Part shown: one piece after another, positions 1 to 64,000 of the stretch | Layout: the number at the start of each line of letters is the position of its first letter | Numbering within the stretch: position 1 is the first letter of the stretch | Origin: Geomonas sp. RF6 | GTDB lineage: Bacteria > Desulfobacterota > Desulfuromonadia > Geobacterales > Geobacteraceae | DNA: 64,000 bases | Assembly: GCF_021044625.1 (NCBI RefSeq) | Contig: NZ_CP087999.1 | Coordinates: 2,997,001-3,061,000 of the forward strand | Direction: 5' to 3' | Position numbers and translations under genes: made by a program | The notes under the pieces: model-generated | Database searches by the model: none | What the model was told of the DNA's origin: nothing | The model's input: the letters and a program-made list of their open reading frames with translations, nothing else

Positions 1-210
1 TCCGGGAATTCCGGGAATTCAGCCCGGTCGCTTCCGTTGACGTGAGGGGACACTAGTGGCGCCGCGCTGGAGCACAGGCTTCCCAGCCTGTACCGCGGCG
101 CCAGCCGCGCGGTCTGTGGCGGCTGCGCCGCCATCGCAGGCAAGATGCCTACGCTCCAGCGTGGGGGCACCCGGATTCTTTGTAGCGCGTTCCCCAGAAT
201 TCCCGGAAGG

Positions 211-240
211 CCCTTTGCGAAGGGGGGACAGGGGGGATTT
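211..240. repeat. Partial DUF559-module end repeat in the 1-287 gap
   Basis: The first 287 bases hold no gene. Bases 211-240 match one end of the palindrome-bounded modules described at 20131, 39050 and 49958 (CCCTTTGCGAAGGGGGG followed by ACAGGGGGGATTT). A GAATTCCCGGAA-type sequence just upstream also recurs beside other copies (for example near 30340). No cargo is visible. Confidence 0.6.
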
Positions 241-287
241 GCCTTGGGTGGGGAGATGCTGCAGGGAAGTGGTGGTGCTGGGGCGCT

Positions 288-3200
288 CTAGGCGAGCGCC
301 CCTTTCACCGTCTTACTCAGCGTGTTCAGGTCGAAGGGCTTCTGGATGAGCTGCATCCCCTCCTGAACGAGTCCCTTGCTGGAGATCGTCTCGAAGGTGT
401 ACCCCGACATGAAGACGACCTTGATGGCGGGGCGGATCTTCCTGATGGCGTCCGACATCTCCTTCCCGGACATACCCGGCATGATGACGTCGCTGAGGAT
501 CATGTCCACCACCCGGTTTCTGTCGCGGCAAAGCTCGATCGCCTCCTCCGGGGTCTTCGGCGCCTCGACACGGTAGCCGATCCTCTCCAGCATCTCGCAG
601 GTCATCGCCCGCACCGTCTCGTCGTCCTCCACCAGCAGGATGGAGCCGGAGCCGGAGATCGGCGTCTCGATCTCCTCGACCTGCCCCGCACTCTCGGTGT
701 GGTGGCGCGGCAGGTAGATGTGGAAGAGGGTGCCGCGCCCCGGCTCGCTCCGGACTTCAATGAATCCACCGTTTTGGGTGATGATTCCGTAGACCGTGGC
801 AAGTCCGAGTCCCGTCCCCTTCCCGATCTCCTTCGTGGTAAAGAACGGCTCGAAGATGTGCTTGAGCGTCCCTTTTTCCATCCCGTGCCCGGTATCGCTG
901 AAGGTCAGCCGCACGTACTCCCCCGGCTTCGCGTCGAGCTGCTCCTCGCAGAAATCTTCGTCGATGACGGTGTTTGCCGTGATGATGCTCAGCGTCCCCC
1001 CTGCGGGCATGGCGTCGCGGGCGTTTATGGAGAGGTTCATTACGATCTGGTCCAACTGGGTCGGGTCGATCTTCGTCTTCCACAGGTCCCCGGCGAGCGA
1101 GTACTTTACCACGATGTCCTCGCCGATGAGGCGCGGCAGGGTGCGCTGTCCGTCTCTGATGAAGGCATTGAGGTCCATCTCTTTCGGGGAGATGACCTGC
1201 TGCCGCGAGAAGGCCAGGAGCTGCGCCGTGAGGTCGCGGGAGTGCTCCGCCGCCTTGAAGATCTCGTTCAGGTAGCGCCAGAGGCGCTGCTCCTGGGGGA
1301 CCTCCAGGAGGGCCATCTCCGAGTAGGCCAGAATGACCGTCAGCTTGTTGTTGAAGTCGTGCGCCACCCCTCCTGCGAGGCGCCCGATCGACTCCATCTT
1401 GAGGGACTGGCGCAGCTTCTCCTCGAGGAGCTTCCTCTCGCTGATGTCGCGCGCCGCGACCAGGAGACACCGCTCTCCGAAGACGTCTATCGGGCGGGCG
1501 GAGAGGAGGGTCTCCAGGATGGAGCCATCCTTCCTCTTGAAGCTCACCTCCATGTTCACCGCCTCGCCATTTTCGCGGATCTGCCGCGTCATTTCTCCCC
1601 TGAGGCCCGGGTCGATCCAGAGGTCGATCTCCAGCGTCGTCTTTCCGACAACCTCCTCCCTTGAGTAACCGCTCATGCTGAGATAGCTCGGGTTCACCTC
1701 CAGGATGAGGCCGTCGGTGAGTCGGGTGAGGGAAAGTGCGTCGGGGGAGGTGTTGAAGACCTTGAAGAGCTTCTCCTCCGAAAGGCGCAGCACCTCTTCC
1801 GCCTCCTTGCGCTTGGTGATGTCTGCGGCTATTCCCTCGAAGATGATCTCGTCACCCTCGGCGTGCATAGAGATGGAGCGGTCGTTTATCCAGTGCAGCT
1901 CCCCATCCCTGTCGGTGAGGCGGTACACGATGTCGAACTGCTCCCCCGCCATGAACTGCTGGAGCGCCCTGTCGACCACGCCTGCATCCTCCGGGTGAAT
2001 GGAGTCGCGCCAGAGCATCGGCCGGGCGTAGAGCTCCTCCGGCGTGTAGCCGAGGATGTCGATGACGCGCGGGGAGTAGTAGATCCCGCCGCGCTTCGTC
2101 GTCCAGCGGTACACCATGTCCGGCATCGCCTCCACCACGTTGCGGAAGCGAGCCTCGCTCCGGACCAGTGAGCGGGAGATCTGCTGCTGCTCCACGAGTG
2201 AGGCTGCGAGCTCCCTTCTACTCCTCAGGAGCTTTAGGAAGCTTGCCACCAGCGCGAGGAAGAGGGCGCCGCACAGGAACCCCAGGATCGTCATCCTGTT
2301 GCTTTCCCAGAAGGTGTCGGGACGGTTGATGATGATGCTGCCGGGGGGGAGCTGTGACTCCTTCACCCCGAATCGGCTCATCTGCGCATAGTCGAACATG
2401 TACACGTTCGGGCCGGGGGAGAGATTAACCAGGGAGGCGGGGGAGGCGCCGCCGAGGATCTTCACCGCCATCTGGGCCATGACGACCCCGTGCTCGTGAA
2501 GATCGAGGAGGCGGCCCCCGACGATTCCGTTGCCGAGGCTGAACCCCCATCCGCCGTAGATCGGGACAGGGGTGGCCGCCGCGAGCCGCTGCAGTGCGTG
2601 GTTGCTGGAGAGCCGCTCGCCGCCGCGGTCCTCCATGAAGGAGGCGAAATAGATCACCACCGCCGTCGGCGGCAGCTGCGCCAGCTGCCGGGAAACTTCG
2701 TCCACTTTCTTACCCTTGAGGTAGGAGAAGCGGATCCTGTTGTTGAAGCTGGCGGTCTGCCTGCGAAACTCGGCGCTGTTCAACTCCCCTGTTACGGAGT
2801 CGTCGTGGACTACCACCACCTCGTTCGTGCGGGGGTGAAGGCGGAGGATCAGCTCCAGGGTATCTGCGAAGCTCGGGCGCTCGTCGAGGCCGTTGAAGTT
2901 CCTCTTTCCATTGAGGCGGGAGGGGTCGAAGCAGTTGGTGCCGCAAAAGAGAACAGGCTCCTGCCCAAAGATGGAGTCGCGGTACTTCTCCAGGATGTTG
3001 AAAGCGTAGTCGTCGGTGGAGAAGATGAGGTCGAAGTGGCGCTGCTGGTATTTGAAGCGCAGCAGGTCGAGCACCTTCTCGTCGAACTCCTTGCCGGTGA
3101 AGTGCTTCGAGTCCAGATACTCGATCTGCACCTCGGTGAGCGGCAGGGATTTCATGAGGGTCTGATAGAATCCCTCCACCGCACTGTCCGATCCCTTGTA

Positions 3201-3356
3201 CCACTGATGGTACGAGTTGAGGATCAGCACCCTTTTTTGCCCTGCGACGTCGGCAACTGCGGGGAGTGCGGTGCAAAAGAGAAGGAAGAGGATGGCGAAA
3301 AGAATGTGGAGAGTGCAGGATTTCACACCTGCGGCGGCACTGTTTGCCCTCGACAT
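288..3356 (-). CDS. Hybrid sensor histidine kinase with periplasmic substrate-binding-like sensor, two PAS domains and a receiver
   Basis: A 1022-residue inner-membrane sensor. An N-terminal hydrophobic segment (about residues 15-35) precedes a roughly 300-residue periplasmic region resembling ABC transporter substrate-binding proteins (it begins RVLILNSYHQWYKG). A second membrane helix lies near residues 350-373. Two PAS domains follow (about 405-525 and 530-650). The dimerisation box AGGVAHDFNNKL is near 660, the ATPase G box GTGLGLATVYG near 850, and a C-terminal receiver has its phosphoacceptor Asp in SDVIMPG near 955. The expected role is ligand-triggered autophosphorylation with phosphotransfer to its own receiver; no dedicated output regulator is adjacent. 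I chose ATG 3356 because AAGGG lies 6 bases upstream; a TTG at 3371 is possible. The ligand is unknown. Confidence 0.9.
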   Translation of the reverse strand: MSRANSAAAGVKSCTLHILFAILFLLFCTALPAVADVAGQKRVLILNSYHQWYKGSDSAVEGFYQTLMKSLPLTEVQIEYLDSKHFTGKEFDEKVLDLLRFKYQQRHFDLIFSTDDYAFNILEKYRDSIFGQEPVLFCGTNCFDPSRLNGKRNFNGLDERPSFADTLELILRLHPRTNEVVVVHDDSVTGELNSAEFRRQTASFNNRIRFSYLKGKKVDEVSRQLAQLPPTAVVIYFASFMEDRGGERLSSNHALQRLAAATPVPIYGGWGFSLGNGIVGGRLLDLHEHGVVMAQMAVKILGGASPASLVNLSPGPNVYMFDYAQMSRFGVKESQLPPGSIIINRPDTFWESNRMTILGFLCGALFLALVASFLKLLRSRRELAASLVEQQQISRSLVRSEARFRNVVEAMPDMVYRWTTKRGGIYYSPRVIDILGYTPEELYARPMLWRDSIHPEDAGVVDRALQQFMAGEQFDIVYRLTDRDGELHWINDRSISMHAEGDEIIFEGIAADITKRKEAEEVLRLSEEKLFKVFNTSPDALSLTRLTDGLILEVNPSYLSMSGYSREEVVGKTTLEIDLWIDPGLRGEMTRQIRENGEAVNMEVSFKRKDGSILETLLSARPIDVFGERCLLVAARDISERKLLEEKLRQSLKMESIGRLAGGVAHDFNNKLTVILAYSEMALLEVPQEQRLWRYLNEIFKAAEHSRDLTAQLLAFSRQQVISPKEMDLNAFIRDGQRTLPRLIGEDIVVKYSLAGDLWKTKIDPTQLDQIVMNLSINARDAMPAGGTLSIITANTVIDEDFCEEQLDAKPGEYVRLTFSDTGHGMEKGTLKHIFEPFFTTKEIGKGTGLGLATVYGIITQNGGFIEVRSEPGRGTLFHIYLPRHHTESAGQVEEIETPISGSGSILLVEDDETVRAMTCEMLERIGYRVEAPKTPEEAIELCRDRNRVVDMILSDVIMPGMSGKEMSDAIRKIRPAIKVVFMSGYTFETISSKGLVQEGMQLIQKPFDLNTLSKTVKGALA

Positions 3357-3669
3357 GCTGAACCCTTTCAATCTGAAGGTGTCTCTTTGGGAGTGTGTTC
3401 GGGTAGAGACAGAACCTTGCTCTTATAGCACATGTAGCGTCGAAAGTGGCAGAATATCGGGTGAATTTCGCATAAGGCGGGGTTAACGGAGGGGGCGGAG
3501 TGACTGGATGTGCAGGTGCGAGAGGTGCGGGAGGTGCAAGAGACCCCGCCCCTTGTGACAGGGACGGGGTGGTTTCGATAAAACCATTTTGCCTTGGGCT
3601 CACGCGTTCCCTCCCTTTCAAGGGAGAGGGTGGTGATGGGGTTGTTGCTCGGGCGTCAATATAGTCAAT

Positions 3670-3763
3670 GTAGGCCGGGATAAGCCGCCAGGCGTTCCCG
3701 GCGGTCCACCGCAGACGCAGCCGCAGCGAAATGCCGGAAACGCTAGCGCTTATTCCGGCCTAC
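3670..3763. repeat. REPIN-like pair of inverted REP palindromes
   Basis: Two inverted copies of a REP-like palindrome face each other: GTAGGCCGGGATAAG at the left end and CTTATTCCGGCCTAC at the right, about 94 bases apart outer-to-outer. The GTAG-GCCGG end resembles enterobacterial REP sequences. A near-identical unit is at 10759-10855. The rest of the 3357-3801 gap holds a GC-rich palindrome (about 3609-3644) and a small ACCCCG hairpin near 3543-3571, but no gene. Confidence 0.65.
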
Positions 3764-3801
3764 GAGTGTCAGCACGCCGGGCGGCTGAGCTTTATTCCTG
3801 T

Positions 3802-6210
3802 TCACTCCTGGAAAGCGACCTGGTACACGTCCTTGTACTCGCGGGCGAAGTGCACCTCGATCCCCTCCCTCAGGTAGTCGGGGAGCTCCAGGAAGTCCTT
3901 CCGGTTTGCCTCGGGGAAGACGAGGACCTTGAGGCCCGCGCGCCGCGCCGCGATCGTCTTCTCCTTCACGCCGCCGATGGGAAGCACACGTCCGGTGAGG
4001 GTGAGCTCGCCGGTCATGCCGAGCTTTTGGCGCACCGGTTTCCCCGTCATCATGGAAGCGAGCGCGGTCGCCATCGTCACGCCGGCGGAGGGGCCGTCCT
4101 TCGGGGTGGCGCCTGCCGGGACGTGCAGATGGACGAAGCGGGTATCGAAGAAATCTTCCTCCACCCCGAACTCCCTGGCGTGGGACATTACATAGGAATA
4201 GGCTATCTCGGAGCTCTCCACCATGACGTTCCCGAGTTGCCCTGTCTGCTTGAACCCCTTGTTCTTGCTGGAAACCGCCGCCGCCTCGATCGGAAGTGTT
4301 GCCCCCCCCATGCTGGTCCAGGCGAGCCCGGTGACCACCCCTGCGACGTTCTCGAAGATCTCCTCGGTGGCAAAGACCGGCTGCCCGAGGAGTTCCGGGA
4401 GGTCCTTCTTCCCTATCACCAGCGGCTCCACCCGTCCGGTGGCGAACTCGGTGGCGGCTTTCCGCATGAGCTTCTTGATGCGGTTTTCCAGGGTGCGCAC
4501 CCCGGCCTCCCGGGCCCAGCCGTCGACGAGCGCGGCAAGGGTCTCCTTGCGCAGTACCACCTGTCCCGCCTTGAGCCCGTGGCTTTCCAGCGCCTTCGGT
4601 ATGAGGTAGCGCTTGGCGATCTCCAGCTTTTCCTCCAGCACGTAGCCGGAGAGGCGGATCACCTCCATGCGGTCGAGGAGGGGCGCCGGGATGGTGTCGA
4701 GGGTGTTGGCGGTCGCCACGAAGAGGACGTTGGAGAGGTCGAAGGGGACGTCCAGGTAGTGGTCGCGGAAGGTCGCGTTCTGCTCCGGGTCGAGGACCTC
4801 GAGAAGGGCGGATGCCGGATCGCCGTGGAAGGAGGCGCCGATCTTGTCGATCTCGTCCAGCATGAGGACCGGGTTTGCCGTCTTCGCGCTCTTCATCGCC
4901 TGCACGAATTTCCCCGGCATGGCGCCGATGTAGGTGCGCCGGTGTCCCTTGATTTCCGCCTCGTCGCGCATGCCGCCCAAGGAGAAGCGGTAGAAGGTGC
5001 GGTTCAGCGCGTCGGCGATGCTCCTGCCGACGGAGGTCTTACCGACCCCCGGAGGGCCGACCAGGCACAGGATCGATCCGGAGATGTCCCCTTTCATCTT
5101 GCCGACCGCGATGAACTCGAGGATCCGCTCCTTCACGTCCTTCAGCCCGTAGTGGTCGCGGTCGAGGATGCGCCGCGCCTTCTCCAGGTTGTACGAGTCC
5201 TTCCCGAATTTCCCCCAGGGGAGGATGGTGAGCCAGTCGAGATAGTTGCGGGTCACGTGGTACTCCGGGGAGGAGGGCTCAAGGAGCTTGAACTTCTCCA
5301 ACTCCTCCGTGATCGCCCGCTCCGCCTCGGGGTTCAGCTTGAGCTCCTTCAGCCGCTCCTCGAACTTCTCCACCTCGGTCGTCTTTCCTTCCTTTTCGAG
5401 CCCCAGCTCCTTCTTGATCGCCTTCAGCTGCTCCTTCAAAAAGAACTCCCGCTGGTGCGTGCTGATCTTCTCCTCGATCTGCTTGGTGATCTTTGTCTGC
5501 AGGCGGGAGACTTCCAGCTCCTTCTTCAGGAGGACGAGGACGAGGTCGATCCTGCTGCGCACGTCGACACTTTCGAGCACCTGCTGCAACTCCTGCCCGT
5601 CGGCGGTGGTGAGGTGCGCCGCGAAGTCGGCGAGCTTGCCGGGGTCGTCGAGGTTGGAGCGGCTGAGAAAGAGCTTGATCTCCTCGGAGTAGAGGGGGTT
5701 TATCTGGACCAGTTCCTTCAGGGTCGCCAGCACCGCCATGGAGTACGCCTTCACCTCCGGATTTACCGGGATATCCGCAGCATAGTGGTACCGCACCTTT
5801 GCCAGGTACCCCTCGGCGGACTCGGTGACCTCCTCGATGCTGAAGCGCTCCAGCGTGCTGATCAGGAAGTGCGCGTTATCATCGTCCTGGTGGACGATCT
5901 TCACGATCCTTCCGGCGACCCCGAAGCCGTGCAGGTTGACGGAGCTGTCGGGAGCCTCGGGATCACGCACCAGCACCATGCCGAGGGCCCGAGAGGGGGT
6001 CTGCATCGCCCGCTGCACGGCCTGTATCTGGGCGGATCCGCTTATCACGATCGGAATCAGGAGGCCGGGAAAGGCCGGCCGCGGCCGCAGCGGGATTATG
6101 GGGATGAGGGGTGGGAGAAGGTCCGTCGCAAGGACGAGCTCGCCCGCCCCCTCTTTCTCGAATTCCTCGTTGCTCTCCATATCTATAATCTCCTGGAAGT
6201 ATTCACTCAT
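3802..6210 (-). CDS. lon: ATP-dependent Lon protease
   Basis: An 802-residue cytoplasmic AAA+ serine protease that unfolds and degrades damaged and regulatory proteins. The Lon N-terminal substrate-binding domain covers about residues 34-230, followed by a coiled linker. Walker A GPPGVGKTS is near residue 388 and the Walker B region is LMLDEIDK. The catalytic Ser is in PKDGPSAG near 704 and the catalytic Lys in GGVKEK near 748, so the Ser-Lys dyad is intact. Length is typical for bacterial Lon. The start is supported by AAGGAG 7 bases upstream. It is divergent from the PAS gene at 6466. I saw no heat-shock promoter that I could defend. Confidence 0.97.
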   Translation of the reverse strand: MSEYFQEIIDMESNEEFEKEGAGELVLATDLLPPLIPIIPLRPRPAFPGLLIPIVISGSAQIQAVQRAMQTPSRALGMVLVRDPEAPDSSVNLHGFGVAGRIVKIVHQDDDNAHFLISTLERFSIEEVTESAEGYLAKVRYHYAADIPVNPEVKAYSMAVLATLKELVQINPLYSEEIKLFLSRSNLDDPGKLADFAAHLTTADGQELQQVLESVDVRSRIDLVLVLLKKELEVSRLQTKITKQIEEKISTHQREFFLKEQLKAIKKELGLEKEGKTTEVEKFEERLKELKLNPEAERAITEELEKFKLLEPSSPEYHVTRNYLDWLTILPWGKFGKDSYNLEKARRILDRDHYGLKDVKERILEFIAVGKMKGDISGSILCLVGPPGVGKTSVGRSIADALNRTFYRFSLGGMRDEAEIKGHRRTYIGAMPGKFVQAMKSAKTANPVLMLDEIDKIGASFHGDPASALLEVLDPEQNATFRDHYLDVPFDLSNVLFVATANTLDTIPAPLLDRMEVIRLSGYVLEEKLEIAKRYLIPKALESHGLKAGQVVLRKETLAALVDGWAREAGVRTLENRIKKLMRKAATEFATGRVEPLVIGKKDLPELLGQPVFATEEIFENVAGVVTGLAWTSMGGATLPIEAAAVSSKNKGFKQTGQLGNVMVESSEIAYSYVMSHAREFGVEEDFFDTRFVHLHVPAGATPKDGPSAGVTMATALASMMTGKPVRQKLGMTGELTLTGRVLPIGGVKEKTIAARRAGLKVLVFPEANRKDFLELPDYLREGIEVHFAREYKDVYQVAFQE

Positions 6211-6465
6211 GGCAGGACTCCTTCATGTATTGAGAAAAAGCTAGTAACGATCCTTCCGGAAGTCAACTGGAGGAGGGGTTTTTCTTATACAATCCCGGGA
6301 AAGCGGGAGCGGAGGAATGAGAGGGAAAGATCGATGATCTGGAATGAATGAGGAAAAGTAAACGATTCTCCGAAGATTGTGCTATACTCCCTGCCGCTCA
6401 AGACAGAGCGGTGCCGCGAGGGGCCGCCGACGGGATGTCGCAGACCAGAGAGAAGGAGGCAAGAG

Positions 6466-7035
6466 ATGGGTTCGATGATGAGGGATCTCATGATCTTTCG
6501 CGCCCTTTTGGATTATTTCCCCCATTCTTTTTACGTGAAGGAGTACTTCAACGACGGCAACGACAACTTCAGCGGGGGGAACTTCGTCCGGGTTAGCAAG
6601 GTGAAGGCCAGCCACTACGGGCTGAGCATAAAGCAGATCCTCGGGAAGACGGACTACGACCTCCTCCCTCTGGACCAGGCGCAGCGGGCTGTGATGGACG
6701 ATCTGTGGGTAATGCAGAACAGGCGCTCGATCAAGAACCGGCGCGAGCGGATCACCCACCCCAACGGCGAGGTGGTGTGGATGTCGGTAACGAAGATGCC
6801 CCTCATGTACGACGACGCCGTCTCCGGGATCATCGGCTTTTCCATCGACATCACCCAGCAGGTAAAGGCGGAAGAACGCGCCGCCCGCATCGCCGCGCTG
6901 GTGCATCAGATCCATCTTCCGCTCGCCACCATCTCCGCGGTGCTGAAGAGCCTCGGGCCCCGGTACGACAGGCTGTACCGGATGCTCGCGAGCATGCTCT
7001 CCTGCCTGAAGAAGATAAACCATGAGAAGCGCTAG
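6466..7035 (+). CDS. PAS domain protein
   Basis: A 189-residue protein dominated by one PAS domain (about residues 10-130). Visible elements are a short FPHSFYVKEYF-type opening, a KTDYDLLP element and a closing GIIGFSIDITQQ. A helical tail follows with no kinase, cyclase or DNA-binding domain. It may be a stand-alone sensor or adaptor that binds a small ligand or partner. I chose ATG 6466 because GAAGGAGG lies directly upstream; longer in-frame starts lack this. A TATACT -10-like box is at 6383-6388. The stop overlaps the start of the next gene by 14 bases, so the two are probably co-translated. The partner is unknown. Confidence 0.8.
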   Translation: MGSMMRDLMIFRALLDYFPHSFYVKEYFNDGNDNFSGGNFVRVSKVKASHYGLSIKQILGKTDYDLLPLDQAQRAVMDDLWVMQNRRSIKNRRERITHPNGEVVWMSVTKMPLMYDDAVSGIIGFSIDITQQVKAEERAARIAALVHQIHLPLATISAVLKSLGPRYDRLYRMLASMLSCLKKINHEKR

Positions 7036-7555
7036 CTGCCGGATGCCGGACGAGATGGAGGAATTTGCTGCGCGGGAGGAGGCCCCCTTTCAGCTTATGG
7101 TGCAGAGGCTTCGGGAGGGCGGCTTTCCCTTCGCGCTCCATGCCCATGCGGCGACCCGCACGGTGGACGATGCCGCGGAGCAGCTGTCGTTCGACGTTTC
7201 CCGTATCGTGAAGACCGTCGCTTTCCGCACCAGGGACGGCAGGATCGTTCTCGCCGCCCTGCGCGGCACGCGGCGGGTGAACTATCCCCGCCTCGCCGCC
7301 CTTCTCGGCATCAACCGCCGCGATCTCGCTCCCCTCTCGCCGGAGGAGGTGCGCGAGATCCTCGGGGTCGAGCCGGGGGGCGTGTCGCCCCTTCTTGCCG
7401 GCGACAACACCACCGTTCTTCTGGACAGCGACATCCTCACCATTCTCCCCACCCTCTACTGCGGCACCGGCCGCACCGACCGCACATTCGAGCTCTCACC
7501 CGAGGACCTGGTCACTGCAAGCGGCGGCGAAGTCGGCGACTTTTCCCGGGAGTAG
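7022..7555 (+). CDS. YbaK/EbsC-family aminoacyl-tRNA deacylase-like protein
   Basis: A 177-residue protein of the YbaK/prolyl-tRNA-editing fold, which hydrolyses misacylated tRNA (commonly Cys-tRNA-Pro or Ala-tRNA-Pro). The conserved elements RIVKTVAFRTRDG, LAALRGTRRVNYPRLAALLG and the late GGVSPLL region match the family. Substrate preference cannot be read from the sequence. The gene begins inside the end of the upstream PAS gene. A second ATG at 7043 is an alternative start. It is distinct from the YbaK paralogue at 43983. Confidence 0.85.
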   Translation: MRSASCRMPDEMEEFAAREEAPFQLMVQRLREGGFPFALHAHAATRTVDDAAEQLSFDVSRIVKTVAFRTRDGRIVLAALRGTRRVNYPRLAALLGINRRDLAPLSPEEVREILGVEPGGVSPLLAGDNTTVLLDSDILTILPTLYCGTGRTDRTFELSPEDLVTASGGEVGDFSRE

Positions 7556-7566
7556 AGCGGCCCCTG

Positions 7567-8277
7567 TCACGGCATCAGCCTGGTCCACACCCCGGACACG
7601 ACAAGAATGATGAATACCGCTGGAAGCATGTTCACCAGCCGGAAGCTTTTCAGCTGCAGGAGGTTGAAGCCGGCGGCGAGCATGAGAATCCCCCCCGTCG
7701 CCTTGAAGTCGCTCACCGCCACAGGGGTCATAAAGGTGTTGATGCTCGCGGCACCGGCGTAAAGGGAGCTTTGCACGGCGAACATGGGGATGACGAAGAG
7801 AAGGAGGCTGTAGCCGATATTGGCGGAGAAGACGATCGCCGTGATGAAGTCGAGGCAGCTCTTCACGATCAGAAGGGAAGGGTCTCCGGTAAGCCCTTCA
7901 TTCAGCGACCCCACAACACCTGTCCCGCTGAAGCAGAAGATGACGAGGAGACTGCTGAAGAGTGTGGAGAAATTTTCCTCCGTCATGCCGTGGAAGCTCC
8001 CCCCCTCCTTGTTTCTCTCATAGATCACCGCCGTCAGGCGCTCGATCCACGACTGAAAGTCGAAGAGCTCCCCGCATAGTGACCCGAGAAGAAGGGCGAT
8101 GATGACCGCGGGGATCTGCCGGATCTGCCCGATCATGGCGATGCCGAGGGTCATGGAGGCGCAGCCGAAGGTGAGGGGCATGTTCTTGCGCACCCTCTCC
8201 GGGAGCCGACCGCCGCAGGTAAATCCTATGACACAGCCGACCGCTACGGCGGAGGCGTTTACAATTGGTCCGATCAT
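7567..8277 (-). CDS. DUF554 family membrane protein
   Basis: A 236-residue, strongly hydrophobic protein with about six or seven membrane helices. Glycine-rich helices such as VNASAVAVGCVIGFTCGG and LGSLCGEL are characteristic of the DUF554 family. It probably works as an inner-membrane transporter or channel of unknown substrate. The start has GGAG 5 bases upstream. It converges on the YbaK-like gene with only 11 bases between the stops, and diverges from the penicillin-binding protein gene at 8491. No function is assigned beyond the family. Confidence 0.85.
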   Translation of the reverse strand: MIGPIVNASAVAVGCVIGFTCGGRLPERVRKNMPLTFGCASMTLGIAMIGQIRQIPAVIIALLLGSLCGELFDFQSWIERLTAVIYERNKEGGSFHGMTEENFSTLFSSLLVIFCFSGTGVVGSLNEGLTGDPSLLIVKSCLDFITAIVFSANIGYSLLLFVIPMFAVQSSLYAGAASINTFMTPVAVSDFKATGGILMLAAGFNLLQLKSFRLVNMLPAVFIILVVSGVWTRLMP

Positions 8278-8490
8278 CGTTACTCCGCTTGCAAGAGGTA
8301 AAGCCCGGGATAGTACGCCGCAGGCGCGGCCGCGTCAACACCGGTTGCTTCGACATAGTCTCTTCGGGGCGAATGAGTTCCGTCGCAGGAGCGTGAGCAC
8401 GCCCATCTTTGACTTGCCCCGGTGGCTAACCTGTGAGAAAATCTCCGAGGTTTTTCCGGACCCCACTCTTTCGAAGGAGCACAACTCGCC

Positions 8491-10527
8491 TTGGAGCCTT
8501 ATCTATCCCCGCTGCGTAAGAAGTTCGCCCCGCTTCTCCTGATTCACCTTTTCATCGTCCTCCTCGTCGCCTCGGCATCCGTCGCCCACGCCGGCATCGC
8601 CACCTTTCCGTTCCTGCCGAACGGTTACAGCTCGATCCGCGTCTTCGACAACAAGGGGAGGTTCGTCGGGAGGATCCTGCCGGAGAAGCGCTACTGGGTC
8701 CCCATCGAGCGCATCCCGGCATTCCTCCAGGACGCCGTCGTTGCGGTGGAGGACGCGCGCTTTTACGAGCACAGCGGCCTCGACTTCCGGGGGATCGCCC
8801 GCGCGCTGGTAAAGGACGTGGTGAAAGGGAGGATGGCGGAGGGTGGCTCCACCATCACGCAGCAGCTCATCAAGAACAAGTACCTCTCAAGCGAGAAGAC
8901 CATCGACAGAAAGCTGATGGAAGGGCGGATGGCCCTCGACTTCGAGAAGAGGTACACCAAGAAGCAGATCCTCGAGATGTACTTCAACGAGATCTATTAC
9001 GGCAACGGTGCCTGGGGGATCGCGCAGGCGGCGCGGCTTTATTTCGACAAGAGGCCGGAGGAGCTTTCCGACGCGGAGTGCGCCATGCTGGCGGGGGTGC
9101 AGAAGTCGCCGGGGCGCTACAACCCCCTCGGGAAATCCGCGGACGTCATGTTGCGGCGCGACGTCGTCCTCAGGCGGATGGAGGACCTCAAGCTGATCAC
9201 CCCGGCGCAGCACGCGAACCTCAGGGCGCACCCTCCCCAGGTCATGCAGCCGGGGCAGGCACCCTCCTATGTGGCGCACATCCGCAACAAGCTCGTCGAG
9301 CACTACGGGCCGGGAGTCGTGGAGCAGGGGGGGCTCGATGTCATCGCGGCGCTGGATCTTTCGCTGCAGACGCTCGCTGAAAAGACGTTGCGCGAGGGGG
9401 CAAAGAAGATCTCTCCGAAGCTGCAGGGGGCGCTTCTTTGCCTCGATACCGCGACCGGTGACGTCCTCGCCGCGGTAGGGAGCGTCGACTACGCCAAGAG
9501 CAACTACAACCGCGCCTTCTTCGCGAGGCGCCAGCCCGGCTCCGCCATGAAGCCCCTGATATATGCGGCGGCGCTGGAGAAGGGGATCTCCCCAAGCAGC
9601 ATCTGGAACGACACCCCGGTCTCGTATGGGGTGTGGAAGCCGCAGAATTACGAGGGTGAGCACTACGGCGATCTTTCCCTCAGGCAGGCACTGGCGCACT
9701 CGAATAACGTGGTGGCGGTGAAGCTCCTCAACACGGTCGGCGTTCCCGATTTCACGAACTTCGCCCGCAGGCTCGGGCTGTCCCTCCCTCCGCCGAACGA
9801 TCTTTCCATGGCGCTCGGTACGCAGGAGGTCACCCTCAACGACCTGGTCCAGGCGTACGCCCCCTTTGCCAACGGCGGGGTGCGCCCCGAGGCGCGCACC
9901 ATCGTCCGCATCCTCGACCGCAAGCGCCAGCAGTGGACCGAGAACCCCCCGGTGCTGACCCCGGCGCTCGACCCCGCTACGGCTTATGTCATGACCGGGA
10001 TGCTGAAGGACGTCCTTACCTACGGGACGGCGAAGCACCTGAAGAAATTCAGCATGCAGCACCCGAGCGCAGGAAAGACCGGGACGACGAACGACTACCG
10101 CGATGCCTGGTTCATTGGCTATACCCCGACGGTGGTAACCGGCGTGTGGCTTGGCTATGACAAGCCGAAGCCGGGAGGGAAAGGATTCACAGGCGGGGCC
10201 GCCTCCGCCCCGATCTGGGGGAAATTCATGCGCGCTGCCGTGGCTGCCAAGCCCGCCGGAGATTTCCCGAAGCCGCAGGGGGTCGTCTCCGCCTTTATCG
10301 ATCCCTCCACCGGATACCTGGCGGCGCCGGACTGCCCGAACAAGAAGGAAGAATTCTTCATCGCCGGGAAGGAGCCGAACCAGTACTGCCCGAAACACGG
10401 CGGCGACGCCTTGCCCCCGGTGCAGCAGGCAGTGCCGCAGCCGGACCAGCCGCACCCTGAGGGCGGTGAGGAGGAGCCTTCCGGCGCACCCGCCGCAGAT
10501 GAGGAGCCGCAGACGCCGGTGCTGTAG
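8491..10527 (+). CDS. Class A penicillin-binding protein (PBP1A-type transglycosylase/transpeptidase)
   Basis: A 678-residue bifunctional peptidoglycan synthase, anchored by one N-terminal helix (about residues 15-35). The transglycosylase domain has AVEDARFYEHSGLDF and GGSTITQQLIKNKYL. The transpeptidase domain has the nucleophile motif SAMK near residue 351, SNN, and KTGT near 528. All catalytic motifs are present. The C-terminal tail contains a CPNKKEEF...CPKHGG cysteine pair and a Pro/Glu-rich end. The start is a TTG with AAGGAG 11 bases upstream, a little long; I saw no better start. It acts in the periplasm on lipid II and nascent glycan strands. Confidence 0.93.
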   Translation: MEPYLSPLRKKFAPLLLIHLFIVLLVASASVAHAGIATFPFLPNGYSSIRVFDNKGRFVGRILPEKRYWVPIERIPAFLQDAVVAVEDARFYEHSGLDFRGIARALVKDVVKGRMAEGGSTITQQLIKNKYLSSEKTIDRKLMEGRMALDFEKRYTKKQILEMYFNEIYYGNGAWGIAQAARLYFDKRPEELSDAECAMLAGVQKSPGRYNPLGKSADVMLRRDVVLRRMEDLKLITPAQHANLRAHPPQVMQPGQAPSYVAHIRNKLVEHYGPGVVEQGGLDVIAALDLSLQTLAEKTLREGAKKISPKLQGALLCLDTATGDVLAAVGSVDYAKSNYNRAFFARRQPGSAMKPLIYAAALEKGISPSSIWNDTPVSYGVWKPQNYEGEHYGDLSLRQALAHSNNVVAVKLLNTVGVPDFTNFARRLGLSLPPPNDLSMALGTQEVTLNDLVQAYAPFANGGVRPEARTIVRILDRKRQQWTENPPVLTPALDPATAYVMTGMLKDVLTYGTAKHLKKFSMQHPSAGKTGTTNDYRDAWFIGYTPTVVTGVWLGYDKPKPGGKGFTGGAASAPIWGKFMRAAVAAKPAGDFPKPQGVVSAFIDPSTGYLAAPDCPNKKEEFFIAGKEPNQYCPKHGGDALPPVQQAVPQPDQPHPEGGEEEPSGAPAADEEPQTPVL

Positions 10528-10565
10528 TACGACTCTCTTTGGTGGCGAGGGTGCCACCGGCTGAA

Positions 10566-10737
10566 TTGATGGCAGCTTCACCCACCCCCTGTCCCCCTCC
10601 CGTCAAGGGAGGGGGGACCTCAAGGCCACACTTCCCTGACTGACTCCACTGTACCTTCGCCGTATATTCCTTCACTAGAACAGGTGCACGCGCGTCCCCT
10701 CCCTTTCAAAGGGAGGGACAGGGTGGGGATGGGGTTG
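10566..10737. repeat. GC-rich dispersed palindromes
   Basis: Two GC-rich palindromic repeats occupy this part of the 580-base gap 10528-11107. Bases 10566-10618 match the right half of the 115-base elements at 28485 and 53315. Bases 10692-10737 (CCCTCCCTTTCAAAGGGAGG then ACAGGGTGGGGATGG) match copies at 25467 and 55669. No gene is visible. Confidence 0.6.
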
Positions 10738-10758
10738 AGCCTGGTGGGCCACGTCCAT

Positions 10759-10855
10759 GTAGGCCGGGATAAGCCGCCAGGCGTTCCCGGCAGTCCACCA
10801 CATGCGCAGCCGCCACCAGCGAATGCCGGAAACGCTACCGCTTATTCCGGCCTAC
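10759..10855. repeat. REPIN-like pair of inverted REP palindromes
   Basis: A near copy of the element at 3670: GTAGGCCGGGATAAGCCGCC at the left and CTTATTCCGGCCTAC at the right, with a variable centre. Another GC-rich palindrome follows at 10861-10903 (CCCCATCCCC...CTTGAAAGGGGAGGGACG). Confidence 0.65.
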
Positions 10856-11037
10856 AGAAACCCCATCCCCCTCCTGACCTCCCCCTTGAAAGGGGAGGGA
10901 CGTGCTGCCGGCGGCTGTGCTTTGATTTATCTACTCCCACCATTCCACGAAGAACCGATAACTCCCCCTTCATCGACAAATTCACTTCCCTCGCATCTCT
11001 ATCCCCGCTCCGCTGCGCCACTTCCGGGTGCCGGCGC

Positions 11038-11065
11038 TTTTGCTTTGAAAAAGCTCCAGTATACT
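11038..11065 (+). promoter_or_regulatory. Possible sigma-70 promoter for the phosphofructokinase gene
   Basis: TTTTGC (11038-11043), a 16-base spacer and TATACT (11060-11065) lie 43 bases before the start codon. The -10 box is good and the -35 weak. Confidence 0.4.
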
Positions 11066-11107
11066 TTGTAAGCGCTTGTGGACCTATCATGAGAAAAGGA
11101 GGCTCCG

Positions 11108-12280
11108 ATGGCTGATCGAAAGAAGACCGTGGGGATCCTGACCGGTGGTGGCGACGTCCCGGGGTTGAACCCAGCTCTGAAGACCCTGGTGAACCGTGCC
11201 CTCGACAGCGGTTACCAGGTTATCGGCATACGACGCGGTTGGGGTGGGCTCCTCAATTACAACAAGGACGATCCCGCCTCCCGGGAGAAGTATCTGATCG
11301 ACCTCGACCGCAACGCGGTGCGTACCGTCGACCGCACCGGCGGCACCTTTCTCCACACGAGCCGCACCAACCCCGCAAAGGTCGGCCCGGACGACGTCCC
11401 GGAATTTCTCCGAGGCGGCGCTTACAACCCGGAGTCGAAGGAGAAGCTCGACTTCACGCCGCACGTCCTCAGCAACCTGGAGCACCTGAAGATCGACGCG
11501 CTGATCCCCATCGGCGGAGACGACACCCTGAGCTACGCGGAGCGCCTGCACAGGGAAGGATTTCCGGTGGTGGCCATCCCAAAGACCATGGACAACGACG
11601 TCTACGGCACCGATTTCTGCATCGGCTTCTCCACCGCGGTCACTCGCAGCGTGAGCTTCATCCACAACCTGCGAACCAGCGCAGGGTCCCATGAGCGGAT
11701 CGCCATCGTGGAGCTCTTTGGTCGCAACTCCGGCGAGACCTCCCTCATCTCCGCCTATCTCGCCGGCGTTGACCGGGCGCTCATCTCCGAGGTCCCTTTC
11801 GACGTGGAGAAACTGGCAGCGATGCTTGTGGAGGACAAGAGGAGCAATCCGAGCAACTACGCCATGGTCACCATCTCGGAAGGGGCGACCATGATCGGCG
11901 GGCAGATCGTGGAGTACGGCCAGGAAGACGCCTACGGCCACAAGAAGCTCGGCGGGATCGGCGTGGTGCTCAGCGAGGCGCTGAAGCGGCTCACGCATTC
12001 GCACATCATCTACCAGCAGCTCTCCTACCTCATGAGGAGCGGCGCTCCGGACTCCCTCGACCTCATGGTCGCCTTCAACTACGCGCACATGGCGATGGAC
12101 CTGGTGGCGGAGGGGCAGTCGGGCCGGATGGTGGCGCTGCAGGCCGGCACCTACACGCACATACCGATGAGCACCGTGATGCAGGGGCAGAAGCGGGTCG
12201 ACGTGAACGAGTTGTACGATGTGGCGGAGTACCGCCCGAAGGTGCGGCACGTCCTTGGAAAGCCGATGTTCCTCTACTGA
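11108..12280 (+). CDS. 6-phosphofructokinase with pyrophosphate-type active-site residues
   Basis: A 390-residue PfkA-superfamily enzyme that phosphorylates fructose 6-phosphate to fructose 1,6-bisphosphate in glycolysis. The N-terminal phosphoryl-donor loop is [10 protein letters not shown], and the catalytic segment is PKTMDND at residues 158-164. Two positions are diagnostic: GGDDT (136-140) has Asp139 where ATP enzymes have Gly, and Lys159 sits in the PKT motif where ATP enzymes have PGT. In characterised members this Asp/Lys pair excludes ATP and favours pyrophosphate, so I predict a PPi-dependent, reversible enzyme. The start has AAGGAGG upstream, and a hairpin follows the stop. Donor specificity is inferred, not shown. 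Confidence 0.9.
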
Positions 12281-12304
12281 GGTCGGTCTGGAAGGAGAGG
12301 AGGA

Positions 12305-12337
12305 AAGGGCGGAGTGATCACAGGTTGCTCCGCCCTT
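12305..12337 (+). terminator. Hairpin downstream of the phosphofructokinase gene
   Basis: AAGGGCGGAG and CTCCGCCCTT form a perfect 10-bp stem with a 13-base loop, 24 bases after the stop. The trailing T tract is poor, so it may be a weak intrinsic terminator or an mRNA-stabilising hairpin. Confidence 0.5.
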
Positions 12338-12393
12338 CTGGTTCTGGCGCCACCAAATCTGGGCCGGAGATCGTCGTCGGGAGAGCGGCTTTT

Positions 12394-13380
12394 ATGGACG
12401 GGGCCAAGAGCATGATCGACATGCACTGCCACGCCGCGGGGATCGGGGCGGGGGGGAGCGGCTGCTTCATTTCCCGCCGGATGAGGAGGAATGTGAGGTA
12501 CCCGCTCTTCCTCCGGTCGTACGGCGTGACGGAGAACGACCTGCACCGGGAGGGGGACATCCTGGTGCTGCGGCACCTCTCCGACGGGGTGGCACAGTCG
12601 CAGCGTGTGGCGAAGGCAGTGGTGCTCGCTCTCGACGGTGTGGTGCGGGAAGGGGATCTCGACAGGGACGCGACGGAAATGTTTGTGCCGAACGACTACC
12701 TGGCGGCTTCCGTGCGGGACTTTCCGAACCTCCTCTTTGCCGCAAGCGTGAACCCGTACCGTCGCGACGCCTACAACCGGCTCGAGCGCGCTGCCGCGGA
12801 CGGTGCGGTCCTTTTGAAATGGCTTCCGTCGATCCAGTACATCGACCCTGCGGACCAGCGGCTGATCCCTTTCTACAAGCGGGTGAAGGCGCTGGATCTG
12901 CCGCTTTTATCGCACACGGGGCGGGAGAATTCCTTTACCGCGGCCCGGCATGAGCTCGCCGACCCGGAGCGGCTGCGCCTCCCCCTCTCGCTCGGCCTCA
13001 CCGTAATCGCCGCCCACGCCGGAAGCAACGGGAGAAACGGCGGCGAGCCGAATCACCGGCGCTTTCTCCGTCTGATCCGGGAGTTTCCCAACCTGTACGC
13101 GGATATCGCCTCCCTTACCCAGATCAACCGGTTCGGGCATCTGCAGCGGCTCATCAGGCACCGGGAGGTGCACGGCAGGCTCCTGTACGGCACCGACATG
13201 CCCCTTCCGAACACGGCGATGGTTTCCCCTCTCTTTTACCCGTTCAAGCTTTCCTTCCGGGAGATGCTGGAGCTCTCGCGCATCAGGAACCCGTGGGATC
13301 AGGATGTGCTTTTGAAGGAGGCGCTGGGGATGCGGGCCGAGATGCTGGCGGATCCGGCGCAGGTGCTGAGGATGGGATAG
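12394..13380 (+). CDS. Amidohydrolase-family (TIM-barrel) metal-dependent hydrolase
   Basis: A 328-residue protein of the amidohydrolase-2 type. Metal-ligand motifs are in the expected order: the HCH motif (IDMHCHAAG) near the N-terminus, a LLSHTGREN histidine, an AAHAGSNG histidine and a late LLYGTDMPLP aspartate. The KWLPSIQYIDP segment is typical of the family. The substrate cannot be deduced. I chose ATG 12394, with a GGGAGAG-like site upstream; ATG 12412 is also possible, while a longer TTG-initiated frame would run through the terminator hairpin. The DUF2339 gene follows after 39 bases, so co-transcription is likely. Confidence 0.82.
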   Translation: MDGAKSMIDMHCHAAGIGAGGSGCFISRRMRRNVRYPLFLRSYGVTENDLHREGDILVLRHLSDGVAQSQRVAKAVVLALDGVVREGDLDRDATEMFVPNDYLAASVRDFPNLLFAASVNPYRRDAYNRLERAAADGAVLLKWLPSIQYIDPADQRLIPFYKRVKALDLPLLSHTGRENSFTAARHELADPERLRLPLSLGLTVIAAHAGSNGRNGGEPNHRRFLRLIREFPNLYADIASLTQINRFGHLQRLIRHREVHGRLLYGTDMPLPNTAMVSPLFYPFKLSFREMLELSRIRNPWDQDVLLKEALGMRAEMLADPAQVLRMG

Positions 13381-13419
13381 CGTCAGCCTCAACGCAGGGC
13401 TTTCGAAGTGGAGGAATCG

Positions 13420-16065
13420 ATGCAGGTGCTGTACGCCATGGCGGGTGGTGCGATCGGGGCCGCGTTCAACGGCTTTTCCGGCTTCGTCTTCGGGGCTCTC
13501 ATCGGGTGGTTGCTGGCCGATCGCCTCGAGATGCACCAGCGTTTCCGCCGTCTTGAACGTGAGGTCGCCTGGCTGCGCGACGACGCGGCTCGGAACGTTC
13601 CGCGCCGGGCGCCGGAAGTCGTGGCGCAGAAGGCCCCCCTCCAGACTCCCGCGCCGCACCCCCCTCCGGAAGGAGCGGCCGCCGCTCCGCAGGAACCGCC
13701 CACGGCTGCGACCCCCCCGGCAGCGCGGGAGCCGGCTCCCCCCGGTGCCGGAGAGCGTGCGCCGCATCTTTTGCCGGAGGGTGTCCTCGCCTTTTTCACA
13801 GGTGGCAATCTGCTGGTAAAAACCGGGGTCGTCATCCTCTTTTTCGGCGTCTCCTTCCTGGTGAAGTACGCGGCGCAGCACGGACTGTTGCCGATCGAGC
13901 TGCGACTTGCTGCCAGCGCCGCGGCCGGCATCGTCCTCCTGGCGGTGGGGTGGAGCCTGCGCGGCAAACGGCTCGAGTATGCGCTCGCCCTCCAGGGGGG
14001 TGGCATCGGCGTCCTCTACATCACCTCTTTCGCAGCCTTTCGCCTCTACTCCCTCTTTTCTCCCTTCGCCGCCTTCACCCTTCTCGCCGCGATTTCCGTG
14101 CTGTGCGGCGCGCTCGCGGTCCTCGAGGAGACTCCGACGCTGGCGCTCTTCGGTATCTCCGGCGGCTTCCTCGCGCCGCTACTGGCCTCCACCGGCCATG
14201 GCAGCCATGTCTTCCTCTTTGGCTACTATGCCGTGCTGAATGCCGGGATCATCGGGATCGCCTGGTTCAAGTCGTGGCGCCCGCTGAACCTCGCCGGCTT
14301 CATCTTCACCTTTGTCATCGGCGCCTTCTGGGGGGCGAGGTACTACCGCCCCGACTTCTTCCCGACGACGGAGCCTTTCCTCGTCCTCTTCTTTCTCATG
14401 TACGTGGGAGTCGCGGTTCTCTTCGCACTGAGGCAGCCTCCCCGGCTGAAGGGATACCTGGACGGCACCCTGATCTTTGGTACCCCGGTCGCCGCCTTCG
14501 CCCTGCAGGCCGAACTCGTCGCCGACTACCGCTACGGGCTCGCCTGGAGCGCCCTTTGTGCCGGTCTCATCTACCTCTCCCTCGCTTCCGTCCTCTTCCG
14601 GCGCGACTCGGCGTTGCGCCCCCTCGCCGAAGCCTTCGCCGCCTTCGGGGGGATCTACCTCACCCTCGCGGTTCCCCTCGCCTTCGACGGGCGCTGGACC
14701 GCCGCGGTATGGGCGGTGGAAGGGGCCGCCATAGCGTGGAGCGGCATACGCCAGTCGCGGCAGCACGTGCGGTTTTTCGGGATCTTCCTGCAGTTCGCCG
14801 CGGGGCTCGTCTTCATCAGTGAGGAGTGGGGCTCCGTCGGCGACACCCCGCTGCTGAACGCCTTTTACCTCGGCTGCCTCCTCCTCGCCGCCTCCGGACT
14901 CTGGAGCGGATACACCCTGTACCGGCACCGGGAGCGCCTCCTGGCGTGGGAGCTGCCGCTCAATGCCGTCCTCCTCGGCTGGGGGCTCGCGTGGTGGCTG
15001 GCGGGCGGGTGGGAGGAGATGGGGCGGCACCTTCCGACCTCCGTCCTTTACGGCGGCAGGGTTCTCTTCGTTGCGGGCACCAGTGCGGGGTGCCATTTTC
15101 TGGAGCGGCGGCTTTCCTGGCATCCGCTCGCATTTCCCGCGCTCGGAATGGTACCGGCCCTCTATCTTCTCCTCTTCGCGGCGATCGGTTCGCATCCCTG
15201 CGCCAACGGCGGATGGTTCGTCTGGCCCGTCGCTTTCGCCCTCGGCTATCTCATCCTGTACCTGCGGGAAGGGGAACAGGACGAGGTGCTGCGACTCCTG
15301 CACGCAGCGGCACTCTGGCTTCTGGCCGTTGCCGCGACGTGGGAGCTTTGCTGGCAGTTGCAGGAGCGCCTCCCGGAAGCGGGGAGCTGGCTGGCGGCGG
15401 GGTACGTGCTCTTCCCCGATCTCTTTCTCCTCGTCGCTGCCGGGTGGGGGGGGCGCCTCCCCTGGCCGGTGCGGCGACACCGCGACTGGTACCTTACGCT
15501 CGCGGCCGTCCCGCTGGCATTCTGGATCCTCTCGTGGATCGTCCTGGCAAATCTGGAGGAAAGCGGCGATCCGTGGCCTTTCAGGTGGCTTCCCCTGCTG
15601 AACGTCTTCGATCTCGCGGTGGTCCTCTCCCTCTGCGCGCTCCTTCTCTGGTACCGGCACTTCCGGGAGCTGCCGGAGGGAGTTGCAGCGTCGTATCAGC
15701 CGCGGGCGATGCCCCCCCTTTATGCCGCGGCGGTCTTCGTCTGGCTGAACGCGCTCCTGGCCCGCGCGCTGCACTACTGGGGGGACGTGCCGCTGGAGGC
15801 GGGGGCGCTCTTTGACTCCACCCTGGCACAGAGCTCATTCGCCATCTTCTGGGCGCTTCTTTCGCTGTGCGTCATGGTGGTGGCCAGCAGGGTGGGGATG
15901 CGGAAGTTCTGGTTTGCCGGAGGAGCGCTTCTCGCGGTGGTGGTGCTGAAGCTTTTCGTGATAGATCTGGCGGGACAGGGGACGGTGGAGAGGATCGTGT
16001 CTTTCGTGGCGGTGGGGGTGCTTCTCCTGGTGATCGGCTGGTTTTCTCCGGTGCCGCCACCGTGA
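13420..16065 (+). CDS. DUF2339 polytopic membrane protein
   Basis: An 881-residue protein. A short N-terminal hydrophobic stretch is followed by a Pro/Ala-rich cytoplasmic linker (about residues 70-115). The remainder is about 20 or more closely packed membrane helices rich in Leu, Ala, Trp and Phe, with a GNLLVKTGVVILFFG-type opening. This matches DUF2339, a family of large membrane proteins of unknown function. The start at ATG 13420 is set by GGAGGA 4 bases upstream; an in-frame GTG at 13408 overlaps that site. It ends 44 bases before the convergent chemoreceptor gene. I assign no function. Confidence 0.85.
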   Translation: MQVLYAMAGGAIGAAFNGFSGFVFGALIGWLLADRLEMHQRFRRLEREVAWLRDDAARNVPRRAPEVVAQKAPLQTPAPHPPPEGAAAAPQEPPTAATPPAAREPAPPGAGERAPHLLPEGVLAFFTGGNLLVKTGVVILFFGVSFLVKYAAQHGLLPIELRLAASAAAGIVLLAVGWSLRGKRLEYALALQGGGIGVLYITSFAAFRLYSLFSPFAAFTLLAAISVLCGALAVLEETPTLALFGISGGFLAPLLASTGHGSHVFLFGYYAVLNAGIIGIAWFKSWRPLNLAGFIFTFVIGAFWGARYYRPDFFPTTEPFLVLFFLMYVGVAVLFALRQPPRLKGYLDGTLIFGTPVAAFALQAELVADYRYGLAWSALCAGLIYLSLASVLFRRDSALRPLAEAFAAFGGIYLTLAVPLAFDGRWTAAVWAVEGAAIAWSGIRQSRQHVRFFGIFLQFAAGLVFISEEWGSVGDTPLLNAFYLGCLLLAASGLWSGYTLYRHRERLLAWELPLNAVLLGWGLAWWLAGGWEEMGRHLPTSVLYGGRVLFVAGTSAGCHFLERRLSWHPLAFPALGMVPALYLLLFAAIGSHPCANGGWFVWPVAFALGYLILYLREGEQDEVLRLLHAAALWLLAVAATWELCWQLQERLPEAGSWLAAGYVLFPDLFLLVAAGWGGRLPWPVRRHRDWYLTLAAVPLAFWILSWIVLANLEESGDPWPFRWLPLLNVFDLAVVLSLCALLLWYRHFRELPEGVAASYQPRAMPPLYAAAVFVWLNALLARALHYWGDVPLEAGALFDSTLAQSSFAIFWALLSLCVMVVASRVGMRKFWFAGGALLAVVVLKLFVIDLAGQGTVERIVSFVAVGVLLLVIGWFSPVPPP

Positions 16066-16109
16066 CGGGCCCCGCAGGATGCCTGCGGGACCCGTTCACG
16101 AGCGGACTT

Positions 16110-19100
16110 TTAGTACCTCTCGAAGGAGTCGTCGAGATGGAGCTTGTCCTCCAGCATGTAGTCGTACCCGTTCACCTTCTTCGGGCACGGCGTGCCGCCG
16201 CGGGGGAGCTCCTTTGAAGCGGGTGCCGCTTCTGCCCTTCTCTTGGGCGTCTGCTGGCGCAGCGGGGCGAGGCGCTGTCCGTGGATCTGGAAGAAGTCGA
16301 CGGCACTTTGCAGCTGGCTCGCCTGCGAGGAAAGCTCGGTGGCGGTGGAAGCCATCTCCTCGGCGCTTGCCGCGTTTTTCTGGATGACCTGGTCGAGGAT
16401 CTGGATCGCCTTGTTGATCTGCTCCCCTCCGCTGTCCTGCTCCCTGCTGGCCGCGCTGATCTCCTGCACCAGGTCCGCCGTCCGCTGGATATCCGGAAGG
16501 ATCGTCGCCAGGAGCGATCCCGCCCTTTCGGCAACCTCGACGCTTGATACCGACAGCTTGGCGATTTCCCCCGCTGCCCTCTGGCTGCGCTCGGCGAGTT
16601 TTCTCACCTCGGCGGCAACGACGGCAAAACCCTTGCCGTGGTCACCGGCGCGTGCAGCCTCGATGGCCGCGTTCAGCGCCAGCATGTTCGTCTGGCGCGC
16701 GATCTCCTCGATGATCCCTATCTTGCTGGCGATCTCCTTCATGGCGGCGACGGTGGCGGCGACCGCTTTCCCCCCTTCCTGGGCGTCCTCCGCCGACTTC
16801 ACCGCGATCTTCTCTGTCTGCGAGGCGTTGTCCGCGGTCTGCTTGATGTTGGAACTCATCTCCTCCATGGAGGCCGAAGCCTGCTCGGCGGAAGCAGCCT
16901 GCTCCGTTGCACCCTGCGACATCTGCTCGGCGCTGATGCTCATCTCGCGGGAGCCGTTCGCCACGTTCTCGGCGGCCACCTTCACCTCGCCCACCACCTC
17001 CATGAGCTTGCGGACCATGCCGCCGAGCGCCTGCATGAGCTCGTCGCGCTCGGAGCGCTCCTCGACGCTCACCGTGAGGTCCCCTGCGGCGATTTCGCGC
17101 GCCAGTCTCGTCACGTGCTTCAGCGCGTCGGCAAGCCCGTTCACCGCGCCGTAGATCTTTCCGAATACCTGCTGCACCTGCTCGGTGTCCGCATCCGCTG
17201 CCCCTACGGAGAGGACGATGCTCGTGTCGCCGAGGGCAAGCTTTTCCAGCCCTTCGTTCAGCTTCGCGGTCTCCGCTGTCTGGAACTCCGCCACCTTCTG
17301 GGCCACCCGCGCTGCCTTTTTAACCGCCGTCTGGTCGCTCACCACCTCGAAGGCCCCGATGACGTTGCCGTGGGAATCGCGCAGCGGGACGCCGGTGTAG
17401 GCGACCTCCAGCTCGTTTCCACCCGGTCTCGCGGTGGCTTCGCTGGATGCCTGGCGCCCGTCGCGAATGGCGCGGAAGCAGGCGCAGTTGTCGCTGTGGC
17501 AGTCGGTGGTCTTGAAGTGGTCGTAGCACTTCGTGCCGACGAGCTGCTCCGGCGTCTTCCCTCCGACCTGAGCGCCCACGTGATTCATGTACTGGATGGT
17601 GAGATCACGGTCCACGATCATGGCAGGAGCTGGCATAGAGTCGAGGTGTCCGACCAGGGTGCCGATCGCCGAGTTCATCCCCTCCACGATCCGTCCGAAG
17701 TCGCCGTGGTGGCGCGAGGCGTCGGCTCGGAAGGTGAGTCTTCCCTCGATGGCGGCTTCCACGAGGAGGTTTACATCGGTCAGAAGGCCGTTCACGTTGG
17801 CGATGCAGCTGTTCAGGCTCTCCTTCACGTCGTTGAAGTCCCCCTGGAACTCCGCCTCGATCGGCTCCGGGATTTCTCCCATGCCGATGCGGCACAGCAC
17901 CTCCGTTGCGGAGTAGAAGGGGCCGACGATGGCGTCGAGGGCGCTGTTGAAACCCTCGATGATATGGCGGAAGTGCCCCTGGTGCTTCTCTGCGTCGGCG
18001 CGGGTGGTGAGGTTCCCGGCAATTGCCGCCTCGGTGAGGAGGTTCACGTCGTCGAGCATCGCCTGGATCGCTTCCATCATCCCGATGAGTGCCGGGAGGA
18101 AGGTGTCGTGCTCGGAGCGCCTGCCGGTACCGCCGTTCACCGCGCGGTACACCTCCAGGTTGCTGAGATCGCCGCGGGCGATGAGGTTTGCGGTCGTGGC
18201 CGCACTGAGGAGCCGCTCGCGCACCATGTTAACCGCGGAGCCGACTTCGTGGTAGATACCGAGGTATTCCCCCTCCACCTTGCAGGAGTGGTCGTTCAGC
18301 GCCATCCTCTGCAGGATGGCATTGGCCTCCACGAGCCCGCCGAGTCCGTCGATGCAGTGGTTCAGGTTGTCCCTGATCGTTTCGAAGGCGCCGTTGTACT
18401 CCTCGGCGATCTTCTCCGGAACCTCACCCTTGCTGATGTTGTCCAGGTACCCGGCGATCATGATGATGGGGGTGCGGAATCCGTCGATGAGCTCGTTCAT
18501 GCCGGAGACGATCTTCGCCCACTCCCCCTCGAAGGCAGCGACATCGCCGGCGACTTCCAGGTTGCCGCTGGCTACTGCCCCGATGAGAGAGCCGAGCTCG
18601 CCGCGCAGCGCCCCCATGCTGTCCACGAAGTGGTTGATGCTCTCCTTGATGCCGTTGTAGTCGCCGCGGTACTCCTCGGTGATCTTCTCCGGGATCTCCC
18701 CCCTGCTGATCTTTTCGATGTAGCTTGTGGAAACCAGAAGGGGAGCGGAGAGGTTCTCGAATATGTTGTTCAGCCCCCCGACGATCTTCGCGTAGAAGCC
18801 GCTGTGGATCTCGGGATTGACCCGTGCGGAGAGGTCCCCCTCGTAGGAGGCGATGCAAAGGGCCCTGACGTCGGCGCGCATCGCCTCGTTCACCGCTCTC
18901 AGGCGGTTCAGGCTGTCTTTCAGCGGCGCGTACTCCCCCTGATAGCCGTCGACGATCTCCTCGAAGATCTCCCCGCGGCTCAGCTCGTCGATCCGCTCCG
19001 ACGCGCTCACGATGGGGGCGACGACGGAGTCCAGCGTGCCGTTTATCCCCTCTATGATGGTGCGAAACTCTCCTTCGTGCCGGCTCGCATCGGCCCTTCT

Positions 19101-19907
19101 GGAGAGCTCCCCCTGCATGGCGGCGTGGACAAGCATCTGCGTATCGGTCACCAGCCCCTTTACCGCGCCGATCGTTCTGTTCACCGAGGTGGCGAGGTGG
19201 TGGAACTCGTCCTTCCCCGCGCACTCGGCGGTCGCGGAGAGGTCCCCCTCGGAGGCCTTTTGCAGGACGTTCATGATGTGGCTGATGGGGTTGCAGATCC
19301 TTTTGGCGAAGATGAAGGCGGCGACGCTGCTGAAGGCGAGAAGAAGGAGCGCCCCCCCGAAGATCTGCACCCCGATCTTCTTGTATTCTGCCAGAAACTC
19401 CTTCTTCTGCACCCCCACGTACATCGCGCCTATGATCTCACCTTTGGGGTTTTTGATCGGCTCGTAGGCGCCGAGGAAGGGGGTGCCAAAGACGACGGTT
19501 TCCCCGACAAAAGGCTTCCCCTCCTTGAAGAGGGTATCGTATGCCGCTCCGGTGAGCTTCGTCCCGACCGCTCGCGTCCCCTGCTCGGTGACCACGTTGG
19601 TGGCGACACGGACGTCCCCCATGAAGATGGTGGCGGTGCCGCCGCCGAGCTCCTTCAACTTGTCCGGGATCTCGTTGTTGTCGTTGATCACGTAGTTCCC
19701 GACCATGAGCTTGTTGTTGACGATCCTGTACTGCGATCCCCTGGCGGCGAGAAGCTCCTTCATGGTCTTCAGCTGGACTTCCCGCGTCTTGACCGCCTTT
19801 TCCATGCCGTTGTAGTACACCTGCCGCATGGCTATGCCGGCGCATGCCACCACGGAGAGTGCAACTACAATGACGTTGAAAAGTATGAACTTGTGGCGCA
19901 ACAGCAT
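16110..19907 (-). CDS. Methyl-accepting chemotaxis protein with Cache sensor, poly-HAMP array and PAS domain
   Basis: A 1265-residue chemoreceptor, about twice the usual length. Membrane helices near residues 8-28 and 182-204 flank a periplasmic Cache-type sensor ([39 protein letters not shown]). A long series of HAMP-like repeats covers about 205-745, with recurring units such as SRGEIPEKI and [12 protein letters not shown] domain (about 750-860, beginning [12 protein letters not shown] and containing several Cys) precedes a last HAMP and the signalling domain. The hairpin tip [21 protein letters not shown] is near 1070-1090. It should sense a periplasmic ligand and possibly redox state through the PAS, and control CheA. 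A sigma-28-type promoter is upstream. I saw no CheR-tethering pentapeptide at the C-terminus. Confidence 0.93.
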
Positions 19908-20003
19908 GATGAGACTCCTTCTCCTGGCGTGATGCCCGTCGACTCGTGATTTCTTTGGCTCGCTACCGCTTGAAGGAGAGGAGGGGGCGCGGCGTTAACC
20001 TCT

Positions 20004-20030
20004 TTATCGGCGAAAGCCTGACACCCTTAA
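20004..20030 (-). promoter_or_regulatory. Sigma-28 (FliA) type promoter of the chemoreceptor gene
   Basis: On the minus strand the -10 box is GCCGATAA, an exact match to the flagellar sigma consensus. It is preceded at 15 bases by TTAA where the consensus has TAAA (TTAAGGGT block at 20023-20030). It lies about 100 bases upstream of the chemoreceptor start. Chemoreceptor genes are classic sigma-28 targets. Confidence 0.65.
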
Positions 20031-20130
20031 GGGAAATATTGATTACACTATGTTAACGGGTGGGAGGACGCGCAATGGATGGAGGGAGCGTGGCAGGACG
20101 CCGGCGGGGCAGTTTTTGTGGAGATGCGGG

Positions 20131-20432
20131 GGAGCGTGGGTACATTGCCACGAAGCACTGCAGAAGGCCTAACGTTCCCCCCTTTGCGAAGGGGGGGCAG
20201 GGGGGATTTGATCTTCAAATTTCCTCCAGGACCGCCAGCCCGGTAACAGTACATCTAGGTCGTCGAACAGCAGTGCTGCGGCAGTCTAAACATCAACGAC
20301 ATAGGCCCCACCAGTTTTTGGAAAGTGGAACGAAAGAAATTGCTTGCGACCACAGCAGTTGCGCACTTTGTTGCAGGACGGTTCCGGCCAAGTCAAATCC
20401 CCCCTGTCCCCCCTTCGCAAAGGGGGGGACGT
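20131..20432. repeat. Palindrome-bounded module with decayed DUF559 gene (copy 1)
   Basis: Inverted end repeats (20173-20209 and 20395-20432; cores CCCCCCTTTGCGAAGGGGGG and its reverse complement) bound about 185 bases of cargo. The outer flank from 20131 (GGGAGCGTGGGTACATTGCC) recurs at 30350, 37452 and 39395. Read on the minus strand, the cargo gives AQLLWSQA and, after a frameshift, AYVVDV then a stop. This matches the N-terminal half of DUF559 proteins, which belong to the VSR/PD-(D/E)XK nuclease superfamily. It is a pseudogene remnant. The surrounding gap 19908-20541 has no intact gene. Confidence 0.6.
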
Positions 20433-20503
20433 AATCGTTGCCATTCCTTGAGGGCACACAGTGAACGGTCGGGGCGGGTGCCTTCATTTCGCTGAAGGCG
20501 AAG

Positions 20504-20532
20504 GGGGACTGGCACCTGCGGAGCCAGTCCCC
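20504..20532 (-). terminator. Hairpin at the 3' end of the exopolysaccharide locus
   Basis: GGGGACTGGC and GCCAGTCCCC form a perfect 10-bp stem with a 9-base loop, just downstream of the beta-barrel gene stop at 20542. The T tract is weak (CTTCGCCTTC), so termination efficiency is uncertain. Confidence 0.55.
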
Positions 20533-20541
20533 TCGCGTTGA

Positions 20542-21765
20542 TCAGTAGCGGTAGGCGACGGAGGCGGTGACGGTGTGGTCGGTGAAGTCGAACCCTTCTA
20601 TGTCGGAATCCCTGCTGGAATAGGTGTAGTCGAGATTGAGGGTGAGCCTGTTGATCGGCGCCCACTCCACTCCGGCGCTCGTCTCGTTTATGAAGTCGCT
20701 TCTGTTCGGTGCGCTCGATTCGGGAAGCGCCTCGTAGTCCTTCCACATCAACCTCTCCAGGGCGGTCGCCTTCACCTTCTCCGTTACCTGGTAGTTCACG
20801 CCGAGGGAAAAGGTGTTGGTGACGCTGTAGATCCAGTCGGTGTACGTCTCCTCGTAGATCTGCCGCTCCCCGCCGATGAGGAGGCGCGTCTTGTAGGTGA
20901 GGCCGTAACTCCCCTCAAGGGCCGCGATGACGCCGCTGAAATCCCGCTCCGGGAAGTCGTCGTGGCGGCGGGAAAGGTAGCCGAGGTAGGTGGATACTGA
21001 GGTGCGGGGGGAGACTGTCTTGTTGAAGCCGATCCGGAAGGAGTCGCCGGTGTTGTCGCGCTTCAGCGTCTCCCCGTCCACAAAAGTCCCTTCCCGGAAC
21101 GTCCTTTCGTCGTGCTCGTAGGTGCCGTAGGTCTGGGCGGTGGGGGAGATCTGCCAGGTGATCGTGCCGGTATAGATGTCGGCGTCGTATTCGCTGACGT
21201 TGTACGTCTCCAGCGAGTACGCCACCTCCCTCCTGCGGTACCCGGCCTCCAGTGTGAGGCCGATGGGGAGCTGATACCCGGCGAGGAAGCCGTAACGGTA
21301 GGTCGTCCGTATGTTCTGCTGGGGGTTCGTGTACTCGGTCCTCGGCTCGGGCGCGCTGGTATAGCCGCCGTCGAGCTTCAGGGTCCACTTCTGCAGGAGG
21401 CTCAGGTTCGCCTTGCCGCTCACCTCGTCCCGGTCGGCGTCCTCCTGCGTGTAGTGGCTGAAGCGGATGAAATCCCTCTTCAGCATCGCCTCGAACGACT
21501 GGTGGCTGACGGTGTACCTGAGCGCGGTGCCGATGGTGAAGATCGTGCTGAAATCGCTCATCTGGTCGTCGCCGAGGAGCGCCGCGAGCTGGCCGGAGTC
21601 TTCCACCCTGAAAACGTTGCTGTCGTACGTTTCGCTTACAGAAGCGAAAGGCTTGAGGACGTCCCCCAGAAAGGCGCAACTCGCCTCATCCGCCCCCAGA
21701 AAGAGGGGCGGAAGGGCGAGTGCGAGTGAAACAGCTCCCTTGCAGCAGCTATGTAGGTTTAGCAT
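20542..21765 (-). CDS. Outer-membrane beta-barrel protein of the exopolysaccharide locus (EpsL/BBP2-like)
   Basis: A 407-residue protein with an N-terminal export signal and then alternating polar/aromatic strands throughout, ending in VAYRY with a terminal aromatic residue as in outer-membrane barrels. About 16-18 strands are plausible. It resembles the large beta-barrel proteins (EpsL or beta-barrel porin 2 type) that accompany exosortase-linked exopolysaccharide operons. A role in polymer export or surface retention is an inference from context. It overlaps the upstream sugar transferase by 7 bases, so the pair is translationally linked. It is the last gene of the locus. Confidence 0.75.
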   Translation of the reverse strand: MLNLHSCCKGAVSLALALPPLFLGADEASCAFLGDVLKPFASVSETYDSNVFRVEDSGQLAALLGDDQMSDFSTIFTIGTALRYTVSHQSFEAMLKRDFIRFSHYTQEDADRDEVSGKANLSLLQKWTLKLDGGYTSAPEPRTEYTNPQQNIRTTYRYGFLAGYQLPIGLTLEAGYRRREVAYSLETYNVSEYDADIYTGTITWQISPTAQTYGTYEHDERTFREGTFVDGETLKRDNTGDSFRIGFNKTVSPRTSVSTYLGYLSRRHDDFPERDFSGVIAALEGSYGLTYKTRLLIGGERQIYEETYTDWIYSVTNTFSLGVNYQVTEKVKATALERLMWKDYEALPESSAPNRSDFINETSAGVEWAPINRLTLNLDYTYSSRDSDIEGFDFTDHTVTASVAYRY

Positions 21766-23171
21766 CCTGTGCCTCGCACCACGGTCAAGAAGGTGCGGGC
21801 GATGATCTTCAGGTCAAGAGCCACACACCAGTTGTCGATGTACTCGAGATCCAGTTTCATCCAGAAGTTGAAGTCCTTGTTGTTGCGCGCCACGACCTCG
21901 TGGATGCAGGTCATGCCGGGGCGCATGCTGAGGCGCCTCCTCTGCCAGCGCTCGTATCTCTGCACCTCCGCCGGCAGCGGCGGGCGGGGCCCCACCAGCG
22001 ACATGTCCCCCGCTATCACGTTCAGCACCTGGGGGAGCTCGTCGAGGCTCGTCTTTCTCAGGAACCTGCCGATGGCGGTGATGCGCGGGTCGTTCTTCAT
22101 CTTGAAGGCGGGCCCCTCCAGCTCGTTCTGCTTGCGCAGTTCCGCGAGGCGCGCCTCGGCGTCCACCACCATGGTGCGGAACTTGAGGATCCTGAAGGGC
22201 CTGCCGCGCAGGCCGACGCGGACCTGGCTGAAGAAGATCGGCCCCTTCGAGGTCAGCTTGATGGCGAGCGCGATGAAGAGAAAGATCGGCGAGATGGCGA
22301 TCATTCCCAGCGTGCAGAAGGCGATGTCGAGCGTCCTTTTCAGGGTGAGGAAGACGAAGTCCTTCGGCGTGGAGTCGAAGGTAAGAAGGGGAATCCCTTC
22401 GATCTCCCTGATCCCGGGCTTCGCGATGGCGGTGTCGAAGAAGTCGACGGCGATCGTCGCCTTCACCCCGACCTTCTCGCATACGCCTATGTACTTGTCG
22501 AGCCGGTCGAAAAACTGCCGCGGCATGATGAAGACGACCTCGTCGACCACGTTCTCGTCGAGGATCTGCGCCATGTCGTCGAAGGTGCCGATGACCTGCC
22601 CCTTGCCGACCGCTTTCCCCTGCATCTCCGGCTCGTCGATGAAGCCGAGGATGCGCACCCCCCACTCGGGGTGGGACTCGATGACGTTGGCGAACTTCAG
22701 CGCGCGGGGGCCGGAGCCGACCACCAGCATGACCCTCTGGTTCACGCCGGTCTTCCACACCTTCCGCATGATGAGAAAGATCACCAGCTTCTCCATCATC
22801 ACCGTAGTAGAGGCGAGCCCGAAGAAGATGAGGAGGAACGGGCGGGAGAGTATCCCCATGTTGAGGAGGTAGGCCGCGGTGGCGCAGGCGAGGGTAGCGA
22901 CGAGGGAAGCCTCGAAGACCCCCCAGAAGATGTGGCCGAACCCCTTCTCCCGCATGGAGTCGTAGGCGCCGAAGGCGCGCAGCAGCATGATCCACATCGG
23001 CAGCACCACGATCATGAGCTGCAGGTTTTGCTCGAGGGGGGGGAGGGGATGCAGGAAGCCTACTACCATGTAGTCCCTGACCATGTAGGCGACGGCAAAC
23101 GATACCGCCACCAGCAGCGCGTCCACGCCGAAGATGAATTTTTTTAGCAGTGCGTACTGCTCCTGAAGCAT
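21759..23171 (-). CDS. Exopolysaccharide polyprenyl glycosylphosphotransferase (initiating sugar transferase)
   Basis: A 470-residue WbaP/EpsB-type enzyme that moves a sugar-1-phosphate onto undecaprenyl phosphate to start each repeat unit at the inner membrane. Four N-terminal membrane helices (about residues 10-120) lead to a Rossmann-like CoA-binding segment (MLVVGSGPRALKFANV). A fifth helix (SPIFLFIALAIKLTS) and the bacterial sugar-transferase core follow, with FRILKFRTM, KTSLDELPQ and VGPRPPLP. All core motifs are intact. The sugar is unknown. It lies between the Alg13-like gene (153 bases upstream) and the beta-barrel gene. Confidence 0.9.
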   Translation of the reverse strand: MLQEQYALLKKFIFGVDALLVAVSFAVAYMVRDYMVVGFLHPLPPLEQNLQLMIVVLPMWIMLLRAFGAYDSMREKGFGHIFWGVFEASLVATLACATAAYLLNMGILSRPFLLIFFGLASTTVMMEKLVIFLIMRKVWKTGVNQRVMLVVGSGPRALKFANVIESHPEWGVRILGFIDEPEMQGKAVGKGQVIGTFDDMAQILDENVVDEVVFIMPRQFFDRLDKYIGVCEKVGVKATIAVDFFDTAIAKPGIREIEGIPLLTFDSTPKDFVFLTLKRTLDIAFCTLGMIAISPIFLFIALAIKLTSKGPIFFSQVRVGLRGRPFRILKFRTMVVDAEARLAELRKQNELEGPAFKMKNDPRITAIGRFLRKTSLDELPQVLNVIAGDMSLVGPRPPLPAEVQRYERWQRRRLSMRPGMTCIHEVVARNNKDFNFWMKLDLEYIDNWCVALDLKIIARTFLTVVRGTGC

Positions 23172-23324
23172 GCCGAGAGCTCCTTATCGCCCCGAGCCCC
23201 CGCTTCTGCGGCGGCTACGGCGTTAGAATTTTAACAGGTATGGGCGCGCTTGCAGCGCGCTTTGCTATCTATGGTCCCCCCCTCAGCGAGAGGGGGGACG
23301 AATGTGCAGGGAGGAGTGCGGCTT

Positions 23325-23855
23325 CTAGTGCCGCAGCCACCCGAAGGCGAGCTTCTTCGGCGCGAGCCTCGGCTCGACCTCACCCATGATCGCGCTTCTC
23401 AGGTTGTTGATGAACTGCGGGTCGGCGCTGTCGCTGATCTCTCCGGTCTGGGAAAGCTGCAGCTCCCCTTCCAGATACCTGGAGACCTCCTGCTCGGTCC
23501 AGGCCACCGTGATCCCGCGGCGCACGCCGAGCCACTTTGCCGTCGCCATCTGGTGGTCGTTGCGGTGTTCCCCCTGCGCGGCGACGCGCGGCAGGATGAG
23601 AATCGGCTTCTTGTACTTCAGCGCGGTGATGATGGAGCCCATCCCGGCGTGGGATACGATGAGGTCCGCCTGCCTGAAGCGGCGGTCAGCCTCGTCCGGC
23701 GCCACGAAGGGAACCGTCTCTATGTGCGCTGCGCGCATCTCGCTCGGGCCGACCTGGGCGAAGACCTCCACCTCGGGGTGGGCACCTGCCCAGTCGTCAA
23801 CCGTCCTGATCAGCCTGTCGAAAGGAAGTTGGGTACCTACCGTTACGAAAATCAT
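23325..23855 (-). CDS. PssE/Alg13-like glycosyltransferase catalytic subunit
   Basis: A 176-residue GT28 C-terminal-domain protein. It starts MIFVTVGTQLPFDRLI and has the donor-binding region IVSHAGMGSIITALKYKKP and then PRVAAQGEHRNDHQ, all typical of Alg13/PssE. Such proteins carry the UDP-sugar site and need a membrane-bound Alg14/PssD partner. That partner is encoded directly upstream as the C-terminal half of the 486-residue protein. The start is fixed by an ATGA overlap with that gene's stop (23852-23855), so the two are translationally coupled. The likely reaction is transfer of the second sugar onto the lipid-linked intermediate. Confidence 0.85.
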   Translation of the reverse strand: MIFVTVGTQLPFDRLIRTVDDWAGAHPEVEVFAQVGPSEMRAAHIETVPFVAPDEADRRFRQADLIVSHAGMGSIITALKYKKPILILPRVAAQGEHRNDHQMATAKWLGVRRGITVAWTEQEVSRYLEGELQLSQTGEISDSADPQFINNLRSAIMGEVEPRLAPKKLAFGWLRH

Positions 23856-25312
23856 AAAACGCTCCCTATGTAGTGCGGTCCCTGCGGGGTTGCCAGGTGC
23901 TCCCACTGGGTGAGCCACAGGTCCGCGACCCTGCGTGCGTGTTTCCCGGAGGAGGACATCGTCTCGGAGTTCGCTATGCTGTCGATCCAGATCGTCCTTG
24001 CGCCAATGAGCTTGCCGAAGAGAAGTGCCGCGAAGCCGGGGGCAGCACCGGTGGTGACGATGACGTCCGGGCGCACCCTCAGTACCTTCAGCGCCACCTG
24101 CAGAAACATGATGGCGAGAGAGATCTTGTCCCACATGTTGGCGTCACGCACCGTGTGGATCGGCTTGCCGACCTCCTTGGCGTAGGCGGCGTTGGTGCCG
24201 ATGAACTCCAGGGACATCCCCTCAAAAGCGGGGCGCAGGCGCATGAGCTGGACCCAGTGCCCGCCGCCGGAGGCGACCGCGAGGACCTTCCGCTTCCCTT
24301 TCTGCATCTTTTTCGCTTCCACCGTGCGGGTAACCGTTTCCATGAGAGCGTCGCCGCGGGTAGAGCGCCACCTGCCGGTGATCTCGTCCCGCTGTGCCAG
24401 CACGGCTCCCTTCAGCTCCTCAAGGCGCCCCATGACTTCCTTCGCGCCGGAGGCGATCCCCTCGGCGGTGTCCTTTACAAAGACGCTCCCAGCCGGGAAG
24501 AGGCGGCGCAGGGTGCTCGTGTCGGAGACGACCATCGGTTTACCCGCACCGACTGCCTCGCCGCAGACGCTGAGCTGAATGCCGTCGAACTTCGTGAGGG
24601 CGATGACCGCGTCGCACCCCATGATCAGGCTGTCGAAGTCGCAGGTAGGGAGAAAGCCTACGAAGTGGACGTTCTTCGGCGCGTTCCTGATGAGCGACTC
24701 GTCGCGACAGTTGCGGGTATTGCCGGTGATGAGGAATGACATCTCCGGCAGCTGCGCCGCTCCCTGCATCAGTTCCACCAGCGGCTCGTCCTCGTTGAAC
24801 GATGCCGGGAAGACGAGCCAGGGGCGCGGGATCTCCGGGAAGAGGGGGCGCGCCTCGACTTTCTCAAAGGACGCCGGCGGATCCTCCACCACGGAGAGCT
24901 TCTCTCTCGGCACCCCGAGGGCAAGCGCCTGGTCCATGACGTCGTCGTTGTGCACCAGCACCACGTCGCAGCGCTTCAGCTGCGAGACCCCCAGCGGAAA
25001 GGCGCTCCAGGGGCGCCGGAACATCTTGTTGTGGCAGTCGGCGATGATAGTCGCCTTGCGGTTCACCAGGATCCGGTAGGCGAGCGCCACCCACAGGAGC
25101 GGGACCTGCGGGAGCTGGATCCACACCACGTCCGCCCGCTTTTCGCGCAGCACCTGCAGCGTCTGCCACCCGTTTCTTACGTACTGCATCCCTTTGGAGA
25201 AGAGGCCGGTGCGGCGCTTTATCGGGAGGAAGAGGAGCTCGAAATCGCAGTGCGGGGCCATGGAGACCTGCCTGCGCTGAAATGTCGTCCAGGCTACGTG
25301 AATCTGTTTCAT
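23852..25312 (-). CDS. Fusion of a GT4-like glycosyltransferase and a PssD/Alg14-like membrane subunit
   Basis: A 486-residue, two-part protein. Residues 1 to about 325 resemble GT-B retaining glycosyltransferases (GT4): RADVVWIQLPQVPLLW, a DVVLVHNDDVMDQALALG segment, PRPWLVFPASFNEDEP, and an ALTKFDGIQLSVCGEAVGAG acceptor/donor loop. Residues from about 333 are Alg14/PssD-like: VLAVASGGGHWVQLMRL, VIVTTGAAPGFAALLFGK and IWIDSIANSE. The natural catalytic partner, the Alg13/PssE-like protein, follows with an ATGA overlap. It probably catalyses two successive sugar additions on the cytoplasmic face of the membrane. Separate proteins are the usual arrangement. Confidence 0.85.
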   Translation of the reverse strand: MKQIHVAWTTFQRRQVSMAPHCDFELLFLPIKRRTGLFSKGMQYVRNGWQTLQVLREKRADVVWIQLPQVPLLWVALAYRILVNRKATIIADCHNKMFRRPWSAFPLGVSQLKRCDVVLVHNDDVMDQALALGVPREKLSVVEDPPASFEKVEARPLFPEIPRPWLVFPASFNEDEPLVELMQGAAQLPEMSFLITGNTRNCRDESLIRNAPKNVHFVGFLPTCDFDSLIMGCDAVIALTKFDGIQLSVCGEAVGAGKPMVVSDTSTLRRLFPAGSVFVKDTAEGIASGAKEVMGRLEELKGAVLAQRDEITGRWRSTRGDALMETVTRTVEAKKMQKGKRKVLAVASGGGHWVQLMRLRPAFEGMSLEFIGTNAAYAKEVGKPIHTVRDANMWDKISLAIMFLQVALKVLRVRPDVIVTTGAAPGFAALLFGKLIGARTIWIDSIANSETMSSSGKHARRVADLWLTQWEHLATPQGPHYIGSVL

Positions 25313-25343
25313 AGGTAGTTCCTTGTTCGATTTTATTCACCTG

Positions 25344-25506
25344 ACCCCATCCCCACCCTGCCCCTCCCCTTGAAAGGGAGGGGACGTTGGGGCTCTTGCT
25401 GTCGTGGATAGGGGCGGTGCAGCTACTTCAAGTGTTCTTTTTGCTTTCGTTCATCCTTCCTCCACCTCCCTCCCTTTCAAGGGGAGGGTCGGGGTGGGGA
25501 TGGGGT
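25344..25506. repeat. Pair of inverted GC-rich palindromes inside the exopolysaccharide cluster
   Basis: Two GC-rich repeats in opposite orientation fill the 194-base gap between the polymerase gene and the glycosyltransferase fusion: one at about 25344-25387 (CCCCATCCCC...CTTGAAAGGGAGGGGACG) and one at about 25467-25506 (CCTCCCTTTCAAGGGGAGGG, then GGTGGGGATGGGG). They could fold into a long mRNA hairpin. No gene is visible. Confidence 0.6.
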
Positions 25507-27180
25507 TCAGGTCCACGACCCCGTCGGCCGTGCCGGAAGGGCCCAGCTCTCCCCCCGGAGCGGCTGAACCTGCTCCGGTACCTGCTCCGCTACCCGCTCG
25601 CCGCGCGGCACCACCAGCGACATGAGCCAGAAGATGGTGAGGAGATTCGGTGCCACCCCTACGGCTCCCGCCTCGGAGAAGCCGGTGATGAGGACGAAGA
25701 TGAAGGCGGCATCGGCCATGTCGTTCGGCCTCTTCACGAAGTCGCGCAGCTGCAGCAGGATCACCATGACGATGCACAGCGCCCCCACCGCGCCGGTGGT
25801 CACCAGCGCCTGCAGGAACATGTTGTGCGCCGAGGTCGTGGTCCAGCCGAAGACGGTCCAGAAGCCGCTGGAGATGAGGAGCTTCGTGGAGCCGTAGCCG
25901 TAGCCGAGGAGCGGCTTCTTCTCGATGGCGTTCCAGACGAAGTGCCAGATCGCCGTCCGCCCGGTGAGGGTGGTGAGCTCGCTGAGCGAGCCGTGCCGGG
26001 AAAAGACGCTGATCAGCCGGTCCCAGTCCACGTTGGCGAGGATCATGGCGAAGAAGGTCGTCAGCACGCCGATAGCCCCCCACAGCATGAGGAGGATGCG
26101 CCTGCGCAAAAAGACGATGGCGATGGCGGCGATCACCCCGGCAAGCGAGGTCCGGCTCCACGACATGAGAAGGGAGACGACCGCGCTGAGAGCGATGATG
26201 GCGATGTCCGGACGCCAGAACTTCACCTGCTTGTCGCGCACCGCGAAGAAGATGAAGAAAAGTGCGATGGCGGCGGTGCGACCGAGGTTGTTCGGGGAGC
26301 CGGTGAGCCCGCACAGGCGCGGCGTGGAGCCGTTCTCCAGCTGTGCCACCGCGATGCTCGGCATGACTGCATAGAGGGCGAGGGCGCTCGTGGTGAGGAG
26401 CCCGCAGGCGTAGATCGCCCCCATCCGGAGCTTCGCCATCCCGAGCTTTTGCACCACCACCGCCACGAAGCAGAGGAGCGCGAGGTAGCCGAAGCCGCCG
26501 CCGAAGGTGTAGGTGGGGGTGATGGAGTACACCGTGGAGAAGAAGCTCCAGGTGGCAAAGGCGAGGAGCCACCTGAGGGGAACCGATTCGGCGAGGGCGT
26601 TCTTGATGTGGGAGAAGTTCAGCGCGCCGATCAGGAAGCCTCCCCCCCACAGGACGAGCTTCAGGAGCGTCTGCGCGTCCATCCCGCTGTCCGCCATGTC
26701 CCCGCGGCGCCGGAAGGTGGCGTCGATGGTAAAGGTGATGAGGATGAAGCTCAGGCTGATGGCCCACTCGCGCCCGTGCACCCCTGCGTACAGGATGAAG
26801 CAGGCCACCACCATGGCGGCGAGTCCGACCACGAGCGCCACCATGACCGCATAGCTGTTTATCCCCATGAGGCTGATGAAGAGGCCGAGGAAGAGGGCGA
26901 GGCCGCAGGTCGCGATGGTGAGCTTCGCGGCGCGCGCCTTCTCCCTGAGAGCGACCACCCCTTTCCGCAGGAATGCGGGCCCCTTCGACAGCGGAGCGAG
27001 GTGCTTCGCCAGGGGAGCGAGCGCTCTCGCAAAGGGAGCCGCCACTTTCCGCAGGGGAGAGACCGCCTTGCGCAGCGGGGTTGCCGCTTTCTTCATCATT
27101 GCTGCCGCCTTCCGCGCAGGAGCGGCCACGACAGTCAGGATCTTCCTCATTCCCGTTGCCATTCCTTTCACTCCTCTCAT
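25507..27180 (-). CDS. O-antigen ligase/Wzy-type polymerase with a cationic heptad-repeat N-terminus
   Basis: A 557-residue membrane protein. After about residue 85 it has about a dozen helices and a large periplasmic loop, as in O-antigen polymerase/ligase (Wzy/WaaL) proteins. It contains a GLTGSPNNLGRTAAI motif and an LGYGYGSTKLLIS motif typical of the family. The first 85 residues are unusual: repeated 7-residue units such as TPLRKAV, SPLRKVA, APFARAL, APLAKHL and APLSKGP form a positively charged amphipathic stretch. It should polymerise repeat units in the periplasm. The start codon overlaps the flippase stop in an ATGA (27177-27180), which supports the long form; later in-frame ATGs exist. 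Confidence 0.82.
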   Translation of the reverse strand: MRGVKGMATGMRKILTVVAAPARKAAAMMKKAATPLRKAVSPLRKVAAPFARALAPLAKHLAPLSKGPAFLRKGVVALREKARAAKLTIATCGLALFLGLFISLMGINSYAVMVALVVGLAAMVVACFILYAGVHGREWAISLSFILITFTIDATFRRRGDMADSGMDAQTLLKLVLWGGGFLIGALNFSHIKNALAESVPLRWLLAFATWSFFSTVYSITPTYTFGGGFGYLALLCFVAVVVQKLGMAKLRMGAIYACGLLTTSALALYAVMPSIAVAQLENGSTPRLCGLTGSPNNLGRTAAIALFFIFFAVRDKQVKFWRPDIAIIALSAVVSLLMSWSRTSLAGVIAAIAIVFLRRRILLMLWGAIGVLTTFFAMILANVDWDRLISVFSRHGSLSELTTLTGRTAIWHFVWNAIEKKPLLGYGYGSTKLLISSGFWTVFGWTTTSAHNMFLQALVTTGAVGALCIVMVILLQLRDFVKRPNDMADAAFIFVLITGFSEAGAVGVAPNLLTIFWLMSLVVPRGERVAEQVPEQVQPLRGESWALPARPTGSWT

Positions 27181-28430
27181 CCCTGGACCGCCTCCAGCGC
27201 GGTTGCGGGCTGCGTCGCCCCGGCCTTGCGGGCGAAGAGCTGCAGTTGCAGGAATGCCAGGAACGCGGTGGCGATCCAGCCGGTGGCAAGCCCCATGAGG
27301 GCGCCGACGACGCCGAAGCGGGGGATGGTGATGACGGCGGTCCCGAGGCCGATGACCGCGGAGATGACACGGTTCACGAAGAGGGCGTCAGTGCGCTGCG
27401 CCACGTAGAGCCCCGATTCCATCGGCTGAGCCGCCATCATGGCGGAGGCGATGAGGCACCAGAGCCAGATCTCGTTCCAGGCGTAGCCGTAGCGGCCGTG
27501 GTACAGGGCATTCACCAGGTGGCCGCCCCCCGCTGCGCAGAGGATGAGGTAGCCGCCGCCGAGCATAGTGAGGGTGGCCATGGTGCGCCACAGCGACGAG
27601 AAGAGGTCGGGGAAGCTGCCGCCGGCAAAGGCGCGGGCCGCGCGCGGCTTGTCCAGGTTGTCCACCGCGCCGATGAGGGTGTTAATCGGCTGGGTGAGGT
27701 TTCGCACCGCCGCGAAGCTCCCCATGGCGGCGGAGCCGCAGACCATGGTCAGCACCATCTGGATCGCGGTGTTGTACCCGGAAAAGGCGACGTGGCTGAG
27801 GGTGGCCCAGCGGCCGAAGCGGTACAGCTCGCCAGCGAAGCTGATCGTCTCAGCGGTGGCCGGAAGGACCTTCATGGCGCGTCGGCGCAGGAGCGCCCCT
27901 GCCGCGAGCGTGCACGCCGACATGCCGCACGCGGCGAAGAGGGCGCCGCCGTGGCGCAGCGCGACGGTTCCGATCAGAAGCGCCACGGAGAAAAGGAGAA
28001 AGGAGGAGACCATGGCGGCCGCCTTGATCTCGCGGGTCTGGATCAGGACGCGACGCCAGAACTCCAGCGAGAAGAAGCCGGGGACGAGGATCGCGGCGAT
28101 GAGGAGCGCCAGAGGCATCCCGCTGTCGGTCCCGAAGGGGCGCCATGCCAGGGCTGCCAGGCCGAGCCCTGCTGTTGCCGCCGCTGTGATCTTCGTCTGG
28201 GTACGGCGCCAGAAGGGGAGGCTCGCCGAGAGGATCTCGGCGCTGTGGGCCATGGTGGCGACCGGAATGGAGACGAGTGCCCGTTGGAACCCCTGGGCGA
28301 AGAGCATGAGGGCGAAGCCGAGGCTGAAGGAGCCCCACTCACCCTTCGACAGTTCCCTTGCCAGGAAGACCGCCATTCCGAAATTTGCTATGGAGAGAAA
28401 GCCCTGTTCGATCAGGGACCATTTACGCAT
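27177..28430 (-). CDS. Wzx-type polysaccharide flippase
   Basis: A 417-residue protein with about 12 membrane helices of the MOP (MATE/O-antigen flippase) superfamily. It opens with KWSLIEQGFLSIANFGMAVFLAREL, in which two residue groups (SIANFG, FLAREL) resemble Wzx helices 1-2. It should flip the lipid-linked repeat unit to the periplasm for the polymerase encoded immediately downstream, with which it shares an ATGA overlap. I chose ATG 28430 because GGAGAA lies upstream; longer in-frame forms would read through a GC-rich repeat. Confidence rests on topology and context more than on sharp motifs. Confidence 0.8.
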   Translation of the reverse strand: MRKWSLIEQGFLSIANFGMAVFLARELSKGEWGSFSLGFALMLFAQGFQRALVSIPVATMAHSAEILSASLPFWRRTQTKITAAATAGLGLAALAWRPFGTDSGMPLALLIAAILVPGFFSLEFWRRVLIQTREIKAAAMVSSFLLFSVALLIGTVALRHGGALFAACGMSACTLAAGALLRRRAMKVLPATAETISFAGELYRFGRWATLSHVAFSGYNTAIQMVLTMVCGSAAMGSFAAVRNLTQPINTLIGAVDNLDKPRAARAFAGGSFPDLFSSLWRTMATLTMLGGGYLILCAAGGGHLVNALYHGRYGYAWNEIWLWCLIASAMMAAQPMESGLYVAQRTDALFVNRVISAVIGLGTAVITIPRFGVVGALMGLATGWIATAFLAFLQLQLFARKAGATQPATALEAVQG

Positions 28431-28484
28431 GTGTTCTCCGTGAATCTTTTCTGGATTCTGGAAATTGCCGCCAGAGGCGGCGAA

Positions 28485-28600
28485 CGTCCCCTCCCCACCT
28501 GCGGGGGAGGGGCAGGGGTGGGGGGGAAGGTGCCAGCAGTCGCGCATATGGCAGTTTCACCCACCCCCTGTCCCCCTCCCGTCAAGGGAGGGGGGACGTC
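28485..28600. repeat. 115-base GC-rich dispersed element
   Basis: Lies between the EpsI-like and flippase genes. The sequence runs CGTCCCCTCCCC...GCGGGGGAGGGGCAGGGG, about 35 variable bases, then CACCCACCCCCTGTCCCCCT...GGGAGGGGGGACG. A closely matching full copy is at 53315-53426, and half copies are at 10566 and at the right edge of the window (63962). A CTTTTAACAAAGGAG-like sequence beside it (about 28609-28630) recurs near 42325. Confidence 0.65.
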
Positions 28601-28652
28601 GGGGACTGGCTCCTTTGTTAAAAGGTGCCTGTCCCCCTCCTGTCCCGGCTGC

Positions 28653-29312
28653 CTACGCCGCTCCGAAGAGGAGCTTTTTGAGCTGCGGGTCGAGAGAGCG
28701 GTACAGGGAGCCTATGAACTCCTGCTGCACCTGGTAGTCCGGGTCCGGCGTCTTAGCGGTGGCGAAGGAGGAAACCCTCACCAGCACCCCGTCCGCCTGG
28801 GCACCGATAACGCTGTAGTAGAGGTGCTTTGCCCTCTTTTCCAGCTCGCTCCCCACCTGCTTCCCGTCCAGCATGATCCAGTACTGGACCGGCTGGGTGT
28901 CGACCGGGTCTGCGCTCACCACCAGCTGCTTCAGCTTCAGCTCCGGGGAGTGCATCGTCGTCTTCGACTGCGACATGACCTGGTAACCGGACGCCTTGTA
29001 GCAGGTCTCCGGCATGTGCAGGTTGAACTTCTTGCGCTGGTCCGCGCCGTAGGCCACCACCAGCAGCACCTTTTTTCCGTCGCTACGCTGGTACGTCCTG
29101 AAGAGGACCTCGTTCAGGAACTTCGCCTCCTTCGAGTTTGCCGAGGTGTCCTCGGTGACCATCTTCCACTCCCCGACCTGCGCCGGAAACGCCGTCAGGG
29201 TCGGCCCCCGCTTCTCCGCGTGGCGCTCTTCCTTCGGCGCCGCGGCCGCGAGCCCCGCCACCAGGAGAAGGGCGATCAGAACCAGGTGTTTTGCCTTACT
29301 TTTTACGGTCAT
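28653..29312 (-). CDS. epsI: EpsI-family exosortase-associated protein (DUF3485)
   Basis: A 219-residue exported protein: a signal peptide or membrane anchor (VLIALLLVAGLAAAA, residues 9-24) followed by an EpsI domain. The domain shows FPAQVGEWKM, a FLNEVLFRTYQ segment and the family motif HMPETCYKASGY. EpsI proteins occur next to, or fused to, exosortases in exopolysaccharide loci; their exact function is not established. It overlaps the exosortase gene by 17 bases, which indicates co-translation and close functional linkage. Confidence 0.88.
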   Translation of the reverse strand: MTVKSKAKHLVLIALLLVAGLAAAAPKEERHAEKRGPTLTAFPAQVGEWKMVTEDTSANSKEAKFLNEVLFRTYQRSDGKKVLLVVAYGADQRKKFNLHMPETCYKASGYQVMSQSKTTMHSPELKLKQLVVSADPVDTQPVQYWIMLDGKQVGSELEKRAKHLYYSVIGAQADGVLVRVSSFATAKTPDPDYQVQQEFIGSLYRSLDPQLKKLLFGAA

Positions 29313-30186
29313 GTGCCGGCCTCCACTCCATGGCGGCGTCGGTCAGCACGAGGCAGACAACGGAGACCGCAAAGAGGAGAAATCCCGAGAAGCCGTGCAG
29401 GAACCCTTCTGCCGCCGCCTCTCCGAGGTAGACGCTGATGAGGCACAGAAGAATCAGCCTCACGATGTTGGCGACGATGGAGATCGGGATCACCGAGAGG
29501 AAGAGTGCCCCCTTTTTCAGCGCGCTTCCCGCCTGCATCTGCGCGTAGAGTGCGCCCACCGCCATGAGGGCCACGAGGGAACGGAGCCCGCTGCACGGGT
29601 CCCCCACCACGATGGAGTAGTCGTTGACGATGATCACCGCGCCGTTTTTGGTCACCATGTACCCCGCCACCTTCAGGAGCGTCGCCGACGCGTTCGCCAC
29701 CAGCATCTTCAGCGGGGCGGTCAGCATGTCGGTGAAGGCGAGGGGGGGCGGGACCAGGAAGAGGAGGAAGATGACCGGGAAGAGGAGCGCCTTGCGCCCT
29801 TCCTTTCCGAAGAGAAAACCTGTCGCGCCCAGAAGGACCGGGACGATGGAAAACGCTTCTATCGCCATGGAGCCGTGCATGGAACCGACGGCGTAGCAGG
29901 CGAGCCCGACCAGGAGGGTGAAGAAGGAAAAGATGTTCATCTCATCGCTCCCCCTGAACTTCAGGGCATCGCGCCTTTGCCACAGGAGCCAGAAGAACGC
30001 GCCGAGAATGAGGGGGCCGTGGCTGTAGTCGGCGTTGTCCCACCCGAAGGAGAAGAGCTTGTAGAAGGTGGGGATAAAAAGGGCGATGATCGCCGCGTAC
30101 GTCACCCCGGTAAGAAGGGGGATTTCCCGCAGCTGCCCGATGGTGGCGAGCCCTTTCTGTACTGCTTCGGATTGTTTGAGCTGCAT
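29296..30186 (-). CDS. Exosortase
   Basis: A 296-residue polytopic membrane protein with about eight helices, predicted to process and anchor PEP-CTERM proteins. The three conserved exosortase catalytic motifs are visible in order: Cys in DPCSGLRS, Arg in ANIVRLILL and His in LHGFSGF. The early NADYSHGPLILG segment is also typical. I placed the start at ATG 30186 because the upstream in-frame codons run through a repeat. A candidate substrate with a PEP-CTERM tail is encoded at 35752 in the same locus. EpsI follows with an overlap. Confidence 0.93.
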   Translation of the reverse strand: MQLKQSEAVQKGLATIGQLREIPLLTGVTYAAIIALFIPTFYKLFSFGWDNADYSHGPLILGAFFWLLWQRRDALKFRGSDEMNIFSFFTLLVGLACYAVGSMHGSMAIEAFSIVPVLLGATGFLFGKEGRKALLFPVIFLLFLVPPPLAFTDMLTAPLKMLVANASATLLKVAGYMVTKNGAVIIVNDYSIVVGDPCSGLRSLVALMAVGALYAQMQAGSALKKGALFLSVIPISIVANIVRLILLCLISVYLGEAAAEGFLHGFSGFLLFAVSVVCLVLTDAAMEWRPAHDRKK

Positions 30187-30256
30187 TCGTACTCCTGCCG
30201 GCATTCGCCGGTGCGCGCTGCCTCTGTGGTGGACTGCCGGGAACGCCAACAAAGAG

Positions 30257-30350
30257 CAAATCCCCCCTGTCCCCCCTTCGCAAAGGGGGGAACGTTAGGC
30301 CTTCTGCAGTGCTTCGTGGCAATGTACCCACGCTCCCCCGGAATTCCCGG
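30257..30350. repeat. Half of a DUF559 module (one end repeat and outer flank)
   Basis: Starts with AAATCCCCCCTGTCCCCCC TTCGCAAAGGGGGG-type sequence and continues through the outer flank (AACGTTAGGCCTTCTGCAGT and GCTTCGTGGCAATGTACCCA), as at 39313-39395. The cargo and the other end are absent. It lies in the 214-base gap between the nucleotidyltransferase and exosortase genes. Confidence 0.65.
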
Positions 30351-30400
30351 ATGAACCTATGCATAGGGCGGGACGCGGAGCCGTTCCCACCGTCCGGTTG

Positions 30401-31405
30401 CTACGTCAGACCGGGCATCTCGATGAGGGAGTGATCGCCGATGTTCATGCGGCGCAGCGCGCCGAAGAGGTGCACCGAGTCGCCGAGGATGGAGCCGTTC
30501 AGGAGCATGTTGCGCACTTCGCTGTCACCGTTGATGATGGAGTCCATGACGATGCTCTGCTCCACGATGCTCCCGGCGGCGATGGAGACGTTCGGCCCCA
30601 CGATGCTGTGGCGCACGATGGCGCCCTTCTCGATGTGCACCGGCGGGATGATGACGGAGTTCAGCGTCTCGCCGTCCCCCTGTTCCCCGTCCGTCAGGAG
30701 ATAGCGGTTCGTCTCGAGGAGGGTCTCAGGCTTGCCACAGTCGAGCCAGGCGTCGATCTGCGGAGCCCGCAGCCGTGCGCCCTGGCGGATCATGCGCATG
30801 AAGACGTTCGGGAGGTAGTACTCACCTTTCACCATCTCGCCCGCCTCGATCGTCTCCTCGATGGTGCGCATGAAGCCCACCGCGTCCTTCACGTAGTACA
30901 GGCCGACCTGCGCGAGCTTCGACACCGGGGTGTCCGGCTTCTCCACCATGTCCACGATGTTTTGGTGCTCGTCGAGGACGTTCACGCCGAAACGCTGGTA
31001 GTCTTCCACTTCCTTCGAGTAGATGAGCCCGTCGCACTCGGAACAGAGGCGGGGGATCTGGGTCAGGTCCGCCACGAAGATCGTGTCGTTGAAGACGATC
31101 AGGAGGTCGTCACCTGCCTTGATGCGGGGCTTTGCCAGGGAGACCGCGTGGGCCGGCCCCTTGCGGTCCTTCTGGACTATGTACCGGCAGTGCAGGTCAG
31201 GAAACTTCCTGTCCATGAACTCCGTGATCTGCCCGCCGTTTTCGTCGGTGATGAATATGAACTCGTCCACCCCCAGGGGGAGGAGGCGGCTTACGATATG
31301 TTCCAACACCGTTTTCCCGGCCACCTGGACCAGCGATTTGGCCTTGGTGTGGGTATGGGGGCGGAGTCTGGTGCCTTTTCCGGCAACCGGCAGTATTACC
31401 TTCAT
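30401..31405 (-). CDS. Sugar-1-phosphate nucleotidyltransferase
   Basis: A 334-residue enzyme that makes an NDP-sugar precursor for the exopolysaccharide. The nucleotide-binding signature is VAGKGTRLRPHTHTKAKSL at the N-terminus. FNDTIF carries the catalytic-domain acidic position, and VEKPDTPVSKLAQVGLYYV matches glucose-1-phosphate thymidylyltransferase or mannose-1-phosphate guanylyltransferase-like enzymes. From about residue 235 a hexapeptide-repeat, left-handed beta-helix region (GAIVRHSIVGPNVSIAAG) replaces an acyl- or acetyltransferase domain. The sugar and base are not determined. I chose ATG 31405 over 31420 because of the AGGAAAGAGAA site upstream. Confidence 0.85.
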   Translation of the reverse strand: MKVILPVAGKGTRLRPHTHTKAKSLVQVAGKTVLEHIVSRLLPLGVDEFIFITDENGGQITEFMDRKFPDLHCRYIVQKDRKGPAHAVSLAKPRIKAGDDLLIVFNDTIFVADLTQIPRLCSECDGLIYSKEVEDYQRFGVNVLDEHQNIVDMVEKPDTPVSKLAQVGLYYVKDAVGFMRTIEETIEAGEMVKGEYYLPNVFMRMIRQGARLRAPQIDAWLDCGKPETLLETNRYLLTDGEQGDGETLNSVIIPPVHIEKGAIVRHSIVGPNVSIAAGSIVEQSIVMDSIINGDSEVRNMLLNGSILGDSVHLFGALRRMNIGDHSLIEMPGLT

Positions 31406-31487
31406 TTTCTCTTTCCTCACTTCACGATTGATGCACTGCTTCGATCTTTGTACCCCCCTCCCGGGAGGGGAGGGGGGGTAGCTGTGG

Positions 31488-32336
31488 TTACCGCAACATC
31501 TGCTCGTTCAGCTGCACGGTCGTCTCTTTCTTCAGCCCCTCGACGAGCTTTTGCAGCTCTTTCTGGGTCTTCTCCTCGACAAGCTGCGCCCTGATCACGT
31601 CCTTTACCTTGGCAAACTCGTAGGAGGTGCTGCGACGGTCGGTGACCTTGTAGATCTCGTAGGCGTTCCCCATCTTGATCGGCTGGCTCACCTCGCCTGT
31701 GCCGAGCTTGAAGATGGTGTCGCGCAGCTCTGCGGGGAGCTTCCCCCTGGTGAACCACCCGACGTCGCCGTTTCGCTCCGCGGTCGGCTGGTCGATGGAG
31801 TTGGCGGCGGCCAGCTCCCCGAACTCGCGCTTGATGCTCAGCTTCTCCATCATCTCGTTCGCCTTCGCCTGGTCGGGGACCACGATCTGGCTGATGCGCA
31901 CTTCCTCGCGGCGCTGGAACTCGTCCGGATGGCTGTTGTAGAAGTTCTCCACCTCGCGGTCATCGACCGCCACCTTCCCTGACAGCTCGTTTTGCAGGAG
32001 GGTCTTGATGATGAGCTCTTTCTTCAGGTCCTCCAGCTTCCTGAGGACGTCGGTGTCGTTGTCCAGGTGCTTCTTGACCGCCTTCTCGTACAGAAGCTCG
32101 CGGTTTACCAGCCCCTCCAGGACCGCCTTCTTCCCCTCGCCGTGGGAGGAGAGTTCACGGACCGACTCCGGGAGCTCGGAGAGCTGGCGCTCGAAATAGA
32201 CGCTGGTGATCTCCTTGTCGCCCACGCGCGCAAGCACCTGGCTCGATTTGGAGATGTCGGCGCTCTTGCACCCGGCAAGGGGGAAGGTCGCGCTGGAAAG
32301 GGCCACGATGGCTATCAGTAAGTTGATCTTTTTCAT
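31488..32336 (-). CDS. EpsD-family peptidyl-prolyl isomerase lipoprotein
   Basis: A 282-residue protein with a lipoprotein signal (hydrophobic helix, lipobox PLAGC near residue 22) and SurA/PrsA architecture. An N-terminal chaperone helix region is followed by a parvulin-type rotamase domain (about 135-230): EVRISQIVVPDQAKANEM, AERNGDVGWFTRGKLP and FKLGTGEVSQPIK. EpsD-type isomerases accompany exopolysaccharide loci and probably help fold the outer-membrane exporter or barrel. It is likely anchored in a membrane facing the periplasm. Start ATG 32336 gives the better signal peptide; a TTG at 32348 is closer to the GAGGAGG site, so the start is not certain. Confidence 0.85.
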   Translation of the reverse strand: MKKINLLIAIVALSSATFPLAGCKSADISKSSQVLARVGDKEITSVYFERQLSELPESVRELSSHGEGKKAVLEGLVNRELLYEKAVKKHLDNDTDVLRKLEDLKKELIIKTLLQNELSGKVAVDDREVENFYNSHPDEFQRREEVRISQIVVPDQAKANEMMEKLSIKREFGELAAANSIDQPTAERNGDVGWFTRGKLPAELRDTIFKLGTGEVSQPIKMGNAYEIYKVTDRRSTSYEFAKVKDVIRAQLVEEKTQKELQKLVEGLKKETTVQLNEQMLR

Positions 32337-32391
32337 GCTGGGACTCAAAGCCTCCTCTGTAGTGGCTGCTCCGGCTCGCGCCGGGAGGCGC

Positions 32392-33270
32392 CTATTTCTT
32401 CTTCCCCATCTCGTTCATCACCGAGCCGAGGATACGGACGCTGGAAGCCTCCAGCTGTTTCTTCATCTGCGCCATGGCGGCGAGCTTCGTCTTCCCCTTC
32501 AGCGCGGTGATGAGGGTCCCGTCGCAGAGGGAGGCGATCATCATCGCATCCGCGGTCTTCACGAAGGCCGGGGTGTCGATGATCGCCACGTCGAAGTTCT
32601 CCTTCACCGTCGCCATGAGCTCGCGTGAGTCCTGCCAGCTCAAAAGTTCCGACGGGTTCGGCGGCTTCGGACCGGAGGGGAGGACGGCCAGGGCGTTTAT
32701 GGTCGTCTTGTGCACCGCCTTCTCGAAGAGCGCCCGCTTGATGATGAGGCTGCTGGCGCCGGTGTTGTTCTTCATCTGGAAAAGGGAGTGCACCCGCGGG
32801 GTGCGGAAGTTGAGATCCATGAGGAGGGTGCGCAGCCCGAGCTGCGCGAAGACCACCGCGAGGTTCGCCGCCACGAAGGTCTTTCCCTCTTCCGCGTCGG
32901 CGCTCACGATCGCGATCGTCTTGATCCTCTTCCCCGCGCCGGTGAACATGAGCCCGCTGCGCACGCAGCGCAGCGCCTCCACCCGCGGGTCCGCCGGATC
33001 GTGTGCCGCGATGAGCTCCCTGGCAAGCGCCCTGTCTTCCGTGTCCACCGAGGGGTAGGAGTACTGGCAGCTGAGAGCCCAGCGCACGTCCTCCTCGGAA
33101 AGGATCCCGAGCGCCACCGCCGCTTCGCCAAAGAGGATCTCCTCCTTCCCCTGCAGCGCCACGATGCGGTTCAGGTCGGCGACCGTCAGGCGGCCGGCAT
33201 CGATGAGGATGTTCCCGATGTCCGCGCCGCGAATTTCCGATTTCCTTTCAACGACTTTCATCACGTGCAT
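32392..33270 (-). CDS. EpsG-like CpsD/CapB-family ATPase with an N-terminal GspE/MshE-like domain
   Basis: A 292-residue cytoplasmic protein. Residues 8-80 resemble the N-terminal domain of GspE/MshE ATPases (ILIDAGRLTVADLNRI, LGILSEEDVRWALS); in MshE this fold binds c-di-GMP. Residues 105-285 are a bacterial tyrosine-kinase-like P-loop domain: Walker A SADAEEGKTFVAANLA, Walker A-prime LLMDLNFRTPRVH and Walker B VAIIDTPA. The usual A-prime Asp-Ala-Asp pattern is changed to MDLNF, and the C-terminus (NEMGKKK) lacks a tyrosine cluster. It should partner the Wzz-like protein upstream, whose stop is 1 base from this start region, in chain-length control. Kinase activity is uncertain. Confidence 0.85.
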   Translation of the reverse strand: MHVMKVVERKSEIRGADIGNILIDAGRLTVADLNRIVALQGKEEILFGEAAVALGILSEEDVRWALSCQYSYPSVDTEDRALARELIAAHDPADPRVEALRCVRSGLMFTGAGKRIKTIAIVSADAEEGKTFVAANLAVVFAQLGLRTLLMDLNFRTPRVHSLFQMKNNTGASSLIIKRALFEKAVHKTTINALAVLPSGPKPPNPSELLSWQDSRELMATVKENFDVAIIDTPAFVKTADAMMIASLCDGTLITALKGKTKLAAMAQMKKQLEASSVRILGSVMNEMGKKK

Positions 33271-33271
33271 G

Positions 33272-34687
33272 CTAGATCTCCCCCGCGCTGGTGATGGTTC
33301 CGAGAACCGCTATCCCGAAGGCGCGCTCCAGCGTCTCGGCGCTCTTCACGGTGTCGTCCTGGTGGTCGGCGTAGATCGCCAGACCCGCCCCGAGGAAGAG
33401 CCCCACGAAGCTCGCCAGGATGAGGTTCAAAAGGATCCTCGGGCTGTGCTTCTCCATGGGGGGGACCGCCGCGTCGACCAGGAAGACGTTGGTCTTGTTG
33501 ATGTCACCCTGGAGCGCGGTCTCGTTGTACTTCTTGAGCACCGCCTCGTAGACCTGCTTGTAGGTCTCGGACTCGCGGGTAAGGGAGTCCATTTCATAGC
33601 GCGAGACGCTCGCCGCGCTCGATTCCTTCTTCAGCCCGTTCACGGCACCTTCGAGTGCCGCCACACGCTGCTGAGCTGCCGAGTGGTCCTGCCGGATGGT
33701 GGAGACGATGGTGCGCATCTCGGCGCTGATCTTGCCGCTCAGGTTGTTGACCATCGACTGGAGGCGTGCATACTGCGGGTATCCCGGGCCGACCTTCGCG
33801 GAGAGCTCGGTGAGCTCAGTGTCGAGCTTCAGCTTTTCCGCCTTCATCCCCTGAATGAGGCCGCTTGCCTGCACCTCGGGGAGGGTGTCGTACCTGCCGC
33901 CGCACTGCTCGACCCTTTTCACTGCAACCTGCGTCTCGTACAGCTTCGTCTTCGCCGTGGCGAGTTCGCGGTTGATCTGGTCCAGCCGCTGCACCGCGTC
34001 GTCAAAGACACCCCCCTGCGGTCCCTGCTGCGCGATGATCCCCTTCTTCTGCTGGTACTCCCTGAGCTTCTCGGTGGAGCGGTCGGAGTACCCTTTCGCG
34101 TCTTTCAGCTTCTCGGCGAACCACTTCCCGGCGTCCTTGAATGGGGTGACCTTCAGCTCCAGGTTGTAGTCGGTGTACGCCTTTGCGTAGGCGTTGGCGA
34201 CGGCTGCGGCAAAGACCGGATCCGGCGCGTAGAAATTGATGTTCAGGAAGCGGCTGTCGCGCCCCGGGGCGATCTTTAGGTTTCTGGAGAGATATTCGTC
34301 CGCCAGCCACGTCTTGATGTCGGTGGTGGTCGGCTTCTTCCAGATCTTCCAGGAGGAGCCGTTCTTCATGTCGTTGAAGTCCTCGATGACGTCGGGCACC
34401 TTGTCGAGGTTCAGCATGTTCACCACCGCGACGGAGATGCGCCGGCTCTCGAGGAGCTCGACCTGGGTGTTTATGTACTCCACGGAGTTGAGCGCCTGCG
34501 GCGCGGCCGCCATGCTGATGTTCAGCGGGCTGGAGCTGTCGTAGTCCAGCATGATGGTCGCCGTCCCCTGGTACTTCGCGGGCCACAGCAGGGAGCTTAT
34601 GAGGGTGGTGATGACGGTGGTGAAAAACACCATCAAAACGACCTTTTTACGGTCCTTGATGACTTTCCAATAGTCCTGCAGTTTCAT
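33272..34687 (-). CDS. Chain-length determinant protein (Wzz/GumC/EpsF type polysaccharide co-polymerase)
   Basis: A 471-residue inner-membrane protein. Helices near residues 18-38 and 425-448 flank a long periplasmic coiled-coil region (about 150-400). The N-terminal Wzz motif (YWKVIKDRKKVVLMVFFTTV) and the C-terminal proline-rich pre-helix VDAAVPPMEKHSPRILLNL are visible. It should set polymer length and link the polymerase to the outer-membrane exporter. It has no kinase domain of its own; the separate P-loop protein encoded immediately downstream supplies it. The start is well supported by AGGAATAGGC upstream. Initiation of this transcript is unclear because a terminator separates it from wza. 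Confidence 0.9.
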   Translation of the reverse strand: MKLQDYWKVIKDRKKVVLMVFFTTVITTLISSLLWPAKYQGTATIMLDYDSSSPLNISMAAAPQALNSVEYINTQVELLESRRISVAVVNMLNLDKVPDVIEDFNDMKNGSSWKIWKKPTTTDIKTWLADEYLSRNLKIAPGRDSRFLNINFYAPDPVFAAAVANAYAKAYTDYNLELKVTPFKDAGKWFAEKLKDAKGYSDRSTEKLREYQQKKGIIAQQGPQGGVFDDAVQRLDQINRELATAKTKLYETQVAVKRVEQCGGRYDTLPEVQASGLIQGMKAEKLKLDTELTELSAKVGPGYPQYARLQSMVNNLSGKISAEMRTIVSTIRQDHSAAQQRVAALEGAVNGLKKESSAASVSRYEMDSLTRESETYKQVYEAVLKKYNETALQGDINKTNVFLVDAAVPPMEKHSPRILLNLILASFVGLFLGAGLAIYADHQDDTVKSAETLERAFGIAVLGTITSAGEI

Positions 34688-34829
34688 GCCTATTCCTTTT
34701 GGGCGTTAGCGTTAGATCGGTAGACCGGAGAGTGCAGCGATTGGATCAGCAGGAGGTCACGGTGAGGGCGGGTACGTTTGCTGGGGGCGATCCGCGACGA
34801 AGAGAGTCCTTCGCCGCTATGTAGTTTCC

Positions 34830-34869
34830 GGGTAAAAAGGAGCCGCCAGCAGCCGGAACTGCTGGCGGC
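34830..34869 (-). terminator. Intrinsic terminator after the Wza gene
   Basis: On the minus strand GCCGCCAGCAG and CTGCTGGCGGC form a perfect 11-bp stem with a 6-base loop (34842-34869), followed by TCCTTTTTACCC. It begins 18 bases past the wza stop and should separate the PEP-CTERM/wza transcript from the rest of the locus. Confidence 0.85.
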
Positions 34870-34887
34870 GCATGGTGTTTTAAGCGG

Positions 34888-35709
34888 TTAAAATATACTT
34901 TCCTTGATCCGTACGACGTCGTCGATGGCAACCTGATCGTCGATACCGGCACCCGCAGTCTTGTCCTTCTCTCCCTGCTTGCGGGTGATCTCCATCCTCT
35001 TCAGCGATCCCTTCGGGGTGAGCCCGCCGGCGAGGGCGATGGCACGTTTGACTGTGATCCCCCTTTCCATGCGGTACGCACCGGGCCTGTTCACCTCTCC
35101 GTAGACGTAGAAGACCGCCTTCGGCACATAGATGACGTCACCGTTTTTCAGCTCCACGTCCTGCTTCAGGTCGCCGCCGTTCAGGAGCCGGTCGATATCG
35201 ACCGCTATCTTTCTGGTGACTTCCTTGCCGTTCGCGGCCTGTTCCTTCCTGAAGACGGTGAGCTCATAGCCAGCATTCTGATTCAGCCCGAGGGCGAGGG
35301 AGATCGTGTCCAGGAGCGAGGTGGGGCCCGGGATTTCGTACTGTCCCGGTTTTACCACTTCGCCGATGATGGTTACTTTTCTCCCCTTGTACTGCGACAC
35401 GAATACGCTTACCTGAGGTTTCTTGATGATCTTGCCGGTGGAGAGCTTGCTGGCGATGCTCTGTTCCACCTGCCGAGTGGTGAGGTTCTTGATCATCACC
35501 TCCCCCACGAGGGGGAAGGTGATCTTTCCTTCCTCGCTTACCCGCGCCTCAATGCTGAGGTCGGGGTGCTCGAACACCGTGATCTTCAGCACGTCCTGGC
35601 TTCCGATCAGGTAGTCCCCGGCGTGGGCCGGGAGGGAGGAAAGGGCAAGACACAACACAAGGCCGGCAGCAGTAAGGACAGCATGTATATTTTTAAGCGC
35701 TTGAAACAT
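34888..35709 (-). CDS. Polysaccharide export outer-membrane protein (Wza/EpsE type, SLBB domains)
   Basis: A 273-residue protein with a Sec signal peptide (cleavage after PAHA, about residue 30). The Poly_export domain starts GDYLIGSQDVLKITVFEHPDLS. SLBB-type beta-grasp domains follow, for example VTIIGEVVKPGQYEIPGPTS and VYVYGEVNRPGAYRME-like segments. It forms the periplasmic and outer-membrane channel for polymer export with Wzz. It is shorter than E. coli Wza and I see no lipobox. GAGGTAGAG precedes the start. It lies 42 bases after the PEP-CTERM gene and should share its riboswitch-controlled transcript; a strong terminator follows. Confidence 0.9.
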   Translation of the reverse strand: MFQALKNIHAVLTAAGLVLCLALSSLPAHAGDYLIGSQDVLKITVFEHPDLSIEARVSEEGKITFPLVGEVMIKNLTTRQVEQSIASKLSTGKIIKKPQVSVFVSQYKGRKVTIIGEVVKPGQYEIPGPTSLLDTISLALGLNQNAGYELTVFRKEQAANGKEVTRKIAVDIDRLLNGGDLKQDVELKNGDVIYVPKAVFYVYGEVNRPGAYRMERGITVKRAIALAGGLTPKGSLKRMEITRKQGEKDKTAGAGIDDQVAIDDVVRIKESIF

Positions 35710-35751
35710 CTCTACCTCGCTATTGCAGGAATAGTACTGCCTGGGGCTTCC

Positions 35752-36273
35752 TTACGCCCGGATCGTCTTCTTCAGACGGCGTGCGAAGGGGAGACCCACC
35801 ATCCCGGCAGCCATGAGCGCCATGGAGATCGGCTCGGGAGCAACCGTGCCGCGCAGGCGTGCGCTGTCGAAGGTGATGGAGCCCCTGTCCATCAGGAGGC
35901 CCAGGGTAAGTCCCGCCGTGTTGCCGTTGAGCTCGGGCAGGAACTTGTTGAGTTTGAACACGTTTTTGCCAAGGTGGAAGTCGGTGGTGAAGAGGTAGGT
36001 GAGGCCCGACCCGTTGGAGGCGAAGAGCTGACCGCTTGCCGGCGAGGTCAGCGTGGAGGAGCCGATCTTGGTGCTCGCTCCGGAGAGCTGATCGACGTCG
36101 AAGCTGAATTTCGCCGAGTTGAAGTTCCCTTTTGCAGACGGGAAGTTGAAGGTGTAGCTCTGGCCCGCGCTCAAGGTGGTGGTGTTGCCACTGTCATACT
36201 TGAGTGCGTGTGCGTTTACTGCGGTTACCAAAAGAAGTACTGCGAGAATCCCTGAGAAAAGTTTCGCTTTCAT
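35752..36273 (-). CDS. PEP-CTERM surface protein, probable exosortase substrate
   Basis: A 173-residue secreted protein: Sec signal peptide (cleavage after NAHA, about residue 22), a 120-residue Ser/Gly/Thr-rich, cysteine-free, beta-rich middle, and the tail VAPEPISMALMAAGMVGL followed by FARRLKK. The tail has the three parts of a PEP-CTERM sorting signal: the PEP motif, a hydrophobic helix and an Arg/Lys cluster. The exosortase at 29296 is the obvious processing enzyme. The middle region matches nothing I recognise; a role as a matrix or surface-coat protein is a guess. ATG 36273 is set by GGGGGA 6 bases upstream; a TTG lies at 36285. Four riboswitch-terminator units precede it. Confidence 0.88.
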   Translation of the reverse strand: MKAKLFSGILAVLLLVTAVNAHALKYDSGNTTTLSAGQSYTFNFPSAKGNFNSAKFSFDVDQLSGASTKIGSSTLTSPASGQLFASNGSGLTYLFTTDFHLGKNVFKLNKFLPELNGNTAGLTLGLLMDRGSITFDSARLRGTVAPEPISMALMAAGMVGLPFARRLKKTIRA

Positions 36274-36390
36274 TGTTTCCCCCAACTGTGTGTAGAAGTT
36301 GATGCGAACAGCTAACTCGTGCCTGTGATACCGAAAAAAATTTCACCTCCTTTTTTCGCGTTCGATATCCCGGTTTTTCCCGGTTCAGGC

Positions 36391-36441
36391 AAAGAAAAAG
36401 CCGGGGCCGGGATATCGTCTTCGATATTTCGGCATCCCGGC
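36391..36441 (-). terminator. Terminator of riboswitch unit 1
   Basis: On the minus strand GCCGGG...CCCGGC outer stem, GCCG/CGGC middle stem and a perfect ATATCG/CGATAT inner stem are followed by CTTTTTC. It shares its 5' arm with the 3' part of aptamer 1, so aptamer folding and termination exclude each other. Confidence 0.8.
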
Positions 36442-36507
36442 TGTCTCAGAGAGACCCTTAGGCTTTCCGTCCCATCCTCGCGGATGGTTTAGTATTGTCG
36501 TCTATCG
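36422..36507 (-). promoter_or_regulatory. GEMM-I class riboswitch aptamer, cGAMP-type (unit 1, gene-proximal)
   Basis: Minus-strand order: P1 CGATA, ACAATACTAAACCATCC, GCGA tetraloop, GGATGGGACGGAAAGCC, the tetraloop-receptor strand CTAAGG, a hairpin and GCCGGGATGCCGAAA. This is the c-di-GMP-I (GEMM-I) architecture. The base aligning with c-di-GMP-I G20 is A, the known hallmark of the Geobacter 3',3'-cGAMP-selective subclass. The last unit before the PEP-CTERM gene. A leader of about 150 bases follows. Confidence 0.88.
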
Positions 36508-36552
36508 TATGCGGTTGTTACTTTCTGTACTTTGTTGAATCCGGTGTCGGGT

Positions 36553-36604
36553 AAAACAAAAGCCGGGGCCGGGTATCGTTTTGGCGATCTTTCGGCATCC
36601 CGGC
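36553..36604 (-). terminator. Terminator of riboswitch unit 2
   Basis: GCCGGG/CCCGGC and GCCG/CGGC stems with an ATCG/CGAT inner helix, followed on the minus strand by CTTTTGTTTT. The 5' arm overlaps aptamer 2. Confidence 0.75.
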
Positions 36605-36670
36605 TGTCTCGGTGAGACCCTTAGGCTTTCCGCCCCATCCTCGCGGATGGTTTAGTATTGTCGGTTATCG
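36585..36670 (-). promoter_or_regulatory. GEMM-I class riboswitch aptamer, cGAMP-type (unit 2)
   Basis: Same core as unit 1 with ACAATACTAAACC, GCGA tetraloop, GGATGGGGCGGAAAGCC and GCCGGGATGCCGAAA; A at the G20-equivalent position. Separated from unit 1 by about 45 bases (terminator of unit 2 to aptamer of unit 1). Confidence 0.88.
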
Positions 36671-36727
36671 TTTATTCGATTGTGGTGCCAGCCGTCCCCC
36701 CTCTCAGGGGTGGAGGGCGGCGGGCGC

Positions 36728-36777
36728 AAAAAAAGCCGGGACCGGTATCGTTTTTCTCGATCTTTCGGCATCCCGGC
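36728..36777 (-). terminator. Terminator of riboswitch unit 3
   Basis: Perfect 7-bp outer stem GCCGGGA/TCCCGGC plus an inner ATCG/CGAT helix, followed on the minus strand by seven Ts. The 5' arm overlaps aptamer 3. Confidence 0.82.
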
Positions 36778-36843
36778 TGTCTCGGTGAGACCCTTGGGCT
36801 TTCCGCCCCATCCTCGCGAATGGTTTAGTATTGTCGGTTATCG
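36758..36843 (-). promoter_or_regulatory. GEMM-I class riboswitch aptamer, cGAMP-type (unit 3)
   Basis: Same core as the other units, with one wobble change in the P2 helix (CCATTC-GCGA-GGATGG, a U-G pair) and CCCAAGG instead of CCTAAGG. A at the G20-equivalent position. The spacer to unit 2 contains its own GC-rich hairpin (about 36689-36721). Confidence 0.87.
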
Positions 36844-36976
36844 ATTGTGTTTCCTGCCTGCCGGGCAAAGCGTAAGCTGGCAGGCAAGTTGTGTCGCTGT
36901 CGGTGTCGTCACGAGTTGCTGGGAGAGTACCAGTTTCCTCCCCAACAGGTGGTGATGATTGTCACCTTTTTGACAC

Positions 36977-37026
36977 AAAAAAAGCCGGTGCCGTGTATCG
37001 TTTTCTCGATATTTCGGCATCCCGGC
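36977..37026 (-). terminator. Terminator of riboswitch unit 4
   Basis: GCCGG/CCGGC outer, TGCCG/CGGCA middle and TATCG/CGATA inner stems, followed on the minus strand by seven Ts. The 5' arm overlaps the 3' part of aptamer 4. Confidence 0.82.
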
Positions 37027-37092
37027 TGTCTCGGTGAGACCCTTGGGCTTTCCGTCCCATCCTCGCGGATGGTTTAGTATTGTCGGCTATCG
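37007..37092 (-). promoter_or_regulatory. GEMM-I class riboswitch aptamer, cGAMP-type (unit 4, promoter-proximal)
   Basis: First aptamer transcribed. Core ACAATACTAAACCATCC, GCGA tetraloop, GGATGGGACGGAAAGCC, CAAGG receptor strand and GCCGGGATGCCGAAA; A at the G20-equivalent position. It begins about 42-50 bases after the expected start point of the sigma-28-like promoter. A 133-base spacer with a TGCCTGCC/GGCAGGCA hairpin (about 36856-36886) separates the unit from unit 3. Confidence 0.88.
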
Positions 37093-37140
37093 GCCCCCTC
37101 GAAGCGATGGCTTCTCAGGCGGCTGCATCTTTTGAAAAAC

Positions 37141-37167
37141 TCTTCGGCAGCGTTTACGGAAACTTTA
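37141..37167 (-). promoter_or_regulatory. Sigma-28 (FliA) type promoter of the riboswitch/PEP-CTERM/wza transcript
   Basis: On the minus strand TAAAGTTT (8 of 8 matches to the sigma-28 -35 consensus), exactly 11 bases, then GCCGAAGA (6 of 8 matches to GCCGATAA). It faces the four riboswitches, with the expected start near 37134. I saw no competing sigma-70 promoter in the same stretch. Confidence 0.7.
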
Positions 37168-37451
37168 GATTATTTTTCGCTCAGGAGGTTGCGGGTTGAG
37201 GCAGGTCGAAGATTAGTCGAGGCGGCGATGTTTTGCAAGGAAATAGTGGATTGTCCAGATGTGCGTATAGAAGTAAGGTTGCGGCTGGAAATGTAAACAG
37301 TGTGAGAATGATTTACTCCAGAGCTGGAATAGGGAATAAGTATAATGAGGTTGGCTCAACCAATACGTGTGCTGATTCAACCATACGCCTCGGAGATGAA
37401 ACCCCTCCTTCAGCCGCAGAAGGGTCCCGCCGTGCTGCTGGTTCATCCGGG
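37168..37451. other. Non-coding stretch, no feature recognised
   Basis: The 284 bases between the sigma-28-like promoter and the cargo-less repeat are more AT-rich than the surroundings. I see no coding signal, RNA gene or repeat in them. Confidence 0.5.
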
Positions 37452-37585
37452 AATTCCGTGGGAGCGTGGGGCCATTGCCACGAACTGCAGAAGGCCGAAC
37501 GTTCCCCCCTTTGCGAAGGGGGGGACGCGAGGCCTCGTGCGGCCCTTTATTGGAACATACTACAGCTTCCCCGGATTCTCGGATG
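37452..37585. repeat. Cargo-less DUF559 module (single palindrome with both outer flanks)
   Basis: Left flank (GGGAGCGTGG...CATTGCCACGAA, CTGCAGAAGGCC), one copy of the CCCCCCTTTGCGAAGGGGGG core (about 37503-37522), then the right flank (GACGCGAGGCC...GGAACATACTACAGCTTCCC). The same flanks border the cargo-bearing copy at 39050-39395 in inverse orientation. This looks like the empty or deleted form of the module. Confidence 0.65.
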
Positions 37586-37639
37586 AGCCGCGCGGGAGCG
37601 CAGGCCGCTTGCCTGCGATCGCGGCGCAGCCGCCACGGG

Positions 37640-38275
37640 CTAATGCCCCGCCGACGCGCCCCACAGCTCCTTCAACCTGGCGTCACGCCCGCACGAGGTG
37701 CGGTAATACTTGTAACGGATCGGGTTCTTCTTGTAGTAGTGCTGGTGGTACTCCTCCGCCGGATAGAAAGCCGTAGCCGCCACGATCTCAGTATGTATCT
37801 CCCCCTTCAGCACTCGGCTTTTTTGCAACTCTTCCTTCGACTGGAGGGCAAGGCGGCGCTGCTCCTCCGTGTGATAAAAGATGGCGCTGCGGTACTGGTT
37901 GCCGACATCGCAGAACTGCCTGTCTTTCACGGTGGGGTCGATGTTGTGCCAGTACACCTCCAGCAGCTTCTTATAGGGGACCCTGGCCGGATCGTAGACG
38001 ATCTGCACCGATTCCGCATGCCCCGTCCCACCGGCCGATACCTCCTCATACGTCGGATTCTTCTTCGTCCCTCCGGTGTAGCCGGAGGTCACGGAGATAA
38101 CCCCCGGCAGCTCGTCGAAGGGGTGCTCCATGCACCAGAAGCACCCTCCGGCAAAGGTGGCCTTTTCCGTCTTTGCCGCAGGGGCGGCTTTCTCGTTTCC
38201 GGACGCCGCCTGTGCGAAGGCGCCACCGGTCAGGAAGAACGTCAGAGCCGCCAGAATGAGTATAGGTATCTTCAT
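37640..38275 (-). CDS. msrA: Exported peptide-methionine (S)-S-oxide reductase MsrA
   Basis: A 211-residue enzyme that reduces methionine-S-sulfoxide in proteins. A Sec signal peptide (cleavage near GAFA-QA, residue 21) indicates a periplasmic location. The catalytic motif GGCFWCMEHPF is followed by GYTGG, GHAESVQIVYDP and the late YHQHYY motif. A Cys in RTSCGRD near the C-terminus could serve as a recycling cysteine. The start has GGAGGGAGAAATAG upstream. It follows msrB by 43 bases on the same strand, so the two form an operon for periplasmic oxidative-damage repair. Confidence 0.94.
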   Translation of the reverse strand: MKIPILILAALTFFLTGGAFAQAASGNEKAAPAAKTEKATFAGGCFWCMEHPFDELPGVISVTSGYTGGTKKNPTYEEVSAGGTGHAESVQIVYDPARVPYKKLLEVYWHNIDPTVKDRQFCDVGNQYRSAIFYHTEEQRRLALQSKEELQKSRVLKGEIHTEIVAATAFYPAEEYHQHYYKKNPIRYKYYRTSCGRDARLKELWGASAGH

Positions 38276-38318
38276 CTATTTCTCCCTCCGAAAGAGCACC
38301 GGTCCATGCTGCGAAGCC

Positions 38319-38861
38319 TCATTTCTTGGTGGCTACGAATTCGAGCGCAGCCGAGTTCATGCAGTAGCGCTGCCCGGTAGGCTTGGGGCCGTCGTCGAAG
38401 ACGTGCCCCAGGTGGCCGCCGCAACGCGGGCAGACGACCCCCGTCCTCTTCATGAAGAACGAGTTGTCCGACTGGGTGCGCACGTTTTCCGGTGCAATCG
38501 GGCGCGTGAAGCTCGGCCAGCCGGTACCCGACTCGAACTTATCCTCAGATCGGTAAAGGTCGAGGCCGCATCCGGCGCAGCGATAGACGCCGTGCTCGTG
38601 GTTGTTCACGAGTTTCCCGCTGAAGGCCCGCTCGGTCCCCTTTTCCCTGAGCACGTGGAACTGCTCGGGAGACAGTATTTTCTTCCACTCTTCCTTCGTT
38701 TTCACTACCTGCTCGGTCATTATGTACCCCCTCTTCTCCGCGGAGAAGGCCTTGATCTGCGCCGCCGCGGCAGGAGTGCTCTTCGACAGAGCACCGCCAC
38801 TGACAGCGCCCACAATTATGACAATCAGAAAAGCGGTAACGATCCCGGCAAGTGCTTTCAT
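38319..38861 (-). CDS. msrB: Exported peptide-methionine (R)-S-oxide reductase MsrB
   Basis: A 180-residue protein with an N-terminal hydrophobic signal or anchor (residues 4-26) and a full SelR domain. Zinc-ligand pairs are CAGC and CPRC, the substrate motif is GTGWPSF, and the catalytic cysteine is in RYCMNSAAL. It reduces methionine-R-sulfoxide, complementing MsrA encoded 43 bases downstream. The shared export signals suggest both work outside the cytoplasm. GGAG lies 6 bases before the start. Confidence 0.94.
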   Translation of the reverse strand: MKALAGIVTAFLIVIIVGAVSGGALSKSTPAAAAQIKAFSAEKRGYIMTEQVVKTKEEWKKILSPEQFHVLREKGTERAFSGKLVNNHEHGVYRCAGCGLDLYRSEDKFESGTGWPSFTRPIAPENVRTQSDNSFFMKRTGVVCPRCGGHLGHVFDDGPKPTGQRYCMNSAALEFVATKK

Positions 38862-39049
38862 GACGAACTCCGTCTGTCTATTGGTCCTGCTGCCCTGGGA
38901 AACCGGATGTCGTTTTCATTATACATTAGAAGTGAGACGAGTAGCCACAGATGAGAGGGCAGCGTGAAAAAGGATCGGGGGAAGCGGGGTTGGTGTGCCT
39001 AAAAAGAGAGGCGACGCTATCACGTCCCCCTTTGCCAGGGTTCTACCGG

Positions 39050-39395
39050 AAAGTCCGGGGAAGCCGTAGTATGTTCCAATGAAGTGCGGCACGAGGCCTT
39101 GCGTCCCCCCCTTTGCGAAGGGGGGACAGGGGGGATTTGACTTGGCAAGGACCGTTGTGCAAAGTGCGCAACTGCTGTGGTCTCAAGCAAGTTTTTTGAT
39201 TCCTGGTTGCAAAAACCTAGGGGCGTATGTCGTTGATCTTTAGACTGCCGCAGCAGTGCGGTTCGACGACCTACTGTTAAACGGGCTGCGGTTCTAGAGG
39301 AGAGTTGAAGATCAAATCCCCCCTGCCCCCCCTTCGCAAAGGGGGGAACGTTAGGCGTTCTGCGGTGCTTCGTGGCAATGTACCGACGCTCCCAG
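39050..39395. repeat. Palindrome-bounded module with decayed DUF559 gene (copy 2)
   Basis: Inverse orientation to copy 1. End repeats lie at about 39101-39139 and 39313-39352, with outer flanks to 39050 and 39395. On the plus strand the cargo reads AQLLWSQ, then G.K...GAYVVDL and a stop, matching the start of DUF559 proteins. The LLWS and YVVD positions are retained but the reading frame is dead. Most of the 689-base gap 38862-39550 is this element. Confidence 0.6.
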
Positions 39396-39464
39396 AATTC
39401 TCTGATGAGCCCTCGCGAAGGGTGTTCAGGGGGATGTGGCTGTCTGGTGTATACAACGATCATG

Positions 39465-39510
39465 AAAAAGGGAACAGGCTGCTCTTCGGAGAAAGGAAAA
39501 GCAGCCTGTT
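39465..39510 (-). terminator. Intrinsic terminator of the hflX gene
   Basis: AACAGGCTGCT and AGCAGCCTGTT form a perfect 11-bp stem (39473-39510). On the minus strand it is followed by CCCTTTTTC. It lies 40 bases after the hflX stop. Confidence 0.82.
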
Positions 39511-39550
39511 CGCGGGTGTATACAGGAGGCGGGGCAGGGGCGGGAGATGC

Positions 39551-41245
39551 CTATTCCTCTTCGTCCCCTTCGATGCCGTGCGCCGCGGCGTAGTCGGGGA
39601 CGTCGTGCCAGAAGCGCTGCTGCAACTCGTTGAGAAGGGGCTCCAGGCTCTTGCGGTCCGAGGCGGAAACGCTGATGGCGGACAGGGTGCGCGAGAGTTT
39701 CCGCACTTTCATAAACGCCAGTGGATCGCGTTTCTTCATATCCGGCAACAGGTCGACCTTGTTGAATACCAGCAGCCGCGGCTTGTTGGAGAGCTCCAGC
39801 TCGCCGAGGATCGCGTCGACCTGGTGAATCTGCTCCTCGAAACGCGGGTTCGAGCAGTCGACGAGGTGGATCAGGAGGTCGGCGTCCTTCAACTCCTCAA
39901 GAGTGGCCTTGAAAGCGCCCATGAGCGACTTCGGGAGGCTCCTGATGAAGCCGACGGTGTCGGTGATGATTACCTCGCGGTCCCTCGGGAATCGCAGGCG
40001 CCTGGACGAGGTATCGAGAGTCGCAAAGAGCAGATTTTCGGTAAAGACCTCGCTCCTGGTAAGGGTGTTGAGAAGGGTGGACTTCCCGGCGTTGGTGTAC
40101 CCCACGATGGAGATGATCGGCACCCCGGCTTTCACCCTTTTCTGCCGGCGCTGGTAACGGCCGTTGGAAAGCTCCCTCAGCTCCCGCTCCAGCGAAGCTA
40201 TGCGGTCCCTGATCCGGCGGCGGTCCGTCTCGAGTTTCGTCTCACCGGGGCCGCGCCCGCCGATACCCCCCATGAGTCGCGACATCTGCACGCCCCGCCC
40301 GCTCAGCCTCGGCAAGAGATACTTCAACTGGGCGAGCTCAACCTGCACCTTGCCGTCGACGCTGTGGGCGCGGCGGGCGAAGATGTCCAGGATCAGCTGG
40401 CTGCGGTCGATGACCTTCAGCTCCGTGATCTCCGAGATGGAACGGACCTGCGCAGGGGAGAGCTCCTGATCGAAGACGAGGAGGGATGCGCCAAACTGCA
40501 TCGCCTTTATCAGCACCTCGCGCAGCTTTCCCTCTCCCATCAGGTAGCGCGGATTGAACTCCTTCGGGCGCTGGATGACGGTATCGAGTACGCCGACGCC
40601 GGCGGTGCGGGCAAGCTCCTTCAGCTCCTCCATGGAGTCGAGAGCCTCTTCCATCGGCTTCTGGGTCACCGAAAGGAGAAGCGCGCGTTCTTCGGCTGCG
40701 GTCTCCCGGCTCTCTTCCCGTTTGAGGCTGTGCTCCAGCTCTTCGATGAATGCACGCAGGTCGAGCTTCAGGCTGTCGAACGGTACCGTAGGGTGGACTT
40801 CGTACGGCGGTGCATGCTCCTTCGGCGGAACGATGGAGGCGGTCTGCACGGAGAAGCGGTCCGGGTTCTGCGTCAGCTGCAGGGCTGCGACCAGGTCGAA
40901 GCGCAGAAGCGCCAGGTCTGTGAGGTCGTCGTCGGAGATCGCTTCACCCTTCAGGTGGGTGTGCACCATGCGCAGCCCCCGCAGGAGCTTTTTGCCGATG
41001 GGGTAGTCGGTCAGCTGCGGTATCAGCAGACCGCGCTCGTCGCCGACGATGACGTAGGCTACCTCGCCGGTGCGGTCGAGGAGCACCCCGATCTGCCGTC
41101 TGATCTCCAGCGAGAGGTCGGCGAGCTCCCGCGCGAAGTCGGGATTGATCAATTCCGCCGGAAGGGTGCGGCGGCGGAAGAGCCGCTCCAGTCTCTTTAC
41201 CTGGTTCGGTTTCAGTCCTGTCAGGTTCCCTTGTGGCTGTCTGAT
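39551..41245 (-). CDS. hflX: GTPase HflX, apparently starting at an AUC codon
   Basis: A ribosome-associated GTPase of 564 codons from ATC 41245. An N-terminal HflX domain (about residues 30-380) has a central glycine-rich SRLMGGIGGRGPGETKLE motif. The G domain has GYTNAGKST (G1), FATLDTSS (G2 region), DTVGF (G3) and FNKVDLL (G4). It splits or rescues stalled 70S ribosomes. The first standard codon in this frame is TTG 41152, with no ribosome-binding site. The coding pattern GNLTGLKPNQVKRLERLFRRR, familiar from Geobacter HflX N-termini, lies upstream of it. It begins at ATC 41245, 7 bases after GGGAGG, with an in-frame TAG at 41260. Confidence 0.85.
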   Translation of the reverse strand: MRQPQGNLTGLKPNQVKRLERLFRRRTLPAELINPDFARELADLSLEIRRQIGVLLDRTGEVAYVIVGDERGLLIPQLTDYPIGKKLLRGLRMVHTHLKGEAISDDDLTDLALLRFDLVAALQLTQNPDRFSVQTASIVPPKEHAPPYEVHPTVPFDSLKLDLRAFIEELEHSLKREESRETAAEERALLLSVTQKPMEEALDSMEELKELARTAGVGVLDTVIQRPKEFNPRYLMGEGKLREVLIKAMQFGASLLVFDQELSPAQVRSISEITELKVIDRSQLILDIFARRAHSVDGKVQVELAQLKYLLPRLSGRGVQMSRLMGGIGGRGPGETKLETDRRRIRDRIASLERELRELSNGRYQRRQKRVKAGVPIISIVGYTNAGKSTLLNTLTRSEVFTENLLFATLDTSSRRLRFPRDREVIITDTVGFIRSLPKSLMGAFKATLEELKDADLLIHLVDCSNPRFEEQIHQVDAILGELELSNKPRLLVFNKVDLLPDMKKRDPLAFMKVRKLSRTLSAISVSASDRKSLEPLLNELQQRFWHDVPDYAAAHGIEGDEEE

Positions 41246-41252
41246 AGCGTTT

Positions 41253-41258
41253 CCTCCC
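41253..41258 (-). promoter_or_regulatory. Ribosome-binding site that places the hflX start at AUC
   Basis: GGGAGG on the minus strand is spaced 7 bases from ATC (41243-41245). No ATG, GTG or TTG lies in frame between the TAG at 41258-41260 and TTG 41152. Confidence 0.6.
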
Positions 41259-41267
41259 TATAAAGCA

Positions 41268-41310
41268 GAAAAGCCGGAGCGCCGGGGCCACCTTGACCCT
41301 GGCCTCCGGC
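41268..41310 (-). terminator. Intrinsic terminator of the fabI gene
   Basis: GCCGGAG and CTCCGGC form the outer stem, with GGCC pairs inside, followed on the minus strand by TTTTC. It lies 49 bases after the fabI stop and just before hflX. Confidence 0.65.
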
Positions 41311-41358
41311 CCGTCTACTTATTCATTCTGTCGCGAATCCTCGGCTCTGTGCCCCGCG

Positions 41359-42129
41359 CTACAGTCCAATAATATTATAGCCGCTGTCCACGAAATGAAC
41401 CTCTCCGGTTACGGCCCGGGAAAGGTCGCTGGCAAGGTAGACAGCTGAACCTGCCACTTCTTCCTGGCTGATGTTGCGGCGCAGCGGAGCTTTCCCCGCC
41501 ACGATCCCGGCGATCTGGGTAAAGCCACCCACGCCGGCGGATGCGAGCGTCCTCAGCGGCCCTGCGGAGATGGCGTTCACCCTCACGCCGTCGGGACCCA
41601 TCCCCTCGGCGAGGTAGCGCACGCTTGCTTCCAGAGCTGCCTTGGCGACCCCCATGACATTGTAGTTGGGGAACACCTTCGTGGAGCCGTAATAGGTCAT
41701 GGAGATGATGCTGCCGTCTCTCCCCTGCATGAGGGGCGCTGCTTCCTTTGCCATCGCGATGAGGGAGTAGGCGCTGATCTCCAGCGCGAGGTTGAACCCT
41801 TCGCGGGTGGTGTTCAGGATCGAGCCCTTCAGCTCTTCCTTGTTGGCGAAAGCCACCGAATGCACCAGGATATCGAGTCCGCCCCACGCCTTCTGGATCT
41901 CGGCGAAGGTGGCTTTGAGGTCGTCGTCGCTTCTTACATCACACGGGAGGGTGAGGGTCACCCCAATGCTCTCCGCCAACGGCATGACCCGCTTGGCCAC
42001 GGCCTCGTTGGCGTAGGCGAGAGCGACCTCGGCCCCTTCACGACGGAACGCTTCCGCCACGGCCCAGGCTATGCTCTTGTCATTGGCAACCCCGAAAATG
42101 AGTGCCTTTTTCCCTTCCAATAAACCCAT
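41359..42129 (-). CDS. fabI: Enoyl-[acyl-carrier-protein] reductase FabI
   Basis: A 256-residue short-chain dehydrogenase that performs the last, NADH-dependent reduction of each fatty-acid elongation cycle in the cytoplasm. The cofactor region is GVANDKSIAWAVAEAF. The catalytic FabI pattern Tyr-(6)-Lys is visible in YNVMGVAK, with the preceding SMTYYGS. The GPLRTLAS substrate loop and the C-terminal YLASDLSRAVTGEV strand are typical. It is the triclosan-sensitive type by family. A good sigma-70 promoter lies upstream (42197-42225) and an intrinsic terminator follows. Confidence 0.96.
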   Translation of the reverse strand: MGLLEGKKALIFGVANDKSIAWAVAEAFRREGAEVALAYANEAVAKRVMPLAESIGVTLTLPCDVRSDDDLKATFAEIQKAWGGLDILVHSVAFANKEELKGSILNTTREGFNLALEISAYSLIAMAKEAAPLMQGRDGSIISMTYYGSTKVFPNYNVMGVAKAALEASVRYLAEGMGPDGVRVNAISAGPLRTLASAGVGGFTQIAGIVAGKAPLRRNISQEEVAGSAVYLASDLSRAVTGEVHFVDSGYNIIGL

Positions 42130-42196
42130 GAAATACCCTCCTCATCGGTATCAACAGATGCCCGCTTTTCTATGGTCCCTCAATTGTAGACGAAGG

Positions 42197-42225
42197 ATAG
42201 TAATGAAAAAGAACGTTTTTGGCAA
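42197..42225 (-). promoter_or_regulatory. Sigma-70 type promoter of fabI
   Basis: On the minus strand TTGCCA, 17 bases and TACTAT, about 65 bases upstream of the fabI start. Confidence 0.6.
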
Positions 42226-42360
42226 GCAATATAGCGGCTTTGGCTGAATTCGGATTGTACACAGTTGTGGCTGGAGAGGCTCGATGATGGTGGCGAACTG
42301 TAGGTGGACGGAGGGGGACAGGCACCTTTTAACAAAGGAGCCTGTCCCCGCACGGTGCGC

Positions 42361-42600
42361 CTACTCCGGCAGGGTATCCTCGAATGCCGGTGGTACTACA
42401 GGTTCCTCGACTACCGGTTCGAGAGTGCGGGTGCGCGCCTCCAGCAGGGCGAGACGTCTGTCGATGTCCTCCAGGAGCTCGACGCTGCGGTCTACTCGCC
42501 CCTTGATGCTGAAGATCACAAAGGGGAGCACAAACCAGATCACCGTCAGGAAAAACCCGAGGATGGAGACGATAGTCATAAATCCGCCGAAGACTGCCAT
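42361..42600 (-). CDS. Small membrane protein of unknown function
   Basis: A 79-residue protein: a hydrophobic stretch of about 30 residues (FMTIVSILGFFLTVIWFVLPF) shortened here to its ends FMTIV and VLPF, followed by an amphipathic helix with heptad-like Leu spacing (VELLEDIDRRLALLEAR) and a Pro/Glu-rich tail. It probably sits in the inner membrane with a cytoplasmic coiled coil. AGGAGG lies upstream of ATG 42600; an in-frame TTG precedes it. It ends a four-gene group (43845 to 42361) on the minus strand. I do not recognise a family. Confidence 0.7.
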   Translation of the reverse strand: MAVFGGFMTIVSILGFFLTVIWFVLPFVIFSIKGRVDRSVELLEDIDRRLALLEARTRTLEPVVEEPVVPPAFEDTLPE

Positions 42601-42640
42601 CAAAGCCTCCTGTGAAGGTTCCGATCTTGTGGCGGGACGG

Positions 42641-42883
42641 TCAGAGAGCCGCCTTCTCCAGAGCCTGCGCCAGCTGGTCGGGGCAGGAGGTGTTCCCCTG
42701 GCACGGGATCCCCTTCAGCCTCCTTACCGCTTCCTCAACCGCCATGCCGCGCACCAGAGCCGCTACCGCCTGCGTGTTGCCGCGGCAGCCGTTTTCGAAC
42801 TCCGCGCCGAGGATGATGCCATCTTCGATCTCGATGATGATACGGGTCGCGCAGCTCCCCGAGGTGTGGTGGATTACCTGCAT
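42641..42883 (-). CDS. TSCPD domain protein
   Basis: An 80-residue cysteine-containing protein made of one TSCPD domain. This domain is also found at the C-terminus of some ribonucleotide reductases. Conserved parts are HHTSGSCATRI, GCRGNTQAVAALVRGM, and the name-giving NTSCPDQLAQAL near the C-terminus. The cysteines suggest metal or thiol chemistry, but stand-alone copies have no assigned function. ATG 42883 is set by AAGGAG 6 bases upstream. It lies 41 bases downstream of the YkgJ-type gene. Confidence 0.88.
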   Translation of the reverse strand: MQVIHHTSGSCATRIIIEIEDGIILGAEFENGCRGNTQAVAALVRGMAVEEAVRRLKGIPCQGNTSCPDQLAQALEKAAL

Positions 42884-42924
42884 GTACTTCTCCTTCATTG
42901 AATATAGTCTCTGGGGGCGGGCGG

Positions 42925-43431
42925 CTACTCGCTGAGAGCCTGAGCCATGGTGATACGTTCCGGTCCCGGGCATCCCTTGAGATAGAGCGCGTTTATGGCG
43001 GCGAGAAGAGCGTTGAGGCGCTCCAGGTCAATGACCGCGCTTCCCGGGATCGACTCGACCCCCGCGAAGTTCTCGGGGCAGAAGTCGATCTCGCTGTCGT
43101 CCCCTCGTTTTACCAGCAGCGGGAGTCCGTGGGTGCGGCAAATAATGGGGCGGGCTTCGTAGAGGAGGCAAAGGCCGTCGTGCAGGAGCGGGCAGCGCCC
43201 GTGCGCTGTGCTGACCTTTGCCAGTTCGCGGATTTGCTCCTGTTGGGACGGAGGGAGTTCCTCCAGGGCGCGTCGCAGTGCGGCTGCCTCCACTGCGAAT
43301 ATGGTGAGGTGCCTGCAGCAGGCGTCGCACCCGGGACGGCAGGCGAGGTGCGCGGCAAATTTCGTTGCGGTGGTCGCGCACATTTCGTCGACGCGTGCGA
43401 CGAGCACGCGGTAGTTTTCGAGTCCTGACAT
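42925..43431 (-). CDS. YkgJ-family cysteine cluster protein
   Basis: A 168-residue protein with the zinc- or iron-binding cysteine pattern of the YkgJ/UPF0153 family: CRPGCDACCRH near residue 32, then CPLLHDGLCLLYEARPIICRTHG. A later Cys is in DFCPENF. Its biochemical role is not established; binding of a metal cluster is the usual inference. It starts 6 bases after the response regulator stop and is followed by the TSCPD gene, so the genes are probably one operon. Confidence 0.88.
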   Translation of the reverse strand: MSGLENYRVLVARVDEMCATTATKFAAHLACRPGCDACCRHLTIFAVEAAALRRALEELPPSQQEQIRELAKVSTAHGRCPLLHDGLCLLYEARPIICRTHGLPLLVKRGDDSEIDFCPENFAGVESIPGSAVIDLERLNALLAAINALYLKGCPGPERITMAQALSE

Positions 43432-43437
43432 GCTGTA

Positions 43438-43845
43438 TCAGGCTCCCTGCAGGTCGGTGCTGAACTGCTGCATCAGTTCCTTGTTGAGGTAGAAGTACGG
43501 CTTCTCGATGGTGCCGGTGAAGCCGAACTCCATGAAGTTCACCATGACCGGATCATCGGGGCGGCCGCTGGAGACATACCCTTTCGCGGCCGGGTCGATC
43601 TCCAGGAGCTTTTCCATCGCCTCCTGCCCCCCCATCCCCCCCGGGATGTTGAGGTCGAGAATCACCGCTGCGAAGGTTTTGCCGTCGCGGAAACGCTCCG
43701 CATAAAGCTCCACCGCCTCGGAGCCGTCCGTGGCGAACTCGACTGCAAAGCCGTACCTTTTCAATGTCTCGCCCGCAACGAACCGAACCATCTCGTCGTC
43801 ATCCATCACAAGGATCGTCTTTGCTTCAGGCTGGCTGCTACCCAT
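43438..43845 (-). CDS. Single-domain response regulator (receiver only)
   Basis: A 135-residue CheY-like receiver. The acidic pair is in LVMDDDEMVRF, the phosphoacceptor Asp in VILDLNIPGG, the switch Ser/Thr region in GYVSSGRPDDP, and the conserved Lys in IEKPYF. There is no output domain, so it should act through protein contacts or as a phosphorelay intermediate. No kinase is adjacent. ATG 43845 has AAGGTGGG upstream; a GTG at 43854 overlaps that site. First gene of a four-gene minus-strand group, divergent from the YbaK gene. Confidence 0.88.
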   Translation of the reverse strand: MGSSQPEAKTILVMDDDEMVRFVAGETLKRYGFAVEFATDGSEAVELYAERFRDGKTFAAVILDLNIPGGMGGQEAMEKLLEIDPAAKGYVSSGRPDDPVMVNFMEFGFTGTIEKPYFYLNKELMQQFSTDLQGA

Positions 43846-43982
43846 GATTCCCACCTTTGGCTACTCTATTGTGCCAGTAATAAGGACGTGTTATGAAGTA
43901 CGGGGATGCGGACCGGGACTCTCAATTTATAACAGCGTCAGGTTCGGTCGGCAAGGAAATTCATTAGCGACAAGGAGAGGCA

Positions 43983-44468
43983 ATGGCAAAGCAGAAGCTG
44001 CCGGTGACGGCGGCCGTCCGCGCACTGCGGGAGGCAAAAGTTGACTATACGCCGCACCTTTACGACTACGAGGAGCGGGGCGGCACCGCGCACTCGGCAA
44101 GCGAGCTCGGGGTCGACGAGCACAGCGTGGTAAAGACCCTCATCATGGAAGACGAGACGAAGGCGCCGCTGATCGTCCTTATGCACGGAGACCTGCAGGT
44201 GAGCACGAAGGAACTCGCCCGCGCCATCGGGGTGAAGAGCGTGGCCCCCTGCACTCCGGAGACTGCGAACCGGCACTCGGGGTACCTCGTCGGCGGCACC
44301 TCCCCCTTTGGCACCAGGAAGGCGATGCCTGTGTACATGGAAGAGACGATAGCTGCGCTGCCGGTCATCTACATAAACGGCGGCAGCCGCGGCTTTCTCG
44401 TGGCGCTGCAACCGTCGGAGCTGATCCGCGTGCTGAAGCCGACCCTGGTGGGAGTGGGGATCAAGTAG
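43983..44468 (+). CDS. ybaK: Cys-tRNA(Pro)/Cys-tRNA(Cys) deacylase YbaK
   Basis: A 161-residue YbaK-type editing enzyme that hydrolyses Cys-tRNA(Pro) formed by prolyl-tRNA synthetase. Typical elements are the N-terminal TAAVRALREAKVDYTPH, the VVKTLIMED strand with its catalytic Lys, and the GTSPFGTRKAMPVYMEE and NGGSRGFLVAL segments. Length and order match E. coli YbaK. AGGAGAGG precedes the start. It is a different branch from the YbaK-like gene at 7022. Confidence 0.93.
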   Translation: MAKQKLPVTAAVRALREAKVDYTPHLYDYEERGGTAHSASELGVDEHSVVKTLIMEDETKAPLIVLMHGDLQVSTKELARAIGVKSVAPCTPETANRHSGYLVGGTSPFGTRKAMPVYMEETIAALPVIYINGGSRGFLVALQPSELIRVLKPTLVGVGIK

Positions 44469-44609
44469 GAGGTGAGGGAGGGGGGGGGCCCGCTGCACGG
44501 CCACGGTCCGAGGGTCCGTCTGCTGGACATTCTCATTCACATTAGTATTCTCGTAAGAATGTCGTTTTGCCGCACCAACCACACCCGCTTCGAATGAGGA
44601 GGATATCCT

Positions 44610-46061
44610 ATGGCGAAGAACCGGAGAGATGGTGAGCACGACGAGTTTCCCCTCCCCACGAAGATCCTTTCCAACGGTGAATTCACTCCCCCTCCGCAGT
44701 CCGAGAACCAGAAGAAGGTAGAGCGCCGCATAAACGAGCTCACGGACACCTTCGCCGGGAAGCTCGGCATGGACAGGCGCGCCTTCCTGAAAACCTCCTG
44801 CGGGATGGCGGTGGCCTTCATGGCGATGAACGAGATCTACGGATACTTCTTCGACGTGAGCCCCTGCGAAGCAGCCGAGCCCAACGCGCCGCGCTTCCGT
44901 CAGCTCGGGAGCCAGTTCATCTTCGACGTGCAGACCCACTTCGTGCGCGACCGCTACACCTGGAAGGGGACGCTACCTTTGCGCGAGGAGGCAAAGAAGA
45001 AGGGGTGGAACCCGGAGCTGAAGGGGGAAAAGACCGATCTCGACAAGGTGAAGTTCCAGAACTACCTGCGCGAGATCTTCGTGGAGAGCGACACCTCCAT
45101 TGCCCTCCTTACCAGCGCCCCCTTCGACCAGACCGAGAAGTGGTTTCTCTTCAACGACGAGATGGCGAAGGCTCGCGCCCAGGTGAACAAGATGGCGGGG
45201 TCAAAGCGGCTCTATTGCCACGCGCTCTTCACCCCCGGCCGACCCGGCTGGCTGAAGGAGATGGATCTCGCCATACCGCTGAAGCCCGACAGCTGGAAGG
45301 GGTACACGGTGGGGGCGCCCTTCGAGAATTCGAAGTACCACTGGAGGCTGGACGACGAGAAGCTGGTGTATCCGGCATACGAGAAGATGGTGAAGGCGGG
45401 GATCAAGAACGTCTGCATCCACAAGGGGATACTTCCACCGGGATACAACCTGAAGATGATGCGCAACTGGCAAGCGTCCAAGGTAGACGACGTCGGCAAG
45501 GCCGCGAAGGACTGGCCGCAGCTCAATTTCATCATCTACCACTCCGCGCTGAAGATGGGAGTCGAGCCGCCGGAGGAGGAGCTCAGCCGCTTCGAGAAGG
45601 ACGGTCGCATCGAATGGGTGTCCGACCTCGCCGAGGTGCCGGCGAAGTATGGTGTCAAGAACGTGTATGGCGAGCTCGGCGCCTCCTTTGCGGCCTCCTG
45701 CGTCTCCCATCCCCGGTTCTGTGCCGGGATGCTCGGACAGCTCGTAAAGGGGCTCGGCGCGGACCACGTCCTGTGGGGGACCGATTCGGTGTGGTACGGG
45801 TCGCCGCAGTGGCAGATCGAGGCGTTCCGGCGCATCGAGATCCCGCCGGACATGCAGCAAAAGTACAGTTTCGCAGCACTTGGCCCGGTAGACGGCGAAG
45901 TGAAGAACATGATCTTCGGGGAGAACGCCGCTCGCCTGTACGGGATCGATGTGAATGACTATAAGCGAAAGGCGGCCACCTCACCCGACAACTTCGCCAT
46001 CCTCAAGGACTCCTGGGTTGAGGGCGAGGAGGCCCACGTTTCTTCCATCATCGGAGGCTGA
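44610..46061 (+). CDS. Amidohydrolase-2 family protein with an internal twin-arginine signal
   Basis: A 483-residue protein. A 50-residue charged N-terminal region precedes MDRRAFLKTS and a hydrophobic stretch (GMAVAFMAMNEIYGYF), which is a twin-arginine (Tat) signal set unusually far in. The mature part is an amidohydrolase-like TIM barrel: FDVQTHFV in place of the usual HxH, FIIYHSALKMG and LWGTDSVWYG. Metal-ligand positions are therefore partly altered (QTH). It is probably folded with cofactor in the cytoplasm and exported. The substrate is unknown. GAGGAGG lies upstream of the start, and the preceding 140 bases are free of genes. Confidence 0.8.
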   Translation: MAKNRRDGEHDEFPLPTKILSNGEFTPPPQSENQKKVERRINELTDTFAGKLGMDRRAFLKTSCGMAVAFMAMNEIYGYFFDVSPCEAAEPNAPRFRQLGSQFIFDVQTHFVRDRYTWKGTLPLREEAKKKGWNPELKGEKTDLDKVKFQNYLREIFVESDTSIALLTSAPFDQTEKWFLFNDEMAKARAQVNKMAGSKRLYCHALFTPGRPGWLKEMDLAIPLKPDSWKGYTVGAPFENSKYHWRLDDEKLVYPAYEKMVKAGIKNVCIHKGILPPGYNLKMMRNWQASKVDDVGKAAKDWPQLNFIIYHSALKMGVEPPEEELSRFEKDGRIEWVSDLAEVPAKYGVKNVYGELGASFAASCVSHPRFCAGMLGQLVKGLGADHVLWGTDSVWYGSPQWQIEAFRRIEIPPDMQQKYSFAALGPVDGEVKNMIFGENAARLYGIDVNDYKRKAATSPDNFAILKDSWVEGEEAHVSSIIGG

Positions 46062-46301
46062 TCCCTCCATCCAAAAAGCGAACAGACGCCGGTGGCGTAG
46101 AAGTCTGACTCACCGGCGTATCCTCCCCCCCCTCCCCACTGCCCCACCTCCACACGCGAAACCTCACGTCCTGCACTCCCGAATCTCTCCTTTTGCTGTC
46201 AACTCGTTGACTCGTCCGGGCGCAACACAGGTGTTGTGGTTGCTCCAATACCCAAGCCTTCTCAACTATTTACAGCAATATTTCCTTTCGGAAGAAAAGC
46301 C

Positions 46302-46329
46302 TTGCCTTTTAAAAAGCGTATGCTATGAT
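46302..46329 (+). promoter_or_regulatory. Sigma-70 type promoter of the dusB-ntrB-ntrC operon
   Basis: TTGCCT, 16 bases and TATGAT, ending 35 bases before the dusB start. The rest of the 46062-46364 gap shows no gene or repeat. Confidence 0.55.
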
Positions 46330-46364
46330 GCTCATTTTTTAAGCAGGATAGGAAGGTGAAGATA

Positions 46365-47330
46365 ATGCACAAAACGGTGACCATCGGGTCGCTGACATTG
46401 AGAAACAGGCTCCTCCTGGCGCCGATGGCGGGGATCACCAACCTGGCGATGCGACTGATGGCGCGCGAGCAGGGAGTGGCGCTTACCTTTACGGAGATGG
46501 TAAGTGTCAACGGACTGACCAGGGAAGGGCAAAAGAGCTTCGACCTGCTGCGCAGCACGCCGGAGGACCGGCCCCTCGGCCTGCAGCTTTTCGGGGACGA
46601 TCCTCAGACGCTGGCGGACGCCGCAAAGCTCGTTGAGGGGTACGGGGAGCTCATCGATATCAACATGGGGTGCCCGGTGCGCAAGGTCGTCGGTACCGGC
46701 GCCGGCTCCGCCCTTTTGAAGGATCCGCAGAGAGTCGCCGCGATCGTGCGCAGCGTGCGGCGGGCGACGCCCCTCCCGCTGACGGTGAAGATCCGCACCG
46801 GATGGACCTGCGGTGACGACGTCTTCCTGGAGATCGGGCGCATAGCGCAGGAGGAGGGGTGCGACGCGGTGACGCTCCATCCGCGCAGCCGGGCGCAGAT
46901 GTTCGACGGGAAGGCCGACTGGAGCAAGATCGGTGAACTGAAAGCCGCCCTCACCATCCCGGTCATCGGCAGCGGAGACCTCTTCAGCGCGGCGGACGTG
47001 GTGGCGATGATGGCGCAGAGCGGCTGCGACGCCGTCATGGTCGCCCGCGGCGCCATGGGGAACCCGTGGATTTTCAGGGAGGCGCTCGCGCTTCTCGAGG
47101 GGGGGGAGCCGCACCCTCCGACGAGGGTGGAACGGCTGGCGGCGGCCAGGAGGCACCTCGATCTCTTCTGCGAGCTGGAGGGGGACCGCACCGCCCTCAT
47201 GGAGATGCGAAAGCACCTCTCCTGGTATTCCAAAGGACTGCCGGGTGCGGCGCAGTTTCGCGCGGCGGTGAACAGGATAGAGCAGGCAGCGCACCTTACC
47301 GAGGTCATGGAGAGCTTTTTCAATGCATGA
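46365..47330 (+). CDS. dusB: tRNA-dihydrouridine synthase DusB (NifR3)
   Basis: A 321-residue flavoenzyme that reduces specific uridines in tRNA to dihydrouridine. The N-terminal LLLAPMAGITNLAMR motif, the catalytic Cys in DINMGCPVRKVVG, the FMN-binding LTVKIRTGW and the VIGSGDLFSAAD region are visible. ATG 46365 is 8 bases after AGGAAGG; an in-frame GTG at 46356 directly abuts that site. It overlaps the following sensor kinase gene by 8 bases. The order dusB(nifR3)-ntrB-ntrC is the classic arrangement in several proteobacteria. Confidence 0.95.
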   Translation: MHKTVTIGSLTLRNRLLLAPMAGITNLAMRLMAREQGVALTFTEMVSVNGLTREGQKSFDLLRSTPEDRPLGLQLFGDDPQTLADAAKLVEGYGELIDINMGCPVRKVVGTGAGSALLKDPQRVAAIVRSVRRATPLPLTVKIRTGWTCGDDVFLEIGRIAQEEGCDAVTLHPRSRAQMFDGKADWSKIGELKAALTIPVIGSGDLFSAADVVAMMAQSGCDAVMVARGAMGNPWIFREALALLEGGEPHPPTRVERLAAARRHLDLFCELEGDRTALMEMRKHLSWYSKGLPGAAQFRAAVNRIEQAAHLTEVMESFFNA

Positions 47331-48408
47331 TGTCATGGAGGGGTACTACGAGAACGTCATCGACAGCGTCGGCGACGGCGTCATCGTTCTCGACAACAGC
47401 GGCGCCGTCACCTTTGTAAACCCGGCGGCGGAAGAGATTTGCGGCGTCTCCAGGCGCCAGGCGAAGGGGAAGCGCTTTAGCAGCATCTTCAGCGGCTCCG
47501 ATCTGCTGCTGGAGATGGTGGAAAAGACGATGGCGACGGGGATGTCGGTCTCCGATCACGAAAACGTGGTCATGAGGCGCGGCGGCCGCGTCGTCCCCGT
47601 CAGCGCCAGTACCTCTCCGCTTCAGATGTCCGACGGGGAGCGCGGCGGAACGATCGTCGTCCTGAGGGATCTCACAAAGGTGCGCGAACTGGAGGCCGCC
47701 GTTCGCCACGCCGATCGCCTCTCCTCCCTCGGAACGCTCGCTGCCGGCCTCGCCCACGAGATCAAGAACCCTCTCGGCGGCATCAAGGGGGCGGCGCAAC
47801 TTCTCGAGATGGAGCTTCCCGAGAGTCACGAGATGCGGGAATACACCCGTGTGGTGCTGAAGGAGGTGCAGCGGGTGAACTCCATCGTGGAGCAGCTCCT
47901 GGCCCTTGCCTCCCCGGGAAAGCTGAAGCTCGACAAGGTGAACCTGCACCAGGTGCTCGGCGACATCATTCTCCTGCAAAAGCACGACACTGACTGCCGC
48001 GGCATCACGGTGCACCAGTTTTTCGATCCGAGCATCCCGCCGATCGTGGCGGACGAATCGCTCATAACCCAGCTTTTCCTCAACCTCATCAGAAACGCCA
48101 TCGAAGCGATCGGCGAGGGAGGAACGCTGAAGGTCACCAGCCGCATCGTCTACGATTACAGCATGAGCCAGAGAGGGGAGGGGCGGGCGCGTCTCCTTGC
48201 GGTGGATGTCGCCGACAACGGTCCGGGGATAGCGGAAGAGAACCTGGAGCAGCTCTTTATGCCCTTTTTTACCACGAAGCCGACCGGTACCGGCCTCGGG
48301 CTCGCGATCTGCCAGAAGATCGTCTCCGAGCACCGCGGCATGATAAACGTCGACTCGCACGCGGGAAGGGGCACCGTCTTCACGGTGAGCCTCCCGCTGC
48401 TGCAGTAG
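47323..48408 (+). CDS. ntrB: PAS sensor histidine kinase of the NtrB (GlnL) type
   Basis: A 361-residue cytoplasmic kinase without membrane helices. The PAS domain (residues 8-120) begins IDSVGDGVIVLDNSG. The phosphoacceptor region is GTLAAGLAHEIKNPLGGIKG near residue 145. The ATPase has NLIRNAIEAI (N box), VADNGPGI (G1) and GTGLGLAICQKIV (G2). The GLAHEIKNPLGGI H box is characteristic of NtrB. It should phosphorylate the sigma-54 activator encoded 64 bases downstream, probably in nitrogen or related metabolic control. It overlaps dusB by 8 bases. Confidence 0.9.
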   Translation: MHDVMEGYYENVIDSVGDGVIVLDNSGAVTFVNPAAEEICGVSRRQAKGKRFSSIFSGSDLLLEMVEKTMATGMSVSDHENVVMRRGGRVVPVSASTSPLQMSDGERGGTIVVLRDLTKVRELEAAVRHADRLSSLGTLAAGLAHEIKNPLGGIKGAAQLLEMELPESHEMREYTRVVLKEVQRVNSIVEQLLALASPGKLKLDKVNLHQVLGDIILLQKHDTDCRGITVHQFFDPSIPPIVADESLITQLFLNLIRNAIEAIGEGGTLKVTSRIVYDYSMSQRGEGRARLLAVDVADNGPGIAEENLEQLFMPFFTTKPTGTGLGLAICQKIVSEHRGMINVDSHAGRGTVFTVSLPLLQ

Positions 48409-48472
48409 CCATCGAGCTGTCAGCCGGGAGTGCCTCCGGCGCCGAGCCAGGCAGATGAATTGAGGAGCTTTT

Positions 48473-49912
48473 ATGCCGATGAACAGGATATTGGTTGCCG
48501 ACGATGAAGAAAGCATGCGCTGGGTCCTCTCCAAGGCCCTGAGGAAGAAGGGGTTCGCGGTGGACCTCGCCAGGGACGGGGAGGAGGCGCTGCGCCAGAT
48601 CAGGGAGAACGCGTACGACCTCGCCATCCTCGACATCAAGATGCCGGGGATCTCCGGACTTGACCTCCTGGACCGGGTAAAGGAGGAGTGCGCCGATCTG
48701 TTCGTCGTGGTCATGACCGCCGAGGCGAGCATGAAAAACGCCGTGGAGGCGATGAAGCGCGGCGCCTACGACTACCTCACCAAGCCGTTCGATCTCAGCG
48801 TCATGGACGCGGTCGTGGAAAAGGTGAGTCGCGCGCGGGAGATGAGCGGGCAGGTGAACCTCCTGAAGGAGGAGCTGAAGGATCGCTACCAGCTGGAGAA
48901 GACAATCATCGGCAACTCCCCGGCGATGCGCGAGGTGTACAAGACGATAGGGAAGGTGGCGCCGAGCGACGTCACGGTCCTCGTGCAAGGTGAATCGGGA
49001 ACGGGAAAGGAGCTCATCGCGCGGGCGATCCACTACAACTCCCGCCGCCTCGGGAAACCGTTCATTGCGCTCAACTGTGCGGCGATCCCGAAGGAGCTTC
49101 TGGAGAGCGAGCTCTTCGGCTTTGAGAAGGGGGCCTTCACCGGAGCGACGGAGCGCAAGCTCGGGAAGTTCGAGCAGGCGAACGGCGGCACGATCTTTCT
49201 CGACGAGATCGGGGACATGCCGATCGACCTGCAGGCGAAGATCCTCAGGGTCCTGCAGGAGCGGGAGATCACCAGGACCGGCGGCAACCAGAGCATCCAG
49301 GTCGACGTGCGGGTCGTCGCTGCGACGAACCAGGACCTGGAAGAGAGCGTGCGCAAGAAGCAGTTCCGCGAGGACCTCTACTACCGCCTCAACGTGATAC
49401 CGATCCAGCTCGTGCCGCTGCGCGAGAGGAGCGAGGACGTGCCGCTTCTGGTAGAGTACTTCCTCGGCAAGATCTGCGCGGAGCTCGAGCACCCCCCGAA
49501 GCGCTGCTCCGCCGACGCCATGCGGCTATTGAGCAACTATTCCTGGCCCGGCAACATCCGCGAGCTGGAGAACACCATCAAGAGGGCGGTGATTCTCTCT
49601 CCCGACCCGCTTCTCATCTCCGCCGATTTTCCGGGGCTGCGCACCCGGCAGGGGGAGGGGGGGGGCGAGGAGCTGTCACTGGAGGGGATCGTCGATCTGA
49701 AGCTCAGGGGGAGTTTCAGCAACATGGAGCGGATGGAGAGCGGCGACGTGTACGCCATGGTGCTGGAACAGGTGGAGCGCCCGCTGATCCGTTTCGTGCT
49801 GGAGAAGACGCGCGGGAACCAGGTCCGCGCGGCAGACATCCTGGGGATCAACCGCAACACGCTGAGGAAGAAGATCACGGAGCTGGGGATCGAGGTGGTG
49901 AAGCCGGGGTGA
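48473..49912 (+). CDS. ntrC: Sigma-54-dependent response regulator of the NtrC family
   Basis: A 479-residue transcription activator. The receiver has DDEES and the phosphoacceptor in LAILDIKMPG. The AAA+ domain has Walker A GESGTGKE, the sigma-54-contacting GAFTGA loop, and Walker B GGTIFLDEIG. The C-terminal Fis-type helix-turn-helix reads VRAADILGINRNTLRKKI. It should activate sigma-54 promoters after phosphorylation by the kinase encoded upstream. Start ATG 48473 has GAGGAG upstream. I found no convincing sigma-54 promoter inside the window to name as a target. Confidence 0.93.
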   Translation: MPMNRILVADDEESMRWVLSKALRKKGFAVDLARDGEEALRQIRENAYDLAILDIKMPGISGLDLLDRVKEECADLFVVVMTAEASMKNAVEAMKRGAYDYLTKPFDLSVMDAVVEKVSRAREMSGQVNLLKEELKDRYQLEKTIIGNSPAMREVYKTIGKVAPSDVTVLVQGESGTGKELIARAIHYNSRRLGKPFIALNCAAIPKELLESELFGFEKGAFTGATERKLGKFEQANGGTIFLDEIGDMPIDLQAKILRVLQEREITRTGGNQSIQVDVRVVAATNQDLEESVRKKQFREDLYYRLNVIPIQLVPLRERSEDVPLLVEYFLGKICAELEHPPKRCSADAMRLLSNYSWPGNIRELENTIKRAVILSPDPLLISADFPGLRTRQGEGGGEELSLEGIVDLKLRGSFSNMERMESGDVYAMVLEQVERPLIRFVLEKTRGNQVRAADILGINRNTLRKKITELGIEVVKPG

Positions 49913-49957
49913 ACTCTTTGAGCGCGGCCTTAGCGCCCACTGCTGAATAAATGGTTC

Positions 49958-50350
49958 ATCCCGGGAATCTCGAAGTCGAGATGAATGTGCTATCAAAGCA
50001 GTAGGCGAGGTAGCAGGTTCCCCCCTTTGCGAAGGGGGGACAGGGGGGATTTGCTTTTCGTTAGCACATGCTGATTTCTCCTCAAACCGCAGCCGTCTGC
50101 AGCACCATTGAGATCAACGACATAGCGACCGACCGGTTGGCCTCGACCCAGAATCTGCTTGCGCCGTAGATGAGAGCACAGCAGGCACTCAGTCATATGC
50201 TTGCGCACTTTGACGGGGGCATCTTCAAGTCGGTCATCCCGTGACCAGACCAAGTCAAATCCCCCCTGTCCCCCCTTCGCAAAGGGGGGGACGCGAGGTC
50301 TTGTGCGGCGCTTCTTTGCGGCATAGTACGAGTTCCCCGCAATCCCGCCA
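49958..50350. repeat. Palindrome-bounded module with decayed DUF559 gene (copy 3)
   Basis: Fills the 450-base gap 49913-50362. End repeats are at about 50015-50052 and 50256-50293. The minus-strand cargo keeps an open stretch VRKHMTECLLCSHLRRKQ then PVGRYVVDLN, the clearest match of the three copies to the N-terminal half of DUF559 (VSR-like) proteins. The catalytic C-terminal half is missing, so it is a remnant. Confidence 0.65.
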
Positions 50351-50362
50351 AAAGGAGGATGT

Positions 50363-50926
50363 ATGTCGATACTGGAGAAATTCTTTCTGGAGCGCAGCAA
50401 GACGATGCTTTTGGTGGTCGATGTGCAGGAGAAGCTTTCCCGCGTGATGGACCCCGCGGTGCTGGAGAAGTCCACCCGCAATATCTCCATCCTCCTCGAG
50501 GCGAGTGCGGAGATGGAGATCCCGGTGCTGGCGACCGAGCAGTACGTCAAGGGGCTGGGAGAGACGATACCGGAGCTGAAGGAGAAGCTGCCGGCGGCGG
50601 CGATGGAGAAGATGACCTTCAGCTGCTGCGGTTGCGAGACCTTTCCAGATGAGCTCGCGCGGCTGAAGCGCCCTCAGGTCATTGTCACGGGGATGGAGAC
50701 CCACGTCTGCGTGCTGCAAACCGTGCTGGAACTCCTGGATGACGGGTACGTCGTCCATGTGGTGACCGACGCGGTGCTGAGCCGGCGCAAGGAGAACTGG
50801 AAGACGGCCCTGAAGACGCTCGCCGCAGCCGGTGCGGTCCTCACCACGACGGAGGCCGTCCTTTTCCAGTTGCTGCGGACCTCCGGGACCGACGAGTTCA
50901 AGAAGCTTTCGAAGCTGGTGCGCTAG
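50363..50926 (+). CDS. Isochorismatase-family cysteine hydrolase
   Basis: A 187-residue cytoplasmic hydrolase. The catalytic triad positions are visible: Asp in LLVVDVQEKLS, Lys in EQYVKGLGETIPEL, and the nucleophile Cys in GMETHVCVLQTVLEL. Family members act on isochorismate, nicotinamide or other amides; the substrate here is not determined. AAAGGAGG lies 3-4 bases before the start. The stop overlaps that of the convergent response regulator-PilZ gene by 4 bases. Confidence 0.9.
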   Translation: MSILEKFFLERSKTMLLVVDVQEKLSRVMDPAVLEKSTRNISILLEASAEMEIPVLATEQYVKGLGETIPELKEKLPAAAMEKMTFSCCGCETFPDELARLKRPQVIVTGMETHVCVLQTVLELLDDGYVVHVVTDAVLSRRKENWKTALKTLAAAGAVLTTTEAVLFQLLRTSGTDEFKKLSKLVR

Positions 50927-51624
50927 ATCGTCTGGCGCTTGATATAGCGGGCGAGGGCGCGGGCGCACTCCGGGGAGAGGTCGGTGAACTCGATCCCCAC
51001 TCCTTCCTGCTGTGAGTGCTTATGCCGGTTCTTCGAAGTATTGAGCCAGGCAACTCTTCCTTTGGTCTGAATGATGGCACCGTCGGGATCGGGGAGGGGA
51101 AAGACCATCTCCAGCAGAACGTTCTTCTCCAGCTCGTGTGACGTCGCCAGATAGGCGCCGTTGTCGCTGATGTCGAGGATGTGCCCGGAGAGCGTCAGCC
51201 CGAAGATGCGGAAATTAGCCTTCATGCGGCAATTTAGCCGCTTCCCCCGCCTGTCGACGGCGGGGAGGAGCTGGCGGGCCATCTCCATGAAGATCTCCTT
51301 GTCCAGCGGCTTCGTCAGAAACCCGTCGCATCCGGCGGCCATGCAGACCGCCTTGTCCTTATCCTTCCCCTCCGAGGTGATGAGCACCACCCGGGTGCCC
51401 CGCAGCATCGGGTCGCTCTTGATGGCGGCGCACGACTCCGCGCCGTTCATGACCGGCATGTGCAGGTCCATGAATATCAGGTCCGGACGCTCCCTCTTCG
51501 CTACCCGCAGCGCCTCTGCACCATCCCTGGCCGTGAATATGGTCGCCGCGGAAGCCTGCAGGAAGTCCTTCTGCAACTCCACGAACATGCTCACATCGTC
51601 CACCACCAGCACTTTTACCGTCAT
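50923..51624 (-). CDS. Response regulator with C-terminal PilZ domain
   Basis: A 233-residue two-domain protein. The receiver (residues 1-125) has VLVVDDVSMF, the phosphoacceptor in LIFMDLHMPVMNG and Lys in LTKPLDKE. The PilZ domain (about 130-230) has the c-di-GMP-binding RxxxR in KRLNCR and the downstream DISDNGAYL motif, both intact. It should couple a phosphorelay to c-di-GMP, possibly for motility or surface polymer control. No kinase is adjacent. GGGGATCTGA precedes the start. Confidence 0.92.
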   Translation of the reverse strand: MTVKVLVVDDVSMFVELQKDFLQASAATIFTARDGAEALRVAKRERPDLIFMDLHMPVMNGAESCAAIKSDPMLRGTRVVLITSEGKDKDKAVCMAAGCDGFLTKPLDKEIFMEMARQLLPAVDRRGKRLNCRMKANFRIFGLTLSGHILDISDNGAYLATSHELEKNVLLEMVFPLPDPDGAIIQTKGRVAWLNTSKNRHKHSQQEGVGIEFTDLSPECARALARYIKRQTI

Positions 51625-51667
51625 TCAGATCCCCTGCGTGTTAATTTTTGTATCTGCCTCAAGCTGA

Positions 51668-51710
51668 ACCCCATCCCCACCCTGTCCCTCCCCTTGAAAG
51701 GGAGGGGACG
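51668..51710. repeat. GC-rich dispersed palindrome
   Basis: CCCCATCCCCACCCTGTCCC, then CCCTTGAAAGGGAGGGGACG, matching copies at 10861, 25344 and 55735. It lies between the response regulator start and the terminator of the reductase-like gene. Confidence 0.6.
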
Positions 51711-51761
51711 TGAGGGGGACGCTCCTCCTTGGAGGCCGCGCGCCATCTGCGACCACCTTAA

Positions 51762-51798
51762 ACGGAAAGGGGAGGGCGCGGCCTGCGCTGCCCTCCCC
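51762..51798 (-). terminator. Probable terminator of the FabMG-like gene
   Basis: GGGGAGGGC and GCCCTCCCC form a 9-bp stem (51769-51798) followed on the minus strand by TTTCCGTTTAA, 24 bases after the stop. Confidence 0.55.
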
Positions 51799-51821
51799 CC
51801 ATGGTGTCCCGCTGCCAGCCT

Positions 51822-53108
51822 CTACTTCTTCGTTGCCAGCGCCTTTGCAATGATGTCGTGGTTGAGCCAGAAGACCGGCGCCTTCGGCTCCCAGGAGGAG
51901 TTGAACATGAGGTAGCCGACTCCCTGGAACACGCCGCGGGAGAGGACTGCGCACACGATGTCTTTCGGGCTTTTGTTCATCGCCAGAAGCTGCGCGGAGC
52001 AGTCGAGCATGAACTCCTGCTGCTCAGGGGAGTTGTGCTGCGGCCAGCTTGCGAAGTCGCGCGTCGCGGTGACGAGCGGCGAGGAGAGATAGGCATTCGC
52101 CTTCTCCACCACGGACTCCAGCGTCTCTCCGTCCTGCAGGAGCTCCTGGCACTCGGCGCGCAGCTCCTCGAGCCCTTCCTGCTTCAGCGAGTCGAGGAGG
52201 GGGTAGAGGGAGAGCTCCACGCCGAGGAAGAGGGCGCTGGAATTCGTCTGGATCTCCGGGCAGTTGTACACGCTCGCCTTGATCCCTTTTTCCCACGCGG
52301 CAGCCGCCACGTCCTCGAGACGAATCTTCGCCCACCCCTGCAGGTAGGGGGTGTAGGACTGCCAGGTGTATTTCCCGTCCACGAGGACCTCGCAGCCGTG
52401 ATAGCCGAATGCGGCGTAGCGGACGGAGTGCTTCTCGCGCAGCGACGCGGTCGCCTCGATGAGGTAGCTGTAGGTGTCGGCGGTGACTTCGTCGAAGCTC
52501 ACGCGGCACAGTTCCCCGAGGTCCGAACCCCAGAAGGCCTCGGAGGAGAGGAAGCGCTCGCCGGCGCCCTTGAAGAGCCTGTTCAGGATCGGCATGAAGA
52601 CGCGGGTGCGCGGGATCCCACCCGCCATGGTGTGCACCACCAGCACGTTCGTCTTTTCAGGGATGAGCCCTTCGAGCTCCGCGATGACGGTCGAGAGGTT
52701 CTCCTTGAACCTCTGCGTGCCGCGGTTTCTTGCGTACTCGATCTCCTCTTTCGGCAGGTTCACCGAGCTCCAGTCGTCCGGCTTCACCCCTTTCAGCTTG
52801 TCCACGATGGAGACGCCGTCGCTGCACGGCTCCATGTCGAACCCAGCCTCCAGCGGAATGTTGATGATCTTGCCGCCGAGGTTCTCTTCGGCAAGGCGCA
52901 GCTCCTCGTCCGTCAGGGCGCGCAGCTTCCCGTCCGTATCGTGCCTCCCCACGGTGATCCCGATGATGGTCATCCCCTTGTCGCGGGCCTCGTCAACGAT
53001 GCCGTTTGCATAGCCACGGCCGAACAGCTCCCCGCACAGGAAAAGGACGTCTCCCTTGCCGAAGCCGGCCGGTACCGGGAGCTCTCTCAGAGCATTGAAT
53101 TGTGTCAT
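51822..53108 (-). CDS. Putative FabMG-type enoyl-ACP reductase
   Basis: A 428-residue protein that I recognise, with moderate certainty, as the family named FabMG in databases. Members have been proposed as a further enoyl-ACP reductase class unrelated to FabI. Visible features are a nucleotide-binding-like opening (FGKGDVLFLCGELFGRGYANG), VVHTMAGGIPRTR, SSEAFWGSDLGELC and a C-terminal SRGVFQGVGYLMFNSSW. It has no SDR Tyr-Lys motif. ATG 53108 has GAGGGA upstream. If the family call is right, the window contains two different enoyl-ACP reductases, FabI being the other. The call rests on memory of sequence style and needs confirmation. Confidence 0.55.
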   Translation of the reverse strand: MTQFNALRELPVPAGFGKGDVLFLCGELFGRGYANGIVDEARDKGMTIIGITVGRHDTDGKLRALTDEELRLAEENLGGKIINIPLEAGFDMEPCSDGVSIVDKLKGVKPDDWSSVNLPKEEIEYARNRGTQRFKENLSTVIAELEGLIPEKTNVLVVHTMAGGIPRTRVFMPILNRLFKGAGERFLSSEAFWGSDLGELCRVSFDEVTADTYSYLIEATASLREKHSVRYAAFGYHGCEVLVDGKYTWQSYTPYLQGWAKIRLEDVAAAAWEKGIKASVYNCPEIQTNSSALFLGVELSLYPLLDSLKQEGLEELRAECQELLQDGETLESVVEKANAYLSSPLVTATRDFASWPQHNSPEQQEFMLDCSAQLLAMNKSPKDIVCAVLSRGVFQGVGYLMFNSSWEPKAPVFWLNHDIIAKALATKK

Positions 53109-53314
53109 TGGTTGATCCCTCTCTTTCACATTGAATTGAAGCTCAGTTACCGCATATCCCATCCTTCAGGAGGGCATAGCGAGGATCGGAGTGGCGCCGC
53201 CAGGCGCTGCATCCGGTTCCTTTGTCCAGGGACTCGTGTTTCGGCAGATCGGCCCTGCCTCACACGCGCCTTTATAACTAGTTCTTCCGGAGTATTCCGG
53301 CAGAGTCGCTAAAA

Positions 53315-53426
53315 CGTCCCCTCCCCCCATGCGGGGGAGGGACAGGGTGGGGGGGAAGGTGCGACCAGTTCAGGAGATGGCAGCTTCACCCACCCCCTGG
53401 CCCCCTCCCGTCAAGGGAGGGGGGAA
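53315..53426. repeat. 115-base GC-rich dispersed element (second full copy)
   Basis: Closely matches 28485-28600: CGTCCCCTCCCCCC...GCGGGGGAGGGACAGGG, about 35 variable bases, then CACCCACCCCCTGGCCCCCT...GGGAGGGGGG. It takes up much of the 354-base gap 53109-53462. The remainder holds no gene. Confidence 0.65.
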
Positions 53427-53462
53427 GAACTCCCCCGATGCTTCCTCAGAATGGTGGCGGGA

Positions 53463-54809
53463 TCAGTAGTCCTCGCGCGCCAGGTTTTCGAATCGGGTCC
53501 ACTCGCCACGGAAGGCGAGGTCGACGGTGCCGATCGGGCCGCTCCTGTGCTTGCCGATGATGACTTCCGCCTTCCCCTTCAGCTCCTCGTTTTCCTTGTC
53601 GTACACCTCGCCGCGGTACACGAACATGATGATGTCCGCGTCCTGCTCGATGGCGCCGGACTCCCTGAGGTCGCTCATCATCGGGCGCTTGTCGGAGCGC
53701 TGCTCCAGTCCGCGGTTCAGCTGGGAGAGTGCGATAACCGGGATCTCCAGCTCTTTGGCAAGCCCTTTCAGGGAGCGCGAGATTTCCGAGATCTCCTGCT
53801 GGCGCGATTCGGGGTTCGCTCCGCCGCGCATGAGCTGCAGGTAGTCGATGACGATGAGGCCGATGTCGTGCTCCGCCTTCAGTCGCCGAGCCTTGGAGCG
53901 GAGCTCCAGGATGGAAATGGATGCGGTGTCGTCGATGAAGATCTTCGAGTCGTGCAAGGATCCCGCCGCCTTCGCCAGCTTGGGCCAGTCGTTTTCCTGC
54001 AGGTTTCCGGTCTTGAGCCGGCTGAGATCGACGCGGGCCTGGGAACAGAGAAGCCTCTCCACGAGCTGCTCCTTGCTCATCTCCAGCGACCAGATCGCCG
54101 CCGGGTGGCGCTGCTGCGCCTCGACCGCCGCGTACTGTGCGACATTGAGGGCAAAGGTCGTCTTCCCCATGGCGGGGCGCCCGGCGATGATGACGAGGTC
54201 GCCGGCATGGAACCCCGCGGTCATCTTGTCGAGGTCGTGGTAGCCGGTCGGAACGCCGGTGACCGCCTCCTTCTTTTCGTAGAGGAGCTCGATGTTCCTC
54301 ATGGCGTCTTTGAGGACGTCGCGCACCTGGAAGTACGCCGGGCGGATCTTGTTTTCCGAGATCTCGAAGATGACCTTCTGCGCGCCGTCGAGGAGCTCCT
54401 CCACGTCCACCTGGTCCTCGAACCCCTTGGTGACGATGTCGGTGGCGGCGGTGATGAGCTTCCTCGTGACGCACTTTTCCTTCACGATCTTGCAGTAGTA
54501 CTGGATGTTCGACGCCATGGGGACGAAGTCGACCAGCGTCGCCAGGTATGCTCCCCCGCCGACCTCCTCCAGCTCACCCTTCTTCTTCAGGATCGTGGTG
54601 AGGGTAATGAGGTCGCACGGCTCCCCCCGCTCGTTCAGGTCGATCATGGCCCGCATGATCTTTCTGTGCGACTCGCGGTACAGGTCTTCGGGGGTGAGGA
54701 TCTCCAGCGCGCGGTTGATCGCCTCGTTGTCGACGAGAATACCGCCGAGGATGGACATCTCCGCCTCGATGCTCTGGGGGGGCAATTTTCTCAGGTCAGA
54801 CTGCTGCAT
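53463..54809 (-). CDS. dnaB: Replicative DNA helicase DnaB
   Basis: A 448-residue hexameric helicase that unwinds the replication fork and recruits primase. The N-terminal domain starts LPPQSIEAEMSILGGI. The RecA-like C-terminal domain has Walker A AGRPAMGKTTFALN, followed by AIWSLEMSKEQLVERLL and Walker B-type LIVIDYLQLM, and the Arg-rich REISEISRSLKGLAKEL and ALSQLNRGLEQR segments. There is no intein. GAGGTAGTCC precedes the start. Confidence 0.97.
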   Translation of the reverse strand: MQQSDLRKLPPQSIEAEMSILGGILVDNEAINRALEILTPEDLYRESHRKIMRAMIDLNERGEPCDLITLTTILKKKGELEEVGGGAYLATLVDFVPMASNIQYYCKIVKEKCVTRKLITAATDIVTKGFEDQVDVEELLDGAQKVIFEISENKIRPAYFQVRDVLKDAMRNIELLYEKKEAVTGVPTGYHDLDKMTAGFHAGDLVIIAGRPAMGKTTFALNVAQYAAVEAQQRHPAAIWSLEMSKEQLVERLLCSQARVDLSRLKTGNLQENDWPKLAKAAGSLHDSKIFIDDTASISILELRSKARRLKAEHDIGLIVIDYLQLMRGGANPESRQQEISEISRSLKGLAKELEIPVIALSQLNRGLEQRSDKRPMMSDLRESGAIEQDADIIMFVYRGEVYDKENEELKGKAEVIIGKHRSGPIGTVDLAFRGEWTRFENLAREDY

Positions 54810-54898
54810 GGACTACCTCTTTTAGACCTCCGCGGTCCGCCGTGGTCAAAGGCGGGATTCTACCGTTCAAAGCGGTGCAGGTCAATTCTTTTGCGACT

Positions 54899-55558
54899 TT
54901 AAAGCGTGCTGCATTCCCTGAGGAAGGCGAGGGACTTCAGGGGACGATCGAGGTGGGCGGCGACGGCGGGGTCGAGGAGCCGGTCCGCCTCGTGAAGCGC
55001 CGCATCGGGAAAGTGGATCGAGCCGAACGACCCCGCCCTCATGGCGCGTGCGAGGATCGTTGCGGTCTCAGGCGAGATCGGGGCATTCTCCAGCGGAGGC
55101 TGATAGCCGAGGATCTTCAGGAAGTTGACGGTAAAGAGGCGGCGGTCGGAAGGGGAGGGGGGGGCGCTGTCGAGGCGTTCCAGGTAGCTGGAGAGGAGCC
55201 GGAAGAGGCGCGGATTCGCCTCCCCCTCGGGGGTGAAGCGCTCCACCAGTTCGCAGGCGTAGGCCGCGCAGCCGATCTGGGAGAGGTCGACCCTGATGCC
55301 GGGGTGGATGGTGACCACGTCCGCGCTTTCGATGGAGGTGAGGCCGGAGTAGGGGATCTTTAGCTGCAGTCCGAGGTGGGCGAAGGGCTCCAGTGCGCCG
55401 CCGAAGCGGCGGCGGCTGCGTTTGGCGCCGCGGGCGATGCCGGAGAGGCGTCCTTCTTCGCGGGTGAAGAAGGAGACGATCCGGTCGGCCTCGCCGTAGT
55501 CGGTGATTCGCAGTACGATCGCTTCGCAGGCGGTTTTTCGCATGGGAGAAAGTAGCAT
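54899..55558 (-). CDS. recO: DNA repair protein RecO
   Basis: A 219-residue recombination mediator that loads RecA with RecR. The N-terminal OB-fold carries the typical opening CEAIVLRITDYGEADRIVSF and GIARGAKRSRRRFGGAL. The helical C-terminal part contains LFRLLSSYLERLD and NFLKILGYQPPLE. It is slightly short for RecO and I see no zinc-binding CxxC pair. Two candidate starts exist (55558 and 55543), neither with a strong ribosome-binding site. It lies 89 bases upstream of dnaB's 5' end on the same strand. Confidence 0.9.
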   Translation of the reverse strand: MLLSPMRKTACEAIVLRITDYGEADRIVSFFTREEGRLSGIARGAKRSRRRFGGALEPFAHLGLQLKIPYSGLTSIESADVVTIHPGIRVDLSQIGCAAYACELVERFTPEGEANPRLFRLLSSYLERLDSAPPSPSDRRLFTVNFLKILGYQPPLENAPISPETATILARAMRAGSFGSIHFPDAALHEADRLLDPAVAAHLDRPLKSLAFLRECSTL

Positions 55559-55668
55559 CCGCGAAGCGGTGCAGTCAATGGGTAGAAAGGTGCGGCTGAT
55601 TGATAGGGGCCTTACTCACCCCCTTTGCGTGGGCTCAACCGGTGCCTTTAGTAGGACAGGAGCCTAGG

Positions 55669-55772
55669 CGTCCCCTCCCTTTCAAGGGGAGGGACAGGGT
55701 GGGGATGGGGTAGGTTTGGCGACCACCGACCCCCATCCCCCTCCTGTCCTCCCCCTTGAAAGGGGAGGGACG
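55669..55772. repeat. Inverted pair of GC-rich palindromes
   Basis: CGTCCCCTCCCTTTCAAGGG (from 55669) continuing into GGGATGGGG, then CCCCATCCCCCTCCTG into CTTGAAAGGGGAGGGACG (to 55772). The two halves are inverted copies, as at 25344-25506. The 55559-55943 gap otherwise contains only the REP at 55874. Confidence 0.6.
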
Positions 55773-55873
55773 CGCTGCCGACAGCTCAGCTTAATCTTGT
55801 CCCCGGAATTGCGGAAGAACCGTGTTTATTCTTTGCCGGCAGTTCCATCTGCTATCCTGACTTGGCGACAGAA

Positions 55874-55907
55874 ATGCCGGGAACGCCTGCGGCTTATCCC
55901 GGCCTAC
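55874..55907. repeat. Single REP-like palindrome
   Basis: ATGCCGGGAACGCCTGCGGC followed by TTATCCCGGCCTAC; one arm of the REPIN-like units at 3670 and 10759. Confidence 0.6.
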
Positions 55908-55943
55908 ATTACACATTGACGGGTGCGACGGGGGGCTGCGTCC

Positions 55944-56867
55944 TTAGCGCAGCCCCATCCGGGCGAGGATCCTGCCGAGGAACTTGTTGAGGGGGTGGCT
56001 GCGCGGCAGCGAACGGATCGGCGGCACGCGCCTCTTGCCGTACTGCTCCAGCTCCGCGAAGAATTCGGGGCCTCCGCCATGCTGGACGCCGCTGCGCAGC
56101 GTGCTCAGCCCCTGCTCCTTCGCGCCGGCGAGGATCTGCACCCGTCCGAGGTTCAGGTAGTGCTCCAGGTTTTCCGGCTCCCGGGAGACGGCCTCCTCGG
56201 CAAGGCGCAACGCCCTCGGAAAGTCGCGGCAGCTCTTCGCGATACTCAGCGCCAGGTGAGAAGCGGTCTCCGCCGTCTCGTTCAGCGACATCGCCTGCTC
56301 GAGGCAGCGCCGGGCGAGGTGGAAGAGGCCGCGCTGCAGGGCAACCACTCCCTTTTGCTGGAACTCCTTCGCAGCCACGCTCGGCTCCGCAGGCTCAACC
56401 TTTTCATAGTGGATCAGGGTGCAGGAGGGTGAGGCGCCGGGAATCTCCTCCCGCGCGACCTCCACGAAACTTTCCGGTATTTCCGGAAAGCGCACGTCCC
56501 CTTCAAAGCTGCCGTGTACACGCGTCAGGTAGATCCTCTGCGCGATCTGCATCGCCTCGCGAAAGACCTCCTCGCCGCCGCAGATGAAAAGCTCTTCTTC
56601 CCCCTGGGCGAGCTCGAGCGCTTCCTTCAGCGTACGCGCCAGGTGGTACCCCTCCGGCGGGGGAGGGGCGCTTCTGGAGAGGACTATGGTGCGGCGGCCG
56701 GGGAGGGGGCGGCCGATCGACTCGAAGGTCTTTCTCCCCATAACGACCGTGTGCCCTAGGGTGATCTCCCGAAAGCGCGCCAGCTCAGCGGGGATGTGCC
56801 AGGGCAGCTCCCCGTGCCCGCCTATTACGCCGTTTTCCGCAACTGCCGCTATCATCGAGACGATCAT
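55944..56867 (-). CDS. folA: Dihydrofolate reductase fused to a TPR-like domain
   Basis: A 307-residue protein. Residues 1 to about 160 form a complete dihydrofolate reductase: MIAAVAENGVIGGHGELPWH, VVMGRKTFESIGRPLPGR, LFICGGEEVF and a final CTLIHYEKV strand. It reduces dihydrofolate to tetrahydrofolate with NADPH. Residues about 170-255 are helical pairs typical of tetratricopeptide repeats (ALQRGLFHLARRCLEQAMSL, HYLNLGRVQILAGA), followed by a basic tail. Stand-alone DHFR is about 160 residues, so the extension doubles it. ATG 56867 has AAGGAG 6 bases upstream. mutS2 ends 22 bases upstream on the same strand. Confidence 0.9.
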   Translation of the reverse strand: MIVSMIAAVAENGVIGGHGELPWHIPAELARFREITLGHTVVMGRKTFESIGRPLPGRRTIVLSRSAPPPPEGYHLARTLKEALELAQGEEELFICGGEEVFREAMQIAQRIYLTRVHGSFEGDVRFPEIPESFVEVAREEIPGASPSCTLIHYEKVEPAEPSVAAKEFQQKGVVALQRGLFHLARRCLEQAMSLNETAETASHLALSIAKSCRDFPRALRLAEEAVSREPENLEHYLNLGRVQILAGAKEQGLSTLRSGVQHGGGPEFFAELEQYGKRRVPPIRSLPRSHPLNKFLGRILARMGLR

Positions 56868-56889
56868 CACCTGCTCCTTCACATCTTCT

Positions 56890-59217
56890 TTAGCGCAACG
56901 TGACCATGGTGACCCCGTCTCCCCCTTCGAAGCGCTCTCCGGTCCTGAAGGCTGCCACGAGGGGGTGGCCGTCGAGGTAGCCCCGCACCCCGTTCATCAG
57001 GGCGCCGGTCCCCTTGCCGTGCACGATCCTGATCTCCGGAACCCGGTCGCGCGCCGCCCGGTCGAGAAAAGGCTCCAGCCGCGCCAGCGCCTCCTCGACC
57101 CGGAGGCCGATCAGGTTGATCTCCGCCGCCGGCTCGGGTCGCTCCTCTTCCTGCACCCTCTTCTGGCGCGGTTTCGGCTCCTTCCCCTTCGGCTGCAAGA
57201 GCGCCGAGAAGGCCACCTCGAGCTCCATGCTGCCGGCCCGTACCCGGGCTTTTTCCTGACCGGGATTGACGGAGACGATGCGGGCGTCGAGATTCAAGGG
57301 CTTCACGAAGACGACTTTTCCCGGCTCGATCTGAGCCGGCCGCTCCTCGGGAGGACGGAGCTCGGCGAGCTTTTGCTCCACCTCCGCCTCTTTCTGTTCC
57401 AGGAGTTCCCTGGCCTGGCGCCCCTTCTCCCGGCGCGCCTCCTCAAGGATGGCCGCCACCTCACGCCGGGCGCGCTGGATGACTTCCTTTGCCTCCTGAA
57501 GCCCCTGCTCGCGTGCCCCCTTGAGCTGCGCCTGCGCCTCTTCGAGGCGTGCCTGTGCCCGCTCTTCCCTTCTTTTGAGCTCCTCTTCGCGTTGTGCGAG
57601 GTCGTTGAGTGTTTCATCGACCTCATAGCTCTTTTTCTTTAGCTCGGCGAGAAGGGCGTGGAAATCCGCTTCCATGGTGCCGAGCATCTCGCGGGCGTGA
57701 TTGACGACCCGCTCCGGCAGGCCGTAGCGCCGGGCGATCTCCAGTGCGTGTGATTCCCCCGGCTCGCCGAGCTTGAGGCGGAAAAGGGGAGTGAGCCGCT
57801 CGCGGTCGAAGGCCATTGCCGCGTTCACCATTCCGGAGTCGCGCTGCACGAAGCCGATGATCTGGGTGAGGTGGGTGGTGGCGATCACCAGCGCACCCTT
57901 CCCCTTCAGCTCGGAGAGGACCGCGCAGGCAATGGCCGCCCCCTGCCCGGGCTCGGTGCCGGTCCCGAGCTCGTCCAAAAGAACCAGACTGCGGGCGTTG
58001 GCGCCGGTGAGGATGGATGAGATCTTGGAGATGTGTGCGGAGAAGGTCGACAGGCTCTCCTCGATCGACTGCTCATCGCCGATGTCCACCAGGATGTCGT
58101 CGATATGGGGGAGGATGGAGCCGTCGTGGGCCGGGACCGGCATGCCGCAAAGCGCCATCAGGCAAAGGAGCCCGGCGGTCTTCAGCGCGATCGTCTTCCC
58201 GCCGGTGTTGGGGCCGGTGATGACCATGACGCGGCGCTCCGGATCGAGCTCGAGGTCGAGGGGAACCACCTCTTTCCCCATAAGGGTGAGGATCGGGTGG
58301 CGCGCCCCCCGGAGGAGGACCTTGGTGTTCGAGTCGAGGAGCGGCGTCTCGCATTTCAAGAGATCGCTGAGCGCCGCGATGCAGTTCAGGATGTCGAGCT
58401 GGATGAGGGCATTCAGCTGTTCCTGTATCGCCTCCGCGTCTTCCCTGATCCAGTTGCAGAGTTGCCGGATGATGCGGATCTCCTCCGCACGCTCGTCGGC
58501 GGCGAGGTTCTCCAGCTCGTTGGCCAGCCCGATGATCTCCAGCGGCTCCATGAACGCGGTCTCCCCCGAGTTGGAGACGGCGTGCACCACCCCGGGCACC
58601 ATCCCCTTCGAGTCCATGCGCACGGGAATTACCCAGCGGCCGGACCTCTGGGTGATGAAGTCGTCCTGCAGGAAGATCGCGGTGTGACGCTCCCGCACGA
58701 TCTCCTCCAGGCGCTTCTGGATCCGCTGGGTCAGCCCCTTCTTCTTCGCGCGCAGCTCCGCGAGGAGGCGCGACGCAGTGTCCAGGATCTCACCCTCCGA
58801 ATTCACCGTGTGCTCCAGCGGGTTCAGGATGTCCGGGAATCCCGTGATGGAGCCGGCGGCTTCTTTGAGAAGCGGGATGTCCGTCCTGAAGGCGAGCTGC
58901 GAGGAGATCGCGCCCATGACGCGCAGGGTGGGGATGAAAAGCTGCAGTTCCAGGGGGGAGAGAACCGCCCCAGCCGGGCGCACGTTGCGCAGCTGCCGGG
59001 AGAGGTCGGCGAATGCCGAGAGTTTGAGCGAGATGCCGAGTCTTGAGAGGGTGCGGATCTCCTGCACGAGGCCATAGGAGCGTTCCATCTCCTCCCGGGC
59101 CCTCATCGGCCTGATCCTCAGGACTCCATCATGTGAGGCGTCGCAGTGAGCAAATACCGCCGCTTTTTCAAGTACTCTGTCAAATTCCAGCCGCTTCAGC
59201 GTTTCTTCTGTAATCAT
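56890..59217 (-). CDS. mutS2: Endonuclease MutS2
   Basis: A 775-residue MutS-family protein without the mismatch-recognition domain. Core and clamp helices fill residues 1-310. Walker A GPNTGGKTIALKT and ALCGMPVPAHDG come next, then LLDELGTGTEPGQG. After a Glu/Arg-rich coiled coil (about 515-625) a C-terminal Smr nuclease domain has LIGLRVEEALARLEPFLD and IVHGKGTGALMNGVRGYL. MutS2 acts in recombination control and in splitting collided ribosomes. ATG 59217 has GGAAG 5 bases upstream; a TTG lies at 59229. Confidence 0.96.
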   Translation of the reverse strand: MITEETLKRLEFDRVLEKAAVFAHCDASHDGVLRIRPMRAREEMERSYGLVQEIRTLSRLGISLKLSAFADLSRQLRNVRPAGAVLSPLELQLFIPTLRVMGAISSQLAFRTDIPLLKEAAGSITGFPDILNPLEHTVNSEGEILDTASRLLAELRAKKKGLTQRIQKRLEEIVRERHTAIFLQDDFITQRSGRWVIPVRMDSKGMVPGVVHAVSNSGETAFMEPLEIIGLANELENLAADERAEEIRIIRQLCNWIREDAEAIQEQLNALIQLDILNCIAALSDLLKCETPLLDSNTKVLLRGARHPILTLMGKEVVPLDLELDPERRVMVITGPNTGGKTIALKTAGLLCLMALCGMPVPAHDGSILPHIDDILVDIGDEQSIEESLSTFSAHISKISSILTGANARSLVLLDELGTGTEPGQGAAIACAVLSELKGKGALVIATTHLTQIIGFVQRDSGMVNAAMAFDRERLTPLFRLKLGEPGESHALEIARRYGLPERVVNHAREMLGTMEADFHALLAELKKKSYEVDETLNDLAQREEELKRREERAQARLEEAQAQLKGAREQGLQEAKEVIQRARREVAAILEEARREKGRQARELLEQKEAEVEQKLAELRPPEERPAQIEPGKVVFVKPLNLDARIVSVNPGQEKARVRAGSMELEVAFSALLQPKGKEPKPRQKRVQEEERPEPAAEINLIGLRVEEALARLEPFLDRAARDRVPEIRIVHGKGTGALMNGVRGYLDGHPLVAAFRTGERFEGGDGVTMVTLR

Positions 59218-59324
59218 CAAAACTTCCAATCTCTCTTTTCAGATAGGTGCTGCTGCAAAGATCTAGTCTCATACTTCCGGTGGAGCCGTAGTGTCTTCCA
59301 AGGAAGCACCGCCAGGGGATCTCA

Positions 59325-59362
59325 CGTTCCCCCCTTTGCGAAGGGGGGACAGGGGGGATTTT
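59325..59362. repeat. Half DUF559-module end repeat
   Basis: CGTTCCCCCCTTTGCGAAGG, then GGGGACAGGGGGGATTTT, equals one end of the modules at 20131 and 49958. No cargo or second end is present. Confidence 0.6.
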
Positions 59363-59398
59363 GGCGGAGTGGAACCTGTCGGTGAAGTCGCCGGCAAA

Positions 59399-59432
59399 TG
59401 CCGGGAACGGCTGCCGGCTTATCCCAGCCTAC
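59399..59432. repeat. Single REP-like palindrome
   Basis: ATGCCGGGAACGGCTGCCGG followed by CTTATCCCAGCCTAC; it resembles the REP at 55874. Confidence 0.55.
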
Positions 59433-59446
59433 ATGTACATTTTCAC

Positions 59447-60631
59447 TCAGAGAAACCAGCTCACCGGGGTGAAGAGCCGCTCGAGGGTCCGCACCAGGTA
59501 CCCTCTCTTTTCATGTTCGTGGAGAGCTATTCGCTTCGCCGTGCGCAGGTCGTTTCCCAGCATCTCGGCCACCTGGCTGCCGAAGTCGAGGCTGTCCACC
59601 ACCACGTTCAGCTCGTAGTTCCTGTGGAAGCTTCGCTGGTCCAGGTTCGCCGAGCCGACCATGGCCCAGCAGTCGTCGATCAGGAGGACCTTCGCATGGA
59701 GCACCGCTGCCGAGAGCTCGAATATCTCTATCCCCCCCTTCAGTAGCTGGGCGTAATACGTCCGGCTGACGAGTCGGACCAGGGGGACATCGATCTTGTA
59801 GGGGAGGAGGAGCCTTACCCGCACACCGCGCGCGGCGGCGCGCAGGAGGGAGCGGATGACGATGGGGCCGGGAATGAAGTACGGCGTCGCGAGGGTAATG
59901 CTCTCGCTGGCACCGGCAATGGCGACCCTGAAGGCGCTCCTGATGAAGGAGCGCTTCTGGTGCGGCCCGCCGCTGATCACCATCACCCGGGCGTCCCCCG
60001 GCGGCTCCACGACCGGTGCGCCGACGCACCCCTCCGGCACGAAGCCGCGCTCGTGCTGCCACGTCTCGCAGAAGAGGCGCAACAGTTCCCGCACCGCTTT
60101 CCCCTCGATCATGATCCCCACATCGCGCCACCTCTGCAGGAGCTCGCCGCACCCGGCGTAGCTGTCCGCGATGTTCAGCCCGCCGGTGAAGGCGCAGGTG
60201 CCGTCGATGATGGCGACCTTGCGGTGGTTCCTCTTGTCGAACCAGGCCACCCCCCTGCTGAAGAGGGGGTTGAAGGCGGTGCAGTGCACCCCCCCTCTCT
60301 GGAGCCTCCTGAAGAAGGAGGCGGGGGTGTCGAAGCTGCCGATGTGGTCGTAGATGAGGAAGACGTCGACCCCGCGGCGCACCGCTGCTATGAGGGCATC
60401 GGCGACGGCGGTCCCTGTGGAGTCGTCGCAGATGGTGTAGAACTCCATGCAGATGAAGTTCTTCGCCTCCCCTATGGCATGGAGCAGTGCGGGGAAAAAG
60501 TCGGACCCGTGACGAAAGAGGGTGACCTTGTTGCCGTGAAAGGCGACAGCTTCCGTGTTTCTCCGAAAGAAGTCGAAGAACCTCGGGGTACGAAAGAGCC
60601 ACTTTTTTCTTTTGCGGCGCAGGGTCGACAT
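59447..60631 (-). CDS. Phospholipase D-superfamily protein (cardiolipin synthase type)
   Basis: A 394-residue protein with two HKD motifs: HRKVAIIDGTCAFTGGLNIAD near residue 135 (HxKxxxxD plus downstream GG-N) and HAKVLLIDDCWAMVGSANLD near 315. Both active-site halves are intact, as in cardiolipin synthases that transfer phosphatidyl groups between phosphatidylglycerol molecules. It lacks the two N-terminal membrane helices of E. coli ClsA and so resembles the shorter ClsB/YbhO type. It probably acts at the inner membrane. The ribosome-binding site is weak. Confidence 0.88.
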   Translation of the reverse strand: MSTLRRKRKKWLFRTPRFFDFFRRNTEAVAFHGNKVTLFRHGSDFFPALLHAIGEAKNFICMEFYTICDDSTGTAVADALIAAVRRGVDVFLIYDHIGSFDTPASFFRRLQRGGVHCTAFNPLFSRGVAWFDKRNHRKVAIIDGTCAFTGGLNIADSYAGCGELLQRWRDVGIMIEGKAVRELLRLFCETWQHERGFVPEGCVGAPVVEPPGDARVMVISGGPHQKRSFIRSAFRVAIAGASESITLATPYFIPGPIVIRSLLRAAARGVRVRLLLPYKIDVPLVRLVSRTYYAQLLKGGIEIFELSAAVLHAKVLLIDDCWAMVGSANLDQRSFHRNYELNVVVDSLDFGSQVAEMLGNDLRTAKRIALHEHEKRGYLVRTLERLFTPVSWFL

Positions 60632-60734
60632 AGGCCGTTTCTTTTACATCGGTGGCGGGAGCGGCAGTAACTCTCGATGAGGGGGCGGAGGGCGCCGCGG
60701 GGTGCCGCGGGCCCTCCGTCATCGCAAGGCGGGG

Positions 60735-60956
60735 TTAAGCGGCGATGACTTCCTTCACCCCTGGAACCCGGTCCTTCAGAGTCCTTTCTATCCCCATCTT
60801 CAGGGTCATGGTGGACATCGGGCAGTGGCCGCAGGCGCCAACCAGGCGCACCTTGACCACACCGTCGTTGCTGACGTCGACGAGTTCCACGTCACCGCCG
60901 TCCGCCTGCAGCGCCGGCCTGATGGTCTCCAGTACCTTCTTTACGTCTTCTACCAT
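60735..60956 (-). CDS. NifU-like (NFU) iron-sulfur cluster scaffold protein
   Basis: A 73-residue protein consisting of the NifU C-terminal domain. It has the [19 protein letters not shown] opening and the cluster-binding CxxC in [13 protein letters not shown]. It holds and delivers 4Fe-4S clusters in the cytoplasm. GGGAGGACGAC precedes the start. It lies 61 bases downstream of the aspartase gene on the same strand and may be read with it. Confidence 0.94.
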
Positions 60957-61017
60957 GTCGTCCTCCCTTGTAGTTGTCCTTCTCTATAGTAAGTGAAAGT
61001 TCACCATATTCAAAGAA

Positions 61018-62421
61018 CTAACGGCGCCCGCCGTGCACCCCGGGAGAGGTGAGGGGGAGCGGCGCGAGCACCTCGTCGACTTCCTCCGCGGAGAGGAGCC
61101 CCCGTTCCAGTACGACCTCCCTGATGCTCTTCCCGCTCTTCGCCGATTCCTTCGCGACCTCGGCCGCGGCCGCGTAGCCGATGGCAGGGGCGAGCACCGT
61201 CGCCAGCCCGACCGACTGGTCGAGATAGTTGCGGCAGCGCTCCTCGTTTGCGGTGATCCCCTCGATGCACCGGGTGGTGAACTGGTGCACGCAGTTTTTC
61301 AGGATCTCCAGTGAAAAGAGGAGGTTGTGGGCGATGACCGGCATCATGACGTTCAGTTCCATCTGCCCCGCCTGCGCCGCCATGGTGACGGTGACGTCCG
61401 CGCCGATGACCTGGAAGCCGACCATGTCGGTCACCTCCGCCATGACCGGGTTCACCTTCCCCGGCATGATGGAGGAGCCTGGCTGCACCGGGGGGAGGTT
61501 TATCTCGTTGAAACCGGTCCGCGGGCCGGAGGAAAGAAGCCTCAGGTCGTTGGCAATGCGCACCAGGTTCACCGCCACCCCCTTCAGGCTCGAGCTGAGC
61601 GCGACGAAGGGGTCCATGTTCTCCATCCGCTCCGCCAGGTCCGCGCCGCGCACCAGGGGAAATCCCGTCTCCCGTGCCAGCGCCTGCACGACGAGGGCGA
61701 TGTAGCTCTCCTCGGCGTTCAGCCCCGTCCCGACCGCGGTCCCGCCGATCCCCACTTCACACAGCTCGGGCAGCGTCCGCTCTATACCGGCGAGGCTCTT
61801 CTCTATCGCGCCGGCATAGGCGGCAAACTCCTGCCCGAGGCGGATCGGCACCGCATCCTGCAGGTGGGTGCGCCCCGACTTGAGGATGGGGTCGAACTCG
61901 ACCCCCTTCTGCCGCAGGGCCCGGGCGAGCCCTTCGAGCTCCACCAGCAGCTCCCTCGCCATTCCGAGGGCTGCGAGGCGCATGGCGGTGGGGAAGACGT
62001 CGTTCGTGCTCTGCGCCATGTTGACGTCATCGTTCGGGTTCACCGCCTGGTACGCCCCGAGCTCCCCCCCGAGGATCTCCTCCGCGCGGTTGGCAAGCAC
62101 CTCATTGACGTTCATGTTGTGGGAGGTCCCGGCGCCCGCCTGGAAGGGGTCGACCACGAACTCGTCCGCGTACCGCCCCGCGAGCGCTTCATCGGCCGCC
62201 TGCATTATGGCCTTGCCGATCTCGGGCTCCAGCCGCCCCGTCCCCATGTTTGCCTCGGCTGCACACTTCTTTATCAGGAGCGTCGCACGCACGAGCGCGC
62301 GGTGCGGCTTGAGACCGGAAATGGGGAAGTTCTCGATCGCCCTCTGGGTCTGGGCGCCGTAGTACGCTTTCGCAGGGAGTTCAACGACCCCGAGGGTGTC
62401 CTTCTCTTGGCGAGTCGCCAT
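61018..62421 (-). CDS. aspA: Aspartate ammonia-lyase (aspartase)
   Basis: A 467-residue member of the fumarase/aspartase superfamily. The catalytic-loop signature GSSIMPGKVNPV is present, along with GAGTSHNMNVNEVLANRA, STNDVFPTAMR and RTHLQDAVPIRLGQE. The C-terminal EGITANEERC and SIREVVLERGLLSAEEVDE segments fit aspartase better than class II fumarase. It converts L-aspartate to fumarate and ammonia, feeding fumarate to the TCA cycle. AAGGAG lies 6 bases before the start. The ferritin-like gene ends 18 bases upstream. Confidence 0.88.
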   Translation of the reverse strand: MATRQEKDTLGVVELPAKAYYGAQTQRAIENFPISGLKPHRALVRATLLIKKCAAEANMGTGRLEPEIGKAIMQAADEALAGRYADEFVVDPFQAGAGTSHNMNVNEVLANRAEEILGGELGAYQAVNPNDDVNMAQSTNDVFPTAMRLAALGMARELLVELEGLARALRQKGVEFDPILKSGRTHLQDAVPIRLGQEFAAYAGAIEKSLAGIERTLPELCEVGIGGTAVGTGLNAEESYIALVVQALARETGFPLVRGADLAERMENMDPFVALSSSLKGVAVNLVRIANDLRLLSSGPRTGFNEINLPPVQPGSSIMPGKVNPVMAEVTDMVGFQVIGADVTVTMAAQAGQMELNVMMPVIAHNLLFSLEILKNCVHQFTTRCIEGITANEERCRNYLDQSVGLATVLAPAIGYAAAAEVAKESAKSGKSIREVVLERGLLSAEEVDEVLAPLPLTSPGVHGGRR

Positions 62422-62439
62422 GGCTGCTCCTTTTGATCC

Positions 62440-62880
62440 TCATTGCCGCAGCGCGTCGTACCGCTCCGAGATGACCCGCAGGTGCTCTTCCTCTTCCCGA
62501 CGCAGCGTCTCGATCATCCCTTTCCCTTCCGGGTCGCTGCTTTTCTGCAGCAGCTCGTCGTAGAAGGCGATACCCTTCCTCTCCACCTCCATGGCGAGGC
62601 GCAGCGCCTCCAGGTCGTTGGTGTGGAAACCGACCCCGGTCGGCTCAAGGGGGACGGTGGCGCCGGCATAGAAGACCCGCTCTCCCCCGCGGTCCAGGGC
62701 GTTGTACAGTTCGGAGAGCTTCAGATAGTGGACCTCTTCCGTCTTGGCGAGCCAGCGAAAGATCCTCTTCCCCTCTGCACTGAAGGTTTTCTGCTCGGCT
62801 TCGGTGTAGAAATCGAAAGTCTCCTTCTCGATCTCCATTCCGCGCATCAGGGCGTCCATCACCTCTTTGTTGGCATCCAT
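62440..62880 (-). CDS. Ferritin-like/rubrerythrin-type diiron protein
   Basis: A 146-residue four-helix protein. Iron-ligand patterns EIEKETFDFY, KTEEVHYLK, EVERKGIAFYDELL and REEEEHLRV give two Glu and two ExxH motifs, as in rubrerythrin-like diiron sites. There is no rubredoxin Cys4 domain. It probably detoxifies peroxide or stores iron. The leader AAAGGAGCAGCCATGG is the same as that of aspA downstream. The HAD gene ends 101 bases upstream. Confidence 0.88.
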   Translation of the reverse strand: MDANKEVMDALMRGMEIEKETFDFYTEAEQKTFSAEGKRIFRWLAKTEEVHYLKLSELYNALDRGGERVFYAGATVPLEPTGVGFHTNDLEALRLAMEVERKGIAFYDELLQKSSDPEGKGMIETLRREEEEHLRVISERYDALRQ

Positions 62881-62981
62881 GGCTGCTCCTTTCCCTTCCG
62901 TCAGCTAAGACCCCTAAAGTTAAATGATATCTCCTTTCATCCCGCGGTGCGCGGTGCGGCTCCAGGTGCCGGGACGGCCGG

Positions 62982-63638
62982 TCAATCCTCTTCTGTCGTC
63001 CGCTGCGCGGTCATCTGGTTGAGCTGCAGCAATTCCTCGATCGTCCGGGCCTCCAAAACGGCACACCCGAGCGCCGCCGGGACCTTCAGGTCGACGTCGT
63101 AGCGGTCGCCGACAAAGAGGGTTTCCTCCGGCGGGTAGCCGATCTCCTGTAGGATCTTGCGGATCACCGACTCGTCCGGCTTCGGGCTCCAGAAGTCCTC
63201 GATGGTGAAGACCTTCTTGAAAAACCCGGCGACGCCGATCTGCGCCATTATGCGGCCGGAGAGTTTTCTGTTGTTGTTGGTGTAGAGGAATAGGTCGAAT
63301 CTGCGGGAGAGTTTCTTGAGGAGCTGGGTGACGCGGGGATCGACCGAAAGGTGCCGTTCGGGGTTCACTCCTGCCGCGAATGAGGCGTGGAGCGAACGGA
63401 GGTCACCCCCCATGGCGATGACGGAATGGCTCAAGGTGCCACCATGCTCCGCCTGCCGGCAACGTTCCCGCTCTAGGATCTCTGCGGCCTCGGCTTCGTC
63501 GACATCCTTCAGCCGCGCGATGTAGCGCAAGGCGCTGTCACTTACCTGCTGGCCGATCTCCTCGTTCTGGTACAGGGTGCCGTCGAGGTCGAAGATCAGC
63601 GCCTTGATGCGGCTATGAGAGGGTGATGCAGGTGTCAT
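62982..63638 (-). CDS. HAD-superfamily phosphatase
   Basis: A 218-residue haloacid dehalogenase-type hydrolase. Motif I is IFDLDGTLYQNEEIG with the nucleophile Asp and acid/base Asp. Motif II is LFLYTNNNR, and the acidic motif IV is LFVGDRYDVDL, preceded by the Lys in DFWSPKPDESV. The helical cap lies between motifs I and II. Members dephosphorylate small metabolites; the substrate is unknown. ATG 63638 fits a GGGC-type site, and the good promoter at 63682-63710 rules out the longer frame. Confidence 0.88.
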   Translation of the reverse strand: MTPASPSHSRIKALIFDLDGTLYQNEEIGQQVSDSALRYIARLKDVDEAEAAEILERERCRQAEHGGTLSHSVIAMGGDLRSLHASFAAGVNPERHLSVDPRVTQLLKKLSRRFDLFLYTNNNRKLSGRIMAQIGVAGFFKKVFTIEDFWSPKPDESVIRKILQEIGYPPEETLFVGDRYDVDLKVPAALGCAVLEARTIEELLQLNQMTAQRTTEED

Positions 63639-63681
63639 AGCGTTTGCCCTTTGAAGGTGTGGTCCCTCGTGCTGCACACAG

Positions 63682-63710
63682 GTTATAAGGCATGGTCACT
63701 TCTTTGTCAA
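63682..63710 (-). promoter_or_regulatory. Sigma-70 promoter of the HAD/ferritin/aspA group
   Basis: On the minus strand TTGACA (6 of 6), a 17-base spacer and TATAAC (5 of 6), giving a start near 63675. It is the best sigma-70 promoter match in the window. The remaining part of the 63639-64000 gap up to 63961 shows no gene. Confidence 0.75.
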
Positions 63711-63961
63711 TGAGAGGCGCATCATTGAGAAAGGAGAGGTAAATACTTCTGTGTGATCTGACTCAACTCACTGTCACAGGACGCGGATTCACTCTAGATT
63801 CAGTTGCAGGAGATGCCTTTATCTTGCTCAATCCGGAGCGATCATCAGAAAAGAAGTCCAAAGGTTGATGCCGCTCCGGAGCCATTAACAGAAGCAGCCT
63901 CATTGATCCAGTCCTTTTTTCAGGGTCATCCGAGAACTCGGGGGACAGCCGGTCGGACTTC

Positions 63962-64000
63962 CCCTCCCCCCTTGCGGGGGAGGGACAGGGTGGGGGGGAA
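63962..64000. repeat. Left half of the 115-base GC-rich element, cut by the window edge
   Basis: CCCCTCCCCCCTTGCGGGGG, then AGGGACAGGGTGGGGGGGAA, matches the left half of the elements at 28485 and 53315. It probably continues beyond the window. Confidence 0.6.

Follow-up and report, generated by a model that had tools for sequence, protein, structure and literature searches.

Evidence for an AUH start codon of hflX in Geobacterales and beyond, with possible tuning by IF3

The window considered here, by which we mean the whole stretch of 64,000 nucleotides that was analysed, comes from Geomonas sp. RF6 (contig NZ_CP087999.1), whose 5.26-Mb genome is a single contig and whose relatives are Geobacter, Geomonas, Geotalea and allies. 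It carries hflX downstream of fabI (Table 1). From an ATC triplet at 41245-41243 to the first standard in-frame start, the TTG at 41152, the hflX frame runs for 31 codons without any ATG, GTG or TTG (minus-strand letters around 41150-41260: ...TTTATAGGGAGGAAACGCTATCAGACAGCCACAAGGGAACCTG...), and the predicted duplex with the anti-Shine-Dalgarno sequence ACCUCCUUA is worth -11.9 kcal/mol before the ATC vs -1.7 kcal/mol before the TTG. A preliminary description of the locus had placed the TAG, the GGGAGG, the 7-base gap, the ATC, the 31 codons and the TTG at coordinates that are all correct on the minus strand; its remark that the TTG has no Shine-Dalgarno (SD) sequence is borne out by the latter energy. 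A simple filter retained 47 long open reading frames of the window, and among these hflX alone combines a strong SD, an AUH codon and the absence of a standard codon over the next 31 codons. Elsewhere in the window, in the minus-strand reading frame at 29299-30294, an ATT preceded by a strong SD stands three codons ahead of the first standard codon; that codon likewise has a strong SD, and the ATT is probably ordinary.

Table 1. Features of the hflX locus, in window coordinates
Feature	Position	Strand	Basis or remark
hflX coding sequence, ATC through stop, 564 aa	39551..41245	-	TIGR03156 match
HflX N-terminal extension domain, residues 1-170, predicted MPN/JAMM-like fold	40736..41245	-	AlphaFold2 and structural matches
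TTG, first standard in-frame start	41150..41152	-	Rejected as main start
hflX start codon ATC (AUH type: AUC, AUA or AUU)	41243..41245	-	AUH at the homologous codon in all Geobacterales read and most of the phylum
Shine-Dalgarno sequence GGGAGG, 7 nt 5' of the ATC	41253..41258	-	Anti-SD duplex -11.9 kcal/mol; position conserved in relatives
In-frame TAG	41258..41260	-	Rules out an in-frame start further upstream
Strong hairpin, T-rich on its 3' side, located between fabI and the SD of hflX and resembling a terminator or attenuator	41263..41320	-	Fold z-score -3.0
fabI, upstream gene, same strand	41359..42129	-

For the hairpin that precedes the hflX SD, a role as an attenuator from which transcription continues into hflX is possible. 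It was not picked out by a terminator pattern scan; consensus scans for promoters and terminators in the hflX upstream region found nothing, and an Rfam search of the region returned one match at chance level. In sister orders of the class (L121-L134), the hflX start closely follows a near-perfect GGGCCC...GGGCCCTTTTTT terminator, with no space for a promoter between the two.

The identity of the product is clear from an HMM search, in which residues 191-548 match TIGR03156 (GTP_HflX) at 443 bits against a curated cut-off of 216.75, and from the Pfam domains GTP-bdg_N, GTP-bdg_M and MMR_HSR1. The roughly 190 residues ahead of these form an N-terminal extension covered by no Pfam family. AlphaFold2 predicts a domain here with a mean pLDDT of 91, and residues 1-30, with block means of 90-97, fall inside it. 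Most of the structural matches listed for the extension are MPN/JAMM-type proteins (best Z 8.1 over 108 residues); the Foldseek E value is only 0.015. Within the extension H95, H97 and D107 are invariant, E47 is nearly so and S104 is common, which gives the motif E47...H95-T-H97-x6-S104-x2-D107; compared with the classical JAMM arrangement E...HxHx(7)SxxD, the spacing is one residue shorter, HxHx(6)SxxD. Nearer the N terminus, 22 diverse sequences all agree at G6, G10, L11, Q15 and R25.

Of 58 genomes searched across the family and order, our own included, 57 yielded HflX, three of these in pieces; the remaining genome (G021) gave no HflX, only distant GTPase matches. At the homologous position, the start codon is ATC, ATA or ATT in 57/57 order genomes, and ATG, GTG or TTG in none. 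Several relatives (e.g., L008, L010 and L012) have the fabI stop just 12 nt 5' of the hflX start, and this leaves no room for another start. Within the order, the third base of the codon has undergone at least 13 changes among A, C and T and none to G, as counted on trees built without the start codon; this is a modest excess, with a probability of about 0.005 under equal rates.

Beyond the order, 267 distinct loci were assembled from class and phylum searches plus 80 named loci from GTDB genomes. An AUH codon sits at the exact position in 178 of them (70 ATC, 61 ATT, 47 ATA) and one or two codons away in a further 10; 28 have a standard codon at the exact position (18 ATG, 7 TTG, 3 GTG), 47 have one up to three codons away, and the remaining 4 are unclear. 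Counted by assigned family codes, 46 of 77 families of the phylum include an AUH hflX. The pattern extends to 16 of the 18 loci titled Nitrospirota, Nitrospirae or Nitrospira, where coverage consists of named loci only. Titles such as "Deltaproteobacteria bacterium" match no modern phylum, and the NCBI ranks of these loci were disregarded. The sister orders of Geobacterales within the class as a rule have a standard hflX start, which for the most part lies two codons downstream; the four Desulfobacteria loci have a standard start as well. AUH is thus not indispensable for HflX, since several lineages use a standard start though infC stays AUH in most of those sampled. On an unrooted tree, AUH at the hflX start is likely to be the older state, with several losses. 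In three loci of one family (L167, L180 and L182, family f36), the neighbourhood of the homologous start contains no standard codon and no AUH; there the codons that follow the SD are AAC-CCA-ACG or AAA-CCA-ACG, and an ACG start is possible.

How securely can the AUH codon be taken as the site of initiation? In 145 of the 178 AUH loci an in-frame stop lies upstream, with no ATG, GTG or TTG between it and the AUH, and in 10 the stop directly precedes the AUH (e.g., AAGGAGGAATAA-ATT in L306). Where an SD core is recognisable, its A falls 7-10 nt 5' of the AUH in 139 of 162 loci. Divergence among close relatives by codon position is 0.20/0.11/0.45 in codons 1-31, vs 0.20/0.09/0.45 in codons 45-75, and is flat upstream of the SD (0.67/0.64/0.64). 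Together the stops, the SD spacing and the coding-type divergence of codons 1-31 place the beginning of translation at or next to the AUH. We therefore regard it as close to certain, as far as sequence comparison can carry the point, that translation of hflX begins at an AUH codon. The AUC start put forward in the preliminary description is in this way backed by the order-wide AUH, its spread through the phylum, the SD spacing, the divergence and the upstream stops.

Three other readings of the 5' end were weighed and rejected, on the AUH codons of relatives, the SD, the divergence and the stops. Translation from TTG 41152, with codons 1-31 left untranslated, has in its favour that this is the first standard codon in frame; it is nevertheless highly improbable, given the feeble anti-SD pairing noted above, the lack of conservation of the TTG among relatives, and codons 1-31 that diverge like coding DNA. 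Such a start would also drop the invariant G6, G10, L11, Q15 and R25 and, because residues 1-30 are confidently predicted within the N-terminal domain, would be expected to cut into a folded unit. We give equally little credence to the reading in which the isoleucine is internal and ribosomes arrive from an upstream frame, whether through a frameshift or by reading past the fabI stop or another one. In its favour, fabI is close by on the upstream side, and some relatives have the fabI stop in frame, 12 nt 5' of the ATC. Against it, the frame of hflX relative to fabI varies among relatives, the upstream stops are neither fixed in position nor of one kind, conservation is lacking in the upstream frame, and nearly all loci keep an SD at start-codon distance. 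A sequencing error hiding a true ATG has nothing to recommend it beyond ATG being the usual start, and its probability is negligible; inspection of the base in close relatives, which the preliminary description had proposed, excludes it through the AUH found in 57/57 order genomes.

That the AUH codon has been held in place by selection is a further question. All four ATN start triplets should yield methionine, and ATG is one step from every AUH codon. In a wider set of 110 loci, trees built in the same way require at least 25 changes among AUH codons vs at least 4 from AUH to standard codons or back, a pattern with a probability of about 0.016 under equal rates and again a modest excess. Mean SD energy is -8.6 kcal/mol over the 178 AUH loci vs -3.5 kcal/mol where a standard codon occupies the position, a contrast in which related species are not independent; independent switches provide 3 supported pairs; nearly all comparisons point the expected way and none the other, which is not significant. 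These patterns argue that the combination of AUH and strong SD has probably been kept as a design, and not merely as a route to low output. The near-cognate start would then be an old, selectively maintained trait of the long form of hflX in Desulfobacterota-type bacteria and Nitrospirota. The AUH starts of hflX favour C at -1 and -2, with few G at -2.

A possible reason for such maintenance is offered by infC, the gene for IF3. In our genome, infC starts as GGAGGTGGCGTC-ATA-GCT-AAA, and ATA is its start in 29/29 readable order members, our own genome included; in the wider phylum sample it is AUH in most genomes, including some with a standard hflX start (L242-L271, L352-L381). The base before the infC AUA is C in every readable order member. 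Autoregulation of infC is known to run through its ATT start, and IF3 also represses the GTC start of Streptomyces sigR, with SigR falling when IF3 is overproduced and rising in IF3 fidelity mutants (PMC5472188). The two products meet at the ribosome, where HflX splits 70S particles and IF3 stops free 30S subunits from re-joining 50S (PMC9067457).

From these precedents the following mechanism can be envisioned. The AUC at 41245 would be read by initiator fMet-tRNA, with help from the strong SD. IF3 destabilises 30S complexes on AUH codons, presumably that of hflX included, so that a shortage of free IF3 relative to 30S should raise HflX output and a surplus should lower it. With infC likewise beginning at an AUH codon (AUA), production of the ribosome-splitting factor would keep pace with that of the anti-association factor, possibly closing a physiological loop. 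A link of this kind, which the preliminary description had called conceivable, fits the observations because AUA is the infC start of these genomes and IF3 represses such starts; the shared AUH codons suggest that both infC and hflX are tuned by IF3, and by analogy with infC and sigR, control of hflX by IF3 is probable. Taken whole, an account in which HflX is initiated at AUC, the AUH start is old and maintained, and output is tuned by IF3 alongside infC appears to us likely.

The main competitor to this account accepts the AUH start and disputes its regulatory meaning: the codon would simply set a low, constant level of HflX, and the IF3 feedback would have no physiological role, as has been proposed for pcnB of E. 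coli. It gains from HflX being a stress factor that is dispensable in normal growth of E. coli (PMC9067457), from the UUG (TTG) start of hflX in E. coli itself, and from the weak SDs of lineages with standard starts, in which low output could be the conserved property. An AUG with a weak SD would give low output equally well, yet a strong SD and AUH have been kept; AUG has been avoided through many changes of the third base; and infC shows the same pairing of a strong SD with a non-standard start, as does sigR with its GTC. We consider a constant low level unlikely, at perhaps a third of the weight we give to tuning by IF3, though it is a far more serious contender than any alternative placement of the start.

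To our knowledge, only a handful of genes that start at AUH or another non-standard codon have been studied so far, and these allow the hflX case to be set in context. Like infC, whose start is AUU, AUA or AUC, hflX appears to pair an AUH start, without a usable standard start, with a strong SD and to conserve this class of codon over large distances; its product likewise acts in ribosome subunit traffic, and the infC AUA occurs in the same genomes. Unlike infC, hflX encodes a ribosome-splitting GTPase, and any control by IF3 would not be self-control. The pcnB gene of E. coli starts at AUU (Binns and Masters 2002, as cited in PMC1780047) and so shares a near-cognate start, which in the cited account limits expression of the chromosomal gene; unlike pcnB, which encodes no ribosome factor, hflX has an AUH start that extends across a phylum and beyond. 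A further parallel is sigR, with a conserved non-standard start, a strong SD (AGGAGGTG) and misannotation by standard tools, although its codon is GTC or GTT, it is confined to one genus, it encodes a sigma factor and its repression by IF3 has been demonstrated experimentally (PMC5472188). The proposed case of lepA also concerns a ribosome-associated GTPase, whose full length requires AUU, but in two scattered species and on a proposal from sequence only. A literature search found no paper on a near-cognate or AUH start of HflX, most subscription journals lying outside its coverage. The kind of feature is thus known from infC, pcnB, sigR and, as a proposal, lepA, and hflX would seem to be a new and taxonomically very broad case of it.

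Common gene finders take ATG, GTG and TTG only, so automatic annotation of these genomes probably truncates HflX or puts it in the wrong place. More tentatively, at somewhat less than even chances, conserved AUH starts may define a small and ancient IF3 regulon, with infC and hflX as its core and the IF3:30S ratio as its co-regulating signal, spanning at least one phylum and part of a second and missed by gene finders. With a splitting factor that carries AUH in 46 families, control by IF3 fidelity may reach beyond the gene for IF3 itself, and the AUH codon in hflX makes a link between IF3 and HflX directly testable.
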